Source: an uncultured bacterium (GTDB lineage: Bacteria > Bacillota > Clostridia > Lachnospirales > Lachnospiraceae). Taken from it: 64,000 nt of DNA. The stretch lies in the NCBI GenBank assembly GCA_947381965.1, contig CANCXX010000012.1:32642-96641 (forward strand), written 5' to 3'. Under the pieces are notes generated by a model. It did not search any database and had not been told where the DNA came from. It saw nothing but the letters and a program-made list of their open reading frames with translations. Positions 1 to 64,000 of the stretch are shown piece by piece (the stretch's first letter is position 1; every line of letters starts with the position of its first letter). The position numbers and the translations under genes were made by a program.

Positions 1-615
1 AAGTTAAAATGTCCTGTACTTTTTCTTTTAAGAGAGAAGGAGGAGATAGTAGTCAAAGGCAGAAGAAAGAGGGAAGGAGACAGGGAACTGCCCTTTTTGG
101 AGGAAATGAAGAGAAGCACAGCCAGAAGCCGGAAGGCATTGGTGTTTTTTATTTGGTTTGCTTCCTTTTGTTATTCCTCCATGCTTCAGATGTCGGCAGA
201 TATGGATGAGCTGGCAAGCGCATTGTTTTCCGTTATGATTTTGTTAATTGGGCTGATTTTGGCGTTTGTCACATTATTTCTTGCGGTTTCCACCGTTGTC
301 AGGGCTAATACAAAGACAATTGCCATGATGCACATATTTGGTTATTCCTTTAAAGAGTGCGGAACTGCCATATTAAATGGGTACCGTCCGGCGGCATGGA
401 TTGGGTTTGCCATTGGAACCATTTACCAGTATGGGTTGCTAAAAATTATGATTACGGTGGTCTTCAGGGATTGGGAAGGGATACCGGAATACCATTTTAA
501 CTGGAGTGTGTTTATGATAGTTTTGATTTCCTTCCTTATTATATATGAGATGATTATGTATGTCTGTTCCCTTCGGATAAAAAAGATTTCCATAAAAGAA
601 ATAGTGTTGGAGTAA
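1..615 (+). CDS. FtsX-type ABC transporter permease, C-terminal part (5' end outside window)
   Basis: The reading frame is open from the first base of the window to the stop at 613-615, so this is the 3' end of a longer gene and the apparent internal ATG at 97 is not needed as a start. About 200 residues are visible. After a basic cytoplasmic stretch there are four hydrophobic segments, and the chain ends in IKKISIKEIVLE, the kind of short basic tail found at the end of FtsX/MacB-fold permeases. This would be the last membrane domain of an ABC exporter permease. It stands upstream of a BceRS-like two-component system, so it may belong to the same antimicrobial peptide resistance locus. The exact subfamily cannot be told from this fragment. 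Confidence 0.7.
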   Translation, partial: KLKCPVLFLLREKEEIVVKGRRKREGDRELPFLEEMKRSTARSRKALVFFIWFASFCYSSMLQMSADMDELASALFSVMILLIGLILAFVTLFLAVSTVVRANTKTIAMMHIFGYSFKECGTAILNGYRPAAWIGFAIGTIYQYGLLKIMITVVFRDWEGIPEYHFNWSVFMIVLISFLIIYEMIMYVCSLRIKKISIKEIVLE

Positions 616-745
616 TTGATTCGCTGGTGATATACTATACGCATGGCAGGGCGTTTCCATGATTCCTGTAAATGAAATGGGAAGGCGGGAAGGGACTGTT
701 TTGTTTTCAGGCGTTTGGTGCCAAAAAATTTACAGGCGGTAGTAT

Positions 746-1420
746 ATGTTTCGTATTTTAATTGTGGAAGACGATAATGTGATATCTGGTGAAATAAAAA
801 AATATCTGGAAAAGTGGGGATACATGGCGGAGTGTGTTTCGGATTTTTCCAGCGTACTGCAGCATTTTGGCAGGTTCGAACCACAGCTTGTGCTTATGGA
901 TATCGGCCTGCCTTTTTATAATGGTTATTATTGGTGTGGGGAAATCAGAAAGCTGTCCCAGGTTCCCATTATTTTTATCTCATCTGCATCTGACAATATG
1001 AATATTGTGATGGCGGTAAACATGGGGGGAGATGATTTCATCATAAAACCTTTTGATTTGGAAATCTTGGGCGCTAAAGTACAGGCTATTTTGCGAAGGA
1101 CTTATTCGTTCCAGAGCCAGTCTTCGATTATAGAGCATAAAAACGTGTTTTTAAATTTATCAGACTTTTCTTTGTTATATAAGGGGGCCAGACTGGAGCT
1201 TACAAAGAATGAATTTAAAATCATGCAGGTATTGTTTGAAAGCGGCGGAAATATTGTTTCCCGCGAAAGTATTATGAAGCGGTTGTGGGATAGCGAGTGG
1301 TTTGTGGATGATAATACGCTGACGGTTAATGTAAACCGTTTAAGAAAGCGGCTGGATGAAATTGGCCTTAAGGACTTTATTCTGACAAGAAAGGGCGCAG
1401 GGTATCAGCTTGAAGAATAA
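746..1420 (+). CDS. OmpR-family response regulator, BceR-like
   Basis: A 224-residue response regulator. The N-terminal receiver domain (about residues 1-118) has the acidic pair near residues 9-10, the predicted phosphorylated Asp52 in LMDIGLP and the conserved Lys101 in IIKPF. The C-terminal winged helix (about 130-222) is of OmpR/PhoB type. It overlaps the following histidine kinase gene by 11 nt, so the two are translationally coupled. Its probable target is the inverted repeat at 3013-3028 ahead of the ABC transporter genes. In the BceR family such regulators turn on a peptide-sensing ABC transporter in response to cell wall-active peptides. Function as BceR-like is inferred from partner genes and kinase type. 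Confidence 0.9.
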   Translation: MFRILIVEDDNVISGEIKKYLEKWGYMAECVSDFSSVLQHFGRFEPQLVLMDIGLPFYNGYYWCGEIRKLSQVPIIFISSASDNMNIVMAVNMGGDDFIIKPFDLEILGAKVQAILRRTYSFQSQSSIIEHKNVFLNLSDFSLLYKGARLELTKNEFKIMQVLFESGGNIVSRESIMKRLWDSEWFVDDNTLTVNVNRLRKRLDEIGLKDFILTRKGAGYQLEE

Positions 1421-2444
1421 ACTTATTATTAAATTTTATATAAAAGAGCGGTTAGGGATGGTAATTATCTACGGGCTGATTGTTCTGGTTTTATTTATAC
1501 TGGCAGGACTATATGGATATACGGAAGCCATGAAAAATATGTCCTATGCTGTGTTTCTGATTGCCTTTTTTGGCATATGTGGGAGCGTATTTGACTTTGT
1601 CAGGTACAGAGACAGACAGCTGAAATTGATGTGGATGGCTGGAGTTATAGGGGAGCGTGACTATCATCTGCCAAGGGCTGCTTCTCTTGAAGAAAGGCTT
1701 TATCAGGAAATGATTATGGCTCTGGAGGAGGAAAAGCGCAGGCTGGTTACGGAATATGATGAGAAAAAAAGAGACATGGCGGATTATTATACCATGTGGA
1801 TTCACCAGATTAAAACGCCTATAGCGGCCCTGGGACTTTTACTGGAAGGAAGGGAAGGCGCGATGGAGGATGGGCGCATGAGGCATCAGGCGGAGGAAGA
1901 GTTATTTAAAATTGGGCAGTATGCGGAAATGGCTCTCCATTATGCGCGGCTGGAAAGCCTGTCTTCGGATTTACTGCTTAAACAATATGATGTATGCGAC
2001 CTTGTCAGAGGGGCGGTTAAAAAGTATGCGGTTTTGTTTATCGGAAGCGGGCTTTCTTTTTCTATGGAGGAATTTCATGCGGTGGCGGTAACAGACGAAA
2101 AGTGGCTTACTTTCGTGTTGGAACAGATTTTGTCCAATGCGCTTAAATATACAATGGAAGGAAAAATTTCTGTTTATGGGGCAGACGGTGAGGGCAGAAA
2201 AAGGGAAGGCAGCGTATCATACATTGTAATAGAAGACACTGGAATTGGCATCAGAGGAGAAGACCTTCCACGGATTTTTGAAAGAGGATTTACAGGCTAT
2301 AATGGCCGGATGGATAAAAAGTCCACAGGTATCGGTCTGTATCTTTGCAGGCAGATTATAGACAGATTGTCCCACACTATAAGGGTGGAGTCAACCGAAG
2401 GAAAAGGGACAAGAGTTGTGTTGGGGTTTGAGCAGATTCTATAA
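1410..2444 (+). CDS. intramembrane-sensing sensor histidine kinase, BceS-like
   Basis: A 344-residue kinase with two closely spaced transmembrane segments (about residues 17-35 and 44-62) and almost no extracellular loop, the arrangement of intramembrane-sensing BceS kinases. The phosphoacceptor is predicted to be His132 in WIHQIKTP. The ATPase part shows an N box (ILSNALKYT), a G1 box (IEDTGIGI) and a G2-like GIGLYLC. Kinases of this family do not sense the drug themselves. They are activated through the partner ABC transporter, here probably the BceAB-like pair at 3353-6137. The gene overlaps the response regulator by 11 nt. It is unusual that the transporter genes are not directly adjacent but lie 900 bp downstream behind a toxin locus. 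Confidence 0.9.
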   Translation: MKNKLIIKFYIKERLGMVIIYGLIVLVLFILAGLYGYTEAMKNMSYAVFLIAFFGICGSVFDFVRYRDRQLKLMWMAGVIGERDYHLPRAASLEERLYQEMIMALEEEKRRLVTEYDEKKRDMADYYTMWIHQIKTPIAALGLLLEGREGAMEDGRMRHQAEEELFKIGQYAEMALHYARLESLSSDLLLKQYDVCDLVRGAVKKYAVLFIGSGLSFSMEEFHAVAVTDEKWLTFVLEQILSNALKYTMEGKISVYGADGEGRKREGSVSYIVIEDTGIGIRGEDLPRIFERGFTGYNGRMDKKSTGIGLYLCRQIIDRLSHTIRVESTEGKGTRVVLGFEQIL

Positions 2445-2445
2445 T

Positions 2446-2550
2446 ATGCTCACCAAATTAACAATGATTTATCTGGCAGAATTATTGTCTTTTGATAAAA
2501 TGCGTCAGATGAAAGAAAAAGGACTGAGGCAGCTTTTGAGGAGCATTTAA
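2446..2550 (+). CDS. possible short ORF after the kinase gene
   Basis: ATG-initiated frame of 34 codons starting 1 nt after the kinase stop, with amphipathic, basic content (ends RQLLRSI). No ribosome binding site of its own is evident, but the stop-start closeness would allow coupling. No family is recognised. It could be a remnant of a longer gene or chance. Confidence 0.2.
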   Translation: MLTKLTMIYLAELLSFDKMRQMKEKGLRQLLRSI

Positions 2551-2568
2551 CGGAAAAGCGAAATAATA

Positions 2569-2597
2569 TTGCCCAATAGGGGAAATTGTGTTATATT
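2569..2597 (+). promoter_or_regulatory. promoter of the toxin gene
   Basis: TTGCCC (2569-2574), a 17-bp spacer and TATATT (2592-2597). Transcription would begin near 2604 and give a leader of about 90 nt before the toxin start. Confidence 0.6.
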
Positions 2598-2693
2598 GTG
2601 GATATAGGAAAACCATAGAGCCAGGCGGCTTTACCCCTCTTATTTTTCGGAGGGTTAAGTAGCCCTTCAGACGAAAGAAAGGAGGGTGAAACA

Positions 2694-2789
2694 ATGTATG
2701 TTACATATCAGGACTTAATTCAGATAGGTATACTCGTTGTCGCCCTTGCAAACTTGATTTATCGAATTTACAAGGGAAAAAAGAAATAG
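2694..2789 (+). CDS. small hydrophobic holin-like toxin of a type I toxin-antitoxin locus
   Basis: A 31-residue peptide beginning MYVTYQDLIQIGILVVALAN, with one membrane segment (about residues 8-24) followed by a Lys/Arg-rich tail ending KGKKK. Length, a near-perfect Shine-Dalgarno (AAAGGAGG, 2678-2685 region) and the composition match the putative holin-like toxin family (Hol_Tox) of Firmicutes, membrane-disturbing peptides kept silent by antisense RNA. A divergent promoter and a shared hairpin terminator lie just downstream, as expected for that system. It sits between a BceRS-like system and its presumed transporter. It was too short for ordinary ORF calling. Confidence 0.8.
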   Translation: MYVTYQDLIQIGILVVALANLIYRIYKGKKK

Positions 2790-2895
2790 CCGCCACTATT
2801 GGCAGTAGTGACGGCTTACTTCTACAACACAAATTGTAGAGATAAGTAATTTGCTATTCGGGGGTAGAGCCTCTTCTATGGCTTTTCCCTTTTCT
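2777..2895 (-). ncRNA. antisense RNA antitoxin (type I)
   Basis: Inferred RNA of about 118 nt. It starts near 2895 from the minus-strand promoter and ends at the hairpin 2788-2816 with its U-tract. It overlaps the last codons and the 3' untranslated part of the toxin mRNA, the geometry of txpA/RatA and bsrG/SR4 type loci in Bacillus. The transcript itself is not proven; promoter, overlap and terminator are seen in the sequence. Confidence 0.65.
2788..2816. terminator. shared hairpin at toxin 3' end / antitoxin RNA terminator
   Basis: Stem 2788-2798 with 2806-2816 (10 of 11 pairs, 7-nt loop). The minus-strand side is followed by a U-rich tract (complement of the A-run 2777-2787), so it ends the leftward antisense RNA. 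It may also stabilise or end the toxin mRNA. Confidence 0.75.
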
Positions 2896-2901
2896 GCATC
2901 T

Positions 2902-2930
2902 AATATAGCACATCTAGGGGCAGCAAGCAA
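2902..2930 (-). promoter_or_regulatory. promoter of the antitoxin RNA
   Basis: On the minus strand TTGCTT (2930-2925), 17-bp spacer, TATATT (2907-2902). The -10 is preceded by TGC, giving an extended -10. Stronger looking than the toxin promoter, as usual for type I antitoxins. Confidence 0.7.
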
Positions 2931-2944
2931 GAGGTTTTTGCCCT

Positions 2945-2969
2945 TAGAGCATTTTTCAAACACGCTCTA
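2945..2969. repeat. dispersed hairpin repeat, copy 1
   Basis: TAGAGC, a 13-nt loop ATTTTTCAAACAC, GCTCTA. The same 13-nt core occurs at 55310-55322 (inverted) with different but still complementary flanks, and again at 60173-60185. Confidence 0.6.
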
Positions 2970-3012
2970 GAATGCCCATAAGATATGTGAAGATATAAGA
3001 ACCAGCCGGAAC

Positions 3013-3049
3013 CTTACAAAAATGTAAGAAAAGGACAAGGAAATGTAAG
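3013..3049. promoter_or_regulatory. BceR-type operator of the ABC transporter genes
   Basis: Perfect inverted repeat CTTACA-AAAA-TGTAAG at 3013-3028, followed one to two helical turns later by a half site TGTAAG at 3044-3049. BceR-like regulators are known to bind inverted repeats with a 4-nt spacer plus a secondary site. TATAAA/TACAAT -10 candidates lie at 3082-3093 without a good -35, fitting an activator-dependent promoter. Confidence 0.65.
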
Positions 3050-3121
3050 CCAGATACATGGCAGGACATTTCCTTTTTGTTTACAATATAAATACAACCT
3101 GGAAGAAAAATACAAATATTT

Positions 3122-3335
3122 GGAACTTGAAACAGTAAGAGAGAAGGAAGTGCCCAGATGAAAAACAGGATGGGGAAGCAGACTGGAGTTCATCTGAGGG
3201 TCAGGGCGCTGACGGAGCGATTACGGAACTTGAAACAGTAAGAGAGAAGGAAGCGCCCAGATGAAAAACAGGATGGGGAAGCAGACTGGAGTTCATCTGA
3301 GGGTCAGGGCGCTGACGGAGCGATTACGGAACTTG
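3122..3335 (+). repeat. 103-bp tandem duplication
   Basis: Bases 3122-3224 are repeated at 3225-3327 with a single difference (T at 3151, C at 3254), then a third partial copy of 8 bases begins at 3328. Each copy carries a ribosome binding site and a mini-ORF. The near identity points to a recent duplication in the leader of the BceAB-like genes. Confidence 0.95.
3158..3241 (+). CDS. mini-ORF 1 in duplicated leader
   Basis: A 27-codon frame starting MKNRMGKQTG and ending RLRNLKQ, strongly basic, with AGAAGGAAG seven bases before the ATG. Because it lies in the leader of a peptide-antibiotic transporter it could be a regulatory leader peptide. Whether it is translated is unknown. Confidence 0.35.
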   Translation: MKNRMGKQTGVHLRVRALTERLRNLKQ

Positions 3336-3338
3336 TAA
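3261..3338 (+). CDS. mini-ORF 2 in duplicated leader
   Basis: Second copy of the same frame, 25 codons, ending two residues earlier because the downstream sequence differs (stop TAA at 3336-3338). Its stop lies 14 nt before the BceA-like start, and the RBS of that gene (AGGAG, 3339-3343 region) directly follows, so coupling is possible. Confidence 0.35.
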   Translation: MKNRMGKQTGVHLRVRALTERLRNL

Positions 3339-3352
3339 TAGGAGAAAAAAAT

Positions 3353-4159
3353 ATGCCGCTTTTGGAAGTAAAGAATGTAAAAAAAATTTATACCACCCGT
3401 TTTGGTGCAATCAAGGTTCAAGCCTTAAATGATGTGAATTTTTCTGTGGAAGAGGGGGAGTATGTGGCAATTATGGGAGAGTCCGGTTCAGGCAAAACCA
3501 CGCTGCTAAATATTTTAGCTTCTTTGGATAAGCCTACCAGCGGTCAGGTAATTTTAAATGGAAAGAATCTGACAGAGGTGCGGCAGAGAGATATTTGTGC
3601 TTTCCGCAGGGAACATCTGGGATTTGTGTTTCAGGATTTCAATTTGTTAGATACCATGTCCTTAAAGGATAATATTTTTTTGCCGCTGGTGCTGGCAGGC
3701 ACAAAGTATGAGGAGATGGAAAGGCGGCTGGTACCTCTTGCCAGGAAATTATCAATTTTGGAGCTGCTGGATAAATACCCCTATGAGGTTTCAGGGGGAC
3801 AAAAGCAGAGAGCAGCAGCATGTCGGGCACTGATTACAGAACCGGATATCATTCTTGCGGATGAGCCTACAGGGGCGCTGGACTCCAAGGCATCAGGCAA
3901 ACTGTTAAAGCTATTTGGAGAGATTAATAAAGAAGGGCAGACGATTCTTATGGTAACGCACAGTATCCAGGCGGCAAGCCATGCGGGACGGGTGCTGTTT
4001 ATTAAGGATGGATGTGTGTTTCATCAGATTTACAGGGGCAGTCAGAATAATGATGCTATGTACAAGATGATTTCTGATGCTCTTACCGTTTTGCAGACAG
4101 AAAATCTGCAAAAACAGGAAGCAGGACAAGCGGTGGCCGGGGAGGTATCATATGAATAA
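3353..4159 (+). CDS. ABC transporter ATP-binding protein, BceA-like
   Basis: A 268-residue ATPase of the MacB/BceA class: Walker A GESGSGKTT (about residues 42-50), Q-loop FVFQDFNLLD, signature VSGGQKQR, Walker B IILADEPTGALD and the switch His in VTHSIQ. Family members work with a ten-helix permease to sense and detach antimicrobial peptides from lipid II cycle targets. It overlaps the permease gene by 8 nt. Regulation is probably through the operator at 3013-3049 by the regulator at 746-1420. The C-terminal 40 residues beyond the usual domain are polar. Confidence 0.93.
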   Translation: MPLLEVKNVKKIYTTRFGAIKVQALNDVNFSVEEGEYVAIMGESGSGKTTLLNILASLDKPTSGQVILNGKNLTEVRQRDICAFRREHLGFVFQDFNLLDTMSLKDNIFLPLVLAGTKYEEMERRLVPLARKLSILELLDKYPYEVSGGQKQRAAACRALITEPDIILADEPTGALDSKASGKLLKLFGEINKEGQTILMVTHSIQAASHAGRVLFIKDGCVFHQIYRGSQNNDAMYKMISDALTVLQTENLQKQEAGQAVAGEVSYE

Positions 4160-6137
4160 ATGGAAGCTGCTGCCTCGAATGGCGGCAAAGGGAATGTTAC
4201 AGAATGGAACAGTATATTATCCGTATTTAATGGCCGGGATTTTTTCAGCCTTTACCTGGTTTGTATTTTCATCCATACTATGTAATGATTTAATGATGAA
4301 GCTTCCAAGAAGCGCTTACGCATGGATGATGTTAAGCATTGGACGCGTACTGTTGGGGCTGATATTGATTCCCTTCCTTTATTATGCCAATAGCTTTCTG
4401 GTGAAAAGACGGACAAAGGAAATTGGCCTTTATAGTATTCTGGGACTGGAAAAAAGGCATATTGGCATTATGCTTTTTTGTGAAGCGGCGATGACCTATG
4501 GGATTGTGATGGCAGGAGGGATTTTGCTGGGAGTGGTACTTTCCAAGCTGCTTTTCCTTTTACTCCTTAAGCTGATTTCTGTTCCCATGGACATTACATT
4601 TGTTTTTACATGGAAAGCATTTAGGGAAACGCTTGCTTTTTTTGCAGTGGTGTATGCAGTTAACTTTTTAAACGGGCTGATACAGGTGGGAAAATCAAGG
4701 CCGGTAGAGCTTCTTTCCGGAAGTAAAAAAGGAGAAAAAGAGCCCAGAATGGCGGGAATTTATGCGGTTTTGGGAGTTATTTTTCTTGGGGCAGGGTATG
4801 TCACCTCCATACGATCGCAGCTGAACAGTGAAATATTTATTGATTTTTTCTTAGCAGTATTTTGGGTGATAATCGGGACCTATTTGTTATTTACTTCCGG
4901 CAGTGTTATGATTTTAAAACTGCTTAAGAAAAACAGGAAGTTTTATTACCGAAGAGAAAACTTTGTCACTGTGTCTGGTATGCTGTACCGGATGAAAAAA
5001 AATGCAGCCGGCCTTTCTAACATCTGCATTTTTTCAACTATGGTAGTTATCACGCTGACTTGTACAGTTGTGCTGTATTTGGGGCTGGAGGAGCTTACCC
5101 ATTTCGTATACCCTTATGATGTGCTGATAAGCTATGGCGCCAAAGGACCTGCACGGGAGCAGATGGAGGATAAGGTGCAGGAAACAGTAAAAGCCCAGGG
5201 TGGAGAAATTTCCAGAGTGGATATTTATGATCTCAGAAGCTTTTCCTGCAGTTTAAGTGACAACCGGTTTGAATCGCCCCTTTCTAATTTTATGGACAAT
5301 TATAGCGTAAGATTTCTCACTCTGGAAGATTACAACCGGATTGAAGGGGAACAGCAGACTCTTGAAGAGGGACAGATACTGTTTTATTCAGAGGGAAAAG
5401 ACGCTGGTTTTGATACGCTGGAGTTTATGGGAATGCCGCTGGAAATAAAGGAAGAGGTAAAGAATATGTTTCCTTATCCTAAAGCGGAAAAAGATAGCTT
5501 TGGCTCAGGCTATGTTGTGGTGGTAAGGGATAAGGAGGCCCTGGCACAGTGTACAAGAGCATATGCCGACCTAAATGGCGTCACTGATGTGGAGGGATTT
5601 TTGGAAAGCAGTTACCGGGATGTAGGTGTGGTTTTAGAAGGTGAGGAACCAGTTAAGGAGCGTATTGTAAATGAACTGTTAGCCTGGGGCAGAGCACAGG
5701 GGGAGGAATCCCATCGCGATGGACTGTCACTGCGGGCAGATCTTCATTCCACGTATGGAGGACTATTGTTTATCGGAATTTTGTTTGGGTTGATTTTTTT
5801 TATGTGTCTTTTGCTAATTATGTATTATAAACAGATTTCGGAAGGTTATGAGGACAGAGGAAGCTTTGAAATTATGCAGAAAGTGGGAATGAGCCACAAG
5901 GAAATCAGAAGCACAGTGCGCCGCCAGATCCTTCTTGTATTTTTCATGCCCCTGGCAGGAGCGCTGCTGCATACTTTTGCGGGGATGTTTATGGTAGAAA
6001 ATCTGATGGCTGCGCTGCAACTGTTTGACAGCCATCTGATGGCAGTCAGCGCCGTGATGATTTCTCTGGTGTTTATATTGGTTTATGGCGTCAGCTATCT
6101 GACCACAGCAAAAACATATTACAGGATTATCAGCTGA
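4152..6137 (+). CDS. ABC transporter permease, BceB-like
   Basis: A 661-residue membrane protein of the FtsX-like class with about ten transmembrane segments and a large extracytoplasmic region (roughly residues 320-530) between membrane segments 7 and 8, which is the hallmark of BceB permeases and the part that determines peptide specificity. The start at 4152 is chosen because GGAGG stands ten bases upstream and it overlaps the ATPase stop by 8 nt. A longer frame from 4077 would run through the ATPase gene. It is expected to form a complex with the ATPase and to signal to the kinase at 1410-2444. Confidence 0.92.
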   Translation: MNKWKLLPRMAAKGMLQNGTVYYPYLMAGIFSAFTWFVFSSILCNDLMMKLPRSAYAWMMLSIGRVLLGLILIPFLYYANSFLVKRRTKEIGLYSILGLEKRHIGIMLFCEAAMTYGIVMAGGILLGVVLSKLLFLLLLKLISVPMDITFVFTWKAFRETLAFFAVVYAVNFLNGLIQVGKSRPVELLSGSKKGEKEPRMAGIYAVLGVIFLGAGYVTSIRSQLNSEIFIDFFLAVFWVIIGTYLLFTSGSVMILKLLKKNRKFYYRRENFVTVSGMLYRMKKNAAGLSNICIFSTMVVITLTCTVVLYLGLEELTHFVYPYDVLISYGAKGPAREQMEDKVQETVKAQGGEISRVDIYDLRSFSCSLSDNRFESPLSNFMDNYSVRFLTLEDYNRIEGEQQTLEEGQILFYSEGKDAGFDTLEFMGMPLEIKEEVKNMFPYPKAEKDSFGSGYVVVVRDKEALAQCTRAYADLNGVTDVEGFLESSYRDVGVVLEGEEPVKERIVNELLAWGRAQGEESHRDGLSLRADLHSTYGGLLFIGILFGLIFFMCLLLIMYYKQISEGYEDRGSFEIMQKVGMSHKEIRSTVRRQILLVFFMPLAGALLHTFAGMFMVENLMAALQLFDSHLMAVSAVMISLVFILVYGVSYLTTAKTYYRIIS

Positions 6138-6233
6138 AACCTTAAAAATTCATAAATTTTAACAGCATTCATTTTATTTCGCCCTGCCGGATGTTACAAT
6201 AAAAGTAATATTTGGAGGGCGAAATTTTATATT

Positions 6234-6977
6234 ATGTATGTAATTTTGTTTTTGACAGGGGCATTATTTCTTGTATATTTTTTATGTATTGCCTTTTTTG
6301 TGGGGCATGGAACTAATTTTTATTTTATATGGCTGATTCTTGGCGCAGGGGCAATGGCGTTATCCTTTCTTATAAAAAAGGGAATTTGGGAAAACCATGT
6401 GCCAGGATGGTTTAGGAGGCTTTTCGTAACCCTGGTCTGTCTGGGGAGCGTGTTGTTTGTAATTGTGGAGGGATGTATTTTAAGCGGATTTTCACAGAAA
6501 GGTCCTGACGGGCTGGACTATCTGGTGGTACTTGGAGCGCAGGTGAAGAGAAGCGGCCCCTCCAAAGCATTGCAGTACCGGCTGGACGAAGCCTGCGTTT
6601 ATCTTGAAAAAAATGAAAATACAAAGGTGATTGTATCAGGAGGACGAGGGTCGGACGAACATATCTCTGAGGCACAGGGGATGTACGATTATCTGGTGGA
6701 GCAGGGAATTGCACCGGAACGGATTATCAAAGAGGACCAGTCAAAAAATACTTTCCAAAATCTGACTTTTTCTGCCAGGTTTCTGGATAAAGAGAAAAAC
6801 AGCGTTGGGGTGGTAAGCAACAATTTCCATATATTCCGTGCTGTCAAAATTGCACAAAAGGCGGGATATGGCAATGTCTGCGGCATTGCGGCAAGAGGAG
6901 AGCCGTTTTTACAGTACAATAACATGATGCGGGAATTTTTGGGGGTAATGAAAGATTTTCTTTCAGGAAATATGTGA
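6234..6977 (+). CDS. YdcF/SanA-family (DUF218) membrane protein
   Basis: 247 residues. Three to four N-terminal membrane segments (about 1-85) are followed by a DUF218 domain with the typical start YLVVLGAQV, the central IVSGGRG and EDQSKNTFQNLTF, and the late VVSNNFHIFRA motif. Members such as SanA and ElyC influence cell envelope integrity and peptidoglycan or lipid carrier metabolism, but no reaction is established for this group. GGAGGG precedes the ATG by about 15 nt, and a TGTTACAAT extended -10 lies near 6191-6199, so it is probably its own transcription unit. Confidence 0.85.
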   Translation: MYVILFLTGALFLVYFLCIAFFVGHGTNFYFIWLILGAGAMALSFLIKKGIWENHVPGWFRRLFVTLVCLGSVLFVIVEGCILSGFSQKGPDGLDYLVVLGAQVKRSGPSKALQYRLDEACVYLEKNENTKVIVSGGRGSDEHISEAQGMYDYLVEQGIAPERIIKEDQSKNTFQNLTFSARFLDKEKNSVGVVSNNFHIFRAVKIAQKAGYGNVCGIAARGEPFLQYNNMMREFLGVMKDFLSGNM

Positions 6978-6985
6978 GAATGATT

Positions 6986-7035
6986 CCTGCAAGCAATGAG
7001 TCAAGGGGATGCGAAGCTTCCATTTGACGAATACT
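6986..7035 (+). repeat. partial copy of structured repeat family B
   Basis: The stretch from AGCAATGAGTCAA through GATGCGAAG and CCATTTGACGAA matches the left part of the repeats at 19315-19439 and 50528-50652, then similarity stops. It lies directly after the ydcF-like gene. Confidence 0.55.
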
Positions 7036-7063
7036 TTACAAATATTCTTATTATAAGTAGAAT
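7035..7063 (+). promoter_or_regulatory. promoter of the sirtuin gene
   Basis: TTTACA (7035-7040), 17-bp spacer, TAGAAT (7058-7063), followed by a 40-nt leader with GAGAAGGGAAGGGG before the ATG. Confidence 0.45.
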
Positions 7064-7102
7064 AAAAGAAGATACAAAAAGAGAGAAGGGAAGGGGATTA
7101 AG

Positions 7103-7819
7103 ATGGACCAGATAGAAAAACTGCGGGAATTTGTAAATAACAGTGATAATATTGTATTCTTTGGGGGAGCAGGTGTTTCCACGGAAAGCGGTATTCCGGA
7201 TTTCAGGAGCGTGGACGGACTGTACAATCAAAAGTATGATTATCCCCCGGAGACAATTTTAAGCCACACATTTTATAGGAGAAAGCCGGACGAGTTCTTC
7301 AGGTTTTATCAGGATAAAATGCTATGTCTGGATGCAAAGCCCAATGCAGCTCATTTAAAACTGGCACAGTGGGAGAAGGAAGGGAAGCTAAAGGCGGTTA
7401 TTACCCAGAACATTGACGGCCTTCATCAGGCAGCGGGCAGCAGCAGGGTGCTTGAGCTTCATGGAAGCGTACTTAGGAACTATTGTGAGGAATGCGGAAA
7501 ATTTTTTGATGCTTTTTACATGCTTCATGCGCAGGGAGTGCCTAAATGTGACCACTGCGGCGGACCTGTTAAACCGGATGTGGTTTTGTATGAGGAAGGA
7601 CTGGACGATAAGACCCTTAAGGATGCTATAAATTATATAAGAAATGCAGATGTACTGATTGTGGGCGGTACTTCACTGGTGGTTTATCCGGCGGCCGGAC
7701 TGATAGATTACTATAGAGGCAATAAACTGGTGCTGGTCAATAAGACGCCTACGGCAAGAGACAAAGGGGCGGATCTTGTGGTACAGGGAAGCATTGGGGA
7801 AATATTTGCGGTGTTGTAA
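7103..7819 (+). CDS. cobB: NAD-dependent protein deacetylase, sirtuin (CobB/SIR2 type)
   Basis: 238 residues, normal for bacterial sirtuins. NAD-binding motif GAGVSTESGIPDFR at about residues 22-35, TQNIDGLH at 101-108, catalytic His120 in LELHGSV, and a zinc site of two CxxC pairs (Cys128/131 and Cys149/152). It removes acetyl groups from lysines using NAD+, giving O-acetyl-ADP-ribose and nicotinamide; known targets in bacteria include acetyl-CoA synthetase. It is followed 48 nt later by a DUF951 gene, probably on the same transcript. All catalytic residues are intact. Confidence 0.95.
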   Translation: MDQIEKLREFVNNSDNIVFFGGAGVSTESGIPDFRSVDGLYNQKYDYPPETILSHTFYRRKPDEFFRFYQDKMLCLDAKPNAAHLKLAQWEKEGKLKAVITQNIDGLHQAAGSSRVLELHGSVLRNYCEECGKFFDAFYMLHAQGVPKCDHCGGPVKPDVVLYEEGLDDKTLKDAINYIRNADVLIVGGTSLVVYPAAGLIDYYRGNKLVLVNKTPTARDKGADLVVQGSIGEIFAVL

Positions 7820-7866
7820 AACTGGCGGTACAGGGAATACAATATTGTATCAGAAAGGGGTTATTT

Positions 7867-8070
7867 ATGGACGTTCAGGTTGGCGACCGGCTGACTTTAA
7901 AGAAGTGTCATCCCTGCGGTAGTTTTGAATGGGAGGTGCTCCGTACAGGTGCGGATTTCAGGTTGAAATGTGTGGGATGCGGCCATCAGATAATGAGTCC
8001 AAGGAGTCAGATTGAAAAAAAGATCAGGAAAATATTCCGTGAAAATGAGGACAAACACTTGAAAAATTGA
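7867..8070 (+). CDS. DUF951 family small zinc-ribbon-like protein
   Basis: 67 residues with two Cys pairs, Cys14/17 (KKCHPCG) and Cys35/38 (LKCVGCGH), and a basic C-terminus. The pattern VGDRLTLKK...WEVLRTGADFRLKC is typical of the DUF951 family, often found beside replication and ribosomal genes in Firmicutes. Function is not known; a metal-binding fold related to other small ribbons is likely. RBS GAAAGGGG precedes the ATG. The rpsF promoter begins inside its last codons. Confidence 0.85.
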   Translation: MDVQVGDRLTLKKCHPCGSFEWEVLRTGADFRLKCVGCGHQIMSPRSQIEKKIRKIFRENEDKHLKN

Positions 8071-8087
8071 GAAATTTATGGTAACAT
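8059..8087 (+). promoter_or_regulatory. promoter of rpsF-ssb-rpsR
   Basis: TTGAAA (8059-8064), 17-bp spacer, TAACAT (8082-8087), overlapping the end of the DUF951 gene. Predicted start near 8094. Confidence 0.5.
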
Positions 8088-8093
8088 ATTACA

Positions 8094-8180
8094 CCGTGAT
8101 ATGTATAGCAATTCGCCAGGAGCGAATAACAATCCTTGCTCCCTGAGCGGGGCCAGAGACCAAAAGGAGGTAACTTAAGC
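8094..8180 (+). promoter_or_regulatory. rpsF leader, possible S6:S18 autoregulatory RNA
   Basis: The 87-nt leader has a hairpin ATTCG/CGAAT (8111-8115 with 8123-8127) and a second one GCTC/GAGC (8138-8141 with 8145-8148), then AAAGGAGG. Leaders of rpsF operons in many bacteria bind the S6:S18 dimer to limit translation; the conserved motif was not verified here. Confidence 0.35.
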
Positions 8181-8471
8181 ATGAACAAATATGAATTAGC
8201 CGTTGTTGTTAGTGCGAAGATCGAAGATGAGGAAAGAACAGCCATTGTAGACAGATGCAAGGCTCTTATTGAAAGATTCGGCGGTACGATTACTAATGTT
8301 GACGACTGGGGCAAGAAGAGACTGGCTTATGAAGTGCAGAAGATGAAAGAGGCTTTTTATTACTTTATCCAGTTTGATGCTGAAAGCACAGCGCCAATTG
8401 AAATTGAAAACCGTGTTCGCATTATGGACAATGTTATCAGATTTTTATGCGTGAAACAGGATAAAGCATAA
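8181..8471 (+). CDS. rpsF: 30S ribosomal protein S6
   Basis: 96 residues starting MNKYELAVVV, the usual length for S6. The ATG at 8181 is chosen because AAAGGAGGTAACTTAAGC stands before it; an upstream in-frame start at 8136 would lie inside the leader. S6 binds 16S rRNA in the central domain together with S18. It heads the classical rpsF-ssb-rpsR operon. The pattern GKKRLAYEVQKMKEAFYYF is the conserved RNA-binding stretch. Confidence 0.97.
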   Translation: MNKYELAVVVSAKIEDEERTAIVDRCKALIERFGGTITNVDDWGKKRLAYEVQKMKEAFYYFIQFDAESTAPIEIENRVRIMDNVIRFLCVKQDKA

Positions 8472-8512
8472 AGCGTATACGGACAACAATATGCTGGAAA
8501 GTAGAGGCGGGT

Positions 8513-8962
8513 ATGAATAAAGTTATACTTATGGGACGGTTGACAAGGGACCCGGAAGTGAGATATTCACAAGGGGAAAATGCAACAGCAATCGCAAGAT
8601 ATACACTTGCTGTAGATCGCAGATTCAATCGGAACAATGATGAAAATTCCGCAGATTTTATTGGATGCGTGGCATTTGGAAGATCAGGAGAATTTGCTGA
8701 AAAATATTTCAGAAAAGGAACCAAGGTACTGATTACAGGGCGTATCCAGACAGGCAGTTATACCAACAAAGATGGTGTGAAGGTTTATACAACGGACGTA
8801 GTGGTGGAAGACCAGGAATTTGCAGAGAGTAAAAACAGCTCCGGTGCAGGCATGGACGGGGGTTATGCCGGCGGTGGCAGCAGAGGAATGCAGCCCCAGG
8901 GGGCAGGGGATGGTTTTATGAATATTCCCGATGGAATAGACGAAGAGCTGCCGTTTAACTAA
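8513..8962 (+). CDS. ssb: single-stranded DNA-binding protein
   Basis: 149 residues: OB-fold domain at about 1-105 (MNKVILMGRLTRDPEVRY at the start), a flexible Gly/Gln/Met-rich linker (about 108-138), and an acidic tail ending DEELPFN, the tip that recruits replication and repair partners. It lies between rpsF and rpsR, 41 nt and 35 nt away, as in most Firmicutes. RBS GAGGCGGGT. Confidence 0.97.
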   Translation: MNKVILMGRLTRDPEVRYSQGENATAIARYTLAVDRRFNRNNDENSADFIGCVAFGRSGEFAEKYFRKGTKVLITGRIQTGSYTNKDGVKVYTTDVVVEDQEFAESKNSSGAGMDGGYAGGGSRGMQPQGAGDGFMNIPDGIDEELPFN

Positions 8963-8997
8963 ATGAAGCAGTGCAACTAAGATAGGAGGCAATTACT

Positions 8998-9261
8998 ATG
9001 GCATATAATAAAGCAGAGAAGTCTGATTCTCCCATGAGAAAAAAAGGCGGAATGCGCAGAAGAAAAAAAGTCTGCGTATTTTGTGGAAAAGATAATGTTA
9101 TTGATTACAAAGATGTAAATAAATTAAAAAGATATGTGTCAGAGAGAGGGAAAATTCTCCCCAGAAGAATTACAGGAAACTGTGCAAAACATCAGAGAGC
9201 TCTTACTGTGGCAATTAAGAGGGCTCGTCATATTGCATTAATGCCTTACACATGTGATTAG
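8998..9261 (+). CDS. rpsR: 30S ribosomal protein S18
   Basis: 87 residues with a Lys/Arg-rich N-terminus, a CVFCGK motif, then the conserved core [25 protein letters not shown] and [13 protein letters not shown]. It partners S6 on 16S rRNA. RBS GATAGGAGG, and a strong intrinsic terminator follows at 9288-9314, closing the operon. Confidence 0.97.
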
Positions 9262-9287
9262 GCATTATCTGAATCATACAAGCAAGC

Positions 9288-9314
9288 GGCGGCCGGATAA
9301 CGGCTGCCGTTTTT
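9288..9314 (+). terminator. terminator of rpsF-ssb-rpsR
   Basis: GGCGGCCG (9288-9295), 5-nt loop, CGGCTGCC (9301-9308), then GTTTTTG; one mismatch in the stem. Confidence 0.85.
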
Positions 9315-9388
9315 GTATAAGTCCCACGGAGAGAAAATATGCTGCTAAAGCGGCTTAAAGGTTTAATGGGGGTATTGGAGGTAAGGTT

Positions 9389-10846
9389 ATGGATGAAATG
9401 AACAATGGGTATGTAAACCAGACAGAGGAAACCGGGCAAGAGCACAATAAAAAGGCAGGCAGTTCTGTCAGATTTATTATTCCGGTAGCAGTGTTTATTG
9501 GGCTTGTGCTTATTCTGGCAGGTGTGGCAGCTGCCACAGGGATGTTCAGTGACAGGAAAAAAATCATTACACAGGCGTTTACAAATACTTTTGCACAAAG
9601 CGCAGAGGCGGTTGGCAAAGTATGGCAGATGGAAGAATATTCTGATATCTTTGCAGACGGACAGTATGCTGTGGATATGGACTTTAATTTGGACGGCTAT
9701 TTGCAGCTTGAAATGCAGATTGATACGAGCAAGGATGCGTATGGCGCCTTTTTTGATATTGGATACTTTGGCAGTTCTCTGCTGCAGGCAAATTTATATG
9801 TGGACGAAACAGAACTGTTGTTTGGAATGCCATACTATATTGGGGATTATGTATTTTATGTAGATCGGGATTCCTTGAATGAGGATGTGCAGAATTTAAT
9901 AAGGAATGGACTTATTGACGAAGAAACCGCAGATTATATCAGGACTTTGAATGAGGGAAGCAGGAATGTAGACTTTCAGGATGATGAGTTAAAGCAGGGG
10001 CTTAAGGAACTGGCAGGAGAGATAACACACATTTTCCATACGATAAAGGTGGAAAAGGCGGAAAGCAAATCACTTACGATAGATGGCGGAAAGAAAAAAT
10101 GTAAGGGGTATGTAGTAACCCTTACCGGACAGCATCTGGCGGATTACTTTTTAAGCATAAAAGAGGTTTATGAAAAAAATGAAGCATTCCGGAATTACTG
10201 TAATGAGTCGGCTGCTTTAGGGGCAGGCTTTTCCAGTACAGAAGATTTTCTTTCTATTTATGACCCGGCCCGGCTTTTGGAGGAGTATGCCCAGGAGATT
10301 GACGCTCAAAAAGAACTTGATATTTATTTTTATATAAATAAAAAGGTATTAGCCCAGGTTTATACGGAATTTGGAGAGGGGAACAGTCATTTGGAACTGG
10401 AATGGAATATTCTGGGCGGAAGCTTTCCCCTTGAAAATACGGAATTCATTCTTTCAAGCAGTACGGACGAATTTGTACTTTCCAGAAGAGGCAGTATGGA
10501 GAAGAATTCTTATGAGGCAGAATATGAGATGAAAATGGATGACCAGGGCATGATAATCACCCTGGAGTATGATAAGGACAGAGGGGATTTTCAGATTAAT
10601 GCTGGATTTGACAACGGTATCTATTTGACTACCTTGCTGCTGGAAGGGGACATTGACAGGTCAAAGGAACTTAGGATTAATCTTGATAATTTGGAGATTG
10701 ATGAGGAAGAAATTCTGGCAGGAGAAATTACGATTTATGACAAGCCCCGTAAAATTGAAAAGCCGGAGGGCAAAAAACTGGATATTTTAAAAATGTCGGA
10801 AGAGGAATGGGAAGAGATTATTGAGGAAATATTTAACAATATGTAA
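9389..10846 (+). CDS. membrane-anchored extracytoplasmic protein of unknown function
   Basis: 485 residues. A polar N-terminus of about 30 residues is followed by one membrane helix (about 31-52, IIPVAVFIGLVLILAGVAA) and then a large, acidic, beta-rich region predicted to be outside the cell. The region has repeated patterns of hydrophobic/charged strands (for example YAVDMDFNLDGYLQLEMQI) reminiscent of lipoprotein-like beta sandwiches. The end is very acidic (EEEWEEIIEEIFNN). It stands just upstream of an ABC-2 exporter (21 nt to the ATPase start), so it may be its accessory protein. No enzyme motif was recognised. Confidence 0.7.
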   Translation: MDEMNNGYVNQTEETGQEHNKKAGSSVRFIIPVAVFIGLVLILAGVAAATGMFSDRKKIITQAFTNTFAQSAEAVGKVWQMEEYSDIFADGQYAVDMDFNLDGYLQLEMQIDTSKDAYGAFFDIGYFGSSLLQANLYVDETELLFGMPYYIGDYVFYVDRDSLNEDVQNLIRNGLIDEETADYIRTLNEGSRNVDFQDDELKQGLKELAGEITHIFHTIKVEKAESKSLTIDGGKKKCKGYVVTLTGQHLADYFLSIKEVYEKNEAFRNYCNESAALGAGFSSTEDFLSIYDPARLLEEYAQEIDAQKELDIYFYINKKVLAQVYTEFGEGNSHLELEWNILGGSFPLENTEFILSSSTDEFVLSRRGSMEKNSYEAEYEMKMDDQGMIITLEYDKDRGDFQINAGFDNGIYLTTLLLEGDIDRSKELRINLDNLEIDEEEILAGEITIYDKPRKIEKPEGKKLDILKMSEEEWEEIIEEIFNNM

Positions 10847-10866
10847 AGTCAGATGGAAAGGGCTGT

Positions 10867-11565
10867 ATGGAACTGGAGGTTCAGGGCATTAAAAAAAGTT
10901 ATGGAAAAAAGAATGTTTTAAAAAATATTAATCTGAAGGCTAAGTCAGGGGAATGTACGGGGATCATAGGCGCCAACGGCTGCGGAAAGTCCACCCTGCT
11001 TAGGATTATAGCCGGAGTGGAGAGGGCGGAGGCCGGAGAAATTCTTATTGATGGAAAACTGGTGAAGAGGTCTTCGGCCCAGCTTAGGGAGCTTGTGGGA
11101 TATATTCCACAGGAAAGCGTTTTGATGCCGGAACTGTCGGTGGCCGATAATCTGAAGCTTTGGGCGGCTCTTGGCGATTACAGGAAGAACAGGGAAAATC
11201 TTGAAAGGCTGTGCAGGAAGTTTCAAATTTACGAATTTTATAAGGAAAAGGTAAAAAACTTATCCGGCGGTATGTGCAAAAGAGTTAATATCGTATGCGG
11301 CCTGATACACGGGCCTTCTATTCTTCTTATGGATGAGCCGAGCGCCGCTCTTGACCTGGTATTTAAAGAAGAGCTGAAAGGTTATATCAGAGATTTTATC
11401 CAAAGTGGAGGAAGTGTTTTACTTTGCAGCCATGAGGAAGGTGAATTCAGGCTTTGTCAGAGCCTTTGGGCTGTCCATGAGGGTCAGGCGCGTCTGATAC
11501 CGGAGGGGATGACCATGGAGGAAATTTTCAATGGGCAGATGGATATTATTCAGACTGGAAATTAA
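10867..11565 (+). CDS. ABC exporter ATP-binding protein
   Basis: 232 residues with Walker A GANGCGKST (about 35-43), signature LSGGMCKRVNI, Walker B ILLMDEPSAALD and a switch His in CSHEE. The order of motifs and the short length fit ABC-2 type exporters. The C-terminus overlaps the following permease by 35 nt. It presumably energises the two permeases at 11531-12808 and 12821-13864. The Q-loop (IPQESVLMPELSV) is intact. Substrate unknown. Confidence 0.9.
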   Translation: MELEVQGIKKSYGKKNVLKNINLKAKSGECTGIIGANGCGKSTLLRIIAGVERAEAGEILIDGKLVKRSSAQLRELVGYIPQESVLMPELSVADNLKLWAALGDYRKNRENLERLCRKFQIYEFYKEKVKNLSGGMCKRVNIVCGLIHGPSILLMDEPSAALDLVFKEELKGYIRDFIQSGGSVLLCSHEEGEFRLCQSLWAVHEGQARLIPEGMTMEEIFNGQMDIIQTGN

Positions 11566-12808
11566 AAAATTTATCAGAATGCTGCCTGTGATACTTGCAG
11601 AAACAATTTTATTTGGTCTGCTTCTTTTGGTATTTGGCCTTTGGGCATCAAAAGGGTTGTATGGTAATAAAGCGGTAAGTCAAATACGGATAGGCATTGT
11701 TTCTGATACGGATGACAGGATAACTGACAGGATTGTCAGATTTGTTTCTTCTATGGATAGTGTGTCGGATGCTGTTTCTTTTGTGCGGTTGTCTGAGGAA
11801 GAAGCAAGAAAAAAAATTTCTTTGGGTGAGATTTTTGGAGCGGTTTTAATTCCCCAGGGGCTTATGGAAAGCATTTTGTCAGGGGAAAATCTTCCGGCGG
11901 TTATTTTACTGGATGACACTTTCAGCAGTATGGAGACAGCGGTTTTTGCCCAGCTTGCAGATGCTGGGGCGAAGCTTTTGGCAACGGCACAGGCGGGAAT
12001 CTATGCGGCAGACGCTTTTTGCATGTCAACTGGCCATGAAGATTTAATTGTACAGTCAGAAGAGTACTTAAATAAGGCATATATTGACTATGCTATGAAA
12101 AGAACCTCCCTCTGGAAAGAGCGGGAGATAACCGCCCATTTGGGAGTAAATATTTCAGACTATTACGGAATATCTCTGTTCCTTGCTTTTTTGCTTCTGG
12201 CAGGAGTTCCCTTTGGAACATATATGCAGGTAGGCTGTGGGGAGAGGGAACGGATATGGAAAACCTGGGGAATTGGGACAGGGCAAAGGTATCTGATAGA
12301 AGGGACGGCTTTTGGAGCCGTATATTCGCTTCTGGGTATGCTACTTGCCATACCGTTTTATCTGCTTTTGGCAAAAGAATTGGACAGTTCTTTCTCACCC
12401 TCCCTAAGCTGGCTTTGGATGGCGGCTGTCTGGATGGCGGCCGGTCTGTTTTTGAGAATGTTGGTGGAATTATCCGGCAATCACACTGGTGGCATGGGGA
12501 TTTGTTTTTTATTGCTTTTGGCATTTATGATTGTTTCCGGTATGTTTATCCCTTTATCCTTTCTTCCCCTGTGGGCGGAGAGGGCCGGAAGGCTCCTTCC
12601 TTTTGGAAGATGGATGGAAGCAATAACAGCGGCTTTACAGGGAAGCGCATTGGGAACACAGGCGGTATGGCTTTTGGCAGATATGCTGGTTTATCTGCTG
12701 CTTGGGGTTTTGTTTACAAAATGCAGAGAACATCAGGGAATGAAAAAGCATTATTTTGCTTTTCTTTCTGCTCAGGATGGAAAAACGGAAAAAGGCAGAA
12801 GAGAATAA
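11531..12808 (+). CDS. ABC-2 type permease
   Basis: 425 residues with the ABC-2 layout: one membrane helix at the N-terminus (about 18-38), a long extracytoplasmic domain (about 45-200) and then five to six helices in the second half, including the pattern GMFIPLSFLPLWAERAGRLLPFGRWMEAI near the end. It overlaps the ATPase gene by 35 nt and ends 12 nt before the second permease, so the three genes form one operon. Probably forms a heterodimeric channel with the next protein. Confidence 0.82.
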   Translation: MGRWILFRLEIKKFIRMLPVILAETILFGLLLLVFGLWASKGLYGNKAVSQIRIGIVSDTDDRITDRIVRFVSSMDSVSDAVSFVRLSEEEARKKISLGEIFGAVLIPQGLMESILSGENLPAVILLDDTFSSMETAVFAQLADAGAKLLATAQAGIYAADAFCMSTGHEDLIVQSEEYLNKAYIDYAMKRTSLWKEREITAHLGVNISDYYGISLFLAFLLLAGVPFGTYMQVGCGERERIWKTWGIGTGQRYLIEGTAFGAVYSLLGMLLAIPFYLLLAKELDSSFSPSLSWLWMAAVWMAAGLFLRMLVELSGNHTGGMGICFLLLLAFMIVSGMFIPLSFLPLWAERAGRLLPFGRWMEAITAALQGSALGTQAVWLLADMLVYLLLGVLFTKCREHQGMKKHYFAFLSAQDGKTEKGRRE

Positions 12809-12820
12809 AGGAGTAAGGAC

Positions 12821-13864
12821 ATGGGAAACCGGGCAGCAGTCTATATGGTTTTAGGGAAACAGTACTGGCAAAAAAACAGGTTTTTGATTATCCTTATGCT
12901 TTTAACTGCACTGTTTTTTGGATGGCGTCAGTCTGGGGAGATGCCAGAGGACGCCTGCGGCGGGATGATTGTGGGTGTTTGCGGAGAAGATGAAAAGGGA
13001 AGGGAGCTTATAAGCAGACTGGAAAAGGAGACAGGGATTTTCAGGTTCTATGGATATGAGGACGAAGAGGAAATGCTCCGCATGATAGAAAATGGAACAC
13101 TGGAATGCGGGTATGTGATGCCGGAAGGGTTTTATGAGAGGATATTAAAGGGAAAAATGAACAGGCAGATTACCCTTTATTATTCCCCTGCCTCTTCTGC
13201 CCACAAAATTTCTTATGAAGTGGTGTTTGCGGATTTGTTTGAGATGCTTTCGGAAGATATACTGGAAAAATATTCAGAAGAGAATGGGCCCTTTCCGGGA
13301 ATGACAATGGAAGAGGCAAAAGAGAGGATTTTAAGTTTAAATAAAGCTTTTACGGAAGATGGAAGTACCTTTCGGTTTGCGTATGAGATGGTCGGAAGGG
13401 AAACGAAAGATGGGGAGCAGGGGTTAGATACGCTGCGGGGATGTGTGGCAGTGATGATTTTTTTAATGAGTTTATATGGCCTGGGAAATGTACTTGGTCT
13501 TGCAAACGTCTGGGGCAGTCTGCCGGCAAAAATAAGGAAAAAGCTGCAGTCCCAAAGTATTCATGTGGCTGTTGGGGGAAGCGTTTTAACCGGGGGCATC
13601 TGTCTGTGGCTGTCAGGAAGTATGAAAAGCTCCTTCAAAGAAGGGGCGGGGCTTTTGCTGTATTTTTTAATTCTTGAAGCATTTGTCAGGGTTTTGGGGA
13701 GAATTGTCAGGAAGGATAAGGTTTTATATGGTATGCTTCCTGTACTGGTAATGGGCAGCCTTTTATTTTGCCCTGTGTTTATACGGATAGACAGGTACCT
13801 TCCTGCCATAAGGTGGATTTCAGGTGTATTTCCTGTTACGTATTATTTGAATTATATGCGATAG
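12821..13864 (+). CDS. ABC-2 type permease, second subunit
   Basis: 347 residues. N-terminal helix (about 17-34), extracytoplasmic domain with the pattern CGYVMPEGFYERILKGKMNRQITLYYSP seen in parts in ABC-2 families, then four to five helices. The domain plan is like the preceding permease but the membrane part is smaller. RBS AAAGGAG before the ATG. Together with the ATPase it would build a heteromeric exporter. No terminator was recognised after it. Confidence 0.75.
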   Translation: MGNRAAVYMVLGKQYWQKNRFLIILMLLTALFFGWRQSGEMPEDACGGMIVGVCGEDEKGRELISRLEKETGIFRFYGYEDEEEMLRMIENGTLECGYVMPEGFYERILKGKMNRQITLYYSPASSAHKISYEVVFADLFEMLSEDILEKYSEENGPFPGMTMEEAKERILSLNKAFTEDGSTFRFAYEMVGRETKDGEQGLDTLRGCVAVMIFLMSLYGLGNVLGLANVWGSLPAKIRKKLQSQSIHVAVGGSVLTGGICLWLSGSMKSSFKEGAGLLLYFLILEAFVRVLGRIVRKDKVLYGMLPVLVMGSLLFCPVFIRIDRYLPAIRWISGVFPVTYYLNYMR

Positions 13865-14041
13865 GAAGCCAGAAATATAAAATAATACCCGGAAAGATAA
13901 AAATAGCTGGTTTTAGATAAGTATTTGTAAAAAAAAACGGGATAATGTCTAAAAGCTTCTGAATAATAAGGTGGAAATTTTTAACGAAAAATGTTATACT
14001 TAGTAAGTGTATTTTAGCGAGGGATGATGGGGGGTTCTGGT

Positions 14042-16105
14042 ATGGCTCCATTAAAAAACAATGTGAGATTAAAAGGAAGACTGAAGCGGTATATGCAGAC
14101 TTCTTTATATTTGGGGTTTCTTCTGGTAGCTGTCAATTTGCTGGTGTATCTGCTTAGTATACCGGCCGGACTTGTGGTGACAGGGTTTGTTCTGGTGTAT
14201 TTTGCAGTAGTGGTTTTCTTGCAGTTATATAACAGGCCGGTGATTATGAACGAGCTGGTGAGCTTTGCCACTCAATATGGTCAGGTGCAAAAGGCGCTGC
14301 TGCGTGAATTTGAGATTCCATATGCAATGCTTGATGATGAGGGACATATTATCTGGACCAATCAGGCATTTGAGAGGGTGGTTCATAAGGAAAAAGGGTA
14401 TAAAAAATCTATAACTTCTCTTTTTCCCTCTATTACAAAGGAAAAGCTGCCGGGAGAACAGGAGTTTACAGAGACGGATATTATCTTTGAAAACAGCAAC
14501 TATACGGCTAAAATGCGCAAGATTTCCATGCGGGATATGATGGAAAGCAGCGATATTTTAGAGGCAGGAAACTATAACGGTTATTTAATCGCTTTTTACC
14601 TGTTTGATGAAACTGCGCTTAAAATAGCCCTGCAGGAGGTGGATGATCAGAGCCTTGCGGTGGGATTGATATATCTGGATAATTACGATGAAGCGCTTGA
14701 AAGTGTGGAAGAGGTACGGCGTTCTCTTTTGACCGCACTGATTGAGAGGAAAATAAATAAGTATATTGCGGCTCTTGATGGAATCTGTAAAAAGACAGAA
14801 AAAGACAAATACATGATTGTCCTTAGAAAAAAGGCAACCCAGGTTTTGCGGGAGAGTAAATTTGACCTTCTGGATGATGTTAAGACAGTTAATATTGGAA
14901 ATGAAATGGCCGTTACGATAAGTATCGGCGTAGGACTAAATGGTTTGACCTACGCACAGAATTATGAGTTTGCCCGTAATGCCATTGACCTGGCCCTTGG
15001 ACGGGGCGGCGATCAGGCAGTGGTCAAAACTCCTGAAAATGTAACTTATTATGGCGGAAAGAGCCAGCAGGTGGAAAAAAACACCAGGGTAAAGGCAAGA
15101 GTAAAAGCCCAGGCGCTTCGGGAAATTTTAACTGCCAAGGAAAAGGTACTTATTATGGGACACCGGTATGCAGACGTGGACAGCTTTGGGGCTGCAGTGG
15201 GCATTTACCGTATAGCGACCACCCTGGACAGAAAAGCATATATAGTACTGAATGATATCAGCACTTCTCTGCAGCCTATGGTGGACTTATTTAAAAGCCA
15301 TGAGGAGTACCGGGAGGATATGATTATTGGCAGCCAGCAGGCGGTAGAGCTTGCAGGGAGCAATACGGCGCTGGTGGTTGTGGACGTAAATAAGCCCAGC
15401 ATTACGGAATGTCCGGAGCTTTTACGGCTGTGCCGGTCAATTGTGGTGCTGGATCACCACAGACAGGGAACAGAGATTATTGAAAATGCCACACTCTCTT
15501 ATGTGGAGGCCTATGCCTCTTCTGCCTGTGAGATGGTTTCGGAGATTTTGCAGTATATTGGACAAAGTATCCGCATAACTGCGGAAGAAGCGGACTGCAT
15601 GTATTCCGGTATTATGATTGATACCAGCAACTTTATGACTAAGACAGGAGTGAGAACCTTTGAGGCGGCAGCTTTCTTAAGGAGAAACGGGGCGGATGTA
15701 ACCAGAGTCCGCAAGCTTTTCAGGGAAAATGCCAATGAATATAAGACCAAAGCGGATGCGGTGAGCCAGGCGGAAATTTACAGAAAATCCTTTGCCATAT
15801 CTACCTGCACAAGTGAAGGGATACAAAGTCCCACCATTGTGGGAGCACAGGCGGCAAATGAATTGCTGAACATAAAAGGGGTAAAGGCCAGCTTTGTGCT
15901 GACAGAGTATCAAAGCCAGATATTTGTAAGCGCCCGGTCTATTGACGAAGTCAATGTCCAGGTGATTATGGAAAGGATGGGAGGCGGCGGACATTTGAGC
16001 GCTGCAGGCTGTCAGCTAACGGATGTGTCTATATTTGAAGGAATTGGAGTTTTAAAGGGAACCCTGGATAAAATGATAGCAGAAGGGGACCTGGAAATAG
16101 ACTAA
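14042..16105 (+). CDS. gdpP: cyclic-di-AMP phosphodiesterase GdpP
   Basis: About 687 residues. Two N-terminal membrane helices (first about 65 residues), a PAS-like sensory domain, a degenerate GGDEF domain, and the catalytic DHH (GHRYADVDSFG, then VLDHHRQ) and DHHA1 (GGGGHLSAAG) domains. It degrades the second messenger c-di-AMP to pApA, affecting wall stress and osmolyte control. The ATG at 14042 is preferred over 14024 because GATGGGGGG stands seven bases before it. An extended -10 TGTTATACT lies at 13992-14000. Order gdpP-rplI-dnaB is the conserved Firmicutes arrangement. Confidence 0.95.
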   Translation: MAPLKNNVRLKGRLKRYMQTSLYLGFLLVAVNLLVYLLSIPAGLVVTGFVLVYFAVVVFLQLYNRPVIMNELVSFATQYGQVQKALLREFEIPYAMLDDEGHIIWTNQAFERVVHKEKGYKKSITSLFPSITKEKLPGEQEFTETDIIFENSNYTAKMRKISMRDMMESSDILEAGNYNGYLIAFYLFDETALKIALQEVDDQSLAVGLIYLDNYDEALESVEEVRRSLLTALIERKINKYIAALDGICKKTEKDKYMIVLRKKATQVLRESKFDLLDDVKTVNIGNEMAVTISIGVGLNGLTYAQNYEFARNAIDLALGRGGDQAVVKTPENVTYYGGKSQQVEKNTRVKARVKAQALREILTAKEKVLIMGHRYADVDSFGAAVGIYRIATTLDRKAYIVLNDISTSLQPMVDLFKSHEEYREDMIIGSQQAVELAGSNTALVVVDVNKPSITECPELLRLCRSIVVLDHHRQGTEIIENATLSYVEAYASSACEMVSEILQYIGQSIRITAEEADCMYSGIMIDTSNFMTKTGVRTFEAAAFLRRNGADVTRVRKLFRENANEYKTKADAVSQAEIYRKSFAISTCTSEGIQSPTIVGAQAANELLNIKGVKASFVLTEYQSQIFVSARSIDEVNVQVIMERMGGGGHLSAAGCQLTDVSIFEGIGVLKGTLDKMIAEGDLEID

Positions 16106-16126
16106 TTTTTGGACGGAGGATAAATA

Positions 16127-16576
16127 ATGAAAGTCATATTATTAGAGGATGTAAAGAGTCTTGGGAAAAAAGATGATGTTGTTGATGTTAATGACGGGTA
16201 TGCCAGAAACTTTGTGCTCCCAAAGAAGCTTGGAATTGAAGCGAACACCAAAAATATGAATGATCTGAAGCTTCGGAAAGCCAGTGAGGATAAGAAGGCA
16301 AAGGAACTGCTAAAGGCAGCCCAGGACTTTGCAAAAGAGATGGAAGAGGATGTGGTGGTCCTGTCAATTAAGGCAGGGGAAGGCGGAAAGACCTTTGGCT
16401 CTGTTTCCAGTAAAGAGATTGCGCAAGGGTATAAGGACCAGTGCGGGAAGGAAATTGACAAGAAAAAAATAATTCTTCCGGAGGCAATCAGAAGCTTTGG
16501 CGTGTTTGAGGTGGGAGTAAGACTTCATCCCAAAGTAACAGGCACGCTGCGGGTTAAGGTAACGGAGAAAGGCTAG
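16127..16576 (+). CDS. rplI: 50S ribosomal protein L9
   Basis: 149 residues, starting MKVILLEDVKSLGKK, the conserved L9 N-terminal domain, followed by the long connecting helix (LRKASEDKKAKELLKAAQDF) and the C-terminal domain with TFGSVSSKEIAQ. L9 binds 23S rRNA near L1 and helps keep the reading frame. Start has RBS GGACGGAGG. It lies between gdpP (21 nt) and dnaB (9 nt). Confidence 0.97.
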   Translation: MKVILLEDVKSLGKKDDVVDVNDGYARNFVLPKKLGIEANTKNMNDLKLRKASEDKKAKELLKAAQDFAKEMEEDVVVLSIKAGEGGKTFGSVSSKEIAQGYKDQCGKEIDKKKIILPEAIRSFGVFEVGVRLHPKVTGTLRVKVTEKG

Positions 16577-16585
16577 AGACAGTAG

Positions 16586-17926
16586 ATGGCAGCAGCGGAT
16601 GAAGCGCTTTTAAAGCGGGTATTACCTCACAGCATAGAAGCAGAGCAGTCGGTAATCGGCTCTATGATAATGGACAGGGAAGCCATTACGGTGGCGGCGG
16701 AAATTATTTCCGGCGAGGACTTTTACAATAAACAGTTTGGCGTTGTGTTTGATGTGATGGTGGAGTTGAATGACGAAGGGAAGCCGGTTGATCTGGTAAC
16801 TCTGCAGGATCGTCTGAAAGAAAAAGATGTACCGCCGGAAGTCAGCAGTCTGGAATTTATCGGAGATTTGATTACGGCAGTTCCTACTTCCGCAAATATA
16901 AAATACTATGCAGCTATTGTGGCGGAAAAATCAACATTAAGGAAGCTGATAAGGCTGAATGAAGAGATTGCAAATACCTGTTATGCCGGGAAGGAAAATC
17001 TGGAGGTTATCCTGGAGGATACGGAAAAACGGATCTTCGAACTGGTTCAAAAGAGAAATACCGGTGATTTTGTCCCTATCAGGCAGGTAGTAATGAATGC
17101 CATGGACAAGATTGAAAAAGCTTCAAAAAATAATGGAAATGTGACAGGTATTGCTACCGGATTTATTGATTTAGATTACAGAACGGCAGGAATGCAGCCC
17201 TCTGACCTGATTCTTGTGGCGGCAAGGCCCTCTATGGGCAAGACGGCTTTTGTGCTTAACATTGCCCAGCATATGGCTTTTAAGTTAAATGACACGGTAG
17301 CCATATTTAGTCTGGAAATGAGTAAGGAACAGCTGGTAAACCGTCTTTTTTCCTTAGAGTCCAGAGTGGATTCCCAACATTTGCGTACAGGGAACCTTTC
17401 TGATGCAGAGTGGGAAAAGCTGATCGAAAGCGCAGGAGTAATAGGTAAATCGAACTTGATAATTGATGATACGCCCGGTATCAGCATTTCTGAGCTTCGC
17501 TCTAAATGCAGAAAATATAAGCTGGAATATGACTTAAAGATAATTATTATTGACTATTTACAGCTAATGTCAGGACGGGGAAGGGGATCTGATTCCCGTC
17601 AGCAGGAAATATCGGATATATCCCGGTCGTTGAAGGCTCTGGCAAGAGAGCTGAATGTGCCTGTGATAGCTCTGTCACAGCTTAGCCGTGCGGTTGAGCA
17701 GCGTCCGGATCACAGACCAATGCTTTCGGATTTGCGTGAATCCGGGGCAATAGAGCAGGATGCCGATGTTGTAATGTTTATATACAGAGATGATTATTAT
17801 AATAAAGATACAGAAAAGAAGGGGATTGCAGAAATAATTATAGCAAAGCAGAGAAATGGGCCTATTGGTACTGTGGAACTGGTATGGCTGCCGGATTACA
17901 CAAAATTTGCAAACCTTCAAAAATAA
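16586..17926 (+). CDS. dnaB: replicative DNA helicase DnaB
   Basis: 446 residues, the usual length. N-terminal domain (about 10-115) that contacts primase, then the RecA-like motor with Walker A ARPSMGKT (213-220), the FSLEMSKEQL motif, Walker B IIIIDYLQLM and the late QLSRAVEQRPDHRPMLSDLRESG segment with the arginine finger. No intein is present. It unwinds DNA at the fork as a hexamer. A strong terminator at 17952-17985 follows. Confidence 0.97.
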   Translation: MAAADEALLKRVLPHSIEAEQSVIGSMIMDREAITVAAEIISGEDFYNKQFGVVFDVMVELNDEGKPVDLVTLQDRLKEKDVPPEVSSLEFIGDLITAVPTSANIKYYAAIVAEKSTLRKLIRLNEEIANTCYAGKENLEVILEDTEKRIFELVQKRNTGDFVPIRQVVMNAMDKIEKASKNNGNVTGIATGFIDLDYRTAGMQPSDLILVAARPSMGKTAFVLNIAQHMAFKLNDTVAIFSLEMSKEQLVNRLFSLESRVDSQHLRTGNLSDAEWEKLIESAGVIGKSNLIIDDTPGISISELRSKCRKYKLEYDLKIIIIDYLQLMSGRGRGSDSRQQEISDISRSLKALARELNVPVIALSQLSRAVEQRPDHRPMLSDLRESGAIEQDADVVMFIYRDDYYNKDTEKKGIAEIIIAKQRNGPIGTVELVWLPDYTKFANLQK

Positions 17927-17951
17927 ACAATGTGGATACATACTACGAAAG

Positions 17952-17985
17952 AGGACAAGCCTTAATGGGGCATGTCCTTTTTTTG
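17952..17985 (+). terminator. terminator of gdpP-rplI-dnaB
   Basis: AGGACA (17952-17957) pairs with TGTCCT (17973-17978), with an inner GCC/GGC pairing, and seven T follow. Confidence 0.85.
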
Positions 17986-18053
17986 CGCAATGGCAGAGGA
18001 AAATAAATCAGGAAAAAGGATCATCAGTGTATTGGTGAAGAAAGGAGCTTAGT

Positions 18054-19076
18054 ATGAAACAGGCAGAGAAAATTTATATGATTTCGGATGCGGCAAAACA
18101 GGTGGAGGTAGAGGCTCATGTACTTAGGTATTGGGAAGAAGAGCTGGAGGTTCCGGCCAAACGGAATGAAATGGGACACCGCTATTACACAGAAGAGGAT
18201 ATCAGAAGATTTATAAGGATAAAGGAGCTAAAGGAACAAGGGCTGCAGCTTAAGGCAATACGGCACATGTTAAAAAACGGCGATCTCCAAACGCCTGTTA
18301 TGCTGTTTGAGAAGGGCAGGAACGCGAACGGACAGGGGATGGAAAACATGTCACAGGATTCCGTGCAGGGCGAAATAGATATGGGAAAGCGTCATGTATT
18401 GATGGTAAAAAAGGGCGAAATTCTTCCTGTAGACGAAAAAACAGTGGCAATGCAGGAAGAGAGCAGAGAGCAGAAAAGCTTCCGGCTGCAACAATTGCTT
18501 AAGGATATGATTGCGGAAGCCGTACAAAGCAATAACCAGGAAATCTGTCAGGAAATAAAGGATACCCTTTTAAAAGAGCTGGATTATCAGTTCCGGCTTC
18601 AGGAGGAAAAAGAGGATGCAAGGGACGAAGAGAGAATAAGCAGACAGGAGGAGCACTATCATCAAATTGATGAGCTTATCCGCTCTTATGCGAAAAAGGG
18701 AAAAAGGGGAAGACGTGTGAGAAAAGATAATTCCCGGAAAGAAAATGCAAAGAAAGAAAATACAAAAAAAGATAATATGAGAAAAGAAACTGCGGAAACG
18801 GAAGAATTTGAGGAGGAGAATATACAACAGGAGGAGACAGACAGAGAGGACATATCCAGAAGGGATATAGCCGAAAGGGATATGGACAGCATGAATACAA
18901 TTAAAGAGGATACATCTGAGGAGATACAAGGGGAAAGCCCCTGGCAGGAAGATGCACAGAAAGAGAACGAAGAGCAGGCCAAGGAGGTGACAAGTGAAGA
19001 GGATGATAAGGAAAAGAGTAAAAGCAAGGGATTTTTCCCAAAACTTTTCTCAGGAAAAAAGCGTTCAGTCGTATGA
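18054..19076 (+). CDS. MerR-type HTH protein with long charged C-terminal tail
   Basis: 340 residues. The first 75 are a MerR-like winged helix (ISDAAKQVEVEAHVLRYWEEE, then GHRYYTEEDIRRFIRI). The middle (about 130-225) is a predicted coiled coil. The rest (about 225-320) is a low-complexity, highly charged stretch made of repeated KEN/KDN/EED-like units, ending in a basic aromatic segment KGFFPKLFSGKK. There is no effector domain. The plan resembles RacA-type DNA-binding anchors more than metal or drug sensors, but this is inference. The stop codon lies inside the terminator stem 19061-19084. RBS GAAAGGAGC. Confidence 0.75.
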   Translation: MKQAEKIYMISDAAKQVEVEAHVLRYWEEELEVPAKRNEMGHRYYTEEDIRRFIRIKELKEQGLQLKAIRHMLKNGDLQTPVMLFEKGRNANGQGMENMSQDSVQGEIDMGKRHVLMVKKGEILPVDEKTVAMQEESREQKSFRLQQLLKDMIAEAVQSNNQEICQEIKDTLLKELDYQFRLQEEKEDARDEERISRQEEHYHQIDELIRSYAKKGKRGRRVRKDNSRKENAKKENTKKDNMRKETAETEEFEEENIQQEETDREDISRRDIAERDMDSMNTIKEDTSEEIQGESPWQEDAQKENEEQAKEVTSEEDDKEKSKSKGFFPKLFSGKKRSVV

Positions 19077-19084
19077 CTGAACGC
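19061..19084. terminator. bidirectional terminator, MerR gene / ferredoxin
   Basis: Perfect 10-bp stem 19061-19070 with 19075-19084 and a 4-nt loop. The best U-tract is on the minus strand (A-run 19055-19060), so it mainly serves the ferredoxin gene. The MerR stop (19074-19076) is inside it. Confidence 0.9.
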
Positions 19085-19096
19085 CTTTAATGTGCA

Positions 19097-19267
19097 TTAT
19101 TCTTCAGAAATAGCACCTACAGGGCATCCGCCTGCGCAGGAGCCACAGCTGATGCAAGTATCAGGATTGATTTCGAATTTTCCGTCTCCCTCGCTGATAG
19201 CGCCTACGGGACACTGCCCAGCACAAGCGCCACAAGAAATACATGCGTCACTAATTACATATGCCAT
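19097..19267 (-). CDS. 2[4Fe-4S] clostridial ferredoxin
   Basis: A 56-residue protein starting MAYVISDACISCGACAG. Two CxxCxxCxxxCP motifs (CISCGACAGQCP at about 9-20 and CISCGSCAGGCP at 38-49) bind two [4Fe-4S] clusters. It is a soluble low-potential electron carrier for pyruvate:ferredoxin oxidoreductase, hydrogenase or Rnf. RBS AAGGAGG seven bases before the ATG on the minus strand. Monocistronic between its promoter region and the terminator 19061-19084. It is missed by plus-strand ORF calling because overlapping frames are longer. Confidence 0.96.
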   Translation of the reverse strand: MAYVISDACISCGACAGQCPVGAISEGDGKFEINPDTCISCGSCAGGCPVGAISEE

Positions 19268-19314
19268 GATTAAATTCCTCCTTAAAATATGTCTAAGTCT
19301 CTTGATATTTTATT

Positions 19315-19439
19315 CCCGCCAGCAATGAGTCAAGCGGATGCAAAGCATCCATTTAACAAATGCGACGAGAGTCAAATGCCCTGCAGCTCTGCTGCGTTGC
19401 AAGTTTGATGCTTTGTCAGCTTACGGCGGGTTTTTGACT
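19315..19439. repeat. structured repeat family B, copy 1
   Basis: About 125 bp closely similar to 50528-50652 and in part to 6986-7035. Its ends pair (CCCGCC with GGCGGG; AGTCAA with TTGACT), and inside are smaller hairpins (GGATGC/GCATCC; CATTTAAC/GTCAAATG with one mismatch). It lies between the ferredoxin and pflA genes. Confidence 0.7.
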
Positions 19440-19512
19440 ATCAATCTCTTAGTCCATTCTAATATAAAATCAAAGGGAATACAAGTAAAATATCTTTAAA
19501 ATACTATGAAAT

Positions 19513-20271
19513 TTATCCCCGTGTATTCTCTTCACGCCGTCTGCGGATGCCTTCTAAGATCACAGCCTTTTTTTCCACCACTTTGCTTTTATCCATAGCG
19601 GGTACGCCTTCCAGCTTGTAAGGAATATTCAGTTTTTTGTATTTGGACTCTCCCATTGTATGGTAGGGAAGTACGTCAAGGGCCTTTAAGTTGGTAAACT
19701 GGCCGATAAAGTACCCAAGTTTAAACAGATAGTCGTCATCATCCGTAAGGCCGGGAACAACCACATGACGAATCCACATATCTACATGTCTTTTGTTGAG
19801 GTAAGCGGCAAAGGCAAGAATGCCGTCGTTAGGCTGCTCTGTCAATTCCTTATGTTTTTCAGGGTCTATGTGTTTGATATCCAGCATAACCAAATCGGTA
19901 AGCGCCATCAGTTTGTCAAGCTTTTCGATAAATGGTTTATTGTCAGGCTTAAAGGCAATGCCGGAAGAGTCGATGCAGGTATGCACATTATTTTTTTTCG
20001 CAATGGTAAAAAAGTCAATCAGGAAATCCACCTGCATTAATGGTTCCCCTCCGGTAACGGTAATTCCGCCGTTTTTATAAAAGTCTTCATTTCTCTTATA
20101 TTGTTCAAAAATTTCTTCAGGTTCCATCATGGTACCGCCAGTCATAGCCCAGGTATCGGGATTATGACAGTACGCACAGCGCATAGGGCATCCCTGCACA
20201 AATACGACAAAACGTGTTCCAGGGCCATCTACGGTGCCGAAACTTTCTAATGAATGAATTCTCCCTTGCAT
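19513..20271 (-). CDS. pflA: pyruvate formate-lyase activating enzyme
   Basis: 252 residues, a radical SAM enzyme. The cluster motif is CPMRCAYC with Cys28, Cys32 and Cys35, preceded by GTVDGPGTRFVVF. The GGEPL motif for SAM binding is present (about residue 75). It uses S-adenosylmethionine to abstract hydrogen from the radical glycine of pyruvate formate-lyase. Here that glycine is on a separate polypeptide (21423-21665). GGGAG stands before the ATG. It lies about 1.1 kb downstream of the pfl genes on the same strand, separated by two plus-strand genes, so it probably has its own transcript. Confidence 0.97.
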   Translation of the reverse strand: MQGRIHSLESFGTVDGPGTRFVVFVQGCPMRCAYCHNPDTWAMTGGTMMEPEEIFEQYKRNEDFYKNGGITVTGGEPLMQVDFLIDFFTIAKKNNVHTCIDSSGIAFKPDNKPFIEKLDKLMALTDLVMLDIKHIDPEKHKELTEQPNDGILAFAAYLNKRHVDMWIRHVVVPGLTDDDDYLFKLGYFIGQFTNLKALDVLPYHTMGESKYKKLNIPYKLEGVPAMDKSKVVEKKAVILEGIRRRREENTRG

Positions 20272-20391
20272 AATACAATCTCCCTTCTTATTTCATATAG
20301 TATAACAGAATCCGGGGAAAATTCCAATCTGCCCAAAGAAGAAAATTCTAATCTTAAGATAAAAAAGTGTATTTAATTAATATTATTAAAT

Positions 20392-20446
20392 ATTTAATGA
20401 TAAACATTAAATTATTATTGACAAACGTATTCTAATATATTATGCT
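20392..20446 (+). promoter_or_regulatory. promoter and palindrome upstream of the DUF2975-Xre pair
   Basis: TTGACA (20418-20423), 17-bp spacer, TATGCT (20441-20446). Just upstream is a perfect inverted repeat ATTTAATG-ATAAA-CATTAAAT (20392-20412), a candidate operator. The region is very AT-rich. Confidence 0.55.
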
Positions 20447-20580
20447 GTTATTACAGCAGACAGAAATGTATATACACAACTGCCAAGTATATTTTTAAAG
20501 TTTTAGGTGTAACTGAAAAAGAAAGGATGATTAAGTACAGGCTTGGAGATAAGGCAGAGCCTGCACGGAAAAGAGGGAAA

Positions 20581-21135
20581 ATGAGTGAAGGTAAAATTGG
20601 AAAAATTCAAAAGAGCAGTAAAATAGCATTTGCTATAGCTAGAGTTTTGAAAATTATTTTTATTGTAACATCAGTAATCGCGATATTGGCGGGAATATTT
20701 CTGATAGGTTTTAAGGGGCTGATTAACAGTGAAATTGACAGGGCGGTGGCGAGAGGGGAATTTACAATAGAAGAAATTATGCCGGTAGTGGATGAGGAGG
20801 CAGGATTTGAGATGTTTATAGCAGATCAGATAATGAAAAACGGTTACTTTTCAGAAACAATGGGAGCTTATCTGATAACAATAGGCGTTCGGTTGATATG
20901 TCTGGCAGTTGTGGTGCACTTTATCGGTAAGGTTTTCAGGGAAATTGAAGAAAGCTATTCGCCATTTAAACCTCAAATTGTTAAAAGCATTAAGGTAGCA
21001 TTTATTTTAATTACGCTTTTATCTCTTGAAAACAGCCTGCTTATTGGTATTATGGTGGGATTTTCCCTTTGGAGTGTGGTTAATATTTTTAAATATGGAT
21101 GTGAGCTGCAGAAAATGTCGGATGAAACTTTATAG
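20581..21135 (+). CDS. DUF2975 family membrane protein
   Basis: About 184 residues with four predicted membrane helices (about 22-45, 95-118, 135-155, 160-180 in this numbering), the plan of DUF2975 proteins. Such proteins are commonly encoded beside a small Xre regulator of the YozG type, as here. The start at 20581 has GAGGG four bases upstream; an in-frame ATG at 20527 is possible but its AAAGG is almost adjacent. Function unknown. Confidence 0.75.
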   Translation: MSEGKIGKIQKSSKIAFAIARVLKIIFIVTSVIAILAGIFLIGFKGLINSEIDRAVARGEFTIEEIMPVVDEEAGFEMFIADQIMKNGYFSETMGAYLITIGVRLICLAVVVHFIGKVFREIEESYSPFKPQIVKSIKVAFILITLLSLENSLLIGIMVGFSLWSVVNIFKYGCELQKMSDETL

Positions 21136-21164
21136 ACTGGTTAGGAAGAGGAGGAAGCAGGGCT

Positions 21165-21386
21165 TTGGCAATCATATTGAGGTTAGACCGCATGATGGCG
21201 GATAGAAAGATCTCTTTAAATGAACTGGCACAGAAGGTAGGTATTGCAAATGTAAATTTATCCAATATCAAAACAGGAAAGGTAAGCGCTATCCGGTTTT
21301 CCACATTAAATGCGATTTGTGATGTGCTGGATTGTCAGCCAGGTGATTTACTGGAATTTCAAAGAGATGAAAAGAAGGAAACATAA
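21165..21386 (+). CDS. YozG-like Xre/Cro-type transcription regulator
   Basis: 73 residues, almost entirely one helix-turn-helix of the HTH_26 type (ILRLDRMMADRKISLNELAQ, then NLSNIKTGKVSAIRFSTL and CDVLDCQPGDLLEF). The start is TTG at 21165 behind AGGAGG. It probably controls its own operon with the DUF2975 gene, perhaps through the palindrome at 20392-20412. Coding ends six bases before a strong bidirectional terminator. Confidence 0.88.
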   Translation: MAIILRLDRMMADRKISLNELAQKVGIANVNLSNIKTGKVSAIRFSTLNAICDVLDCQPGDLLEFQRDEKKET

Positions 21387-21391
21387 AAAAG

Positions 21392-21415
21392 CTCCGGCAG
21401 AGTGCTCTGCCGGAG
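21392..21415. terminator. bidirectional terminator, Xre gene / glycyl-radical gene
   Basis: Perfect 11-bp stem 21392-21402 with 21405-21415, loop TG, with an A-run on the left and TTTT on the right; it works for both converging transcripts. Confidence 0.93.
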
Positions 21416-21422
21416 TTTTGAG

Positions 21423-21665
21423 TTATACTGACTCGTGGAATGTACGGGAAATAACGTCAGCCTGCTGTTCGGGTGTAAGCTTAATGAAGTTAACAGCATA
21501 TCCGGAAACACGGATTGTAAGCTGAGGATAATTCTCCGGATGCTTCTGTGCATCTAATAACATATCTCTGTTTAAAACGTTTACATTGAGATGATGTCCG
21601 CCTTTTGTTGCGTAGCCATCTAATAATGATACTAAGTTATCTACCTGTGCTGTACTTGATGCCAT
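21423..21665 (-). CDS. separate glycyl-radical domain of pyruvate formate-lyase
   Basis: 80 residues equal to the C-terminal part of ordinary pyruvate formate-lyase: [28 protein letters not shown], and the radical loop RVSGYAVNF with the radical glycine at Gly55. GrcA/YfiD-type proteins have a similar domain and rescue oxygen-cleaved PFL, but here the main PFL chain lacks this domain, so this protein should be an essential subunit rather than a spare. It lies 18 nt after a 67-residue relative and is the last gene of the pfl operon, with a terminator at 21392-21415. Confidence 0.93.
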
Positions 21666-21683
21666 GGTAATTTACCTCCTTAA

Positions 21684-21887
21684 TTAATGAAAATCATCCA
21701 GCCCATCTTCCAGGGTAGGTACGCTGCACGCCAAGGGAGTTCTGGAGCAGTCCGTACATCCCATGGTCTGAACGTTTTTCGATTCATCTTTTGTTTCATC
21801 GTAGTCCACGTTTACGTGTCCTACACCCATTGCCATGCCGGAATCCAGCATTTTTACAAGATCATCGATCATTTTTTTATCATCCAT
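21684..21887 (-). CDS. small Cys-containing relative of the glycyl-radical domain
   Basis: 67 residues between the two parts of pyruvate formate-lyase. Residues 7-29 (IDDLVKMLDS...GHVNVDY) align with the start of the glycyl-radical domain next door ([10 protein letters not shown]...HHLNVNV), 9 of 23 identical. The radical loop is absent. Instead it has CTDCSRTPLAC (Cys44, Cys47, Cys54) and an acidic end LEDGLDDFH. RBS AGGAGG on the minus strand. It may be a structural or cluster-binding partner of the split enzyme, comparable in size to the small Fe-S subunits of other glycyl radical enzymes; this is inference. No described family was recognised. Confidence 0.8.
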   Translation of the reverse strand: MDDKKMIDDLVKMLDSGMAMGVGHVNVDYDETKDESKNVQTMGCTDCSRTPLACSVPTLEDGLDDFH

Positions 21888-21936
21888 TGCATTATACCTC
21901 CTGAAAGTGGAACATTAAATTTATTTTACTTATGTT

Positions 21937-23976
21937 TTATTTGTTTAAGTCAACTTCAATATCGCCTGCGAAAACCTGATCCTCTTTACCAAGTGCGCCA
22001 GGAATAATGGTGAAGGTATTGGAAATACCATCCTGTGCATCATTGAAAGGAAGCTTGGATACGGAAGACAAGGAAGCTACAGCGCCATGGGTGTCACGAC
22101 CGTGCATGGGGTTAGCGCCAGGTGCAAAAGGCTGTCCTTTCTTACGTCCGTCAGGTGTGTTACCTGTTGCCTTACCATAGGTTACATTAGAGGTAATGGT
22201 AAGGATAGATGTTGTAGGAATACCATTTCTGTAGGTGTGGTGTCTTCTGATTGCTGTCATAAACTTGTGTACAACGTCCTGTGCAATGCTGTCAACACGG
22301 TCATCATCATTACCATATTTAGGGAATTCCCCTGTTGTCTTAAAGTCTACGATAATGCCGTCTTCATCTCTGACAACTTCTACCTTAGCGTACTTAATAG
22401 CAGATAAGGAGTCAGCTACGATGGAAAGCCCTGCAACACCTGTTGCAAAATAACGCTTAACGTCTCTGTCATGAAGCGCCATTTCAGCTCTCTCATAGCA
22501 GTATTTGTCGTGCATATAATGAATAATATTCAGAGTATTTACATATACATCTGCCTGCCATTCCATCATGTCAATAAACTTGCTGTATACATCGTCATAA
22601 TCAAGAACATCACCTGCAACAGGACGGTATTTAGGTCCAACCTGTTTCTTGGTAACTTCGTCTACACCGCCGTTTAATGCGTAAAGCAGACATTTTGCAA
22701 GGTTAGCTCTTGCTCCGAAGAACTGCATTTCTTTACCAATAACCATGGAAGATACGCAGCATGCGATACCATAGTCATCGCCGTGTGTTACTCTCATAAG
22801 GTCGTCGTTTTCATACTGGATAGAAGAGGTCTGGATAGACATCTTAGCACAGTATTTCTTCCAGTTTTCAGGAAGTCTTGTGGACCAGAGAACAGTCAAG
22901 TTGGGTTCAGGGCTGGGTCCTAAGTTGGTTAATGTGTGAAGGTAACGGAAACTCATCTTTGTTACCAGAGGACGTCCGTCAACGCCAACACCGCCTAAGG
23001 ATTCAGTTACCCATACAGGATCGCCGGCAAAAATCTGGTTATATTCAGGTGTACGTGCGAATTTTACGCAACGCAGCTTCATGATGAAGTGGTCTACAAA
23101 TTCCTGGATTTCCTGCTCGGTAAATGTTCCGTTTGCAAGGTCTCTTTCTGCATAGCAGTCAAGGAAGGTGGAAGTACGTCCAAGAGACATAGCAGCGCCG
23201 TTTTGTTCTTTTACTGAACATAAATATCCGAAGTAAGTAGCCTGGATTGCTTCTTTTACATTGGAAGCGGGCTTGGAAATATCACAGCCATAGGAAGCAG
23301 CCATTTCTTTCATCATTTTAAGAGCAACCATCTGCTCGGAAAGCTCTTCACGAAGACGGATAATGTCATCTGTCATAACACGTCCTGTGGAGTCCTTCTG
23401 TGCCATTTTATCCTCAATCAGTCTGTCAATACCATACAGAGCAACACGTCTGTAGTCGCCGATAATACGTCCGCGTCCGTAAGCATCCGGAAGACCTGTG
23501 ATGATATGAGCGGAACGGCATGCTCTCATTTCTGCATTGTAAGCATCAAAGCATCCTGCATTGTGTGTTTTTCTGTGGGTTGAGAAGAATTCACTGATTT
23601 CAGGATCTACTTCATACCCATTGTCAGCACATGCTTTTTCAGCCATTCTGATACCGCCGTAAGGCTGCAGGGAACGTTTGAAAGGCTTATCTGTCTGGAA
23701 ACCAACAATTGTTTCCTTGGATTTGTCTAAGTAACCAGGACCATGGGATGTGATAGTGGATACAACCTTGGTATCCATATCAAGAACACCGCCTGCTTCA
23801 CGTTCCTGTTTCTGCAGATCAAGAACCATCTGCCATAAATCCTTTGTGTTTTGTGTAGCTTCTGCTAAGAAGGACTCATCACCTTCATAAAGGTGATAAT
23901 TTCTCTGAATGAAATCACGTACGTTAACTTCATTTTCCCACTTGCCGCCTACAAAATCTTTCCATTCTGATCTCAT
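21937..23976 (-). CDS. pflB: pyruvate formate-lyase catalytic chain lacking the glycyl-radical domain
   Basis: 679 residues against about 740-760 in ordinary PFL. All the barrel is present, including the adjacent catalytic cysteines Cys406-Cys407 in GIACCVSSM, and it ends at GDIEVDLNK where other PFLs continue into the glycyl-radical domain. That missing part is encoded by 21423-21665. The enzyme converts pyruvate and CoA to acetyl-CoA and formate. The stop is genuine in this sequence and two further genes with own RBS follow, so this is a split enzyme rather than a simple frameshift. A good promoter lies at 24047-24076. Confidence 0.95.
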
Positions 23977-24046
23977 TTTGCGTAAGCCTCCTAAAATAAA
24001 ATTAATTGTTTATATCTGCATAAAATTATGCTTTTACCGTACTTTC

Positions 24047-24076
24047 ATTATATGGTACAAAGTCATTTCCAGTCAA
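24047..24076 (-). promoter_or_regulatory. promoter of the split pfl operon
   Basis: On the minus strand TTGACT (24076-24071), 18-bp spacer, TATAAT (24052-24047). The leader of about 65 nt contains a small hairpin GCATAA/TTATGC (24018-24031). Confidence 0.7.
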
Positions 24077-24235
24077 GGCAAAGAGTGTATTTTTTTATGA
24101 ACAAAGTACGGATTTTAGGGAATTTTTATAATTTTTTTGTAAATAGTGTGAAAAGTTTTCTGGAATGTCACAAACTCCTTTTGGAAATGGTTATATGGGG
24201 TGTGGACGAAATCAGATGCAAAAGGAGAGAAAAAG

Positions 24236-24916
24236 ATGAAGAACAAAAGAATAGCGGTAGTTTTGCTGTGCGCCATTATGATGGCAGGATGCAAAAAGCA
24301 GGAAACGGATAAGCTGGTGACGGCATTGGAGGAGCCGATTATACAGGAAAAGGAGATGCAAAATCAGGAAACCTCCGTTCAGGAGGAACAGAAAAAAAGC
24401 GCCGGGGTGGAAGCTGTGGTATTGGAAATGGGGACTGAAAAACTGATAGGAAAAGAGGGATCGCTGGTTATTACCCTGCATGATTTTCAGATGTATGATA
24501 CACCGGAGGCGGCAAAGGTTCCTTCGGACAAAATGTATACAACAGACGCACAATACTATGCGGACAGAAGTAAATTTTTTCTGGTCCAGGCGGATATTCA
24601 GAATGCGGATTATCCAGGAGATGAAGGGGATGGACGTGTTAATCTGTCTTTTCTTACCATTGTGCCAAAAAAGGCGGAAGATAAGGAGGCTATGGAGTGG
24701 GAATGCTCCTATCCGGTTTACTTGTCGGAACCGGGAATGGGAGAGACAGATTTTTATCATGTGAAGATACCACAGGGAGAAACAAAGACGGTTACGTTGG
24801 GGTATTATGTTCCGGTTAAAGATATTGAGGAACTTTGCTCCCGGTGTATAATATCAATAAGCGGCAGTTATGATGCGGGTTATACGTTTGGACTTGGGAT
24901 ATCTAAGGAGCAGTAA
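24236..24916 (+). CDS. putative lipoprotein
   Basis: 226 residues with a lipoprotein signal peptide ([18 protein letters not shown], Cys at about residue 18) followed by a low-complexity Glu/Gln linker and a beta-rich domain of about 160 residues. The domain resembles DUF4352-like immunoglobulin folds in having an extracytoplasmic beta sandwich with [12 protein letters not shown], but the family is not certain. The ATG at 24236 has AAAGGAG eight bases upstream. Its stop touches the ECF sigma gene start, so the three genes to 26590 form one operon. Confidence 0.75.
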
Positions 24917-25456
24917 ATGGGGCGGGCAGTGTATGACAAAAAAATGCGGGCAGAATTTATTGAAAAGTGTTATCAGCTATACGAACAAAAGATGTATCAG
25001 GCAGCCTTTGGCATTTTACATGATTCCGGTCGTGCGGAGGACGCCGTCCAGGAAGCTTTTCTGAAATTAATGAAAGGACAGGCATACTTTGAAAATGCGG
25101 AATCAGAGGACTGTAAAAGATACATGATAACCGTTATTAAGCATTCGGCCATTGATATATACAATAAGAAAAAAAGAGAACAGGAAATTATTTGTTTTCT
25201 GAACAGGGATATTGATGAGGAAACGAAAGGGGCAGCGCAAAAAGAAGGAGATGGGGAAGAAGAATTGAAAACGCTGATTTCCGGTCTGCGTCCTAAGTAT
25301 TATGATGTGGTTGAAGCGCTGGCATTAGAAAATCTGTCGGTAAAAGAGACTTCAGGAAGACTGGGAATATCAGAGGTAAACGTAAGGAAAAGATTTGAAC
25401 GGGCCAAGAAAATGTTAAAGGTTGCCTGGGCAAAAGCGTCTGACAGGGAGGATTAA
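24917..25456 (+). CDS. ECF-type RNA polymerase sigma factor
   Basis: 179 residues with sigma region 2 (about 15-85, with EDAVQEAFLKLMK) and region 4 (about 120-175, LSVKETSGRLGISEVNVRKR, the helix-turn-helix). No region 3, as in ECF sigma factors. RBS AAGGAG lies in the end of the lipoprotein gene and the ATG follows that stop directly. Partnered with the membrane protein at 25460-26590, the presumed anti-sigma. Target genes are not evident. Confidence 0.9.
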   Translation: MGRAVYDKKMRAEFIEKCYQLYEQKMYQAAFGILHDSGRAEDAVQEAFLKLMKGQAYFENAESEDCKRYMITVIKHSAIDIYNKKKREQEIICFLNRDIDEETKGAAQKEGDGEEELKTLISGLRPKYYDVVEALALENLSVKETSGRLGISEVNVRKRFERAKKMLKVAWAKASDRED

Positions 25457-25459
25457 TAC

Positions 25460-26590
25460 ATGAAACAAATAGAAAAAGAGAAAGACCCGGAACAGATTTT
25501 TATCTCTGTGGAAGCATTTGATGCCATTGACAGTATTCATGAGTTTTCAGAAGAATATAAGAAAAATAAAAAGAAAATGCTGAAACAATACCGTAAAAGC
25601 CTTTACAGGCCGGCAAGAGGAAAGATCATAAAGGCAGCGGCAGCCCTGTTGGTGGCGGCAACGCCGGTTATTGCGGTCACTGCGTCAAACAGTGAAATAA
25701 TTTCGCGGATATGGGGAACTTCAGGAAGGGAAAATATAGAGCCTCATAAGGAGATATTCATAGATGAAGAAAAAGGAATTTCATACACTGTGTCATATCC
25801 TGCAAGGGAATATACGGATGATGCGCTGGATAAGGCGGATGAATTAATTGGCGGCTTTATATCTTATGAACCGGTCGTAAAGGAAATCGGGGATACAAAG
25901 CTTACGGTTCTTACGGCTGCTTATGATGGATATGCGGCGGTTGTGGCTTTTACTCTTGAAAGAGAAGGAGAGGTCAACGCGCTTACCTACAGTCAGGTGG
26001 ATAACGAAAGCAAAGGCGCCTGGTTTTCAGATAATGCGCCTTTCTGGTTCCGGTTTGCAGACTGTTATGAAAATATATTTGTGGACCTTGATAAATCAAC
26101 AAAGGACATGCTTTACTGTTATGACTATATGGTAATTGACCCGTTCTTTAAAGAGGAAAAGGGACTTATGATGGAAATATACCAAAGAACTGACAGCGGG
26201 GAAGGAGAGGAACAAGGGGGCACACTTTCCATTCCTCTTAAGGGGAGGATAAATAGCGAAACGTATGTAAATGCAGAAGGCGGAGGGGTCATGCTTTCAC
26301 CTATATCCTTAAAAATTGATATGGGCACAGGACTTGGCCTGTCGCCGGAGGAGGTAAATGATCCCTGGTACATTTATTATGTATCCGTGAACTATAAAGA
26401 TGGAACAAGCTACATTGTGCATGAACATGAAATGGAGGGGATTCATTCCTGCAGGGTAGAAATGGACAATGCCGGCTATACCTGCGGGGTAGAAAATGGA
26501 ATTGTTTTTGTGTTCAATCGTCTGGCGGATACTGAAGAAGTGGAGTCGGTTGTTGTAAATGAAACTATGTACACTTTAAATAGCAAGTGA
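25460..26590 (+). CDS. membrane-anchored anti-sigma-like protein (DUF4179-like)
   Basis: 376 residues. A basic cytoplasmic N-terminus of about 53 residues, one membrane helix (about 54-72, AAAALLVAATPVIAVTAS) and an extracytoplasmic part of 300 residues of beta-rich character. The position right after an ECF sigma gene and the topology fit DUF4179-type anti-sigma factors, which hold the sigma factor by the short inner part. Only three nucleotides separate it from the sigma gene. No zinc-binding anti-sigma motif (HxxxCxxC) is present. Confidence 0.75.
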   Translation: MKQIEKEKDPEQIFISVEAFDAIDSIHEFSEEYKKNKKKMLKQYRKSLYRPARGKIIKAAAALLVAATPVIAVTASNSEIISRIWGTSGRENIEPHKEIFIDEEKGISYTVSYPAREYTDDALDKADELIGGFISYEPVVKEIGDTKLTVLTAAYDGYAAVVAFTLEREGEVNALTYSQVDNESKGAWFSDNAPFWFRFADCYENIFVDLDKSTKDMLYCYDYMVIDPFFKEEKGLMMEIYQRTDSGEGEEQGGTLSIPLKGRINSETYVNAEGGGVMLSPISLKIDMGTGLGLSPEEVNDPWYIYYVSVNYKDGTSYIVHEHEMEGIHSCRVEMDNAGYTCGVENGIVFVFNRLADTEEVESVVVNETMYTLNSK

Positions 26591-26734
26591 CAGTTGATTT
26601 TTAAGGAGTTTTTTGCAGGGGGAAGGTTTAGTCTTGCCAGAAAGCGGGCAAAGTATTATACTGAAAGCGTTGCAGACGGCGTCAGGAAGATCTGCGGTAA
26701 TACAAATGCTTATGGTTAAAGGAGGTTATAGAAT

Positions 26735-26926
26735 ATGGCACAGATTAGTAAGGATATGACAATTGGCGAGATTTTAAGAACCAGCCCGGATGTGGCTCCC
26801 ATTTTAATGGAAGCTGGAATGCACTGCCTTGGATGTCCGTCCGCACAAGCGGAAAGTCTTGAAGAAGCGGCTATGGTTCATGGAATGGACATCAACGATT
26901 TAATGGCTAAGATTGAAGCATTATGA
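26735..26926 (+). CDS. DUF1858 domain protein
   Basis: 63 residues: [20 protein letters not shown], then [15 protein letters not shown] with a CxxC pair (Cys31 and Cys34), and DINDLMAKI. This is the whole DUF1858 fold, also known as the hybrid cluster protein-associated disulfide domain. A redox or Fe-S role is proposed for the family but not proven. AAAGGAGG precedes the ATG. A terminator follows at 26975-27008. Confidence 0.92.
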
Positions 26927-26974
26927 GGTTATTTCTTAACGGTTCCTAAGTGAAAAAGAATTGGGAAATTTGAA

Positions 26975-27008
26975 ACCGGGCGCTCCCTTTGGGAGAGGCC
27001 CGGTTTTA
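26975..27008. terminator. terminator between DUF1858 and nhaC genes
   Basis: ACCGGGC (26975-26981) pairs with GCCCGGT (26998-27004), with inner CTCCC/GGGAG pairing and flanking A/T runs; usable by both convergent genes. Confidence 0.9.
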
Positions 27009-27036
27009 TGGTGATACGCACGCGAATGAAAGTCAG

Positions 27037-28644
27037 TTACCTGCTTTTGTTCAGCTGTTTAATCACAAGAAGAGCGCCTAAAAGAAGCAGGATACCAATG
27101 GGCAGCGGCACCCATGGATTCTGGGCAATGCCGGCGATTAAGTAAGTGACAAAGGAAACGGCGGCAGCCACCAGCGCATAAGGAAGCTGTGTGGTCACAT
27201 GGTTTACATGGTTACACTGTGCCCCGGCGCTTGCCATAATGGTGGTATCTGAAATGGGAGAACAATGATCGCCGCACACAGCCCCTGCCATACATGCTGA
27301 AATGGAGATAATCATAAGCTGGGGATTGGAATTTTCAAAAACAGCTACCACAATCGGAATAAGGATACCGAAGGTTCCCCATGAGGTTCCTGTGGAAAAG
27401 GCAAGGAAGCATCCAACAAGGAAGATAATGGCGGGAAGGAAAACCATAAGCCCTTTGGCGCTTTGTTCCATGGCGGAGGCCACAAATTCAGCAGCCCCCA
27501 GGCTGTCTGTCATAGCCTTCAAGGTCCATGCAAAGGTCAGAATCAAAATTGCCGGAACCATGGCCTTAAAACCGGAGGGCAGACAATCCATACATTCATT
27601 AAAAGTAAGTACTTTTCTTATCAGATAAATAATGATAGTGAGAATCATTGCAAAAATGCTGCCAAGGGCAAGGCCCACAGAAGCGTCAGAGTTTGAAAAA
27701 GCGGTGACAAAGTTTTCGCCTGAAAAAAAGCCGCCGGTGTAAATCATGCCTGTTACGCAGCAGAAAATCAGTACAATAATAGGGATAACCAGGTCAATCA
27801 CTTTCCCTTTTGCATTTACGGGAGCCGCCTCTTCGCTTGCAGAAGCGCTGCCGGAGGTAAAAAGATCGCCTTTTAAGGCATTGGCTTCATGGGTGTGCAT
27901 GGGTCCGAAATCAATGTTCAGCAGAATAATAATAATCATCATTATAAGGGTAAGCAAAGCATAGTAGTTGTAGGGAATGGCTCTGATAAAGATGGAAAAC
28001 CCGTCTTCCCCCTCCACAAAACCGGAAACGGCCGCTGCCCAGGATGATATGGGAGCGATAATACACACAGGGGCAGCTGTGGCGTCAATTAAATAGGCGA
28101 GTTTTGCACGGGAAACTTTATGCTGGTCAGTGACAGGTTTCATAACGCTTCCTACGGTAAGGCAGTTAAAATAATCGTCAATGAAGATAAGTACGCCAAG
28201 TGCAACTGTAGCCAGCTGTGCGCCGGCACGTGTTTTAATTTTTTCTTTGGCAAACTGTCCAAATGCGGCGGAACCGCCGGCACGATTCATCAGGCTGACC
28301 ATAGCCCCTAATATGACAAGGAATATCAGAATGCCCACATTGTAACTGTCAGAAAGCACTGCAACAAAACCGTCGTTAAAAATGTGCAGAATAGTGCCTT
28401 CAAAGGAAAAACCGGAAAAAAACAGTCCGCCTACCAGTATACCGATAAACAGGGAACTGAAAACTTCCTTGGTAATCAGCGCAAGAACGATGGCGACAAC
28501 AGGAGGAATCAGAGCCCAGAAGGTGGCATACATGGACGGCACAGCGGTTTCTTCTCCGGCTGCCAAAGCCGTCATAGGCATCAGCACAGCGCACAGGGAC
28601 AAAACCGATGCGCCTGCAATCAGCCTGCGGTTTAATTTTTTCAT
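27037..28644 (-). CDS. nhaC: Na+/H+ antiporter, NhaC family
   Basis: 535 residues with an N-terminal hydrophobic segment that looks like a signal or first helix (SVLSLCAVLMPMTALAAG), then about twelve membrane helices. FSTGTSWGTFGILIPI and CSPISDTTIMASAGA are the conserved motifs of the NhaC/ArsB-like fold. Such carriers exchange cytoplasmic Na+ for H+, or organic ions in some relatives. This fits the Na+-type ATP synthase predicted at 38725-45333, though the exact substrate is not shown by sequence. Single gene unit. Confidence 0.88.
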   Translation of the reverse strand: MKKLNRRLIAGASVLSLCAVLMPMTALAAGEETAVPSMYATFWALIPPVVAIVLALITKEVFSSLFIGILVGGLFFSGFSFEGTILHIFNDGFVAVLSDSYNVGILIFLVILGAMVSLMNRAGGSAAFGQFAKEKIKTRAGAQLATVALGVLIFIDDYFNCLTVGSVMKPVTDQHKVSRAKLAYLIDATAAPVCIIAPISSWAAAVSGFVEGEDGFSIFIRAIPYNYYALLTLIMMIIIILLNIDFGPMHTHEANALKGDLFTSGSASASEEAAPVNAKGKVIDLVIPIIVLIFCCVTGMIYTGGFFSGENFVTAFSNSDASVGLALGSIFAMILTIIIYLIRKVLTFNECMDCLPSGFKAMVPAILILTFAWTLKAMTDSLGAAEFVASAMEQSAKGLMVFLPAIIFLVGCFLAFSTGTSWGTFGILIPIVVAVFENSNPQLMIISISACMAGAVCGDHCSPISDTTIMASAGAQCNHVNHVTTQLPYALVAAAVSFVTYLIAGIAQNPWVPLPIGILLLLGALLVIKQLNKSR

Positions 28645-28863
28645 ATTTCGAACCCCTTTCTTTAAATGTGTCTGAAAATATTTTTACAGACATAGTTCAT
28701 TGTAATAAGCAATTTATTTTAGCATTATAAGTGACAAAAACCAAGTTTTTTTGACGGTTAACAGAATAATGGGCAAGTTGTGCAATTGATAAATGATGGA
28801 ACTGGCAAATAATGCGGCATTTAAAAAGAAGAAAGGCGACAGAGAATAAAGAGGACACAAAAA

Positions 28864-28892
28864 ACCGCCTCAAGGCAGAACCCTTTGGCGGT
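28864..28892 (-). terminator. terminator of mecA
   Basis: ACCGCC (28864-28869) and GGCGGT (28887-28892), with an inner complementary part, followed on the minus strand by TTTTTTGTG. It lies 68 nt after the mecA stop. Confidence 0.75.
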
Positions 28893-28959
28893 CTGATGTG
28901 CTGTAATATTTTGTTGACGGATTTGCCCAAGAAGAATGGCCTGCATGGAACAGCTTTAG

Positions 28960-29757
28960 TCAGATGCAGGATAAGGACTGCAGGGCAGAATTTCGTACAA
29001 TTGGTTCAAAGTGTTCTTCCAGATATGCTTCAGAGGCGGGCACGGATTTAATGATAGCGCCGTATTCAGAAAGAACATTGCATACTTTGTTAAATTCAAC
29101 AGGCGTATGCGCGCTTTTGGAAAGTACCAGAAGATAGGAACCGTCCTTTTGCTTGTATAAGGAGTTCGCTCCACTGTAAAAACTGGAGAGAACATGGGCG
29201 GAGCCAATTACCTCGCGGAGACTGCCAAAAGAATAAATTCTGGTTAATTCTGCAGAAGCGGCATCGGAAAGCTTTTTCTGCAGGGCGTTTTTAAAAGACT
29301 GTTTGGCATCCGCTGCACCTGTGCCGGAGGCGTCGGCCTGTGCATTTCCTTCAGAAACCGTACTTCCGGTTTTGCTGTTTTGGATTTTCTTAAACAGGTC
29401 AAGAACGTCGTCGGCGCCTTCTGCCAGGGTATCAAGAACATCATCTAAAGTATTGTCTTCCTCATGGACAGAAGGGGCAAACTTTGAAAAACGGGTGTCC
29501 AGCTCGTCAGGGTCTTCCACTTTGGTAATAATCAGGACGATACACTCGGAATTTAAAGGAATCGCTTCTATCATTAAAGGAATATCTTCCGCTTCAAATC
29601 CAAATTCAAAGGATGCCTGCTGCATCATGTCGCGGAATAAATCTTTAGCTTTTTCGGTACCATAAGCAAGTTCGCTGAGCTTAAGTTCTCTGTCCGCTAA
29701 GTCTTCTCTGGTAAGGGTACAGCGAATCTGATGATCGTTAACTTTTTCAATTTTCAT
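28960..29757 (-). CDS. mecA: MecA adaptor protein
   Basis: 265 residues. N-terminal domain with MKIEKVNDHQIRCTLTREDL and FEAEDIPLMIEAIPL, an acidic linker (about 100-165), and a C-terminal domain with SFYSGANSLYKQKDGSYLLVL, as in MecA/YpbH proteins. These deliver substrates to the ClpC-ClpP protease and control, for example, competence and sporulation in Bacillus. A promoter candidate lies upstream at 29832-29858 (TTGACT, 15 bp, TATAAT on the minus strand). It is transcribed away from the ncRNA candidate at 29994-30317. Confidence 0.92.
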   Translation of the reverse strand: MKIEKVNDHQIRCTLTREDLADRELKLSELAYGTEKAKDLFRDMMQQASFEFGFEAEDIPLMIEAIPLNSECIVLIITKVEDPDELDTRFSKFAPSVHEEDNTLDDVLDTLAEGADDVLDLFKKIQNSKTGSTVSEGNAQADASGTGAADAKQSFKNALQKKLSDAASAELTRIYSFGSLREVIGSAHVLSSFYSGANSLYKQKDGSYLLVLSKSAHTPVEFNKVCNVLSEYGAIIKSVPASEAYLEEHFEPIVRNSALQSLSCI

Positions 29758-29957
29758 AATTTTATCACATCCTTACTATTAAGATACTGTTATCCTGCTG
29801 TTTGGTGACATTTTAAATCACTTAAAAGTATATTATACTTTGTGCGAAATTAAGTCAATAGGGCAGAAAAACAGTTTAAAAAAAATTTATAAAATGGCTG
29901 TATCTGACTGCTTTATAATGTATTTGTAAAAAATATATAAAAAGAGAAAATTAATAC

Positions 29958-29986
29958 TTGCAAAATTTGGTAATAAATACTATAAT
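29958..29986 (+). promoter_or_regulatory. strong promoter of the ncRNA candidate
   Basis: TTGCAA (29958-29963), exactly 17 bp, TATAAT (29981-29986). Predicted start 29993-29996, exactly where the closing stem of the RNA begins. Confidence 0.85.
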
Positions 29987-29993
29987 TACACTT

Positions 29994-30317
29994 GTGAGAT
30001 GCTTCCGGATAAATTTTGTATCAGAAGGAGGCATGATGTTTAAAGTTTTTTATGAATCTAAGCAAATTTAATCAGAAGAGCCTGCCTGGACATCCTGTAT
30101 TCTGGGTGCGGTAAGGTTCGTCTACTCCCTTCGGGCCAGAGGGCCTCGTTATCAGTTTATTCTAAATTTTTCCAAATATTATTAAAGAGAAGGGAAGTCT
30201 TACAGGCTTTGTGCCTGTCGCGAATATTTCTATGGATTTTCATCTGTTATAATTCACCCGATTGGAAGTTCGCAGCGGTAGTTTTTTAGATACGTATCCG
30301 GCATCTTACCTGTTTTT
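29994..30317 (+). ncRNA. structured noncoding RNA candidate, about 325 nt
   Basis: A consensus promoter leads into GAGATG-CTT-CCGGATA (29996-30011), whose complement TATCCGG-CATCTT stands at 30295-30307: 13 pairs closed over almost 300 nt, with one 3-nt bulge, followed by a U-run at 30313-30317. Inside are hairpins ACAGGC/GCCTGT (30203-30216 region), a possible GGGTG/CACCC long pairing, and a TCCCTTC/GAAGGGA pairing. A short SD-led frame of 12 codons (30033-30071) is also inside. No long ORF covers the region. RNase P, tmRNA, SRP and FMN-type consensus parts were not recognised. It may be a known clostridial family such as raiA RNA; that could not be tested. Confidence 0.6.
30033..30071 (+). 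CDS. possible 12-residue peptide inside the ncRNA candidate
   Basis: ATGATG behind AGAAGGAGG gives MMFKVFYESKQI. The SD is excellent but lies in the RNA's 5' stem region, so it may simply be part of the RNA fold. Confidence 0.15.
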   Translation: MMFKVFYESKQI

Positions 30318-30441
30318 ATTATCGTCATTAAAAGGAAAACTATAATCAGTTTCGGGATTAATTTATCTCTCTGGCATGACATATCACGTAATCCTTTTGG
30401 AATTTGTCAGGAAATGTAACCCGGAACAGATGGGAGAAACT

Positions 30442-30663
30442 ATGGCTTTAAATTTGAAAATTGATGAATCCGCTTCGCTAAGGCTTCGGCTTGAAAAGCT
30501 GGAAGGTGAGGGCATTAAGCTGTACTTAGACGGCGCTCCGTCCACTACGGATTATATTGTGAATAGTTGTATAAATGAAGATACAGTATATATGCCTGAC
30601 TATGTGACTGATGAAAGTGGAAAGATAAAGGAAATCAGATATGACAGAATTTCCTCCAGGTAA
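30442..30663 (+). CDS. small conserved-looking protein of unknown function
   Basis: 73 residues starting MALNLKIDESASLRLRLEKL, rich in charged residues, with ending KEIRYDRISSR. The start at 30442 is supported by GGGAG seven bases upstream; a longer frame from 30376 has no ribosome binding site. The pattern of alternating strands and one helix could be a compact alpha/beta fold. It lies right after the ncRNA candidate, so it may share its transcript by read-through. No family was recognised. Confidence 0.6.
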   Translation: MALNLKIDESASLRLRLEKLEGEGIKLYLDGAPSTTDYIVNSCINEDTVYMPDYVTDESGKIKEIRYDRISSR

Positions 30664-30850
30664 TTGCCGCCTGTCTATACGCATGAAGGAGGCCGGAAGG
30701 TTTAAATGACAGAAAACCCCCTTATAATGATAGAAATGTGATTGACTTTTTCCGGCCTTTCCGAAAATGCGGACTGCCCGGAAGCAGGGGCAGATAAGCA
30801 AATTGTTATAAAAAGTCAAAATTGGTAATGACGGTATAGGAATAGTCTGC

Positions 30851-30856
30851 TATAAT
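30851..30856 (+). promoter_or_regulatory. extended -10 of the GH18 gene
   Basis: TGC-TATAAT (the -10 at 30851-30856), without a good -35, 24 bases before the ATG; typical of extended -10 promoters. Confidence 0.45.
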
Positions 30857-30879
30857 ATAGGACGATTGGAGGTTAAAGG

Positions 30880-32577
30880 ATGAAGAAAAAAATAATACCC
30901 GTACTTATTGCCATCGTCCTTATTATAGTGATTGCAGGCGTAAGTCTTGGGGGAAAGCTTCTGGAGAAATATTCTTATACAAAAGAACGTGCTGATTTAT
31001 CTGCTTATTTTAACATGGCAGGAGAGGCGGACGTGGCAATTATGCTTCAGGACGAGTTGATTGAGGAGCGTGCCCGACTGTTTGACGGCACTTATTATTT
31101 AGATTTAAATACGGTCCATAAGTATTTTAACGACCGTTTTTATGAAGATAAAGGGGAAGGACTTCTGCTTTATACGGTGCCTGACGATATTATCAGAAAC
31201 GTAATAGGAAGCAGTCAGGTCAGTGACAAAAATGGGGAAACAACTTATGAGTATGTTCCAGCCCGGTATGAGGGGGAAACTTTGTATATTGCAATAGATT
31301 ATGTAAAGCAGTATGCGAATTTTTCTTATGAAGGATTTACCGGACCGGACCGGCTGCAGATTTATAACGAATGGCCGGAACGGAAAACAGCGGAAATTAA
31401 AAAGGACACGGCTGTGAGAGTCTTAGGCGGGGTAAAGAGTGAAATCCTCAGGGATGTCCATGTGGGGGACAAGGTTTTTGTTTTGGAAGAAATGGAAACC
31501 TGGAGTAAGGTTAAAACAGAGGATGCGATTGTCGGTTATGTGGAAAACAAAAGACTTGGTGAAATAAAGTCAGAGCTGCCTATACCAATAACTGACTACA
31601 CAGAACCGGAATATACCAGCCTGACCAGAGATTATAAAATCAATCTGGGATGGCATGTGGTGTCAGGAATTGGCGGAAATGACACGTTTGATGCTATGAC
31701 AGCAAACGCAAAAGAATTGAACGTTATATCTCCAACCTGGTTTAAAATAAGCGATAATGAGGGCAATTTTACTAGCTTTGCCAGTCAGGACTATGTAAAT
31801 AAAGCCCACAATAAGGGACTTGAGGTTTGGGCGCTTGTGGAGAATATAGAGTATAAGGAAAGCCTCGATATGTATTCGCTGCTTTCTTCCACGACCCAAA
31901 GAGCAAAGCTGATAAAGGGGCTGATTGATACGGCCCTTGCCTATAATATTGATGGAATCAACGTGGACTTTGAACAGATAAGCATGGACTGCGGAGAGCA
32001 TTATATTCAGTTTATCAGGGAGCTGTCCATTCCCTGTCGGGAAAAGGGGATTGTTCTTTCTGTGGACAACTATGTGCCCACAGGATATACGGATCATTAT
32101 GACAGGGCTGAACAGGGGGTTGTGGCTGATTATGTAATCATTATGGGATATGATGAACATTATGCCGGAAGCCCGGAAGCCGGAAGCGTTGCGTCTATTG
32201 ACTTTGTTGAGGAAGGGATTGCGAAAACGGTAGAGCAGGTACCGCAAAATAAGGTGATTAATGCCGTTCCCTTTTATACAAGAATCTGGGAAACAAAGGA
32301 TGGGCAGATTAGCAGTCAGGCAGTGGGAATGGATGCGGCGGAAGAATATGTAAGGGCCCATAATATTTCTGTGGAGTGGGACGAGGCAACCTGCCAGAAC
32401 TATGGGGAATATACGGAAAATGGCGTCCGTTTTCAGGTATGGCTGGAAGATGAGGAATCTATCCGCGTTAAGCTAAACATTATGGATAAATACGGAATTG
32501 CAGGTATTGCAAGCTGGAGACTGGGGTTTGAGAAACCAATTATCTGGGACGAAATCAGCATATATATGGGAAGATAA
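30880..32577 (+). CDS. membrane-anchored SH3 and glycoside hydrolase family 18 protein
   Basis: 565 residues. A membrane anchor (about 4-24, IIPVLIAIVLIIVIAGV), a region of about 140 residues resembling the copper amine oxidase-like N-domain, an SH3-like segment (about 168-225, TAVRVLGGVKSEIL... VGYVENK), and a GH18 barrel (about 255-560). The catalytic motif DGINVDFE has Asp358, Asp363 and the acid Glu365. Relatives such as YaaH act on cell wall or spore cortex glycan. Intrinsic terminator 32590-32613 follows. Probably a wall hydrolase in growth or sporulation; substrate is inferred. Confidence 0.9.
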   Translation: MKKKIIPVLIAIVLIIVIAGVSLGGKLLEKYSYTKERADLSAYFNMAGEADVAIMLQDELIEERARLFDGTYYLDLNTVHKYFNDRFYEDKGEGLLLYTVPDDIIRNVIGSSQVSDKNGETTYEYVPARYEGETLYIAIDYVKQYANFSYEGFTGPDRLQIYNEWPERKTAEIKKDTAVRVLGGVKSEILRDVHVGDKVFVLEEMETWSKVKTEDAIVGYVENKRLGEIKSELPIPITDYTEPEYTSLTRDYKINLGWHVVSGIGGNDTFDAMTANAKELNVISPTWFKISDNEGNFTSFASQDYVNKAHNKGLEVWALVENIEYKESLDMYSLLSSTTQRAKLIKGLIDTALAYNIDGINVDFEQISMDCGEHYIQFIRELSIPCREKGIVLSVDNYVPTGYTDHYDRAEQGVVADYVIIMGYDEHYAGSPEAGSVASIDFVEEGIAKTVEQVPQNKVINAVPFYTRIWETKDGQISSQAVGMDAAEEYVRAHNISVEWDEATCQNYGEYTENGVRFQVWLEDEESIRVKLNIMDKYGIAGIASWRLGFEKPIIWDEISIYMGR

Positions 32578-32589
32578 AATTGAGATAAG

Positions 32590-32613
32590 CTGTGGGGTAT
32601 ACCCACAGTTTAT
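32590..32613 (+). terminator. terminator of the GH18 gene
   Basis: CTGTGGG (32590-32596), loop, CCCACAG (32602-32608), then TTTATTTTT. It would cover a formal GTG start at 32592 of the next frame, which is one reason to reject that start. Confidence 0.85.
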
Positions 32614-32657
32614 TTTTCATACATTTAAGTGAAGATTGGTATAAGTCGAGGCATGGT

Positions 32658-33359
32658 GTGACAGAAGGTCAAAACAGAATCTTAAAGCTGGTAATGGTAG
32701 GAATCCTGTTGTTTTCCATGTTTGTGGTGGCCAGAGAGGGCGCTGTTTATGTAAGCAGCATGCAGGTGGAAAACGGAAAGGAAATCTGTATTGTAATTGA
32801 TGCGGGACATGGAGGGGCAGATCCGGGCAAGGTGGGGGTGAATGACCAGCTTGAGAAGGATATAAATTTAAAAATCGCCCAAAAACTGAAACAGTTTTTA
32901 CAGTCAGAGGGGATTAAGGTGGTAATGACAAGAGAGGGGGAAGAGGGACTTTATGATGAGAGCGCTTCCAATAAGAAGGTCCAGGATATGAAAAGAAGGC
33001 TGGAAGTAATAGAATCTGCAGATCCCGTACTGGTAGTAAGCATTCATCAAAACAGCTATCATGAAGAATATGTGAAGGGCGCTCAGGTTTTTTATTATAC
33101 GACCAGTGAGAAAAGCAGAGGGCTGGCGGAAACACTTCAGGAGCAGCTTCGTATCCTTGATCCTGAAAACAAAAGGGAGGCAAAGGGAAACGACAGTTAC
33201 TTTCTTTTAAAAAAGACGGCAAAGCCCATTGTAATTGTGGAGTGCGGCTTCTTATCCAACCGGGAAGAGGCGGAAAACCTGGCCTCCTCTGTTTATCAGG
33301 AAAAAATGGCATGGAATATTTATATGGGAATTATGAAGTATTTGAATAATAACCCATAA
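32658..33359 (+). CDS. cwlD: N-acetylmuramoyl-L-alanine amidase, CwlD-like
   Basis: About 233 residues from a GTG at 32658. One N-terminal membrane helix (about 12-30), then an Amidase_3 domain with IDAGHGGADPG (zinc His), VSIHQNS (second zinc His) and VECGFLSN with the catalytic Glu near the end. In Bacillus, CwlD makes muramic-lactam in spore cortex together with PdaA, so germination enzymes can recognise it. The length matches CwlD. The upstream frame start at 32592 lies inside a terminator and is rejected. Confidence 0.88.
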   Translation: MTEGQNRILKLVMVGILLFSMFVVAREGAVYVSSMQVENGKEICIVIDAGHGGADPGKVGVNDQLEKDINLKIAQKLKQFLQSEGIKVVMTREGEEGLYDESASNKKVQDMKRRLEVIESADPVLVVSIHQNSYHEEYVKGAQVFYYTTSEKSRGLAETLQEQLRILDPENKREAKGNDSYFLLKKTAKPIVIVECGFLSNREEAENLASSVYQEKMAWNIYMGIMKYLNNNP

Positions 33360-33483
33360 GATGATATATTGGATACACAAATGATTTATCCACGGTCTGC
33401 TGTGGTATGATATGGGAGATTTGCGATACCGGATTACAAATCCTGCAGCAGGCTGTGTCTGTAATACGCGGAGGTAATTTTAA

Positions 33484-34461
33484 ATGAAAAACAAAGGCCG
33501 GAAAAGAAAGAAATCCAGGCTGCTGCGCCTTGTATTGTTTTTGCTGGTTCTGGGCGTAGTGCTTATGGCAGGGTGGTATTTCATTGTGGGGAGACTCTAC
33601 CAGAAGATAAATTATCAGGAGGCTGCAGATCAGGCAGACCAGCCCTGGAAGGAAGAGGGAGCGGTAAACATTTTGCTGATTGGCAATGATTCCAGGGAAA
33701 ATGGGGAGGATGGCAGGTCGGATGCCATGATTCTTTTATCCATCAGTGACAACACCAGAAAAATCTGTATGACTTCTATTTTACGTGATATTTATGTGGA
33801 GATACCAGGGCACGGAGGCAATCGTTTAAACGCCGCCTATGCGTATGGCGGTCCGGCGCTTTTAATGGAAACCATTGAGCAGAACTTTGGGATAGATGTA
33901 AACCGCTATGTGCAGGTCAATTTTGAGGCATTTGCCACGCTGGTGGATGCGGCAGGGGGAGTTGACCTGGAGCTGACGGTGGAAGAAATTGAATATGTAA
34001 ATGGATATCTGGTGGAATATAACATGCTCACAGGCAGACCGGAGGGAACAGATTATATGGACACCTCCTCTGGCGGGCTGGTACATTTGAACGGTCCGCA
34101 GGCGCTTGCTTACAGCAGGAACCGCTATATTGGGACGGATTTTGGAAGAACCCAGCGACAGAGAAAGGTTTTGGAGGCTATTGTGAAAAAACTGCCCGCA
34201 TCAATGCTAAAGGGAAATGGACGGCTGCTTTCGGAGCTTTTGCCCAGTCTGACCACCAATTTGAAAAAAGAAGAATGCTTTTCATTAAGCTTTCAGGCGG
34301 GGAAATTTTTGACTTACGATATGGTACAGGGAAGCATCCCGCTAGAAGGGACCTATCAAAATGCCGATATCAGGGGAATGTCTGTATTGGAAATTGACTT
34401 TGAAAAGAACAGACAGTATCTCCAAGATAGCATTTATGGCAGTGGTTCTGTGCAGAAATGA
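33484..34461 (+). CDS. LytR-CpsA-Psr family protein
   Basis: 325 residues. A basic N-terminus, one membrane helix (about 14-34, LRLVLFLLVLGVVLMAGWYF) and an LCP domain (about 55-245) with NDSRENGEDGRSDAMILLS, the arginine/aspartate set that binds polyprenyl pyrophosphate, and YSRNRYIGTDFGRTQRQR. LCP enzymes move wall teichoic acids or capsular glycans from undecaprenyl carriers onto peptidoglycan. RBS CGGAGG. Stands alone or with the downstream tsaC gene. Confidence 0.93.
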   Translation: MKNKGRKRKKSRLLRLVLFLLVLGVVLMAGWYFIVGRLYQKINYQEAADQADQPWKEEGAVNILLIGNDSRENGEDGRSDAMILLSISDNTRKICMTSILRDIYVEIPGHGGNRLNAAYAYGGPALLMETIEQNFGIDVNRYVQVNFEAFATLVDAAGGVDLELTVEEIEYVNGYLVEYNMLTGRPEGTDYMDTSSGGLVHLNGPQALAYSRNRYIGTDFGRTQRQRKVLEAIVKKLPASMLKGNGRLLSELLPSLTTNLKKEECFSLSFQAGKFLTYDMVQGSIPLEGTYQNADIRGMSVLEIDFEKNRQYLQDSIYGSGSVQK

Positions 34462-34505
34462 GAATAAAGGTAGTCAAAAAATGGGAGATGTGGTAGAGTA
34501 GAAGC

Positions 34506-35552
34506 ATGAGGACAAGAATCATACAAATAGAGGAAGAAAATATGGACAGGCAGGGGGTGGCACAGGCCGGGGAAATTATCAAAGCCGGCGGACTGGTAGC
34601 CTTCCCCACAGAAACAGTGTATGGTCTTGGAGGGGACGCGCTGAATCCGTATTCATCGCAAAAGATTTATGCGGCAAAAGGAAGACCCTCTGATAATCCA
34701 TTGATTGTGCATATTGCGGAGTTTGAGGCGCTTTCCCGGATAGTGAGGGAAATTCCCCCAACGGCTGTAGAGTTGGCCCGCCGATATTGGCCGGGGCCCC
34801 TTACCATGATTTTTTATAAGGCGGACTGTGTGCCATTAGCAACTACCGGTGGACTGGATACCGTAGCGGTACGTATGCCTTCCCATCAAACGGCAAGGGC
34901 TTTGATTGCTGCAGCAGGAGGGTATGTGGCGGCGCCGAGCGCTAACCGTTCCGGCAGACCAAGTCCTACTTCAGCCAGATATGTGATTGAGGATTTGGAT
35001 GGAAGAGTTGACATGATTGTTGATGGAGGAGAGACAGATATTGGGCTGGAATCCACAATTATAGACCTGACTTTAGATAAGCCGGTGATTTTAAGGCCAG
35101 GGTATATCACGGAAGAAATGCTGGAGGAAGTATTAGGAAGCGTGGATGTGGATACGGCCGCTGTGGAAAACAGTCACAAGGCGCCGCGGGCGCCGGGAAT
35201 GAAATACAGACATTATGCGCCCAAAGGCAGTCTTACAATTGTAGAGGGAGAAGAAGAGCAGGTGATGGCATTTGTCAACCGTCAGTTGTCTTTCTATAGG
35301 GAAAAGGGAAGTAAAAGCGGGGTCATCGCCACAGACGAGACGGCAAAGCGTTATCAGGCCGATAGTGTGAAAAGTCTGGGAAAACGGCAGGACGAGCAGC
35401 AGATTGCCAGGCATTTGTTCCGGGCGCTCAGGGAATTTGATGATGAAGGGGTGGAGGTTATTTTTGCGGAAGGCTTCAGGCAGGGCGGAATAGGAACGGC
35501 GGTTATGAACCGGCTTCTAAAAGCGGCAGGTCATCATGTGATTAAGCTGTAA
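34506..35552 (+). CDS. threonylcarbamoyl-AMP synthase
   Basis: 348 residues, the long Sua5/TsaC2 form: the YrdC catalytic domain (about 20-205) with GGLVAFPTETVYGLGGDA, KGRPSDNPLIVH and SANRSGRPSPTS, followed by a Sua5 domain (about 215-345) with APGMKYRHYAP at the linker, which closes over the active site. It makes threonylcarbamoyl-AMP from threonine, bicarbonate and ATP for t6A at position 37 of ANN-decoding tRNAs. The start at 34506 keeps the usual TRIIQ beginning; its ribosome binding site is weak. Confidence 0.95.
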   Translation: MRTRIIQIEEENMDRQGVAQAGEIIKAGGLVAFPTETVYGLGGDALNPYSSQKIYAAKGRPSDNPLIVHIAEFEALSRIVREIPPTAVELARRYWPGPLTMIFYKADCVPLATTGGLDTVAVRMPSHQTARALIAAAGGYVAAPSANRSGRPSPTSARYVIEDLDGRVDMIVDGGETDIGLESTIIDLTLDKPVILRPGYITEEMLEEVLGSVDVDTAAVENSHKAPRAPGMKYRHYAPKGSLTIVEGEEEQVMAFVNRQLSFYREKGSKSGVIATDETAKRYQADSVKSLGKRQDEQQIARHLFRALREFDDEGVEVIFAEGFRQGGIGTAVMNRLLKAAGHHVIKL

Positions 35553-35590
35553 ACATAAATTTAGATATTGGTTATGAGGAGGATAAAAAT

Positions 35591-36031
35591 ATGATAGCTT
35601 TGGGAAGCGACCATGGGGGATATGATTTAAAGAACCAGATTATGGATCATCTGGCGGAAAGGGGTATCCCTTTTAAAGATTTTGGGTGTTTTGATAAAAG
35701 ATCCTGTGACTACCCGGATTATGGAAAGGCAGCGGCCAGGGCTGTGGCGGAGGGCTCTTGTGAGAAGGGAATTGTGGTGTGCACCACAGGGATTGGCATT
35801 TCCATAGCGGCCAACAAGGTGCCAGGGGTGCGGTGTGCGCTTTGTACCGACCCTTACCTTGCCAAAATGACAAGGCTCCATAACGATGCCAATATGCTGG
35901 CGCTTGGAGGAGGATTTACAGGCATAAATCTGGCCCTTGAAATTGTGGATACATTTTTGGACACCAGGTTTTCAGAAGAAGGAAAACATGTGCGCAGGGT
36001 GGAAAAGCTGGAAAATGACGGCAGAGAGTAA
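35591..36031 (+). CDS. rpiB: ribose-5-phosphate isomerase B
   Basis: 146 residues with MIALGSDHGGYDLK at the start, VVCTTGIGISIAANK with the catalytic Cys (about residue 65), and LHNDANMLALGGG. This is the RpiB/LacAB family; single-gene form with both active-site Asp and Cys indicates ribose-5-phosphate isomerase of the pentose phosphate pathway, though allose-6-phosphate isomerases look alike. RBS GAGGAGG. It follows tsaC by 38 nt, a common pair in Firmicutes. Confidence 0.93.
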   Translation: MIALGSDHGGYDLKNQIMDHLAERGIPFKDFGCFDKRSCDYPDYGKAAARAVAEGSCEKGIVVCTTGIGISIAANKVPGVRCALCTDPYLAKMTRLHNDANMLALGGGFTGINLALEIVDTFLDTRFSEEGKHVRRVEKLENDGRE

Positions 36032-36111
36032 ATGGCCCTGCAGAAATTGTTAAAAATATGACATACCCTGATATAAAAGAAATATAGAATGGACAAAGGT
36101 GGGTGAGAAAT

Positions 36112-37278
36112 TTGAGAAAGGCTGGAAAAAAACATGTTGCCGTGATGATGGCAATTGTTCTTTTGATGTGTGCTTTTCCCATGACCACATATGCTGATAA
36201 GATTTCAGACCTGGAACAGCAGATTAACGACAAAAAAGAAGAGCAGGAAAAAACACAGCAGGAAATCAGCAACAGAGAGGATGAGCTGGATGAGCTGAAC
36301 GAGACGACAGAGGGGCTTAAGGGACAGCTGGGCAGTCTCAATGCAGAGCTGGAAAAGGTCAGTCAGAATCTTGCGGAACTGGAAGAAGAGATAGAAGCTA
36401 AGATTTTAGAAATTGAAAATACGGAAAAACAGCTGGCAAGCGCCCGGCAGACCGAGGAAGACCAGTATGCCGCTATGAAGAAGCGCATCCAGTTTATGTA
36501 TGAGAAGCGTGATTACATGATACTGGAAATTTTTCTGGGTTCCGCAAGCTTTGCAGATTTTTTGAACCGGAATGACTATATAGAGCAGCTCACAGAATAT
36601 GACAGACAGCAGCTGGAAGCATTTAAGGCAACAAGGCGCGAAATAGAGGAAACGGAAGCAAGGCTCCAGCAGGAAAAAAAGGATTTGGATGAGCTGAAGG
36701 TATCTGTGGAAAAAGAACAGAGCCGTGTAGAGGGACTGGTAAGCCAGACTTCCGGTAAGATTTCCAGTTATCAGAGGGAAATTTCTGAGACAGAGGCTGA
36801 AATGCTGGAATTTGAAAGACAATGGGAAGAACAAAAGAATAATATTGCGGAACTGCAAAAGCAGCTGGAGGAGGAAAGGAGGCTTTCCCGTCTGGCAGCC
36901 CAGTCCAAATGGAGAGATATTTCGGAGATTACCTTTGCAGAAGGGGACAGGTATCTGCTTGCCAATCTGATTTACTGCGAAGCAGGTAATCAGCCTTATG
37001 AAGGACAGATTGCAGTAGGCGCTGTTGTAATGAACCGGGTAATGAGCTCTGTATTCCCGGATACGGTGGTAGGGGTGATATACCAGAATCGGCAGTTTTC
37101 GCCTGTTGCCAGCGGCCGTCTGGCTCTTGCCCTTGCGGAAAACCATGCCACGGACGCCTGTTACCGGGCGGCAGATGCGGCTATGGCAGGAAACACAACG
37201 GTAGGAAACTGTCTGTTTTTCAGAACGCCTATTGAGGGGCTTACCGGAATGCAGATCGGCGGACATATATTTTATTAG
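36112..37278 (+). CDS. secreted coiled-coil cell wall hydrolase with SleB-type domain
   Basis: About 388 residues. Signal peptide (ending near PMTTYADK), a long coiled coil (about 28-260, many Glu/Gln/Lys heptads) like those of PcsB/CwlO hydrolases, and a C-terminal Hydrolase_2/SleB domain (about 275-388) with NLIYCEAGNQPYEGQIAVG. SleB is a lytic transglycosylase of spore cortex; the coiled coil suggests control by FtsEX or similar. TTG at 36112 is preferred, with AGGTGG nine bases upstream; GTG at 36103 is the alternative. Confidence 0.85.
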   Translation: MRKAGKKHVAVMMAIVLLMCAFPMTTYADKISDLEQQINDKKEEQEKTQQEISNREDELDELNETTEGLKGQLGSLNAELEKVSQNLAELEEEIEAKILEIENTEKQLASARQTEEDQYAAMKKRIQFMYEKRDYMILEIFLGSASFADFLNRNDYIEQLTEYDRQQLEAFKATRREIEETEARLQQEKKDLDELKVSVEKEQSRVEGLVSQTSGKISSYQREISETEAEMLEFERQWEEQKNNIAELQKQLEEERRLSRLAAQSKWRDISEITFAEGDRYLLANLIYCEAGNQPYEGQIAVGAVVMNRVMSSVFPDTVVGVIYQNRQFSPVASGRLALALAENHATDACYRAADAAMAGNTTVGNCLFFRTPIEGLTGMQIGGHIFY

Positions 37279-37291
37279 ACAGTAGTGGCTA

Positions 37292-37771
37292 TTATCCGGG
37301 CGGCAGGTCAATATAGGATTTTAATTTGTCAAAGCCGCCCGAATAAATAATTTGCAGCAGCTTGTCAAGACGCATCAGACAGGTTTTCAGTGTATCAAGG
37401 CAGATGGCGTGGGAATCCAGCGCGGTGACAAGTTCGTCCAGATCCACCACTTTTACAAATCCGTCCGGATAGATGATAACATCAGCCAGAAGGTCGGTTA
37501 CAATCAGACTGTTTTGGGCAGACTGATAATCATAATCCACAATATCGCAGTACCAGTAAAGCAGACTGTCGTCTTTACGGCAGAATTTACTTACTTTAAA
37601 CCCTTCCTTCAAAAAATAACAGGAACAGCCGTGATGAAGGTCTTTTTTAGGACGGAGGGAGTTCCAGGATGTGACAATATGCTTATCATCACAGGATAAA
37701 ATGATGTCGTCCTTGAGAAGAATACATTCTTCGGGAATAATGCGTCTGCGGTACAATACTGGATTTGTCAT
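37292..37771 (-). CDS. DUF402 family protein
   Basis: 159 residues with HHGCSCYFL, DSLLYWYCDIVDY and VTDLLADVIIYPDGFVKVVDLDEL, the conserved parts of the DUF402/FomD-like fold, which in some members are nucleoside di- and triphosphatases. The Asp-rich motif DLLADVIIYPDG with metal-binding residues is intact, so hydrolase activity is possible. It is convergent to the SleB-type gene; the two stops are 13 nt apart. RBS GGAAGG. Confidence 0.85.
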   Translation of the reverse strand: MTNPVLYRRRIIPEECILLKDDIILSCDDKHIVTSWNSLRPKKDLHHGCSCYFLKEGFKVSKFCRKDDSLLYWYCDIVDYDYQSAQNSLIVTDLLADVIIYPDGFVKVVDLDELVTALDSHAICLDTLKTCLMRLDKLLQIIYSGGFDKLKSYIDLPPG

Positions 37772-37897
37772 AAAGTCCTTCCCCCTTCCTGTGGGCCCTT
37801 ATAGCTGTATACAGGTTATGAAAAATACTACTCTTAATCGGAAAGAAAGTCAACGGATTTGTCCAATCTGCTTAATGAAAAAATATTTTTTATTTTC

Positions 37898-37925
37898 TAG
37901 ACAGAAATAGAAAAAGTGGTATAAT
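37898..37925 (+). promoter_or_regulatory. promoter of the ATP synthase operon
   Basis: TAGACA (37898-37903), 16 bp, TATAAT (37920-37925) with TGG just before it (extended -10). Leader of about 70 nt. Confidence 0.6.
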
Positions 37926-38000
37926 AAAAAAATAAATGTAACGATAGCAGACACTTTTTTAATTTTACTTTTGGGTTTGGATTTTGAAAGGGCGAGGCGT

Positions 38001-38306
38001 GTGAAGTACAATCGAAACGTTTATCAGGCATTAACGATGATAGGACAATTCGGGATTAACATGCTCGTCCCTCTTTTTGTCTGTTCTTTTGTGGGAATGT
38101 TTCTGGACGAAAAGCTGGGAACGGATTTTTTGGTAATTGTTCTGTTTTTTGTGGGAGCGGTGGCCGGCGGGCGGAATGTATACCGCTTTGCAAGACAGAT
38201 TTTATCAAAGGACAGTGAGCAGTCGGCCTATCTTCATGGCAGCAGGAGAAGCAGGGGAGGCACAGATGAAAGAAAAAATAACAAAGATAAACAGGACCCT
38301 GTTTGA
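38001..38306 (+). CDS. AtpZ/AtpI-like small membrane protein
   Basis: About 101 residues from a GTG at 38001 (AAAGGGCGAGG upstream); TTG at 37971 would add ten residues. Two membrane helices (about 10-35 and 42-62 with FLVIVLFFVGAVAGG) and a charged tail, as in AtpZ proteins (GIGMLVPLFVCSFVGMFLDEKLGT-like core). AtpI/AtpZ proteins help c-ring assembly or Mg2+ supply for the F-type ATPase. First gene of the operon; its end overlaps the next start region by 41 nt. Confidence 0.8.
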   Translation: MKYNRNVYQALTMIGQFGINMLVPLFVCSFVGMFLDEKLGTDFLVIVLFFVGAVAGGRNVYRFARQILSKDSEQSAYLHGSRRSRGGTDERKNNKDKQDPV

Positions 38307-38712
38307 GCTCGAAACGGGCATTCTTATGTTTGGAGCGGCGTGCCAGCTTTTGGTGTTTCTGGTGAAGGATAAGGCCGGATACAGTCTTGGGCTGTGGGCC
38401 GGAGTGTTGATTGCTATGGCTGGCGCTTTTCATATGTGGTGGTCCCTGGACAGGGCGCTTGATCTTGGGGAAAAACAGGCGGTTAAAATGATGAGCACCC
38501 ACAATATTCTTAGATATGCGTTTATAACGACAGCGCTGATACTGATCGCTGTAGGGAAGACAGCAGACCCTCTTTCTGCTTTTTTGGGAATTATGGGATT
38601 AAAAGCGTCTGCTTACATGCACTTTATAACCAAAAAGATCAGTACATTTATATATGGGGAGGAAATACTTCCGCCCATGTCAGAAGAACCTGCAGGTGGG
38701 CAGGAGATGTAA
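38266..38712 (+). CDS. ATP synthase subunit I
   Basis: 148 residues with four membrane helices in two hairpins (about 15-60 and 80-118), the ATP_synt_I plan. The ATG at 38266 has GGGGAGG seven bases upstream; a longer frame from 38137 would lie inside the preceding gene. This protein is thought to help assemble the c-ring. It overlaps the preceding gene by 41 nt and ends 12 nt before atpB. Confidence 0.75.
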   Translation: MKEKITKINRTLFELETGILMFGAACQLLVFLVKDKAGYSLGLWAGVLIAMAGAFHMWWSLDRALDLGEKQAVKMMSTHNILRYAFITTALILIAVGKTADPLSAFLGIMGLKASAYMHFITKKISTFIYGEEILPPMSEEPAGGQEM

Positions 38713-38724
38713 GGAGGTGAGGAT

Positions 38725-39767
<1,043 letters not shown>

Positions 39768-39818
39768 AATGGGCAGAAGTTTTTCGGGAACGTGTAAACG
39801 TCTTAAGAAAAACGGAAT

Positions 39819-39867
39819 CCTGCCTGGAAGGAACGTCTCAAGGAGGGCGTTCTTCGTGTAGGGCAGG
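39819..39867 (+). other. nested hairpin between atpE and atpF
   Basis: CCTGCC (39819-39824) pairs with GGCAGG (39862-39867) around GAACG/CGTTC (39831-39835 with 39848-39852). No U-tract. It could be an mRNA stabiliser or processing site that raises atpE expression over the rest. Confidence 0.5.
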
Positions 39868-39901
39868 AGCTGGATGAATAAGAAGAAAGGAGGTTTTACG
39901 A

Positions 39902-40420
39902 ATGGAACCCAGATTGTTTGACCTGGACCTGCAGCTGCTTACGGATGCAACGCTTATGATTATTGCGGTCTTTGTGCTTTTTCTGGCGGCGTCGTATTTT
40001 TTGTTTAATCCTGTAAGGGAGATGATGGCCAAAAGGCAGGCTAAGATAAAAGATGAGCTGGATAATGCGGCCAGGGACAAAAAAGATGCGTCGGAGCTGA
40101 AACTTAAGTATGAAGAGAAGCTTAAAAACATCGACAGGGAAGCGGAAGAAATTTTAAGTGACGCCAGAAAACGGGCGCTTGAAAATGAAAATAAAATTGT
40201 TGCCGAAGCAAAGGAAGAAGCTGCCAGGATTATTGAGAGAGCCAGGGTAGAAGCTGAGCTTGAGAAGCAGAAAGCGGCTGATGATGTGAAACGCGAGATG
40301 ATAGTGCTTGCATCCATGATGGCCGGTAAGGTAGTTAAGGCATCTATTGATACAACCATACAGGAAAGTCTGGTAAATGAAACGTTAAAGGAAATAGGTG
40401 AGAGCACATGGCAAAGCTAG
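39902..40420 (+). CDS. atpF: ATP synthase F0 subunit b
   Basis: 172 residues: one membrane helix (about 15-37) and a long charged coiled-coil helix for the peripheral stalk. RBS GAAAGGAGG. It overlaps atpH by 13 nt. Together with delta it holds the F1 head against the c-ring. Confidence 0.95.
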   Translation: MEPRLFDLDLQLLTDATLMIIAVFVLFLAASYFLFNPVREMMAKRQAKIKDELDNAARDKKDASELKLKYEEKLKNIDREAEEILSDARKRALENENKIVAEAKEEAARIIERARVEAELEKQKAADDVKREMIVLASMMAGKVVKASIDTTIQESLVNETLKEIGESTWQS

Positions 40421-40953
40421 TGGGAGCAACATATGGAGAGGCTTTGTTTGAACTGGCTGTGGAAGAGGGAAAGGAAGAAGTATTTTTAAATGAAGTTGTC
40501 CAGTTAAAAGACCTTCTTTTGGAAAATCCCGATTTTGGCAGGCTGATGAATCATCCCAAAATCTTAAAAGAGGAGAAGATAAAGGTTTTGGAGAAGGTTT
40601 TTGAAGGACGTATTTCCAGAGAACTGCTTGGCTTTTTACATTTGATTATCAGCAAAGACAGATATGGGGAGATTGACGCCATTTTGGATTATTTTGTTGA
40701 TAAGGTAAAGCAGCTTAAGGGAATCGGAATTGCCTATGTAACCACAGCTCTTAATTTAAGTGAAGCAAAGAAAAAAGAAATAGAGTTGAAGCTGCTTGAC
40801 ACCACATCCTTTAAGAAGATGGAAATGCACTACCAGGTGGATGAAGAACTGATTGGAGGCATAGTAATCCGTATTGGTGACCGTGTGGTTGACAGCAGTG
40901 TGAGAAGTAAATTGTTTGAACTGCAGCGGGAGCTTCTTAAGGTGCAGATTTAA
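40408..40953 (+). CDS. atpH: ATP synthase F1 subunit delta
   Basis: 181 residues with the conserved opening ATYGEALFELAVEEGK and the end GGIVIRIGDRVVDSSVRSKL. It links the b stalk to the top of the alpha/beta head. Start overlaps atpF by 13 nt; 78 nt separate it from atpA. Confidence 0.95.
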   Translation: MAKLVGATYGEALFELAVEEGKEEVFLNEVVQLKDLLLENPDFGRLMNHPKILKEEKIKVLEKVFEGRISRELLGFLHLIISKDRYGEIDAILDYFVDKVKQLKGIGIAYVTTALNLSEAKKKEIELKLLDTTSFKKMEMHYQVDEELIGGIVIRIGDRVVDSSVRSKLFELQRELLKVQI

Positions 40954-41010
40954 AAATCAGGGATTTTTAATTCCTTATTGGAGCAGGAATGTAAGTTTAA
41001 CACAAAGTAA

Positions 41011-42540
<1,530 letters not shown>

Positions 42541-42566
42541 AGAAATAAGAAGGATAAGGTGACATT

Positions 42567-43445
42567 ATGGCTTCAATGCGAGACATAAAGAGGCGTAAGG
42601 GCAGTATTCAAAGCACCCAGCAGATTACCAAAGCCATGAAACTTGTTTCCACTGTTAAGCTGCAGAGAGCAAAACAAAATGCAGAGAAGTCCAGAGATTA
42701 TTTCCGGTGTATGTATGATACAGTCAGCTCTATTTTAAGAAAAACCAGTAATCTGGATCACAAGTACTTAAAATCCGGGGAGACTGGTAAAAAGGCAGTG
42801 ATTGTAATTACGTCAAACAGAGGACTGGCGGGAGGATATAACTCTAATGTAACGAAACTGATTACAAGAGGAGAGCTTTCCGGTGAGAATCTGGCCATCT
42901 ATGCAATTGGTAAAAAGGGAAAAGAGGCATTGCAGAAGCGGTATGAGATAAGAGCCGATTATTCGGATATTATTGAAGAACCAGCTTATGCGGATGCAAT
43001 GGCAATCAGTAAAGAAGTACTGGAGGCTTTTTCCAAAGGTGAAATCAGTGAGATTTACCTTGCCTATACCGCATTTAAAAATACGGTAGTTCATGTGCCT
43101 ACCCTGTTAAAGCTTCTTCCGGTAGAAATTAATGAGAAGGAAGAGGTTAAAGGAGAAAAAGACGGGGAGGCAGAAGGTGACGGCAGGGCGCTTATGAATT
43201 TTGAGCCGGAGGACGAGGAAGCTTTAAATCTGCTTATACCCAAATATATAACCAGCCTGATTTATGGCGGTATGATTGAGGCGGTAGCAAGCGAAAACGG
43301 AGCCAGAATGCAGGCGATGGATTCTGCTACCAGCAACGCGGAAGAAATGATAGAAAATCTGTCCCTGCTGTATAACAGAGCGCGTCAGGGCGCTATCACG
43401 CAGGAATTGACGGAAATTATTGCGGGAGCAAACGCAATTTCATAA
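42567..43445 (+). CDS. atpG: ATP synthase F1 subunit gamma
   Basis: 292 residues: N-terminal helix (MASMRDIKRRKGSIQSTQQI) and C-terminal helix (ENLSLLYNRARQGAITQELTEI) that form the rotating shaft, with a Rossmann-like middle. A Glu/Lys-rich insertion (about residues 190-208, KEEVKGEKDGEAEGDG) makes it slightly longer than most. RBS AAGGATAAGGTG. Confidence 0.96.
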   Translation: MASMRDIKRRKGSIQSTQQITKAMKLVSTVKLQRAKQNAEKSRDYFRCMYDTVSSILRKTSNLDHKYLKSGETGKKAVIVITSNRGLAGGYNSNVTKLITRGELSGENLAIYAIGKKGKEALQKRYEIRADYSDIIEEPAYADAMAISKEVLEAFSKGEISEIYLAYTAFKNTVVHVPTLLKLLPVEINEKEEVKGEKDGEAEGDGRALMNFEPEDEEALNLLIPKYITSLIYGGMIEAVASENGARMQAMDSATSNAEEMIENLSLLYNRARQGAITQELTEIIAGANAIS

Positions 43446-43459
43446 GTTAGGAGTAATAA

Positions 43460-44911
<1,452 letters not shown>

Positions 44912-44928
44912 TTACGGGGAGGAAGCAG

Positions 44929-45333
44929 ATGGCAGACAATAATTTATATACATTAAAAATAATTACGCCTGACCGTGTGTTTTATGAAGGACAGGTTTCC
45001 ATGGTGGAGTTTAACACCACGGAAGGTGAAATCGGTATTTATAAAAAACATGTTCCTATGACGGTGATTGTAAGCCCGGGCATTCTCACTATCAGTGAAG
45101 AAAACGGGATAAAAGAAGCCGCCTTACATGCAGGGTTTGCGGAGATTTTACAGGATAAGGTCGTGATTCTGGCAGAAATCGTTGAGTGGCCGGAAGAGAT
45201 TGACAAGTCCCGTGCGGAAGCGGCAAAAGCCCGTGCGGAAGAGAGGCTCCGCAGCAAGACGCCGGAAACGGATATTCTGCGCGCGGAAACGGCTTTGCAG
45301 AGAGCGCTTGCAAGGATCCATGTGATAAAATAG
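44929..45333 (+). CDS. atpC: ATP synthase F1 subunit epsilon
   Basis: 134 residues: N-terminal beta sandwich (about 1-85, TLKIITPDRVFYEGQVSMVEF) and two C-terminal helices (KSRAEAAKARAEERL). It inhibits ATP hydrolysis when extended. Last gene of the operon; RBS GGGGAGG. The hairpin at 45344-45372 follows. Confidence 0.95.
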   Translation: MADNNLYTLKIITPDRVFYEGQVSMVEFNTTEGEIGIYKKHVPMTVIVSPGILTISEENGIKEAALHAGFAEILQDKVVILAEIVEWPEEIDKSRAEAAKARAEERLRSKTPETDILRAETALQRALARIHVIK

Positions 45334-45343
45334 GTTTTAAAAG

Positions 45344-45372
45344 AGAGGTATATATGAAAAATATATACCTCT
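45344..45372 (+). terminator. terminator of the ATP synthase operon
   Basis: A perfect 12-bp stem (45344-45355 with 45361-45372), loop GAAAA, followed by TTGTGT. The U-tract is weak, so read-through into the moxR-like genes is possible. Confidence 0.7.
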
Positions 45373-45401
45373 TTGTGTATCAAAGAGATGGAGAAGTTCC
45401 T

Positions 45402-46352
45402 ATGAATATAGAACAGGTGGAAAAAATCGGGAAGTATCTTACAGAGAATATCAGCAAAGTAATCGTGGGAAAAGAAGAAACCATAAGACTGCTTTTAACA
45501 GCTCTTCTGGCAGATGGCCACGTGCTTTTACAGGATGTGCCGGGGACGGGAAAGACAAAACTGGCAAGGTCGCTGGCAGCTTCCCTGGATGGAAAATTTG
45601 CAAGAATTCAATTTACTCCGGATCTGCTTCCGGGGGATGTGACAGGGATAAATGTGTTTAACCGTAAAAGCGGTGAGTTTGAATTGAGGAAAGGTCCGGT
45701 GTTTACCAATATTCTTCTGGCGGATGAGATTAACAGGGCAACGCCCCGGACCCAGTCGGGGCTTTTGGAGTGTATGGAAGAGAGGCAGGTAACCATTGAC
45801 GGGGAAAGTATGAAGCTTGGAAATCCCTTTTTTGTTATTGCAACCCAGAATCCGGTGGAAACGGCAGGAACATTCCCTTTGCCGGAAGCGCAGCTGGACC
45901 GCTTTATGATGAAGTTGTCTTTGGGACTCCCGGACAGGGAAGAAGAACTTTCAATTATGGAACGGTTTATGCGGGAGGATCCTTTTGAAGAGCTTATGCC
46001 GGCTGCGGATCTGTCACAGCTATTGGAGATGAAAAAAGCGGTAAAGAATGTTTTTGTCCATCAGGAAATGGAAAAGTATATGGTGGAGATTGTGGCGGCA
46101 ACAAGAGAAAAAGGACGGGTGGTTATGGGCGTAAGCCCAAGAGGGACCCTGGCGCTAATGCGCGGGGTAAAGGCTTATGCCGCTCTTTTGGGAAGAAGCT
46201 ACTGTATTCCGGACGACGTAAAGCATCTGGCGGTGCCAGTACTGGCACACCGGATAAAGCTAAGCTATGGTTATCAGGGGGAAGCGGAGGCCAAAGCTTT
46301 GATTGGAGAAATTATAGAGGAAACGAAGGTGCCATCAGAAAACTTTGGATAA
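45402..46352 (+). CDS. MoxR-family AAA+ ATPase
   Basis: 316 residues from ATG 45402 (GGAGAAGTTCCT upstream); the ATG at 45354 lies inside the terminator hairpin. Walker A VPGTGKTKL, Walker B ILLADEINRATPRTQS, sensor 1 ATQNPVE and ERQVTIDG. MoxR proteins act as chaperones assembling or activating other complexes, usually with a von Willebrand or DUF58 protein. Here it is followed by a DUF58 gene (30 nt) and a DUF4129-like membrane protein, the common cluster. Confidence 0.92.
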   Translation: MNIEQVEKIGKYLTENISKVIVGKEETIRLLLTALLADGHVLLQDVPGTGKTKLARSLAASLDGKFARIQFTPDLLPGDVTGINVFNRKSGEFELRKGPVFTNILLADEINRATPRTQSGLLECMEERQVTIDGESMKLGNPFFVIATQNPVETAGTFPLPEAQLDRFMMKLSLGLPDREEELSIMERFMREDPFEELMPAADLSQLLEMKKAVKNVFVHQEMEKYMVEIVAATREKGRVVMGVSPRGTLALMRGVKAYAALLGRSYCIPDDVKHLAVPVLAHRIKLSYGYQGEAEAKALIGEIIEETKVPSENFG

Positions 46353-46382
46353 CAGGGGGACTGCAAGAAGCAGGGATATAGC

Positions 46383-47507
46383 ATGTTAATTATTTTTGCA
46401 GCGTTGCTGGGAGGAGGTATATTTCTTGCCCAGAGAATTTTATATGCCCGCTGGTGGAACAGAGGGGTGAACGTGACTCTTCAGTTTGAAAAGGAGATGG
46501 TGCGGGCAGGGGAATCGGTAAAACTTTCAGAGATTGTGGAAAATTATAAAAGACTGCCTCTGTCCTCTTTAAAGGTAAAGTTCCAATGCTCCCGCTATCT
46601 GGTTTTTACAGACTGCCAAAATGGAATGGTCACGGATAAATATTATAGAAATGACCTTTTTACGGTTATGCCTTACCAGCGGATTACAAGGACCCATCAG
46701 ATTACCTGTCCCAGGAGAGGGTACTATGGCATAGAGGGAATTGATCTGGTGGGGGCGGATTTGTTTTTTTCGGAGGAACTGACTGCGGAAAGGGAGAGCG
46801 GCGCTTTTTTGTATGTGGCGCCAAAGATACTTTCCCGGCAGGAGATTGCACCGGCCTTTCGGAAAATAAACGGAGAGATAACTGCGAAAAGATATGAATT
46901 GGAAGACCCGTTTACGCTAAGAGGAATCAGGGACTATGAGCCTTATGATGAATTGAAGCGGATTAACTGGAAGGCCAGCGCGAAGACAGATGAGCTGAAG
47001 GTAAATGAACGGGATTATACAACGGTAAACAGTGTAAGGATTTTTATGAACCTGGAAGACACCGGTATTTTGAAAAGTCAGGAGCTGGTGGAGATGAGTA
47101 TTTGTGTCTGTGCATCTCTTGTACAGGAATTTCTGCGTCAGGGTATTCTGGTCAGTATCTTTACAAACGGGACGGACTGCATAACTAGAGAGCGTCTTTC
47201 TATGGAAGGAATGAACGGACCGGCCTGTCTGGATACGGTATATAAGGCGTTAGCGAGGCTGGATGTGGAGTCACCGATGCCAGCTTTTGGAGACTGCCTG
47301 GGAAGAAAGCTGTTTGAGGAAGCCTCTCTTTATACGATTTTTATTTCTCATGACAGACATGAGGATTATATGGAACTTATAAGAAGCTACCAAAAGAGAC
47401 AGGGAGATGGGTTTGCCATAATCTGTCCGGTGGAGGATGCTTCTGAAAAGCGGCCTGTGAAAGGGCTGGAAGAAAAAATAATATATTTATGTGAAGACAG
47501 GGGATAG
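46383..47507 (+). CDS. DUF58 family protein
   Basis: 374 residues. One N-terminal hydrophobic segment (about 1-17), then beta-rich region and the DUF58 signature REYE-like segment FTLRGIRDYEPYDELKRINWKASAKTDELK in parts. The C-terminal part has a von Willebrand-like fold (SVRIFMNLED... SICVCASLVQEF). DUF58 proteins usually pair with MoxR, as here. The start has only AGGGAT upstream, a weak ribosome binding site. Confidence 0.88.
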   Translation: MLIIFAALLGGGIFLAQRILYARWWNRGVNVTLQFEKEMVRAGESVKLSEIVENYKRLPLSSLKVKFQCSRYLVFTDCQNGMVTDKYYRNDLFTVMPYQRITRTHQITCPRRGYYGIEGIDLVGADLFFSEELTAERESGAFLYVAPKILSRQEIAPAFRKINGEITAKRYELEDPFTLRGIRDYEPYDELKRINWKASAKTDELKVNERDYTTVNSVRIFMNLEDTGILKSQELVEMSICVCASLVQEFLRQGILVSIFTNGTDCITRERLSMEGMNGPACLDTVYKALARLDVESPMPAFGDCLGRKLFEEASLYTIFISHDRHEDYMELIRSYQKRQGDGFAIICPVEDASEKRPVKGLEEKIIYLCEDRG

Positions 47508-47537
47508 ACGCCTGAAAAGAAAGGGTGTGATATTGGC

Positions 47538-48827
47538 ATGGAGCGGAAAATAGAAAGGGCAAAAAATGGAATTGCGGAAGTGATTAATTATTTGATTTTG
47601 TCTGCTGTGGGGGTCATTATTCAGGCGGATTTTACAAAGGCAGGGCCGGATTTTGCCGGAATTATCACAGCCGGTCTTATCCCTTTGTTATTTTGGCAGG
47701 TCAGGGAAAGGTGCGGAAAATTCTGGGTGTTTATGCTGCTGCATATGCTGCCATGGGGAATTTTCCTGTTGCTTTACAGGGAGAACACTGCACAGAAGGT
47801 CTGGCTGTTTCTGGTGCTTTTGCTGTTAACCGGAATAAGTTTTAGGAAAAAGCTGCGAGATAGCGATATGGGGACGGACGCGGTACATCCGGTATTTGCT
47901 GCATGTGTGCTTTGGGTTTTGTACATAACGGATGGAAGAATGAGTGGCGGAAAGTGGGGAGCGTTTTTGCTTTATATTGGTACGGGTTTTGCGGCAGGAT
48001 ACTTTTTACGCTATTTTCTGCACAGATTTCTCCGATATATGGATGTCAATAGTCGGACGACTGAAAATATTCCGGCTGGTCATGTATTCGGCAGTGCAAT
48101 AATGCTGGCAGGGGGTTTTACGGCCGGGGCAGCCGGAATTATGATTTTAGGAAGCAGCCGGGCGCTGACGGACCGTATTGGGGAAGCTATCTGGAGGTTA
48201 ATTACCTGTTTTCTAACTTTTTTGGTTTCTCTGCTTTTAAAAGAAACACCAAATGAGGAAGACTCTGTTTTAGGTGAAACCGGTGATCCCAACGCCGGAA
48301 TGGGCTTTTTTTCAGAACCTGGGGAGCCTTCTCTTTTAGCACAGGTTCTGGAGGCGATAGTGGAGTTTATCGTGATACTTGGGCTTCTTGCGCTGGCAGC
48401 ACTGGCAATTATTGCCCTTATAAGGCTGATTAGAGAAGTATTTGGCAGAAGAAACAAGTACCGGGAAAAGGAGGAGGGATTTAGCAGGGATTTGGTGGAA
48501 AAGCTTGAAAAAAGGAAAAAGAGACAGAAAAGTGAGGGAGAAACTTTTTTTTCACGTGTGGGGAAAGCCATGTCGCCGGAAGAGAGAATCCGGCGAATTT
48601 ACCGAAAAACCCTGGAGCGGGAGTTTGCTTTCCGGAAACATGAAAAGAAGGGGGATATTCCAGAGGGGGCCACGCCAAGGGAGTGCTGCCAGGAGCTGTT
48701 TTCGGAACATGGACAGTCGGCATTTACTTTTGCCTGCCTTTATGAAAAAGCCCGTTATGGCAACGGGCTGTGCAGCGGTGAGGATGTGAAAAGGGCAAGA
48801 AAGCTGTCAGAAGAGTTTCACAGATAG
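47538..48827 (+). CDS. multi-pass membrane protein of the MoxR-DUF58 cluster
   Basis: 429 residues with about nine membrane helices in the first 300 residues and a charged cytoplasmic tail of some 130 residues. The tail ends with PREC, QSAFTFACLYEKARYGNG and KRARKLSEEFH, resembling the DUF4129 C-terminal domain found in transglutaminase companions of MoxR clusters. The transglutaminase domain itself is absent. Role unknown; it would be the membrane partner of the two preceding proteins. Confidence 0.7.
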   Translation: MERKIERAKNGIAEVINYLILSAVGVIIQADFTKAGPDFAGIITAGLIPLLFWQVRERCGKFWVFMLLHMLPWGIFLLLYRENTAQKVWLFLVLLLLTGISFRKKLRDSDMGTDAVHPVFAACVLWVLYITDGRMSGGKWGAFLLYIGTGFAAGYFLRYFLHRFLRYMDVNSRTTENIPAGHVFGSAIMLAGGFTAGAAGIMILGSSRALTDRIGEAIWRLITCFLTFLVSLLLKETPNEEDSVLGETGDPNAGMGFFSEPGEPSLLAQVLEAIVEFIVILGLLALAALAIIALIRLIREVFGRRNKYREKEEGFSRDLVEKLEKRKKRQKSEGETFFSRVGKAMSPEERIRRIYRKTLEREFAFRKHEKKGDIPEGATPRECCQELFSEHGQSAFTFACLYEKARYGNGLCSGEDVKRARKLSEEFHR

Positions 48828-48875
48828 GGAAACGAAAGCATATGATAGCTGTAAAGAAGTAAGGAAGTTATCTCT

Positions 48876-49265
48876 ATGTATGAACGAAAGGTATTGCCCT
48901 TTTATATGACCTATCCGATGCCTATGTATTATCAGGAAGAAGATTCAATTATAAGGGATTTGGAATACCTGCAGCAGATGTATCCGGCGCAGGCAAAGCG
49001 GTATCAGAAAATAATAAGCAGCATTCTTGATAAACTGGATTATGAAGGCAGTATGATTTATGATGAATACCCGGATAAGTGGCAGATTTACAAGCTGTCC
49101 AGGGATATACTGGACAGAATAAAAAGAGAGGAAGAAAAAAACGGAACCCAGGACGGGGATACGCCGGAAAAATGGGAGTGGCTGGGTGATATGGTCCAGA
49201 TTCTATTATTCTATGAGATTTATAAAAGAAGGCACAATATCAAAAGAGGTATTCTCCGATTCTAA
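48876..49265 (+). CDS. conserved hypothetical protein
   Basis: 129 residues, Tyr- and charge-rich, starting MYERKVLPFYMTYPMPMYY and ending YKRRHNIKRGILRF. Predicted all helical: a helix about 22-55 (LEYLQQMYPAQAKRYQKIIS), another about 80-95 and a last one about 105-120. No membrane segment and no recognised domain. It follows the MoxR cluster by 48 nt with GGAAG as ribosome binding site. Confidence 0.65.
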   Translation: MYERKVLPFYMTYPMPMYYQEEDSIIRDLEYLQQMYPAQAKRYQKIISSILDKLDYEGSMIYDEYPDKWQIYKLSRDILDRIKREEEKNGTQDGDTPEKWEWLGDMVQILLFYEIYKRRHNIKRGILRF

Positions 49266-49354
49266 TAAACTTTTTGTTGTGGTTTTGCGGGTAAATAAGT
49301 AAAATATAGTCATGACGTAAAGTTATGGCTATATTTGTATGCGGAGAAATAAGG

Positions 49355-50503
49355 ATGGAAAAGTTAAAAGAGGAATTAACTGATTTTTTGTCGGACAGGC
49401 TGTATCAGATTGTATTAAGCAGTCCCAGAAAAAAAGATGGGGCTTTTAAAATAAAAATTCGTCCCGTTATGGTAAAGGGCGAGGTTAATTTTCAGGAAAC
49501 TACAGCAAAGGGAAGTCAGGTTTTTCACAAAAATTATGATAAAAGCGAAATGGTATCTGCAATTCTTTCTTATATGGAGCAGGATTTTAAACAGCTTGAG
49601 GGAGAGAGCATGGATGAGACATTTCATGTGCTGGTAAGTAAAAAGGGAAATATGATGATAAAAAGAAAGAAAAGGAAAGACACAGGACAGATCCTGGCGC
49701 CTGATATGTCCCATAACCGATCCAAGAACTATATTTTAAAGGAAGATGTGCCGATTCCCTTTCTTATGGATCTTGGGGTACAGACACAGGAGGGGAAAAT
49801 AGTACGTTCCCGATATGATAAATTCAGGCAGATTAACCGTTTTTTGGAATTTGTGGAGGATATTCTGCCTACACTAAAAAGGAAAGAACAAATCCATATT
49901 GTAGATTTCGGGTGTGGCAAATCCTATCTTACTTTTGCAATGTACTATTATCTGCATGAGCAAAAAGGGCTTGATGTGTGTATCAGCGGACTGGATTTAA
50001 AGGCGGATGTTATTAAAAAATGCAGTTATCTGGCGGAAAAATATGGGTACGATAATTTACAATTTTATCAGGGAGACATTAGCTCCTTTGAGAGAACAGA
50101 CAAAGTGGACATGGTAGTTACGCTCCATGCCTGTGATACGGCAACGGATTTTGCCATAAAAAAGGCCATTGACTGGAACGCAGAGGTGATCTTTACGGTG
50201 CCCTGCTGTCAGCACGAGGTTAACAGTCAGATTGAAAGCCAGCTGCTTGCACCGGTTCTTAAGTATGGGGTTTTAAAGGAGAGAATTTCCGCCCTTATTA
50301 CCGATGGCATCCGTGCCGGACTGCTAGAGGAAGCCGGATATGATACGCAGGTGCTGGAATTTATTGATATGGAACATACGCCTAAGAATATACTGATAAG
50401 AGCTGTAAAGAGGCAGAAGAAAAGAAAGGAAAACGGAGAAAATGAAATTCTCCGTATGACAGAAGCTTTGGGAGTCAAAACCACTTTGCAGAAGCTTTTA
50501 TAA
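49355..50503 (+). CDS. SAM-dependent methyltransferase (Methyltransf_32-like)
   Basis: 382 residues from ATG 49355 (GGAGAAATAAGG upstream; ATG 49325 adds ten). N-terminal part of about 150 residues without clear domain, then a class I Rossmann fold with HIVDFGCGKSYLTFA (SAM site, about residue 180), SGLDLKADVIK and MVVTLHACDTATD. The motif FTVPCCQHEVNSQ is typical of the family annotated as methyltransferase of rRNA or protein type. Substrate not known. Confidence 0.82.
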   Translation: MEKLKEELTDFLSDRLYQIVLSSPRKKDGAFKIKIRPVMVKGEVNFQETTAKGSQVFHKNYDKSEMVSAILSYMEQDFKQLEGESMDETFHVLVSKKGNMMIKRKKRKDTGQILAPDMSHNRSKNYILKEDVPIPFLMDLGVQTQEGKIVRSRYDKFRQINRFLEFVEDILPTLKRKEQIHIVDFGCGKSYLTFAMYYYLHEQKGLDVCISGLDLKADVIKKCSYLAEKYGYDNLQFYQGDISSFERTDKVDMVVTLHACDTATDFAIKKAIDWNAEVIFTVPCCQHEVNSQIESQLLAPVLKYGVLKERISALITDGIRAGLLEEAGYDTQVLEFIDMEHTPKNILIRAVKRQKKRKENGENEILRMTEALGVKTTLQKLL

Positions 50504-50527
50504 AAACTTTGGACTGAAATTTTATTT

Positions 50528-50652
50528 CCGCGGACAATCAGTCAGGCGGATGCGAAGCATCCATTTGACAAGTGCCGCGAGGGTCAAATGCCCCGCAGCT
50601 TAGCTGTGCTGCAAGTTTCATGTCCCGTCAGCTTACGGTGGGGGTTTTGACT
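50528..50652. repeat. structured repeat family B, copy 2
   Basis: Closely similar to 19315-19439. It has GGATGC/GCATCC, a perfect CATTTGAC/GTCAAATG stem (50561-50568 with 50582-50589 region), GCAGC/GCTGC and end pairing AGTCA/TGACT. Differences from copy 1 keep most of the pairs. Confidence 0.7.
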
Positions 50653-50781
50653 GCAGGCAGATTTGTGTCCGGCCTTTAGGATATGGGACGGAATGAGGAG
50701 TTTACTGTGAAAAATAAATTTTTCACAGGCAAATTTGTGCTTGCGCCCAAATTTGCGGGCTGAGCAAGAATGGAGATTATT

Positions 50782-53316
50782 ATGAAAAGAACGATAATCA
50801 AGGGAGTCATTGTGGCAGCTGTCTTCTTTTTGGCGATATTTGTTGTCAGCGGTATTATGAACCAGGGAAATGCCGATTTGACGGTAGAAATGGAAAAAGC
50901 CACATTTCCTGTCGTTTCGGTGGAATATGAGGGATTCCTGATTAACGAAATGCACGGCTATAAGGAAGCAATGGAAGTAAGTCAGATTAGGGAAAGCATC
51001 ACCCCCCTATCGGCCGGGAGAAGGATTACTCTGGAAATCCAGCCTTTTGGGAGTGTTGTTTCGGAAATCGCCTATGAAGTGAGAAGTGTGGATGGGGGAC
51101 GGTTAATTGAAAATACGAAAGTGGATAGTTTTAAGCCAACAAAGGAAGAGGTTTCGGTATCTTTCGGGTTAAAAGATTTAATTGAGGCAAATAAGGAGTA
51201 TCTTCTGGTGGTTCTCCTTACACTGGAAGGAGGAAATGAGATAAGATATTACACCAGGGTGGTTAGTACAGAGGATTACTTTGTGGATGATAAAATCAGA
51301 TATGTCTGTGATTTTTCTGATAAAACCTTTGACAAGGAAGCGGCAAAAGAGCTTACCAAGTATATGGAATCAAATGAAGAAGGGGATAATACAACTTTTG
51401 GACGAGTGGATATACACAGCAGTTTTAAACAGATGACCTGGGGGGATCTGGCGATAAAAAGGGAAAGCCGGACGGATATCACTATTAAGGAATTAGGGAC
51501 ACAGACAGGCAGTTTTTTGCTGGATTATTATGTGTCCGTACCGGAAGGAAAGGGGAAAAATTATTATAAGGTCAGGGAATTTTACCGTGTACGCCATACT
51601 GCGGACCGGATGTATCTTCTGGACTTTGAAAGAACCATGGATCAAGTTTTTGACGCTGAGGGAAAGGTATATGCCAATAATAAGATTATGCTGGGCATTG
51701 TCAGCGGGGATGTTCCCCTTATGGAAAGCGACGGGGGAAACAATCTTGCCTTTATCACGGGAAGCCGTTTGTACAGTTATAATATTGTAGATAATAAGAT
51801 GGCCCTTTTGTTCAGCTTTTATGACAAAGACAATCTGGATAAAAGAACGCTTTATGAAGGGCATGAAATGAAAATCCTTCATGTGGATGAAGGAGGCAAT
51901 GTTACGTTTCTGGTCTATGGATATATGAACAGAGGGCGTCACGAAGGGGAAGTGGGTATTAGTGTATATTTTTATGATAACACAGTTAACACATTAGAAG
52001 AGCTGGTTTATATTCCCTGCAGGGAATCCCAGTCGCTTTTAATTGAAGAGGTGGAGCAGCTTTCATATATTAACAGAAACAGCATGTTTTATCTGAAATG
52101 GAAAGATCAGATTTATGGCATTAATGTAATGGACAGAACCTGTACGGTGGTGGTGGAAAATCTGGCGGAAGGGAGCTGTAAGGTATCTGCAAGCAATAAA
52201 ATGGCGGCATGGCAGAAGGAAGGGGAGTCGGTAAGAGGAAAAGAGATGGTACTGATGAACCTGATTACCGGAAAACAAAGGAGTATTCTGGCGGAACCGG
52301 GAGAAGTGATTGCACCCATTGGATTTATGGGGGAGGATATGATTTATGGGATTGCAAGGGAACAGGATATTGTAACAGACTATGCAGGAAAAATAATTTT
52401 TCCCATGTATTGTGTGAAGATTGAAAATGAGTCGGAAGGTGTCCTTATGGTATATCAGCAGGATAATGTTTATGTCACACAGGGAAAAGTGAGCGGCAAC
52501 CAGATTATTCTTTCCAGAGTGGAAAAAACAGAGGATGGTACTTATGCTGAAATTACGGATGACCAGATTATGAATGCGGAGACAGAGACGGCAAACAGAA
52601 ATACAATTGAGACTGCCATAACAGAAAAGTATGAAAAGCTTACGCAGATTGCGCTAAAAGGGGTTATTGACGCATCTGCCATGATGCACCTGACCCCCAG
52701 AGAGGTGTTGTTTGAAGGGGCAAGAAGCGTAAATCTTCCTGATTTGGAGGAACAGGAAAAAAGATATTATGTTTATGGAAAATATGGGATAGAAGGCACC
52801 TATGTGAATGAAGGAAGCGCTGTAAGCCATGCGGACAGCATTTCAGGAGTAGTTACCAATGAACAGGGATATTATGTATGGCAGAAAGGCAACCGCAGCC
52901 TGTCCAATCAGATTATGGCCATACGGGGAGAGGCTATGACAGAAGAGAGAAATTCCCTTTTTGTCTGTCTGGACACCCTGCTTTCTTATGAAGGTGTGGT
53001 CAGAAATTCCAAATATATGCTGGAAAGAGGCCAGTCAGTTCTCTCTCTTTTAAGGGAAAGTCTTCCGGATGCGGAAGTCCTTGACTTAACTGGCTGTACG
53101 CTGGATTCGGTTCTTTATTATGTGAATCAGGACATTCCTGTGCTTGTAATGCTGCGGGAAGGAGGAGCAGTTCTGCTGGTGGGATTTAACGAAAAAAATA
53201 CGGTGGTCATGAACCCGGAAACAGGGACTGTTTACAAGGTTGGCATGAACGACTCAAGAGAGTGGTTTGAAAAAAACGGTAATTGCTTTATAACTTATAT
53301 CAGAAACAGTGATTAA
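50782..53316 (+). CDS. large membrane-anchored protein with degenerate C39-like domain
   Basis: 844 residues from ATG 50782 (GGAG six bases upstream; ATG 50770 adds four). One membrane helix (about 4-24), a long extracytoplasmic region of about 650 residues with many short repeated beta strands, which may form a beta-propeller-like part around 270-560, and a C-terminal segment (about 715-844) resembling peptidase C39-like domains. There the Cys (Cys729) is kept but the His position is GGAVLLVGFN and the Asp is NPETG, so the triad is broken. Function unknown. Confidence 0.6.
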   Translation: MKRTIIKGVIVAAVFFLAIFVVSGIMNQGNADLTVEMEKATFPVVSVEYEGFLINEMHGYKEAMEVSQIRESITPLSAGRRITLEIQPFGSVVSEIAYEVRSVDGGRLIENTKVDSFKPTKEEVSVSFGLKDLIEANKEYLLVVLLTLEGGNEIRYYTRVVSTEDYFVDDKIRYVCDFSDKTFDKEAAKELTKYMESNEEGDNTTFGRVDIHSSFKQMTWGDLAIKRESRTDITIKELGTQTGSFLLDYYVSVPEGKGKNYYKVREFYRVRHTADRMYLLDFERTMDQVFDAEGKVYANNKIMLGIVSGDVPLMESDGGNNLAFITGSRLYSYNIVDNKMALLFSFYDKDNLDKRTLYEGHEMKILHVDEGGNVTFLVYGYMNRGRHEGEVGISVYFYDNTVNTLEELVYIPCRESQSLLIEEVEQLSYINRNSMFYLKWKDQIYGINVMDRTCTVVVENLAEGSCKVSASNKMAAWQKEGESVRGKEMVLMNLITGKQRSILAEPGEVIAPIGFMGEDMIYGIAREQDIVTDYAGKIIFPMYCVKIENESEGVLMVYQQDNVYVTQGKVSGNQIILSRVEKTEDGTYAEITDDQIMNAETETANRNTIETAITEKYEKLTQIALKGVIDASAMMHLTPREVLFEGARSVNLPDLEEQEKRYYVYGKYGIEGTYVNEGSAVSHADSISGVVTNEQGYYVWQKGNRSLSNQIMAIRGEAMTEERNSLFVCLDTLLSYEGVVRNSKYMLERGQSVLSLLRESLPDAEVLDLTGCTLDSVLYYVNQDIPVLVMLREGGAVLLVGFNEKNTVVMNPETGTVYKVGMNDSREWFEKNGNCFITYIRNSD

Positions 53317-53334
53317 GGTGCAGTTTTGCGGTTT

Positions 53335-53400
53335 GCAACCAATAGTTGCCCCATCTGAAACCAGAATTGGTGGCGCAACCAGAGAAAAAACAGTTATAAT
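53335..53400 (+). promoter_or_regulatory. promoter and operator-like repeats before the HTH gene
   Basis: TATAAT at 53395-53400 (no clear -35). GCAAC-CAATA-GTTGC perfect inverted repeat at 53335-53349, and a direct repeat GCAACC at 53335-53340 and 53375-53380, 40 bp apart; likely autoregulation by the Xre protein. Confidence 0.4.
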
Positions 53401-53423
53401 CAGAATATGGAAAGGAGTAAAAT

Positions 53424-54257
53424 ATGAATATTGAGATTGCAAACCGGCTGGTTAATTTAAGGAAAAGCAATAATTTATCCCAGGAGGCGCTTGCGTCGAA
53501 GCTTGGCATCAGCAGACAGGCAGTGAGCAAATGGGAGCGGGCGGAAGCTTCCCCGGATACGGATAATTTAATTCTTCTGGCCCGGCTCTATAAAGTGTCT
53601 CTGGATGAACTTTTGAGAACAGAGGATGAAATCCCACTGCCGGATGAAAATGATAAGGAAGAAAATTCCGGTGATTTTGAGATAGTTGCCGCAGAAGAAA
53701 ATGAGGCGGAGCAGGAAAGTGAAAATGATAAGCGGGAATTTAGTAATAATTCTCCTTCTGGTGAAAAGGATGAATATGTACAGGTGAGTCTTCGGGGCAT
53801 TCATGTGAAAGATAAAGAAAGCGAAGTGCATGTGGGATGGGATGGCGTCTGGGTAGACAATGAGAAGGTCCATGGCAGAAGGAAAGGAAGAAAAGAGATT
53901 AAATACTATCCCATTGAGGTAATTATTCTTTTTGCTTATCTGATAATTGGATTTGGATTTGGTGCATGGCACCCTGGGTGGCTTTTGTTTTTACTGATTC
54001 CCATATGGCATTCCCTGATAGCAGCTATTTCGCAAAAGAATGCCGCCTGTTTTGCCTATCCGGTTCTTGTAGTGTTAATTTATTTATATATTGGGCTGTT
54101 TTACTTTGCATGGCATCCCGGATGGATTATTTTTCTGACAATACCGCTTTATTACCCCTTTGCTTCTTATATTAATTCACTGATAGGAAAAGACTGGGAA
54201 AATGATAACAGCTATGATGAGAAAGAAGGGATGGGCAGGGACGATGGGGAAGAATAA
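53424..54257 (+). CDS. Xre-family regulator with membrane domain
   Basis: 277 residues. An Xre helix-turn-helix at 1-62 (LVNLRKSNNLSQEALASKLG, SRQAVSKWERAEASPDTDNL), an acidic linker (about 70-120), a small strand region, and four C-terminal membrane helices (about 170-255) with two GAWHPGW/FAWHPGW repeats. A membrane-bound transcription regulator, commonly paired with DUF4097 proteins. The next gene overlaps it by 14 nt and is of that family. Confidence 0.88.
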   Translation: MNIEIANRLVNLRKSNNLSQEALASKLGISRQAVSKWERAEASPDTDNLILLARLYKVSLDELLRTEDEIPLPDENDKEENSGDFEIVAAEENEAEQESENDKREFSNNSPSGEKDEYVQVSLRGIHVKDKESEVHVGWDGVWVDNEKVHGRRKGRKEIKYYPIEVIILFAYLIIGFGFGAWHPGWLLFLLIPIWHSLIAAISQKNAACFAYPVLVVLIYLYIGLFYFAWHPGWIIFLTIPLYYPFASYINSLIGKDWENDNSYDEKEGMGRDDGEE

Positions 54258-55236
54258 AATTGTCATTGCAGCAGCAGCTGTTGTGTTGCTTATGATAGGA
54301 GGAATCAGTGTAATGAGCGTGAAAAAAGCATCGGAAAACGGACGGCCCGATGGAACAATTGATTTTTCCATTGGAGGAAGGGCAGAACTTAGAAATACCA
54401 TAGAAATTCCGCTGGATAAGGTAAAAAGCTTACAGATGGTGTATGGAAGTAAAAACATTAAAGTATACCAGGCAAAAGATGACGCCATCCTTATTAAGGA
54501 ATATCTGTACAGCAACAAGAAAGAGGCTCAGGCAGAGGTAACTTACGGAGAAGAGGGAAGGGTATCTGTAAAAGGAGGAAGTGTAAGGAATTTTATTTTC
54601 TTTGGATTTGGCCTGGGTGGAGGAGAACGGATTGAAGTCTATATTCCGGAAAAAGGATTAAGGGAGCTTTCAATCGAAACAGGAAGCGGAAACATTACTT
54701 CTGAAGCGGGATATTATCAAGAGGATGGAGCCCTTACGGTAAAGGCTGGGAGCGGGAACATAAAATGGACAGGAGCAGATACCGGAAATATTTTTTTTCA
54801 GACAGGAAGCGGAAATATGACGGTGGAGCATATAAAAGGAACGTCACAGCTTCATGCCGGAAGTGGAAATATCAGGGCGCAGGAAATTGAGGGGGAAGTG
54901 CAGGCAGGAACTGGAAGCGGAGGAATTACGCTGGAGGAATTTGCCGGAAGCGGACGTGTGAAGGCGGGAAGCGGGAATATTAAGCTGGAAGCGGCTCAGA
55001 TAAAGGGAGATTTGGAACTTGAGACAAACAGCGGAAACATAAATCTGGAACTGCCGGAGGATATCCCGGACTGCTATTTTAAGATCAATACAGGAAGCGG
55101 AAATATTCATACGGACTTTGACGGACAGCTTTCCTTTAACAAAAAAGGAAACAGCGCAGAAGGAACCCTGGGAGAAGAGCCGTCCTGCCATATCAGGGCA
55201 AAGGCCGGAAGCGGGAATGTGAGAATTGCAAAGTGA
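54244..55236 (+). CDS. DUF4097 family beta-helix protein
   Basis: About 330 residues with an N-terminal signal anchor (MGKNKIVIAAAAVVLLMIGG) and a DUF4097 domain made of beta strands with the repeated motif GSGNI (at least eight times, about residues 145-325), each about 20 residues, forming a right-handed or adhesin-like solenoid. Start 54244 has AGGGACG upstream; 54202 and 54217 are other in-frame choices. It overlaps the HTH gene by 14 nt. Possibly a sensor for envelope state. A strong terminator follows. Confidence 0.82.
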   Translation: MGKNKIVIAAAAVVLLMIGGISVMSVKKASENGRPDGTIDFSIGGRAELRNTIEIPLDKVKSLQMVYGSKNIKVYQAKDDAILIKEYLYSNKKEAQAEVTYGEEGRVSVKGGSVRNFIFFGFGLGGGERIEVYIPEKGLRELSIETGSGNITSEAGYYQEDGALTVKAGSGNIKWTGADTGNIFFQTGSGNMTVEHIKGTSQLHAGSGNIRAQEIEGEVQAGTGSGGITLEEFAGSGRVKAGSGNIKLEAAQIKGDLELETNSGNINLELPEDIPDCYFKINTGSGNIHTDFDGQLSFNKKGNSAEGTLGEEPSCHIRAKAGSGNVRIAK

Positions 55237-55246
55237 TAAATAAAAA

Positions 55247-55293
55247 GGAATACGATATGCAAAGCAAATTGCATCTGTCGTATTCCTTTTTTT
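55247..55293. terminator. bidirectional terminator, DUF4097 gene / queT
   Basis: GGAATACGA (55247-55255) with TCGTATTCC (55278-55286), inner ATGCAA/TTGCAT, A-run before and seven T after. Confidence 0.93.
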
Positions 55294-55301
55294 GGCAATG
55301 T

Positions 55302-55330
55302 CCCAGAGCGTGTTTGAAAAATGCCCTGGG
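55302..55330. repeat. dispersed hairpin repeat, copy 2
   Basis: CCCAGAGC, core GTGTTTGAAAAAT (the reverse complement of the core at 2951-2963), GCCCTGGG: stem of eight with one mismatch. It lies just after the queT stop side. Confidence 0.6.
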
Positions 55331-55338
55331 ATAAAGGT

Positions 55339-55854
55339 TTAGCTATTCTGGTAGCTTACAGGAAAAAGTCTTCCCCGGTATTTGCTTAGAGCAGATAAAA
55401 GAAGCATTCCTAAAATGCCACAGGAAATAATTTCTCCAATGCCCACAGTAACAAAGGACAGCCATAAAGGTCTTATGCCGTAAGCGGATAAAAGTACAAA
55501 GGGCACAACAAGGGTGTTTGCAATGATTGGCGGGAATGAAGCCATCCATTTAAACTTACGCATTTTATAGGTAAAGATGGCTGCGATAAGGGTGGTCAGG
55601 CTGCCAAAAATAATATCGGGAACGGCACAGCCCGTTAAAATATTTGACAAAAGACAGCCAACAAAAAGTCCCGGAATGGCAGCGGGGGTAAAGTAAGGCA
55701 TAACAGTGAGAGCCTCTGAGAAACGGATCTGGATTGCATGATTAGCAAGGCCTAAGGCGTTGGCAATGTAAGTAAGTATTACATAAAGCGCAGCAATCAT
55801 TGCTGCCTGAACCAGCAGCAGAACATTAGTTGAAACATTTTCCTTCTTATTCAT
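55339..55854 (-). CDS. queT: queuosine precursor transporter QueT
   Basis: 171 residues with five to six helices, ending KYRGRLFPVSYQNS. LVQAAMIAALYVILTYIANALGLAN and FTPAAIPGLFVGCLLSNI match QueT/COG4708 S components of ECF transporters, which take up queuosine precursors (preQ0 or preQ1). RBS AAAGGAG. The 5' leader has two hairpins and an A-rich tail up to the RBS; riboswitch control is usual for this gene. It is convergent to the DUF4097 gene. Confidence 0.9.
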   Translation of the reverse strand: MNKKENVSTNVLLLVQAAMIAALYVILTYIANALGLANHAIQIRFSEALTVMPYFTPAAIPGLFVGCLLSNILTGCAVPDIIFGSLTTLIAAIFTYKMRKFKWMASFPPIIANTLVVPFVLLSAYGIRPLWLSFVTVGIGEIISCGILGMLLLSALSKYRGRLFPVSYQNS

Positions 55855-55860
55855 TTTTAT

Positions 55861-55925
55861 TCTCCTTTAGTTTTGTTTTTTTGCCGTCTTTCGGACGGGT
55901 TGGTGAGGAAGGTCTCGAACTCACC
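55861..55925 (-). promoter_or_regulatory. possible riboswitch in the queT leader
   Basis: On the minus strand: a GGTGAG/CTCACC hairpin (about 55924-55902), then CCGTC/GACGG (55900-55886), then an A-rich tract leading to AAAGGAG. The order hairpin-hairpin-SD resembles preQ1-II (COG4708 RNA), but the conserved core was not verified. The longer leader to about 56040 has no further clear feature. Confidence 0.3.
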
Positions 55926-56163
55926 AGATGGAAGATTTATACTGACACAGACATTACGCAAAAGTGGGTGCGTTGCTGTATGCAGATGGCGGGAATGTTT
56001 TCGGACATGCACCGGAATTCTTCCAGGAACTTATTATACCGGAAGGGAAAGGATTGTCAAGGGATAGCAAAAATTTAGCATAGAAATCAATTTGTTACTA
56101 TTCACGGAAATAATGAATGGTAGTATAATTATGCTGATAATTATAAGGAAAGGGAATAAGAAT

Positions 56164-57840
56164 ATGTATTATGACAATAAGGTCTGGGTTGGAAAATCCG
56201 GAGACGAAAATGTTTATATTTATCCAAGGATGGCAAACCGTCATGGAATGATTGCCGGGGCAACGGGAACAGGAAAGACAGTTACGTTAAAGGTACTTGC
56301 GGAATCCTTTAGCGATTGCGGCGTGCCTGTTTTTCTGGCAGATGTAAAAGGCGATCTGGCAGGTATGTGCAATAAGGGGGCGGAAAATGAAAGCGTCGGG
56401 AAAAGAGCAGAAGAGATGGGGCTTTTGGAAAAGGGATTTAATTTTCGCAGCTATCCGGTTACGTTTTGGGATATATATGGGGAAAAGGGCCTTCCTCTTA
56501 GGGCGACCATATCCGAGATGGGGCCTTTACTACTTAGCAGGATTTTAGATTTAAACGAAACACAGACAGACATACTTACCATCATATTCAAAATTGCGGA
56601 TAATGAAAGTCTTTTATTGCTGGACACGAAAGATTTACGCTCCATGATACAGTATGTAAGCGACAACGCAAAGGAATACAGCGCAAGGTACGGAAACCTT
56701 CCCAAACAGAGCCTGGGGGCAATTCTGCGCGCGCTGGCTGCATTGGAAGCAGAAGGCGGGGAGGAGTTTTTTGGTGAGCCGGCTCTTACCATTTCGGACT
56801 GGATGCGTACAGATTGTAATGGGAGAGGAGAAATCCAGATATTGGATTGTCAGAAGCTGATTGGAAATCCTACCATGTATTCCACCTTTTTGCTTTGGAT
56901 GCTGTCAGAGCTTTTCGAAACGCTTCCGGAGGCGGGAGACAGGGATAAACCCAAAATGGTATTTTTCTTTGATGAGGCCCATCTTTTGTTTGACACCGCG
57001 TCAAAGACACTGCTAGGTAAGATTGAACAGGTGGTAAAATTAATCCGTTCTAAGGGGGTGGGCATTTATTTTATTACCCAGAACCCTAAGGATATCCCGG
57101 ACGGTGTTTTGGGGCAGCTTGGAAATAAAGTGCAGCACGCCCTTCATGCCTATACGCCGGCAGAACAAAAGGGAGCAAAGGCCGCCGCCCAGTCTTTCCG
57201 GGAGAATCCTGAATTTGATACTTATGACGAACTTACCCGGCTGGGAATTGGAGAAGCCCTTATTTCAGTGCTGGATGAAGCAGGGGTACCTACGGTTGTA
57301 AAAAAATGCAGTATTTTGCCGCCCCAGAGTCAGATGGGTGCATTGGAGGAAAGTGACAGAAGCAGCCAGATTACAGGAAGCCTGCTTTACAGCAGATATG
57401 CGAAGATGGTAGACCGGGAATCCGCCTATGAAATATTAGAGAGAAAGGTTATGGCGGAGCAAGAGGAAGAGCGGAAGGCGGCAGAGGCCGCAGAAGCGGA
57501 AAAGCAGCGTCAGAAGGAGGAGGCGGCAGCTCAAAAGCAGCGTCAGAAAGAAGAGGCGGCAGCAGAAAGACAGCGTCAGAAAGAAGAGGCAGCAGAAGAA
57601 AAGAGAAGGCTGCGGGAAGAAGAAGCAGCCCGGAAAGCGGCAGAGAAAAAGGCGGCTGAAAAAGATAAGCAGATAAAGAAAGCGGTGGAGCAAACGGCAA
57701 AAAGTGCAGCAGGCACTGTGGGAAGAGAGGTAGGGAATAGTATTGGAAAATCTTTAGGAGGAAGCTTTGGAAAGAAAGTCGGCGGCAATATGGGCGCTTC
57801 TTTAGGGAGAGGAATCCTTAGTACACTGTTCCGGCTGTAG
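56164..57840 (+). CDS. HerA-like ATPase (DUF853 family)
   Basis: 558 residues from ATG 56164 (AAAGGG upstream; an earlier frame start at 56092 has none). P-loop GATGTGKTVTLK (about 35-46), DVKGDL, Walker B MVFFFDEAHLLFD and IYFITQNPKDIPD: the DUF853/YjgR helicase-like ATPases. The last 110 residues hold an Ala/Lys/Glu coiled coil with three RQKEEAAA-type repeats and a Gly-rich tail. The family's role is unknown. The P-loop and sensor are intact. Confidence 0.88.
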   Translation: MYYDNKVWVGKSGDENVYIYPRMANRHGMIAGATGTGKTVTLKVLAESFSDCGVPVFLADVKGDLAGMCNKGAENESVGKRAEEMGLLEKGFNFRSYPVTFWDIYGEKGLPLRATISEMGPLLLSRILDLNETQTDILTIIFKIADNESLLLLDTKDLRSMIQYVSDNAKEYSARYGNLPKQSLGAILRALAALEAEGGEEFFGEPALTISDWMRTDCNGRGEIQILDCQKLIGNPTMYSTFLLWMLSELFETLPEAGDRDKPKMVFFFDEAHLLFDTASKTLLGKIEQVVKLIRSKGVGIYFITQNPKDIPDGVLGQLGNKVQHALHAYTPAEQKGAKAAAQSFRENPEFDTYDELTRLGIGEALISVLDEAGVPTVVKKCSILPPQSQMGALEESDRSSQITGSLLYSRYAKMVDRESAYEILERKVMAEQEEERKAAEAAEAEKQRQKEEAAAQKQRQKEEAAAERQRQKEEAAEEKRRLREEEAARKAAEKKAAEKDKQIKKAVEQTAKSAAGTVGREVGNSIGKSLGGSFGKKVGGNMGASLGRGILSTLFRL

Positions 57841-57892
57841 GCAGGTTAAAAGCCCTGGAGGATAGAGAATAAAGGACCGGGAAATAGATTTG

Positions 57893-57921
57893 TCATATCC
57901 CCTCAGAAGTTTTCATACACT
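57893..57921 (+). promoter_or_regulatory. SigE-type sporulation promoter of spoIIID
   Basis: TCATATC (57893-57899), 14 bp, CATACACT (57914-57921), matching the SigE consensus KMATATT-N14-CATACAHT. A CCCCTCA/TGAGGGG inverted repeat (57900-57906 with 57937-57943 region) surrounds the start site. Confidence 0.75.
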
Positions 57922-57949
57922 GTAAAAAAGTGTTTTGAGGGGAATTCCT

Positions 57950-58207
57950 TTGAAAGATTATATCGAGGAACGAGCAATCGATATTGCCAATTATATCATT
58001 GACAACAATGCAACAGTTAGGCAGACGGCAAAGGCATTTGGAATTTCGAAGTCCACAGTCCACAAAGATGTGACGGAGAGATTGATGCAGGTGAATCCGG
58101 CTCTTGCAAAAGAAGCCAGAAAAGTGCTGGATGTAAATAAACAGGAGCGCCATATCAGGGGAGGATTGGCTACGAAAGAAAAGTACCAGCATTTGCATCA
58201 TGATTAA
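57950..58207 (+). CDS. spoIIID: sporulation transcription regulator SpoIIID
   Basis: 85 residues starting at TTG 57950, with GAGGGG seven to eight bases upstream. Helix-turn-helix ATVRQTAKAFGISKSTVHKD and the following RLMQVNPALAKEARKVLD, HIRGGLATKEKY. SpoIIID acts in the mother cell after SigE to switch many genes to the SigK stage. The chain is complete, so the organism has at least this part of the sporulation programme. Confidence 0.96.
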   Translation: MKDYIEERAIDIANYIIDNNATVRQTAKAFGISKSTVHKDVTERLMQVNPALAKEARKVLDVNKQERHIRGGLATKEKYQHLHHD

Positions 58208-58298
58208 ATATAAAAAACAAACTGAAAACAGGATGTTTGGGAAATCCCGTATTTTGCAAAACAGAGGTGTCTGACAAGACAGCCGGGCACCTTTGGTA

Positions 58299-58326
58299 TT
58301 GATGTATTTATTATTCGTGCTATAAT
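58299..58326 (+). promoter_or_regulatory. promoter of the MATE gene
   Basis: TTGATG (58299-58304), 16 bp, TGC-TATAAT (58321-58326): extended -10. About 47 nt before the ATG. Confidence 0.65.
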
Positions 58327-58373
58327 GACAGGTATAGTGTCACTTTTGCCATACATTATGTTGAGGAATAAAT

Positions 58374-59708
58374 ATGTTATATACAAATAAAGACCTGAAA
58401 AAACTGATTATACCGCTGGTATTTGAACAGCTTCTTGCTATTTTGGTGGGGATGGTGGATACTGTTATGATAGCAGGCGTGGGGGAAGCGGCGGTTTCAG
58501 GGGTTTCTCTGGTGGATACCATTAATATTCTTATTATAAATATTACAGCAGCATTAGCCACAGGCGGCGCTGTTGTTGCCGGACATTTTCTTGGACAGAA
58601 AGATTCGGAAAATGCAAGCAGGTCGGCGTGGCAGCTTGTATTGTTTTCCATTTGGCTTTCTGTTATTGTGACAATTGTCTTTTTAGCCGCCTACAAACCA
58701 GCGCTGCGTATTGTATTTGGAAGGGTGGAGCCGGAAGTTATGGAAAGTGCCGCCACCTATCTGGTTATTACGGCCCTTTCTATCTGCCCGCTTGCAATTT
58801 ACAATTCTTGCGCAGCTTTATTTCGGGCTATGAGTGATTCCAAAACCACTATGCTTATTGCAATTGTTATGAACCTGATTAACCTGGCAGGAAATGCTGT
58901 TTTAATTTATGGAGTGAAGCTGGGAGTGGCAGGAGCGGCCATTGCCACTACTTTTTCAAGAATAGTGGCAGCAATTATAATTATGATATTGATGTTTCAT
59001 ATGGACAGGCAGATTAATTTTAAGGGAAGACTTACCTGGAAATTGGATATTTTACTGATTAAGAAAATACTTTATATCGGCATACCCAACAGCCTTGAAA
59101 ACAGCCTGTTCCAGCTTGGGAAAATCCTGCTTCTAAGTCTGATATCTACATTTGGCACATATGCAATTGCGGCCAATGCCATCTGCAATACCCTGGCAAG
59201 TTTTAATGTTTTGCCTGGACAGGCAATCAACATGGCCCTTTTGTCAGTGGCATCTATGTGTATTGGGGCAGGCGATTTTAAACAGGCAAGGTATTATACA
59301 AAAAAGCTTATGTTAATTTCCATAGGGTGTACTGCGGCAATATCAGGCATTTTGTTTTTGTCAGCCCCGTGGATTTTACAGATTTACCAGCTGACCCCGC
59401 AGACGGAAAACCTGGCGGTGCAGGTTATGCGGTGGCACACGGTTCTGGCGGTACTTCTCTGGATGCCTTCCTTTACCCTGCCTAACACCCTGCGGGCAGC
59501 AGGGGATGTGGTGTGGACAATGGTGATTGCCATTGGTTCCATGTGGATTTTCAGAATTGGCTTTGCCTATTTATTTAGTTATTATTTTAGCGCCGGTCTG
59601 CTTGGAGTATGGATTGCCATGACAATTGACTGGGGGTTTCGGGGCCTTTGCTATGGAATACGGTATCATGGACATAAGTGGGAGCGGTTTTGGGGGACAA
59701 CCGGGTAA
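58374..59708 (+). CDS. MATE family efflux transporter
   Basis: 444 residues, twelve membrane helices in two halves. The start LKKLIIPLVFEQLLAILVGMVDTVMIAGVGEAAVSGVSLVD in parts is the typical MATE beginning, and LYNSCAALFRAMSDSKTTM-like segment lies in the first half. Such pumps export drugs or metabolites with Na+ or H+ antiport. RBS GAGGAATAA. Substrate cannot be told. Confidence 0.92.
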   Translation: MLYTNKDLKKLIIPLVFEQLLAILVGMVDTVMIAGVGEAAVSGVSLVDTINILIINITAALATGGAVVAGHFLGQKDSENASRSAWQLVLFSIWLSVIVTIVFLAAYKPALRIVFGRVEPEVMESAATYLVITALSICPLAIYNSCAALFRAMSDSKTTMLIAIVMNLINLAGNAVLIYGVKLGVAGAAIATTFSRIVAAIIIMILMFHMDRQINFKGRLTWKLDILLIKKILYIGIPNSLENSLFQLGKILLLSLISTFGTYAIAANAICNTLASFNVLPGQAINMALLSVASMCIGAGDFKQARYYTKKLMLISIGCTAAISGILFLSAPWILQIYQLTPQTENLAVQVMRWHTVLAVLLWMPSFTLPNTLRAAGDVVWTMVIAIGSMWIFRIGFAYLFSYYFSAGLLGVWIAMTIDWGFRGLCYGIRYHGHKWERFWGTTG

Positions 59709-59863
59709 AAAGCTACATAAAAAGTATCTGGCATAATCCACATGAATTACGGATACCCTTTACACAGGATAAATTTTAGTCTGTAAGCCGAAAAAAATGA
59801 GACATGGCAGGAGACGCCGATTGACCCAAACGCAGGAAATGGAACTGCAGACAAGTGAAAGGC

Positions 59864-59971
59864 ATGGTTAATTATGTGGGTTATACTGGAAGTAACAGCA
59901 GTTTGTTTGAGTATGAGCACATCGAATATTTAATTCCTGATATATTTGCGCAGGATGATTGCTTTATATAA
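59864..59971 (+). CDS. possible short ORF after the MATE gene
   Basis: 35 codons from ATG 59864, starting MVNYVGYTGSNSSLFEYEHI; RBS AAAGG seven bases upstream. No family recognised. It and the next frame share the sequence GGCGGAG...GGAGGCAAT downstream/upstream, hinting at a decayed duplication. Confidence 0.2.
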   Translation: MVNYVGYTGSNSSLFEYEHIEYLIPDIFAQDDCFI

Positions 59972-60071
59972 AAGGCGGAGGGAGGCAATCTAGTACAGCA
60001 TTGCCAAAATAACGGTGAAAAACAGTGCCTGATATTTGTGTCAGGACAAGGCGGAGAAAGGAGGCAATGAG

Positions 60072-60161
60072 GTGGCATTGTTGACTGACGGCGCTATGTG
60101 CCGATGGCACATGTTCAGCGTGGACCGAAAAGGAGTGCAGACCCAGTTAATTATTTTTTGA
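60072..60161 (+). CDS. possible short ORF upstream of guaA
   Basis: 29 codons from GTG 60072, with AAAGGAGG seven bases upstream; starts MALLTDGAMCRWHMFSVD. The good ribosome binding site makes translation plausible, but no family is known. Confidence 0.25.
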   Translation: MALLTDGAMCRWHMFSVDRKGVQTQLIIF

Positions 60162-60169
60162 TGTACTAC

Positions 60170-60337
60170 AGCGTGTTTGAAAAATGAGATGTGCGACACA
60201 ATTTGCGGGAGATTTGTGCCAAACAAAGGGCGCATAACGGGCTATGTAATCTGAATTTGGTGCAAATATCACGCAAATGTGCGTGCAGCGATTTCCCGTG
60301 TACAGATGGATGAAATGATGTTTTAAACACGCTCTGG
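60170..60337. repeat. about 168-bp MITE-like element with the hairpin core at its ends
   Basis: AGCGTGTTTGAAAA at 60170-60183 and TTTTAAACACGCT at 60321-60333 face each other as inverted ends, about 135 bp apart. The left end contains the 13-nt core of copies 1 and 2. The inside is unknown sequence without ORF. It sits in the guaA leader. Confidence 0.5.
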
Positions 60338-60369
60338 ACACTTGGAAAGGATACAGGAGGAGCTAAGTT

Positions 60370-61911
60370 ATGGAAAAGGAAATGGTAATTGTACTTGATT
60401 TTGGAGGACAGTATAACCAGCTGATTGCCCGGAGAGTCAGGGAGTGTAATGTTTATTGTGAAGTTCATCCTTATAGTATGAGCCTAGAAAAACTGAAGGA
60501 ATTAAACCCCAAAGGTATTATTTTTACGGGCGGGCCTAATAGTGTTTATAAAGAGGGAGCTCCAGGCTGCACAAGGGAAATTTTTGAAATGGGAATTCCG
60601 ATACTTGGCATTTGCTATGGGTCGCAGCTGATGGCATATTTGCTTGGCGGAAATGTAAAGACGGCTCCAGTCAGCGAATATGGAAAGACAGAAGTGGACG
60701 TGGACAAAAGCTCAGTTCTTTTTTCAGATGTGCTGGAAAAAACGATCTGCTGGATGAGCCATACGGACTATATAGAAAAAGAACCAGAAGGGTTTAGAGT
60801 TACGGCCTGCACGCCGGTTTGTCCTGTAGCAGCTATGGAAAATGCGGAAAAGCAGTTGTATGCAGTCCAATTTCATCCTGAGGTAATTCATACCCAGGAG
60901 GGAATGAAGATGCTGTCCAATTTTGTATATAATATATGTCATTGCAGTGGAAACTGGCGCATGGACTCTTTTGTGGAAACATCCATCAGACAAATCCGGG
61001 AAAAGGTGGGGAGTGGCAAAGTTTTGTGCGCGCTCTCCGGCGGTGTGGATTCTTCCGTGGCGGCAGTGCTTCTTGCAAAAGCGGTGGGAAAACAGCTTAC
61101 CTGCGTTTTTGTGGACCATGGCCTTTTACGGAAAAATGAAGGAGATGAGGTGGAAGCAGTTTTTGGCCCGAAAGGACCCTATGATCTTAATTTTGTGCGG
61201 GTGAATGCTCAGGAACGGTTTTACGCTAAACTGGCAGGTGTGGAAGAACCGGAAATAAAGAGAAAGATTATCGGAGAAGAGTTTATTCGGGTGTTTGAAG
61301 AAGAGGCAAAAAAAATTGGTGTCGTTGATTTTTTGGTGCAGGGTACGATTTACCCGGATGTAATTGAAAGCGGCCTTGGCAAGAGCGCGGTGATTAAATC
61401 CCACCATAATGTGGGCGGATTACCTGCTTATGTGGATTTTAAGGAAATTATTGAACCGTTGCGGCTGTTATTTAAGGATGAAGTACGCAAAGCAGGGCTG
61501 GAGCTGGGGATTCCGGAACATTTGGTTTACAGACAGCCTTTTCCCGGACCGGGGCTTGGTGTACGGATCATTGGGGAGGTTACGGCACAAAAGGTTCGCA
61601 TGATACAAGAGGCAGACGCAATTTACCGGGAAGAGATTGTAAAGGCAGGGGCAGATAAGAATCTGGGGCAGTATTTTGCTGCGCTTACTAATATGCGGAG
61701 CGTAGGGGTTATGGGAGACGAGAGAACCTATGATTATGCCGTTGCACTTCGGGCAGTAAATACTTCTGATTTTATGACAGCAGAGGCAGCGCAGATTCCT
61801 TGGGAAGTGCTGGGAATAGTGGCAGGTAGAATTGTTAATGAAGTGAAAGGAGTTAACAGAGTTTTGTATGACTGTACGGGGAAGCCGCCGGCGACGATAG
61901 AGTTCGAGTGA
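60370..61911 (+). CDS. guaA: GMP synthase (glutamine-hydrolysing)
   Basis: 513 residues. Class I glutamine amidotransferase (1-195) with Cys82 in GICYGSQ, His169 and Glu171 in FHPE; PP-loop ATP pyrophosphatase with SGGVDS (223-228); and the dimerisation domain ending in the conserved TIEFE. It turns XMP to GMP. RBS ACAGGAGGAGC. The 3' end of guaA is a known attachment site of genomic islands, and an integrase module follows here. Confidence 0.98.
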
Positions 61912-61970
61912 TGAAATGGGATTTTGAAAGCTAGTGTTTATGCGGGTTGCAAGCAAATTTGTTTAGGAAC

Positions 61971-61988
61971 TGGCAACGATTTGGCAAC
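61971..61988 (+). repeat. paired TGGCAAC sites beside guaA
   Basis: TGGCAAC at 61971-61977 and 61982-61988, one helical turn apart. They may be recombinase arm-type sites of the adjoining element. The right attachment end is outside the window. Confidence 0.4.
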
Positions 61989-62035
61989 ATTTCGGGTATC
62001 ACTCGTTAGATAAAAGAATACTTCAATAACAGAAA

Positions 62036-62084
62036 AACCTTACTGATTTTCAGAAATGACAACTGAAAATTGGTAAGGTTTTTT
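62036..62084. terminator. terminator of the Xre repressor gene
   Basis: AACCTTAC (62036-62043) with GTAAGGTT (62073-62080), inner TTTTCAG/CTGAAAA, A-run and T-run on the two sides: bidirectional. Confidence 0.9.
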
Positions 62085-62087
62085 CGT

Positions 62088-62648
62088 TCATTTTTTCTTC
62101 TTGCGTTTTGCTTCTTTCTTTTCTGTGCTTTCTGCTTCTTTGGCGGCTTCATTGATGAAGTCAAACAATTCTTGCGGAGGAACCTTTGCCCAGATTTGGT
62201 GGGTGTCAAGTTCTGGATATTTGTACCGCCACTCGTCATATTCTTCTTTGGTGATTTCGCCCTTTTCCAGTCTGGCGGCTTCTGACTGCCATGCGTGGAA
62301 CATTTTGAACATGGAAGAATAGGTGGAGTAATCGGACTTATCCAGACGCAGGCAGATTTCCCCGTCAATCTCACCGATTTTCAGCCCGTACATATCTTCC
62401 AGCGCAAAGAGGGTGTGCATAAGCCCGATATTTGTATCAATGTCCGGCACTGTGAGGGCGTGGGTGCTGATACCGAAAAGGTTCGCCATTTCTTTTACAA
62501 GGTCATGCTTCGGCACTCTGGCTTCGGATTCATACTGTGCCATACGGACATCAGAGGTCTTTCCGAGGAAGCCGAGGATTTCGCCCAGTTGCTTTTGCGT
62601 CATGCCTTTTCTATTGCGAAAAAATTTGATACGTTTGCCGATTGCCAT
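62088..62648 (-). CDS. Xre-type repressor of the mobile element
   Basis: 186 residues from the ATG at 62648 (GGAGG upstream on the minus strand; a 22-residue longer frame exists). Helix-turn-helix at about 5-65 (IGKRIKFFRNRKGMTQKQLG, RMAQYESEARVPKHDLV), then a helical part and a Lys/Glu-rich end (EKKEAKRKKKK). It is divergent from the small HTH/integrase pair. Its promoter (TTGCTA-17-TATACT, 62714-62686 minus) overlaps a 27-bp operator-like palindrome, suggesting autorepression as in lysogeny-type controls. Confidence 0.85.
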   Translation of the reverse strand: MAIGKRIKFFRNRKGMTQKQLGEILGFLGKTSDVRMAQYESEARVPKHDLVKEMANLFGISTHALTVPDIDTNIGLMHTLFALEDMYGLKIGEIDGEICLRLDKSDYSTYSSMFKMFHAWQSEAARLEKGEITKEEYDEWRYKYPELDTHQIWAKVPPQELFDFINEAAKEAESTEKKEAKRKKKK

Positions 62649-62662
62649 AATCAAACCTCCGA

Positions 62663-62714
62663 TACTAAACAAATTTGTTGAATTTAGTATAACATGAGGA
62701 AATAGAAATAGCAA
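62663..62714 (-). promoter_or_regulatory. repressor promoter and palindromic operator
   Basis: TACTAAA (62663-62669) and TTTAGTA (62683-62689) are inverted; inside is the 12-bp palindrome AACAAATTTGTT (62668-62679). The minus-strand -35 TAGCAA (62709-62714 as read on plus) and -10 AGTATA (62686-62691 as read on plus) are 17 bp apart. Confidence 0.65.
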
Positions 62715-62757
62715 GAATAACTTAAATAAAAAAAGTTAAGATCCTTTTGGAAACCAC

Positions 62758-62786
62758 TTGACTTAACGGAATTTATTTAGTATTCT
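62758..62786 (+). promoter_or_regulatory. promoter of the excisionase-like/integrase genes
   Basis: TTGACT (62758-62763), 17 bp, TATTCT (62781-62786), divergent from the repressor promoter. Confidence 0.65.
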
Positions 62787-62833
62787 ACATGCAGAACTTA
62801 AACAAAAAGAGTTAGAAAGGAGAAAGCAACTGA

Positions 62834-63013
62834 ATGACAGAAAAATCATTTATGACAGTGGAGGAAGTGGCAGCGGAATTGCGTGTGTCGAAGTCAAAAG
62901 CCTACCAGATTGTAAGGGAACTGAATACAGAGTTACAGAAACAGGGCTATCTGACCGTGACAGGACGTGTGAACGCTACATTTTTTCATAAAAAGGTCTG
63001 TTACAGCGAATAA
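62834..63013 (+). CDS. small HTH protein, excisionase-like
   Basis: 59 residues: MTEKSFMTVEEVAAELRVSK and SKAYQIVRELNTELQK form a helix-turn-helix of the kind in small excisionases or DNA-binding proteins just ahead of Tn916-type integrases. AAAGGAG lies before the ATG, and the integrase starts 21 nt after the stop. It would bend DNA for excision or guide the integrase. It is short and easily missed. Confidence 0.8.
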   Translation: MTEKSFMTVEEVAAELRVSKSKAYQIVRELNTELQKQGYLTVTGRVNATFFHKKVCYSE

Positions 63014-63033
63014 GGAAGGAGAGTGATTAAAAG

Positions 63034-64000
63034 ATGGCTGTATACAAAGACAATGCAACTGGAACATGGAGAGTAATTTACCGTTTCACCAACTGGAAGG
63101 GGGAGAGGAAGCAGACACAAAAGAGGGGCTTTGCAACGAAAAGGGAAGCGTTAGCCTGGGAACATGAAGCCATGCTCAAACAGGGGGCAAAGCTGGATAT
63201 GACTTTCGGCAGTTTCTTTGAGGTATACGAAGCCGATAAGAAACAGCGTGTCAAGGAAAGTACATGGGAATCCAAAAGCCATGTGATACGGACAAAGATT
63301 TTACCGTACTTTGAAAACCGTAAAATCGCAGAGATTGAAGCAAAGGACGTGATAGCGTGGCAAAATGAACTGATGGCATACAAGGACGAGAAGGGCAAGC
63401 CCTATTCCGCAGATTATTTGAGGACGATACACGCACAGCTTACGGCGATATTCAACCATGCGGTAAACTTTTACAATCTTCCCTACAATCCGGCAAGGCG
63501 GGCGGGAACGATTGGGAGCGAAGCCGTAAAGGAAATGGACTTCTGGACGAAGGAAGAATATCTGAAATTCTCCGAAGCCATGATGGATAAGCCCCGTTCC
63601 TATTATGCGTTTGAAATGCTTTACTGGTGCGGTATGCGCTCCGGCGAACTGCTTGCCCTCACTCCGGCAGATTTCAATTTTGAGAAGCAGACGGTCACAA
63701 TCAGCAAGACGTTTCACCGTTCCAAAGGGCGGGATATTATCACAAGCCCAAAGACGAAGAAAAGTAACCGCACAATCAAAATGCCGCCGTTTCTCTGTGA
63801 GGAAATGCAGGAGTATATCAAAATGCTTTATGACATTAAGCCGGACGAAAGATTATTTACCGTCACAAAATCCTATCTCAATCACGAGATGGAGAGAGGG
63901 GCAAAACAGGCGGGTGTTAAGAAAATTCGTGTCCACGATATTCGCCACCCGTATGTCAAGCCCACGACAAAAAAATTTACAACTTTTTTTGAGGATTTCC
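63034..64000 (+). CDS. tyrosine recombinase (integrase), cut by window end and aberrant after the HDIRH box
   Basis: Open from ATG 63034 to the window end (322 codons). N-terminal AP2-like DNA-binding part (VIYRFTNWKGERKQ, KRGFATKREALAWE), SAM-like core-binding domain (about 58-165), and the catalytic domain with Arg in CGMRSGELLAL, box II HDIRH near residue 305. Then the chain reads PYVKPTTKKFTTFFEDF, unlike the SHASLL-type continuation usual in this family. So the C-terminal quarter may be replaced, by rearrangement or an inserted element. The second catalytic His and Tyr are not visible. Confidence 0.85.
   Translation, partial: MAVYKDNATGTWRVIYRFTNWKGERKQTQKRGFATKREALAWEHEAMLKQGAKLDMTFGSFFEVYEADKKQRVKESTWESKSHVIRTKILPYFENRKIAEIEAKDVIAWQNELMAYKDEKGKPYSADYLRTIHAQLTAIFNHAVNFYNLPYNPARRAGTIGSEAVKEMDFWTKEEYLKFSEAMMDKPRSYYAFEMLYWCGMRSGELLALTPADFNFEKQTVTISKTFHRSKGRDIITSPKTKKSNRTIKMPPFLCEEMQEYIKMLYDIKPDERLFTVTKSYLNHEMERGAKQAGVKKIRVHDIRHPYVKPTTKKFTTFFEDF

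Follow-up and report, generated by a model that had tools for sequence, protein, structure and literature searches.

PFL is central to fermentation in the gut, and oxygen cleaves it at its glycyl radical; many gut Lachnospiraceae keep this vulnerable radical domain as a separate part. The radical glycine is needed beside an active-site cysteine pair, C418/C419 in E. coli numbering (PMC12338860, in part), and a cleaved E. coli PFL can take the spare domain YfiD/GrcA (excerpts of PMC8683613). Residues 696-733 of E. coli PFL, which remain on the enzyme after oxygen cleavage, are described in the same excerpts as needed for good YfiD/GrcA binding and activation, with 32-fold less radical formed without them. 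In ribonucleotide reductases, both class I and monomeric class II, the disulfide of the active site is believed to be re-reduced by a cysteine pair on a flexible C-terminal tail (PMC5704485, in part). In benzylsuccinate synthase the small subunits adopt a HiPIP-like fold that holds [4Fe-4S] clusters (PMC12590467, in part).

In the sample studied here, split PFLs nearly always come with a second, unnamed element, a cysteine tail that is present either in cis on the large chain or in trans on a 67-residue protein, p67. Among the papers listed by our open-access literature searches there was no account of a split PFL, of its stand-alone radical domain GrcA3, or of the cysteine tail.

The split pfl locus and p67

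The window, that is, the whole 64,000-nucleotide stretch of DNA that was analyzed, encodes in order a PFL large chain, p67, GrcA3, two plus-strand ORFs, PflA, and a ferredoxin. The large chain (21937..23976, minus strand, 679 residues) covers positions 2-665 of the 744 in TIGR01255 and stops ahead of the glycyl-radical loop; its active-site pair, Cys406-Cys407 (C418/C419 of E. coli), is encoded at 22756..22761 (minus strand) and is invariant in an alignment of 12 full-length and 83 split PFLs. GrcA3 (21423..21665, minus strand, 80 residues) has the RVSGYA loop, matches PF01228 at 82.2 bits, and clears the NF038360 cut-off only just (159.5 against 158 bits); its radical residue, assigned by homology, is Gly55. 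Judged from these genes, the locus is a split PFL, with a large chain that lacks the radical loop and a stand-alone radical domain in the same operon.

PflA, the PFL-activating radical SAM enzyme (19513..20271, minus strand; TIGR02493, 298.1 bits against a cut-off of 231.75), is the first same-strand gene after GrcA3, of those included in the search, in 134 of 157 loci. The two-cluster ferredoxin (19097..19267, minus strand; two PF00037 stretches) is often found downstream of p67 loci. Two genes on the opposite strand separate GrcA3 from PflA in the window: a membrane-protein-like ORF (20527-21135), which has no Pfam match with an E value of 0.01 or better, and an HTH gene of the Cro/C1 type (21165-21386; PF13443).

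The gene for p67 lies on the minus strand at 21684..21887, stop codon included, as supported by the ORF translation, its homologues, and their conservation; the preliminary description named no strand, and the plus-strand reading of the same interval gives no such protein. Inspection of the sequence places a Shine-Dalgarno element, AGGAGGT (21896..21902, minus strand), so that it ends 8 nt upstream of the start codon. The product, 67 residues followed by the stop, is MDDKKMIDDLVKMLDSGMAMGVGHVNVDYDETKDESKNVQTMGCTDCSRTPLACSVPTLEDGLDDFH. By HHalign, residues 1-32 (21792..21887, minus strand) resemble the opening helix and strand of the glycyl-radical domain, and residues 40-67 (21687..21770, minus strand) form the cysteine tail, with C44, C47, and C54 followed by SVPTLxxGLDD. 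The segment LACSVPTL resembles, by eye, the PFL active-site loop IACCVSSM, a likeness that enters none of the arguments below.

Several comparisons point to the origin of the N-terminal half. HHalign aligned p67 residues 3-32 with GrcA3 residues 4-33 (probability 96.6, E = 6.2e-10), the GrcA3 profile NF038360 matched 60 of 68 p67 members at E up to 1 (best E = 8.6e-07), and the p67 profile A1 gave weak matches to long PFL frames where their radical domain begins (one genome, E from 1e-5 to 0.01). The Pfam Gly_radical profile matched only 7 of the 68 (best E = 0.01). Because the GrcA3-profile, HHalign, and long-frame matches all fall in this half, we read it as a copy of the opening portion of the radical domain, with common descent limited to residues 3-32; its helix and strand are presumed from the radical domain. 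Like GrcA3 and GrcA/YfiD (NF038360, TIGR04365), with which its first ~30 residues are homologous, p67 is a small separate protein adjoining PFL, but it has neither the RVSGYA loop nor a recognizable second half and carries the cysteine tail instead. The preliminary description had reported a 67-residue protein with C44, C47, and C54 (CxxC-x6-C) inside a split pfl operon, similar at its N terminus to the adjoining glycyl-radical domain (9 of 23 identical) and perhaps derived from it, with the radical loop replaced by a cysteine segment. The sequence and its neighbors agree with all of this: our count by eye again gave 9 of 23 for residues 7-29 against GrcA3 residues 8-30, and the RVSGY loop with its radical glycine is absent from p67. 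No described family had been recognized at that stage, and Pfam and NCBIfam searches likewise found no family of p67's own. The window protein matched 0 Pfam families at E up to 10 and reached 13 bits against NF038360, far from the cut-off of 158 (E = 0.085, residues 4-28), while a profile search of PDB sequences with p67 gave nothing relevant, with no HiPIP-like cluster subunit among the matches listed.

p67 is a real gene and not a chance ORF, because one scan of genome contigs gave 406 relatives (80 of which were retained), 77 of 299 Lachnospiraceae genomes have it, and the order PFL-p67-GrcA3 is kept in 145 of 157 loci. These are the homologues beside other split pfl genes for which the preliminary description had called. 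Seven of the remaining 12 loci are without a long PFL match (at least 100 aligned residues), the available DNA starting close upstream of p67; one is without GrcA3, the DNA stretch ending ahead of it; and four are orphan p67 genes. More members occur in other families of the same order and class. Seven stretches of viral contigs fit the sequence pattern, and none encodes a p67 relative. The median dN/dS is 0.084 (143 random pairs among 84 members of 67 residues), lowest in the cysteine half (0.03) and highest in the linker (0.39). The missing radical loop and the two members that are truncated before C54 (L155 and L157) could be taken as marks of a decaying radical-domain duplicate, or of a functionless chance ORF, but we give such explanations next to no credence against this purifying signature, this spread among genomes, and the retention of p67 even where it has moved away from pfl.

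Cysteines in trans and in cis

All three cysteines are present in 44 of 70 non-redundant p67 members, and the exact CxxC-x6-C spacing is found in 43. C44 has been lost in 22 members, C47 in 2, and C54 in the 2 truncated ones (L155:7050-7238 and L157:7066-7305), which end just past the CxxC (GCTDCAK and GCTTCSQ) with the pair kept. All 70 nevertheless have at least two cysteines in the tail half, as do all 157 when redundant members are counted, and since two are retained throughout though single ones vanish, the feature common to the family is a cysteine pair. The conservation of three cysteines on which the preliminary description had set store thus survives for a pair but not for all three. 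A three-cysteine metal site as a rule of the family was considered and was rejected after the 70 members had been aligned. In alignment A1, whose 68 rows leave out the two truncated proteins, G23, C54, and P57 are invariant. H24, which sits in the part derived from the radical domain, is nearly so.

In 112 of 155 p67 sequences, H24 and C54 are 30 residues apart (range 29 to 36); the set is redundant, and the stretch between them crosses the variable linker. The corresponding distance from His to the radical Gly is 30 residues in 174 of 174 distinct GrcA3 proteins. By this equality C54 could occupy the place where the radical Gly would lie, next to the active-site cysteine pair.

Where p67 is missing, the PFL large chain usually carries cysteines of its own. 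We chose by eye 38 genomes of the family sample in which a stand-alone GrcA3 was among the matches listed and the p67 searches were empty; in 36 of these the large chain of the split PFL ends in a cysteine tail, with two cysteines in 26 and three in 10 (for example, ...DLDRIEDCKDLACNIPNIEDSIDNE and ...DLDCSNGACASPTLFEGLD). The two exceptions are G130, whose PFL tail is without a cysteine pair and which has an orphan p67 elsewhere (L245, below the earlier strict threshold), and G288, which has neither p67 nor a cysteine tail. At another locus of G130 (L205), a PflA-like gene separates GrcA3 from the PFL large chain, with p67 elsewhere. Comparison of tails across loci gave the converse picture for PFLs beside p67: the tail has no cysteine in the window (21940..21984, minus strand), in 73 of 73 family-sample loci, or in 80 of 80 loci retained from the scan that gave 406 relatives. 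Three genomes (G282, G297, and G002; L222-L224) have p67 away from pfl and a split PFL without a cysteine pair, L222 having a single cysteine; in G006, which is 67% complete, no PFL lies near p67 and there is no GrcA3 in the genome. No genome with both p67 and a cis cysteine tail was seen among the PFLs examined, namely, those beside p67 or, for three orphans, beside GrcA3. Twenty p67 genomes have a second GrcA3, which was inspected as well; no PFL adjoins that copy, and hence these genomes showed no additional split PFL with a cis tail.

The two kinds of tail also resemble each other in sequence. The p67 profile matches the ends of PFL large chains in genomes without p67 (G092 at E = 3.9e-5, G403 and G596 at E = 0.003 and 0.006), and an HMM of the p67 cysteine part scores at least 10 bits on 26 of 44 cis tails, at least 8 bits on 0 of 880 shuffled tails, and at least 5 bits on 0 of 73 PFL tails from p67 genomes. 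Some of this likeness may have arisen by convergence on a pair of cysteines close to the terminus, because 18 of the 44 cis tails score below 10 bits and 12 do not outscore all 20 of their own shuffles, as the other 32 do. The 44 include 8 of 12 split PFLs without p67 from a class sample; loci L225 and L226 were chosen partly because their tails match the p67 profile, and the large chain of L229 is broken into two frames. Cysteine spacing in the 44 ranges from CC to Cx6C, with Cx4C commonest (16 of 44) and CxCC in 7. By eye, the cis tails show no recurrent His and no helix and strand like those of the radical domain; they carry the cysteine part only, so the element they have in common with p67 is the cysteine pair.

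The cis/trans rule is strong in Lachnospiraceae and weaker beyond. From the class sample we examined 17 split PFLs, of which 12 lack p67 and 5 have it. None of the 17 enters the count of 36 of 38, and 4 of the 12 have no cysteine pair (L232, L233, L240, and L241). With these four outside the family and G288 inside it, the cysteine module is not indispensable.

Phylogenies of the PFL core, from which rows with too-short PFL were omitted, bear on how often the arrangement has changed. An IQ-TREE phylogeny of 109 PFL cores, with the tail excluded, gave 12 changes between trans and cis, at least 4 to 5 of them forced by well-supported branches; a FastTree phylogeny of 124 rows, in which G130 still bore the label "neither" because its orphan p67 was found later, gave 13, of which 6 to 7 are forced in the same way. 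As read from these trees, the two states have switched several times. In independent pairs differing in p67, the tail never goes the same way in either tree: 4 of 4 IQ-TREE pairs were opposite in 197 of 200 pairings, and of 7 FastTree pairs an average of 4.8 were opposite and 2.2 showed no difference. Sign tests on the supported independent pairs did not reach 0.05 (median p = 0.0625 and 0.125). We consider it very probable that a single PFL element exists in two forms, p67 and the cis tail; if p67 is the trans version of the latter, the tail most likely cooperates with the large chain.

The preliminary description had compared p67 to the small Fe-S subunits of benzylsuccinate synthase and 4-hydroxyphenylacetate decarboxylase, which are likewise small cysteine-bearing partners of glycyl radical enzymes. 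In its favor, the beta subunit of benzylsuccinate synthase holds a [4Fe-4S] cluster and promotes the formation of a thiyl radical (PMC12590467, in part). In p67 the CxxC-x6-C motif of most close relatives (43 of 70), the near-invariant H24, and the CxCC of 7 of 44 cis tails would suit a metal or Fe-S accessory subunit. However, p67 differs from those subunits in deriving partly from the radical domain, to which H24 itself belongs, and C44 is absent from 22 and C47 from 2 of the 70 members. The small Fe-S subunits have four conserved protein ligands per cluster; the 70 p67 members share the cysteine pair alone. In the family sample, 26 of 36 cis tails have only two cysteines; across the 44 cis tails the spacings leave from 0 to 6 residues between cysteines, and no His recurs by eye. 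With only a pair in common, variable spacing, and apparent replacement of p67 by a PFL tail with two or three cysteines (CC to Cx6C), the metal or Fe-S reading is not supported, and we regard it as unlikely.

A possible dithiol role at the radical pocket

We favor a dithiol role over a metal cluster, since two cysteines in 70 of 70 p67 proteins and a cis spacing that runs from CC to Cx6C suit a dithiol better than a fixed metal site. That a loosely spaced cysteine pair can reside either on PFL itself or on a partial copy of the radical domain suggests that it acts through its thiols in the radical pocket. Our working proposal, the likeliest of those considered although we hold it at somewhat less than even confidence, is that p67 delivers a redox-active cysteine pair in trans for thiol-disulfide chemistry at the PFL active site. 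The PFL of this bacterium consists of separate parts, the large chain bearing the active-site cysteine pair and GrcA3 being an exchangeable radical domain. As a degenerate copy of that domain, p67 keeps the first helix and strand, the expected seat of the domain on PFL, and has exchanged the radical loop for a presumably flexible C-terminal cysteine tail. When GrcA3 is absent or damaged by oxygen, this tail would enter the open radical pocket and re-reduce or shield C406/C407 until a fresh GrcA3 has been installed with the help of PflA.

Such an action would be like that of the C-terminal cysteine pair that serves the active site of ribonucleotide reductase. A pair near the C terminus is present in 70 of 70 p67 proteins and in 36 of 38 sampled PFL tails, and the tail of E. 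coli NrdA is Cx4C, which is also the commonest cis spacing here. The enzyme is a different one, however, and the pair, whose role here is putative, can sit on a separate protein; the normal PFL cycle is not known to involve disulfide formation. If the tail is redox active, a further radical enzyme beside ribonucleotide reductase would be served by a dithiol tail. The presence of the element on two different genes makes simple swap tests of its function feasible.

The cysteines of the PFL core offer candidate partners. The only ones invariant in 95 aligned PFLs (12 full-length and 83 split) are the active-site pair C406/C407 and C376, and none is invariant in the split PFLs yet absent from the full-length ones. 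C429 (0.98 and 1.0 in split PFLs versus 0.58 in the 12 full-length) and C116 (0.94 and 1.0 versus 0.5) could be alternative partners of the tail because they are near-invariant in split PFLs. Four core columns are split-specific, at positions 244, 250, 296, and 587 of the window PFL. AlphaFold2 models of in-frame fusions had mean pLDDT values of 47.8 and 41.3, too low for use on docking or fold.

One of the 12 full-length PFLs (L255, G096; 774 residues) has a cysteine-rich linker, VTCGCEEVTCAVDA, between the core and the attached radical domain. It looks like a cis-tail PFL re-fused to its own GrcA3, and it indicates that a cysteine tail can coexist with a covalently fixed radical domain. The linker is not predicted by a model in which the tail acts in an empty pocket and would fit it poorly, unless it is a relic of the re-fusion. 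L255 also weighs on another explanation, that p67 is a competitive plug in the site of the radical domain. Shutting out GrcA3, it would keep PFL inactive or protect the vacant site with no redox turnover, and its cysteines would lock it in place through a mixed disulfide. An N-terminal half that reproduces the opening portion of the radical domain but not the radical loop, and a C54 that falls by distance at the position of the radical Gly in 112 of 155 p67 proteins, would both suit a plug. Yet cis tails are widespread too and have no docking part, and in L255 linker and radical domain are present on one chain. We think a plug improbable.

A recognition or loading element that involves no redox chemistry is the alternative to which we give the most room, although we still judge it on the unlikely side. 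Here p67 or the cis tail would mark the large chain for docking of GrcA3 or for radical installation by PflA, standing in for a segment of E. coli PFL. In our own alignment, split PFLs end ahead of what we take to be the equivalent of E. coli residues 696-733, and the N-terminal half of p67 resembles the beginning of that segment. The segment aids binding and activation of YfiD/GrcA (PMC8683613, in part), and the p67 gene lies between those of PFL and GrcA3 in 145 of 157 loci. The segment overlaps the region of the radical domain that the N-terminal half of p67 resembles; unlike p67, it is part of the PFL chain and has no cysteine tail. Against this explanation, the cis tails are without the helix and strand, which leaves the cysteine pair as the common element, and a plain recognition peptide has no obvious need for two cysteines. 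For the redox proposal, docking of p67 on PFL, contact of its tail with C406/C407, and thiol-disulfide action there are the steps that we infer.

Related small proteins and second GrcA3 copies

Two more families of small proteins came to light. The first, with an N-terminal half like that of p67, ends in YH[HL]GRCD[VI]GSP[FW]A and is encoded in the window genome (L221:2453-2647, contig C24) and at L242, L243, L246, L247, and L249-L253; the 3 of its 10 members that were scanned had no Pfam or NCBIfam match above cut-off, and by eye the genes have no common neighbors. The second, likewise similar to p67 in its N-terminal half, has [KE]CCxxYG followed by LDMY[TS]D (L159:6993-7244, L160:1190-1426, L161:6993-7274, L244:1479-1769, and L248:1551-1772); it occurs in five genomes, all of which also have p67, and the 3 of 5 that were scanned matched no family. 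A broader and rather doubtful picture would place p67 in a wider class of radical-domain-derived adaptors with these two families (YHHGRCDVGSP and KCCxxYGR) and would make PFL a glycyl-radical lyase with a dithiol tail like that of ribonucleotide reductase, shuttling between the enzyme chain and a trans-acting degenerate radical domain.

A second stand-alone GrcA3 with no adjoining PFL is found in the window genome (L220:3059-3295, G000 contig C23) and in 20 other p67 genomes (L268-L287). These copies are perhaps true spare parts. In the window genome the second GrcA3 adjoins a Crp/FNR-like regulator, so named by eye.
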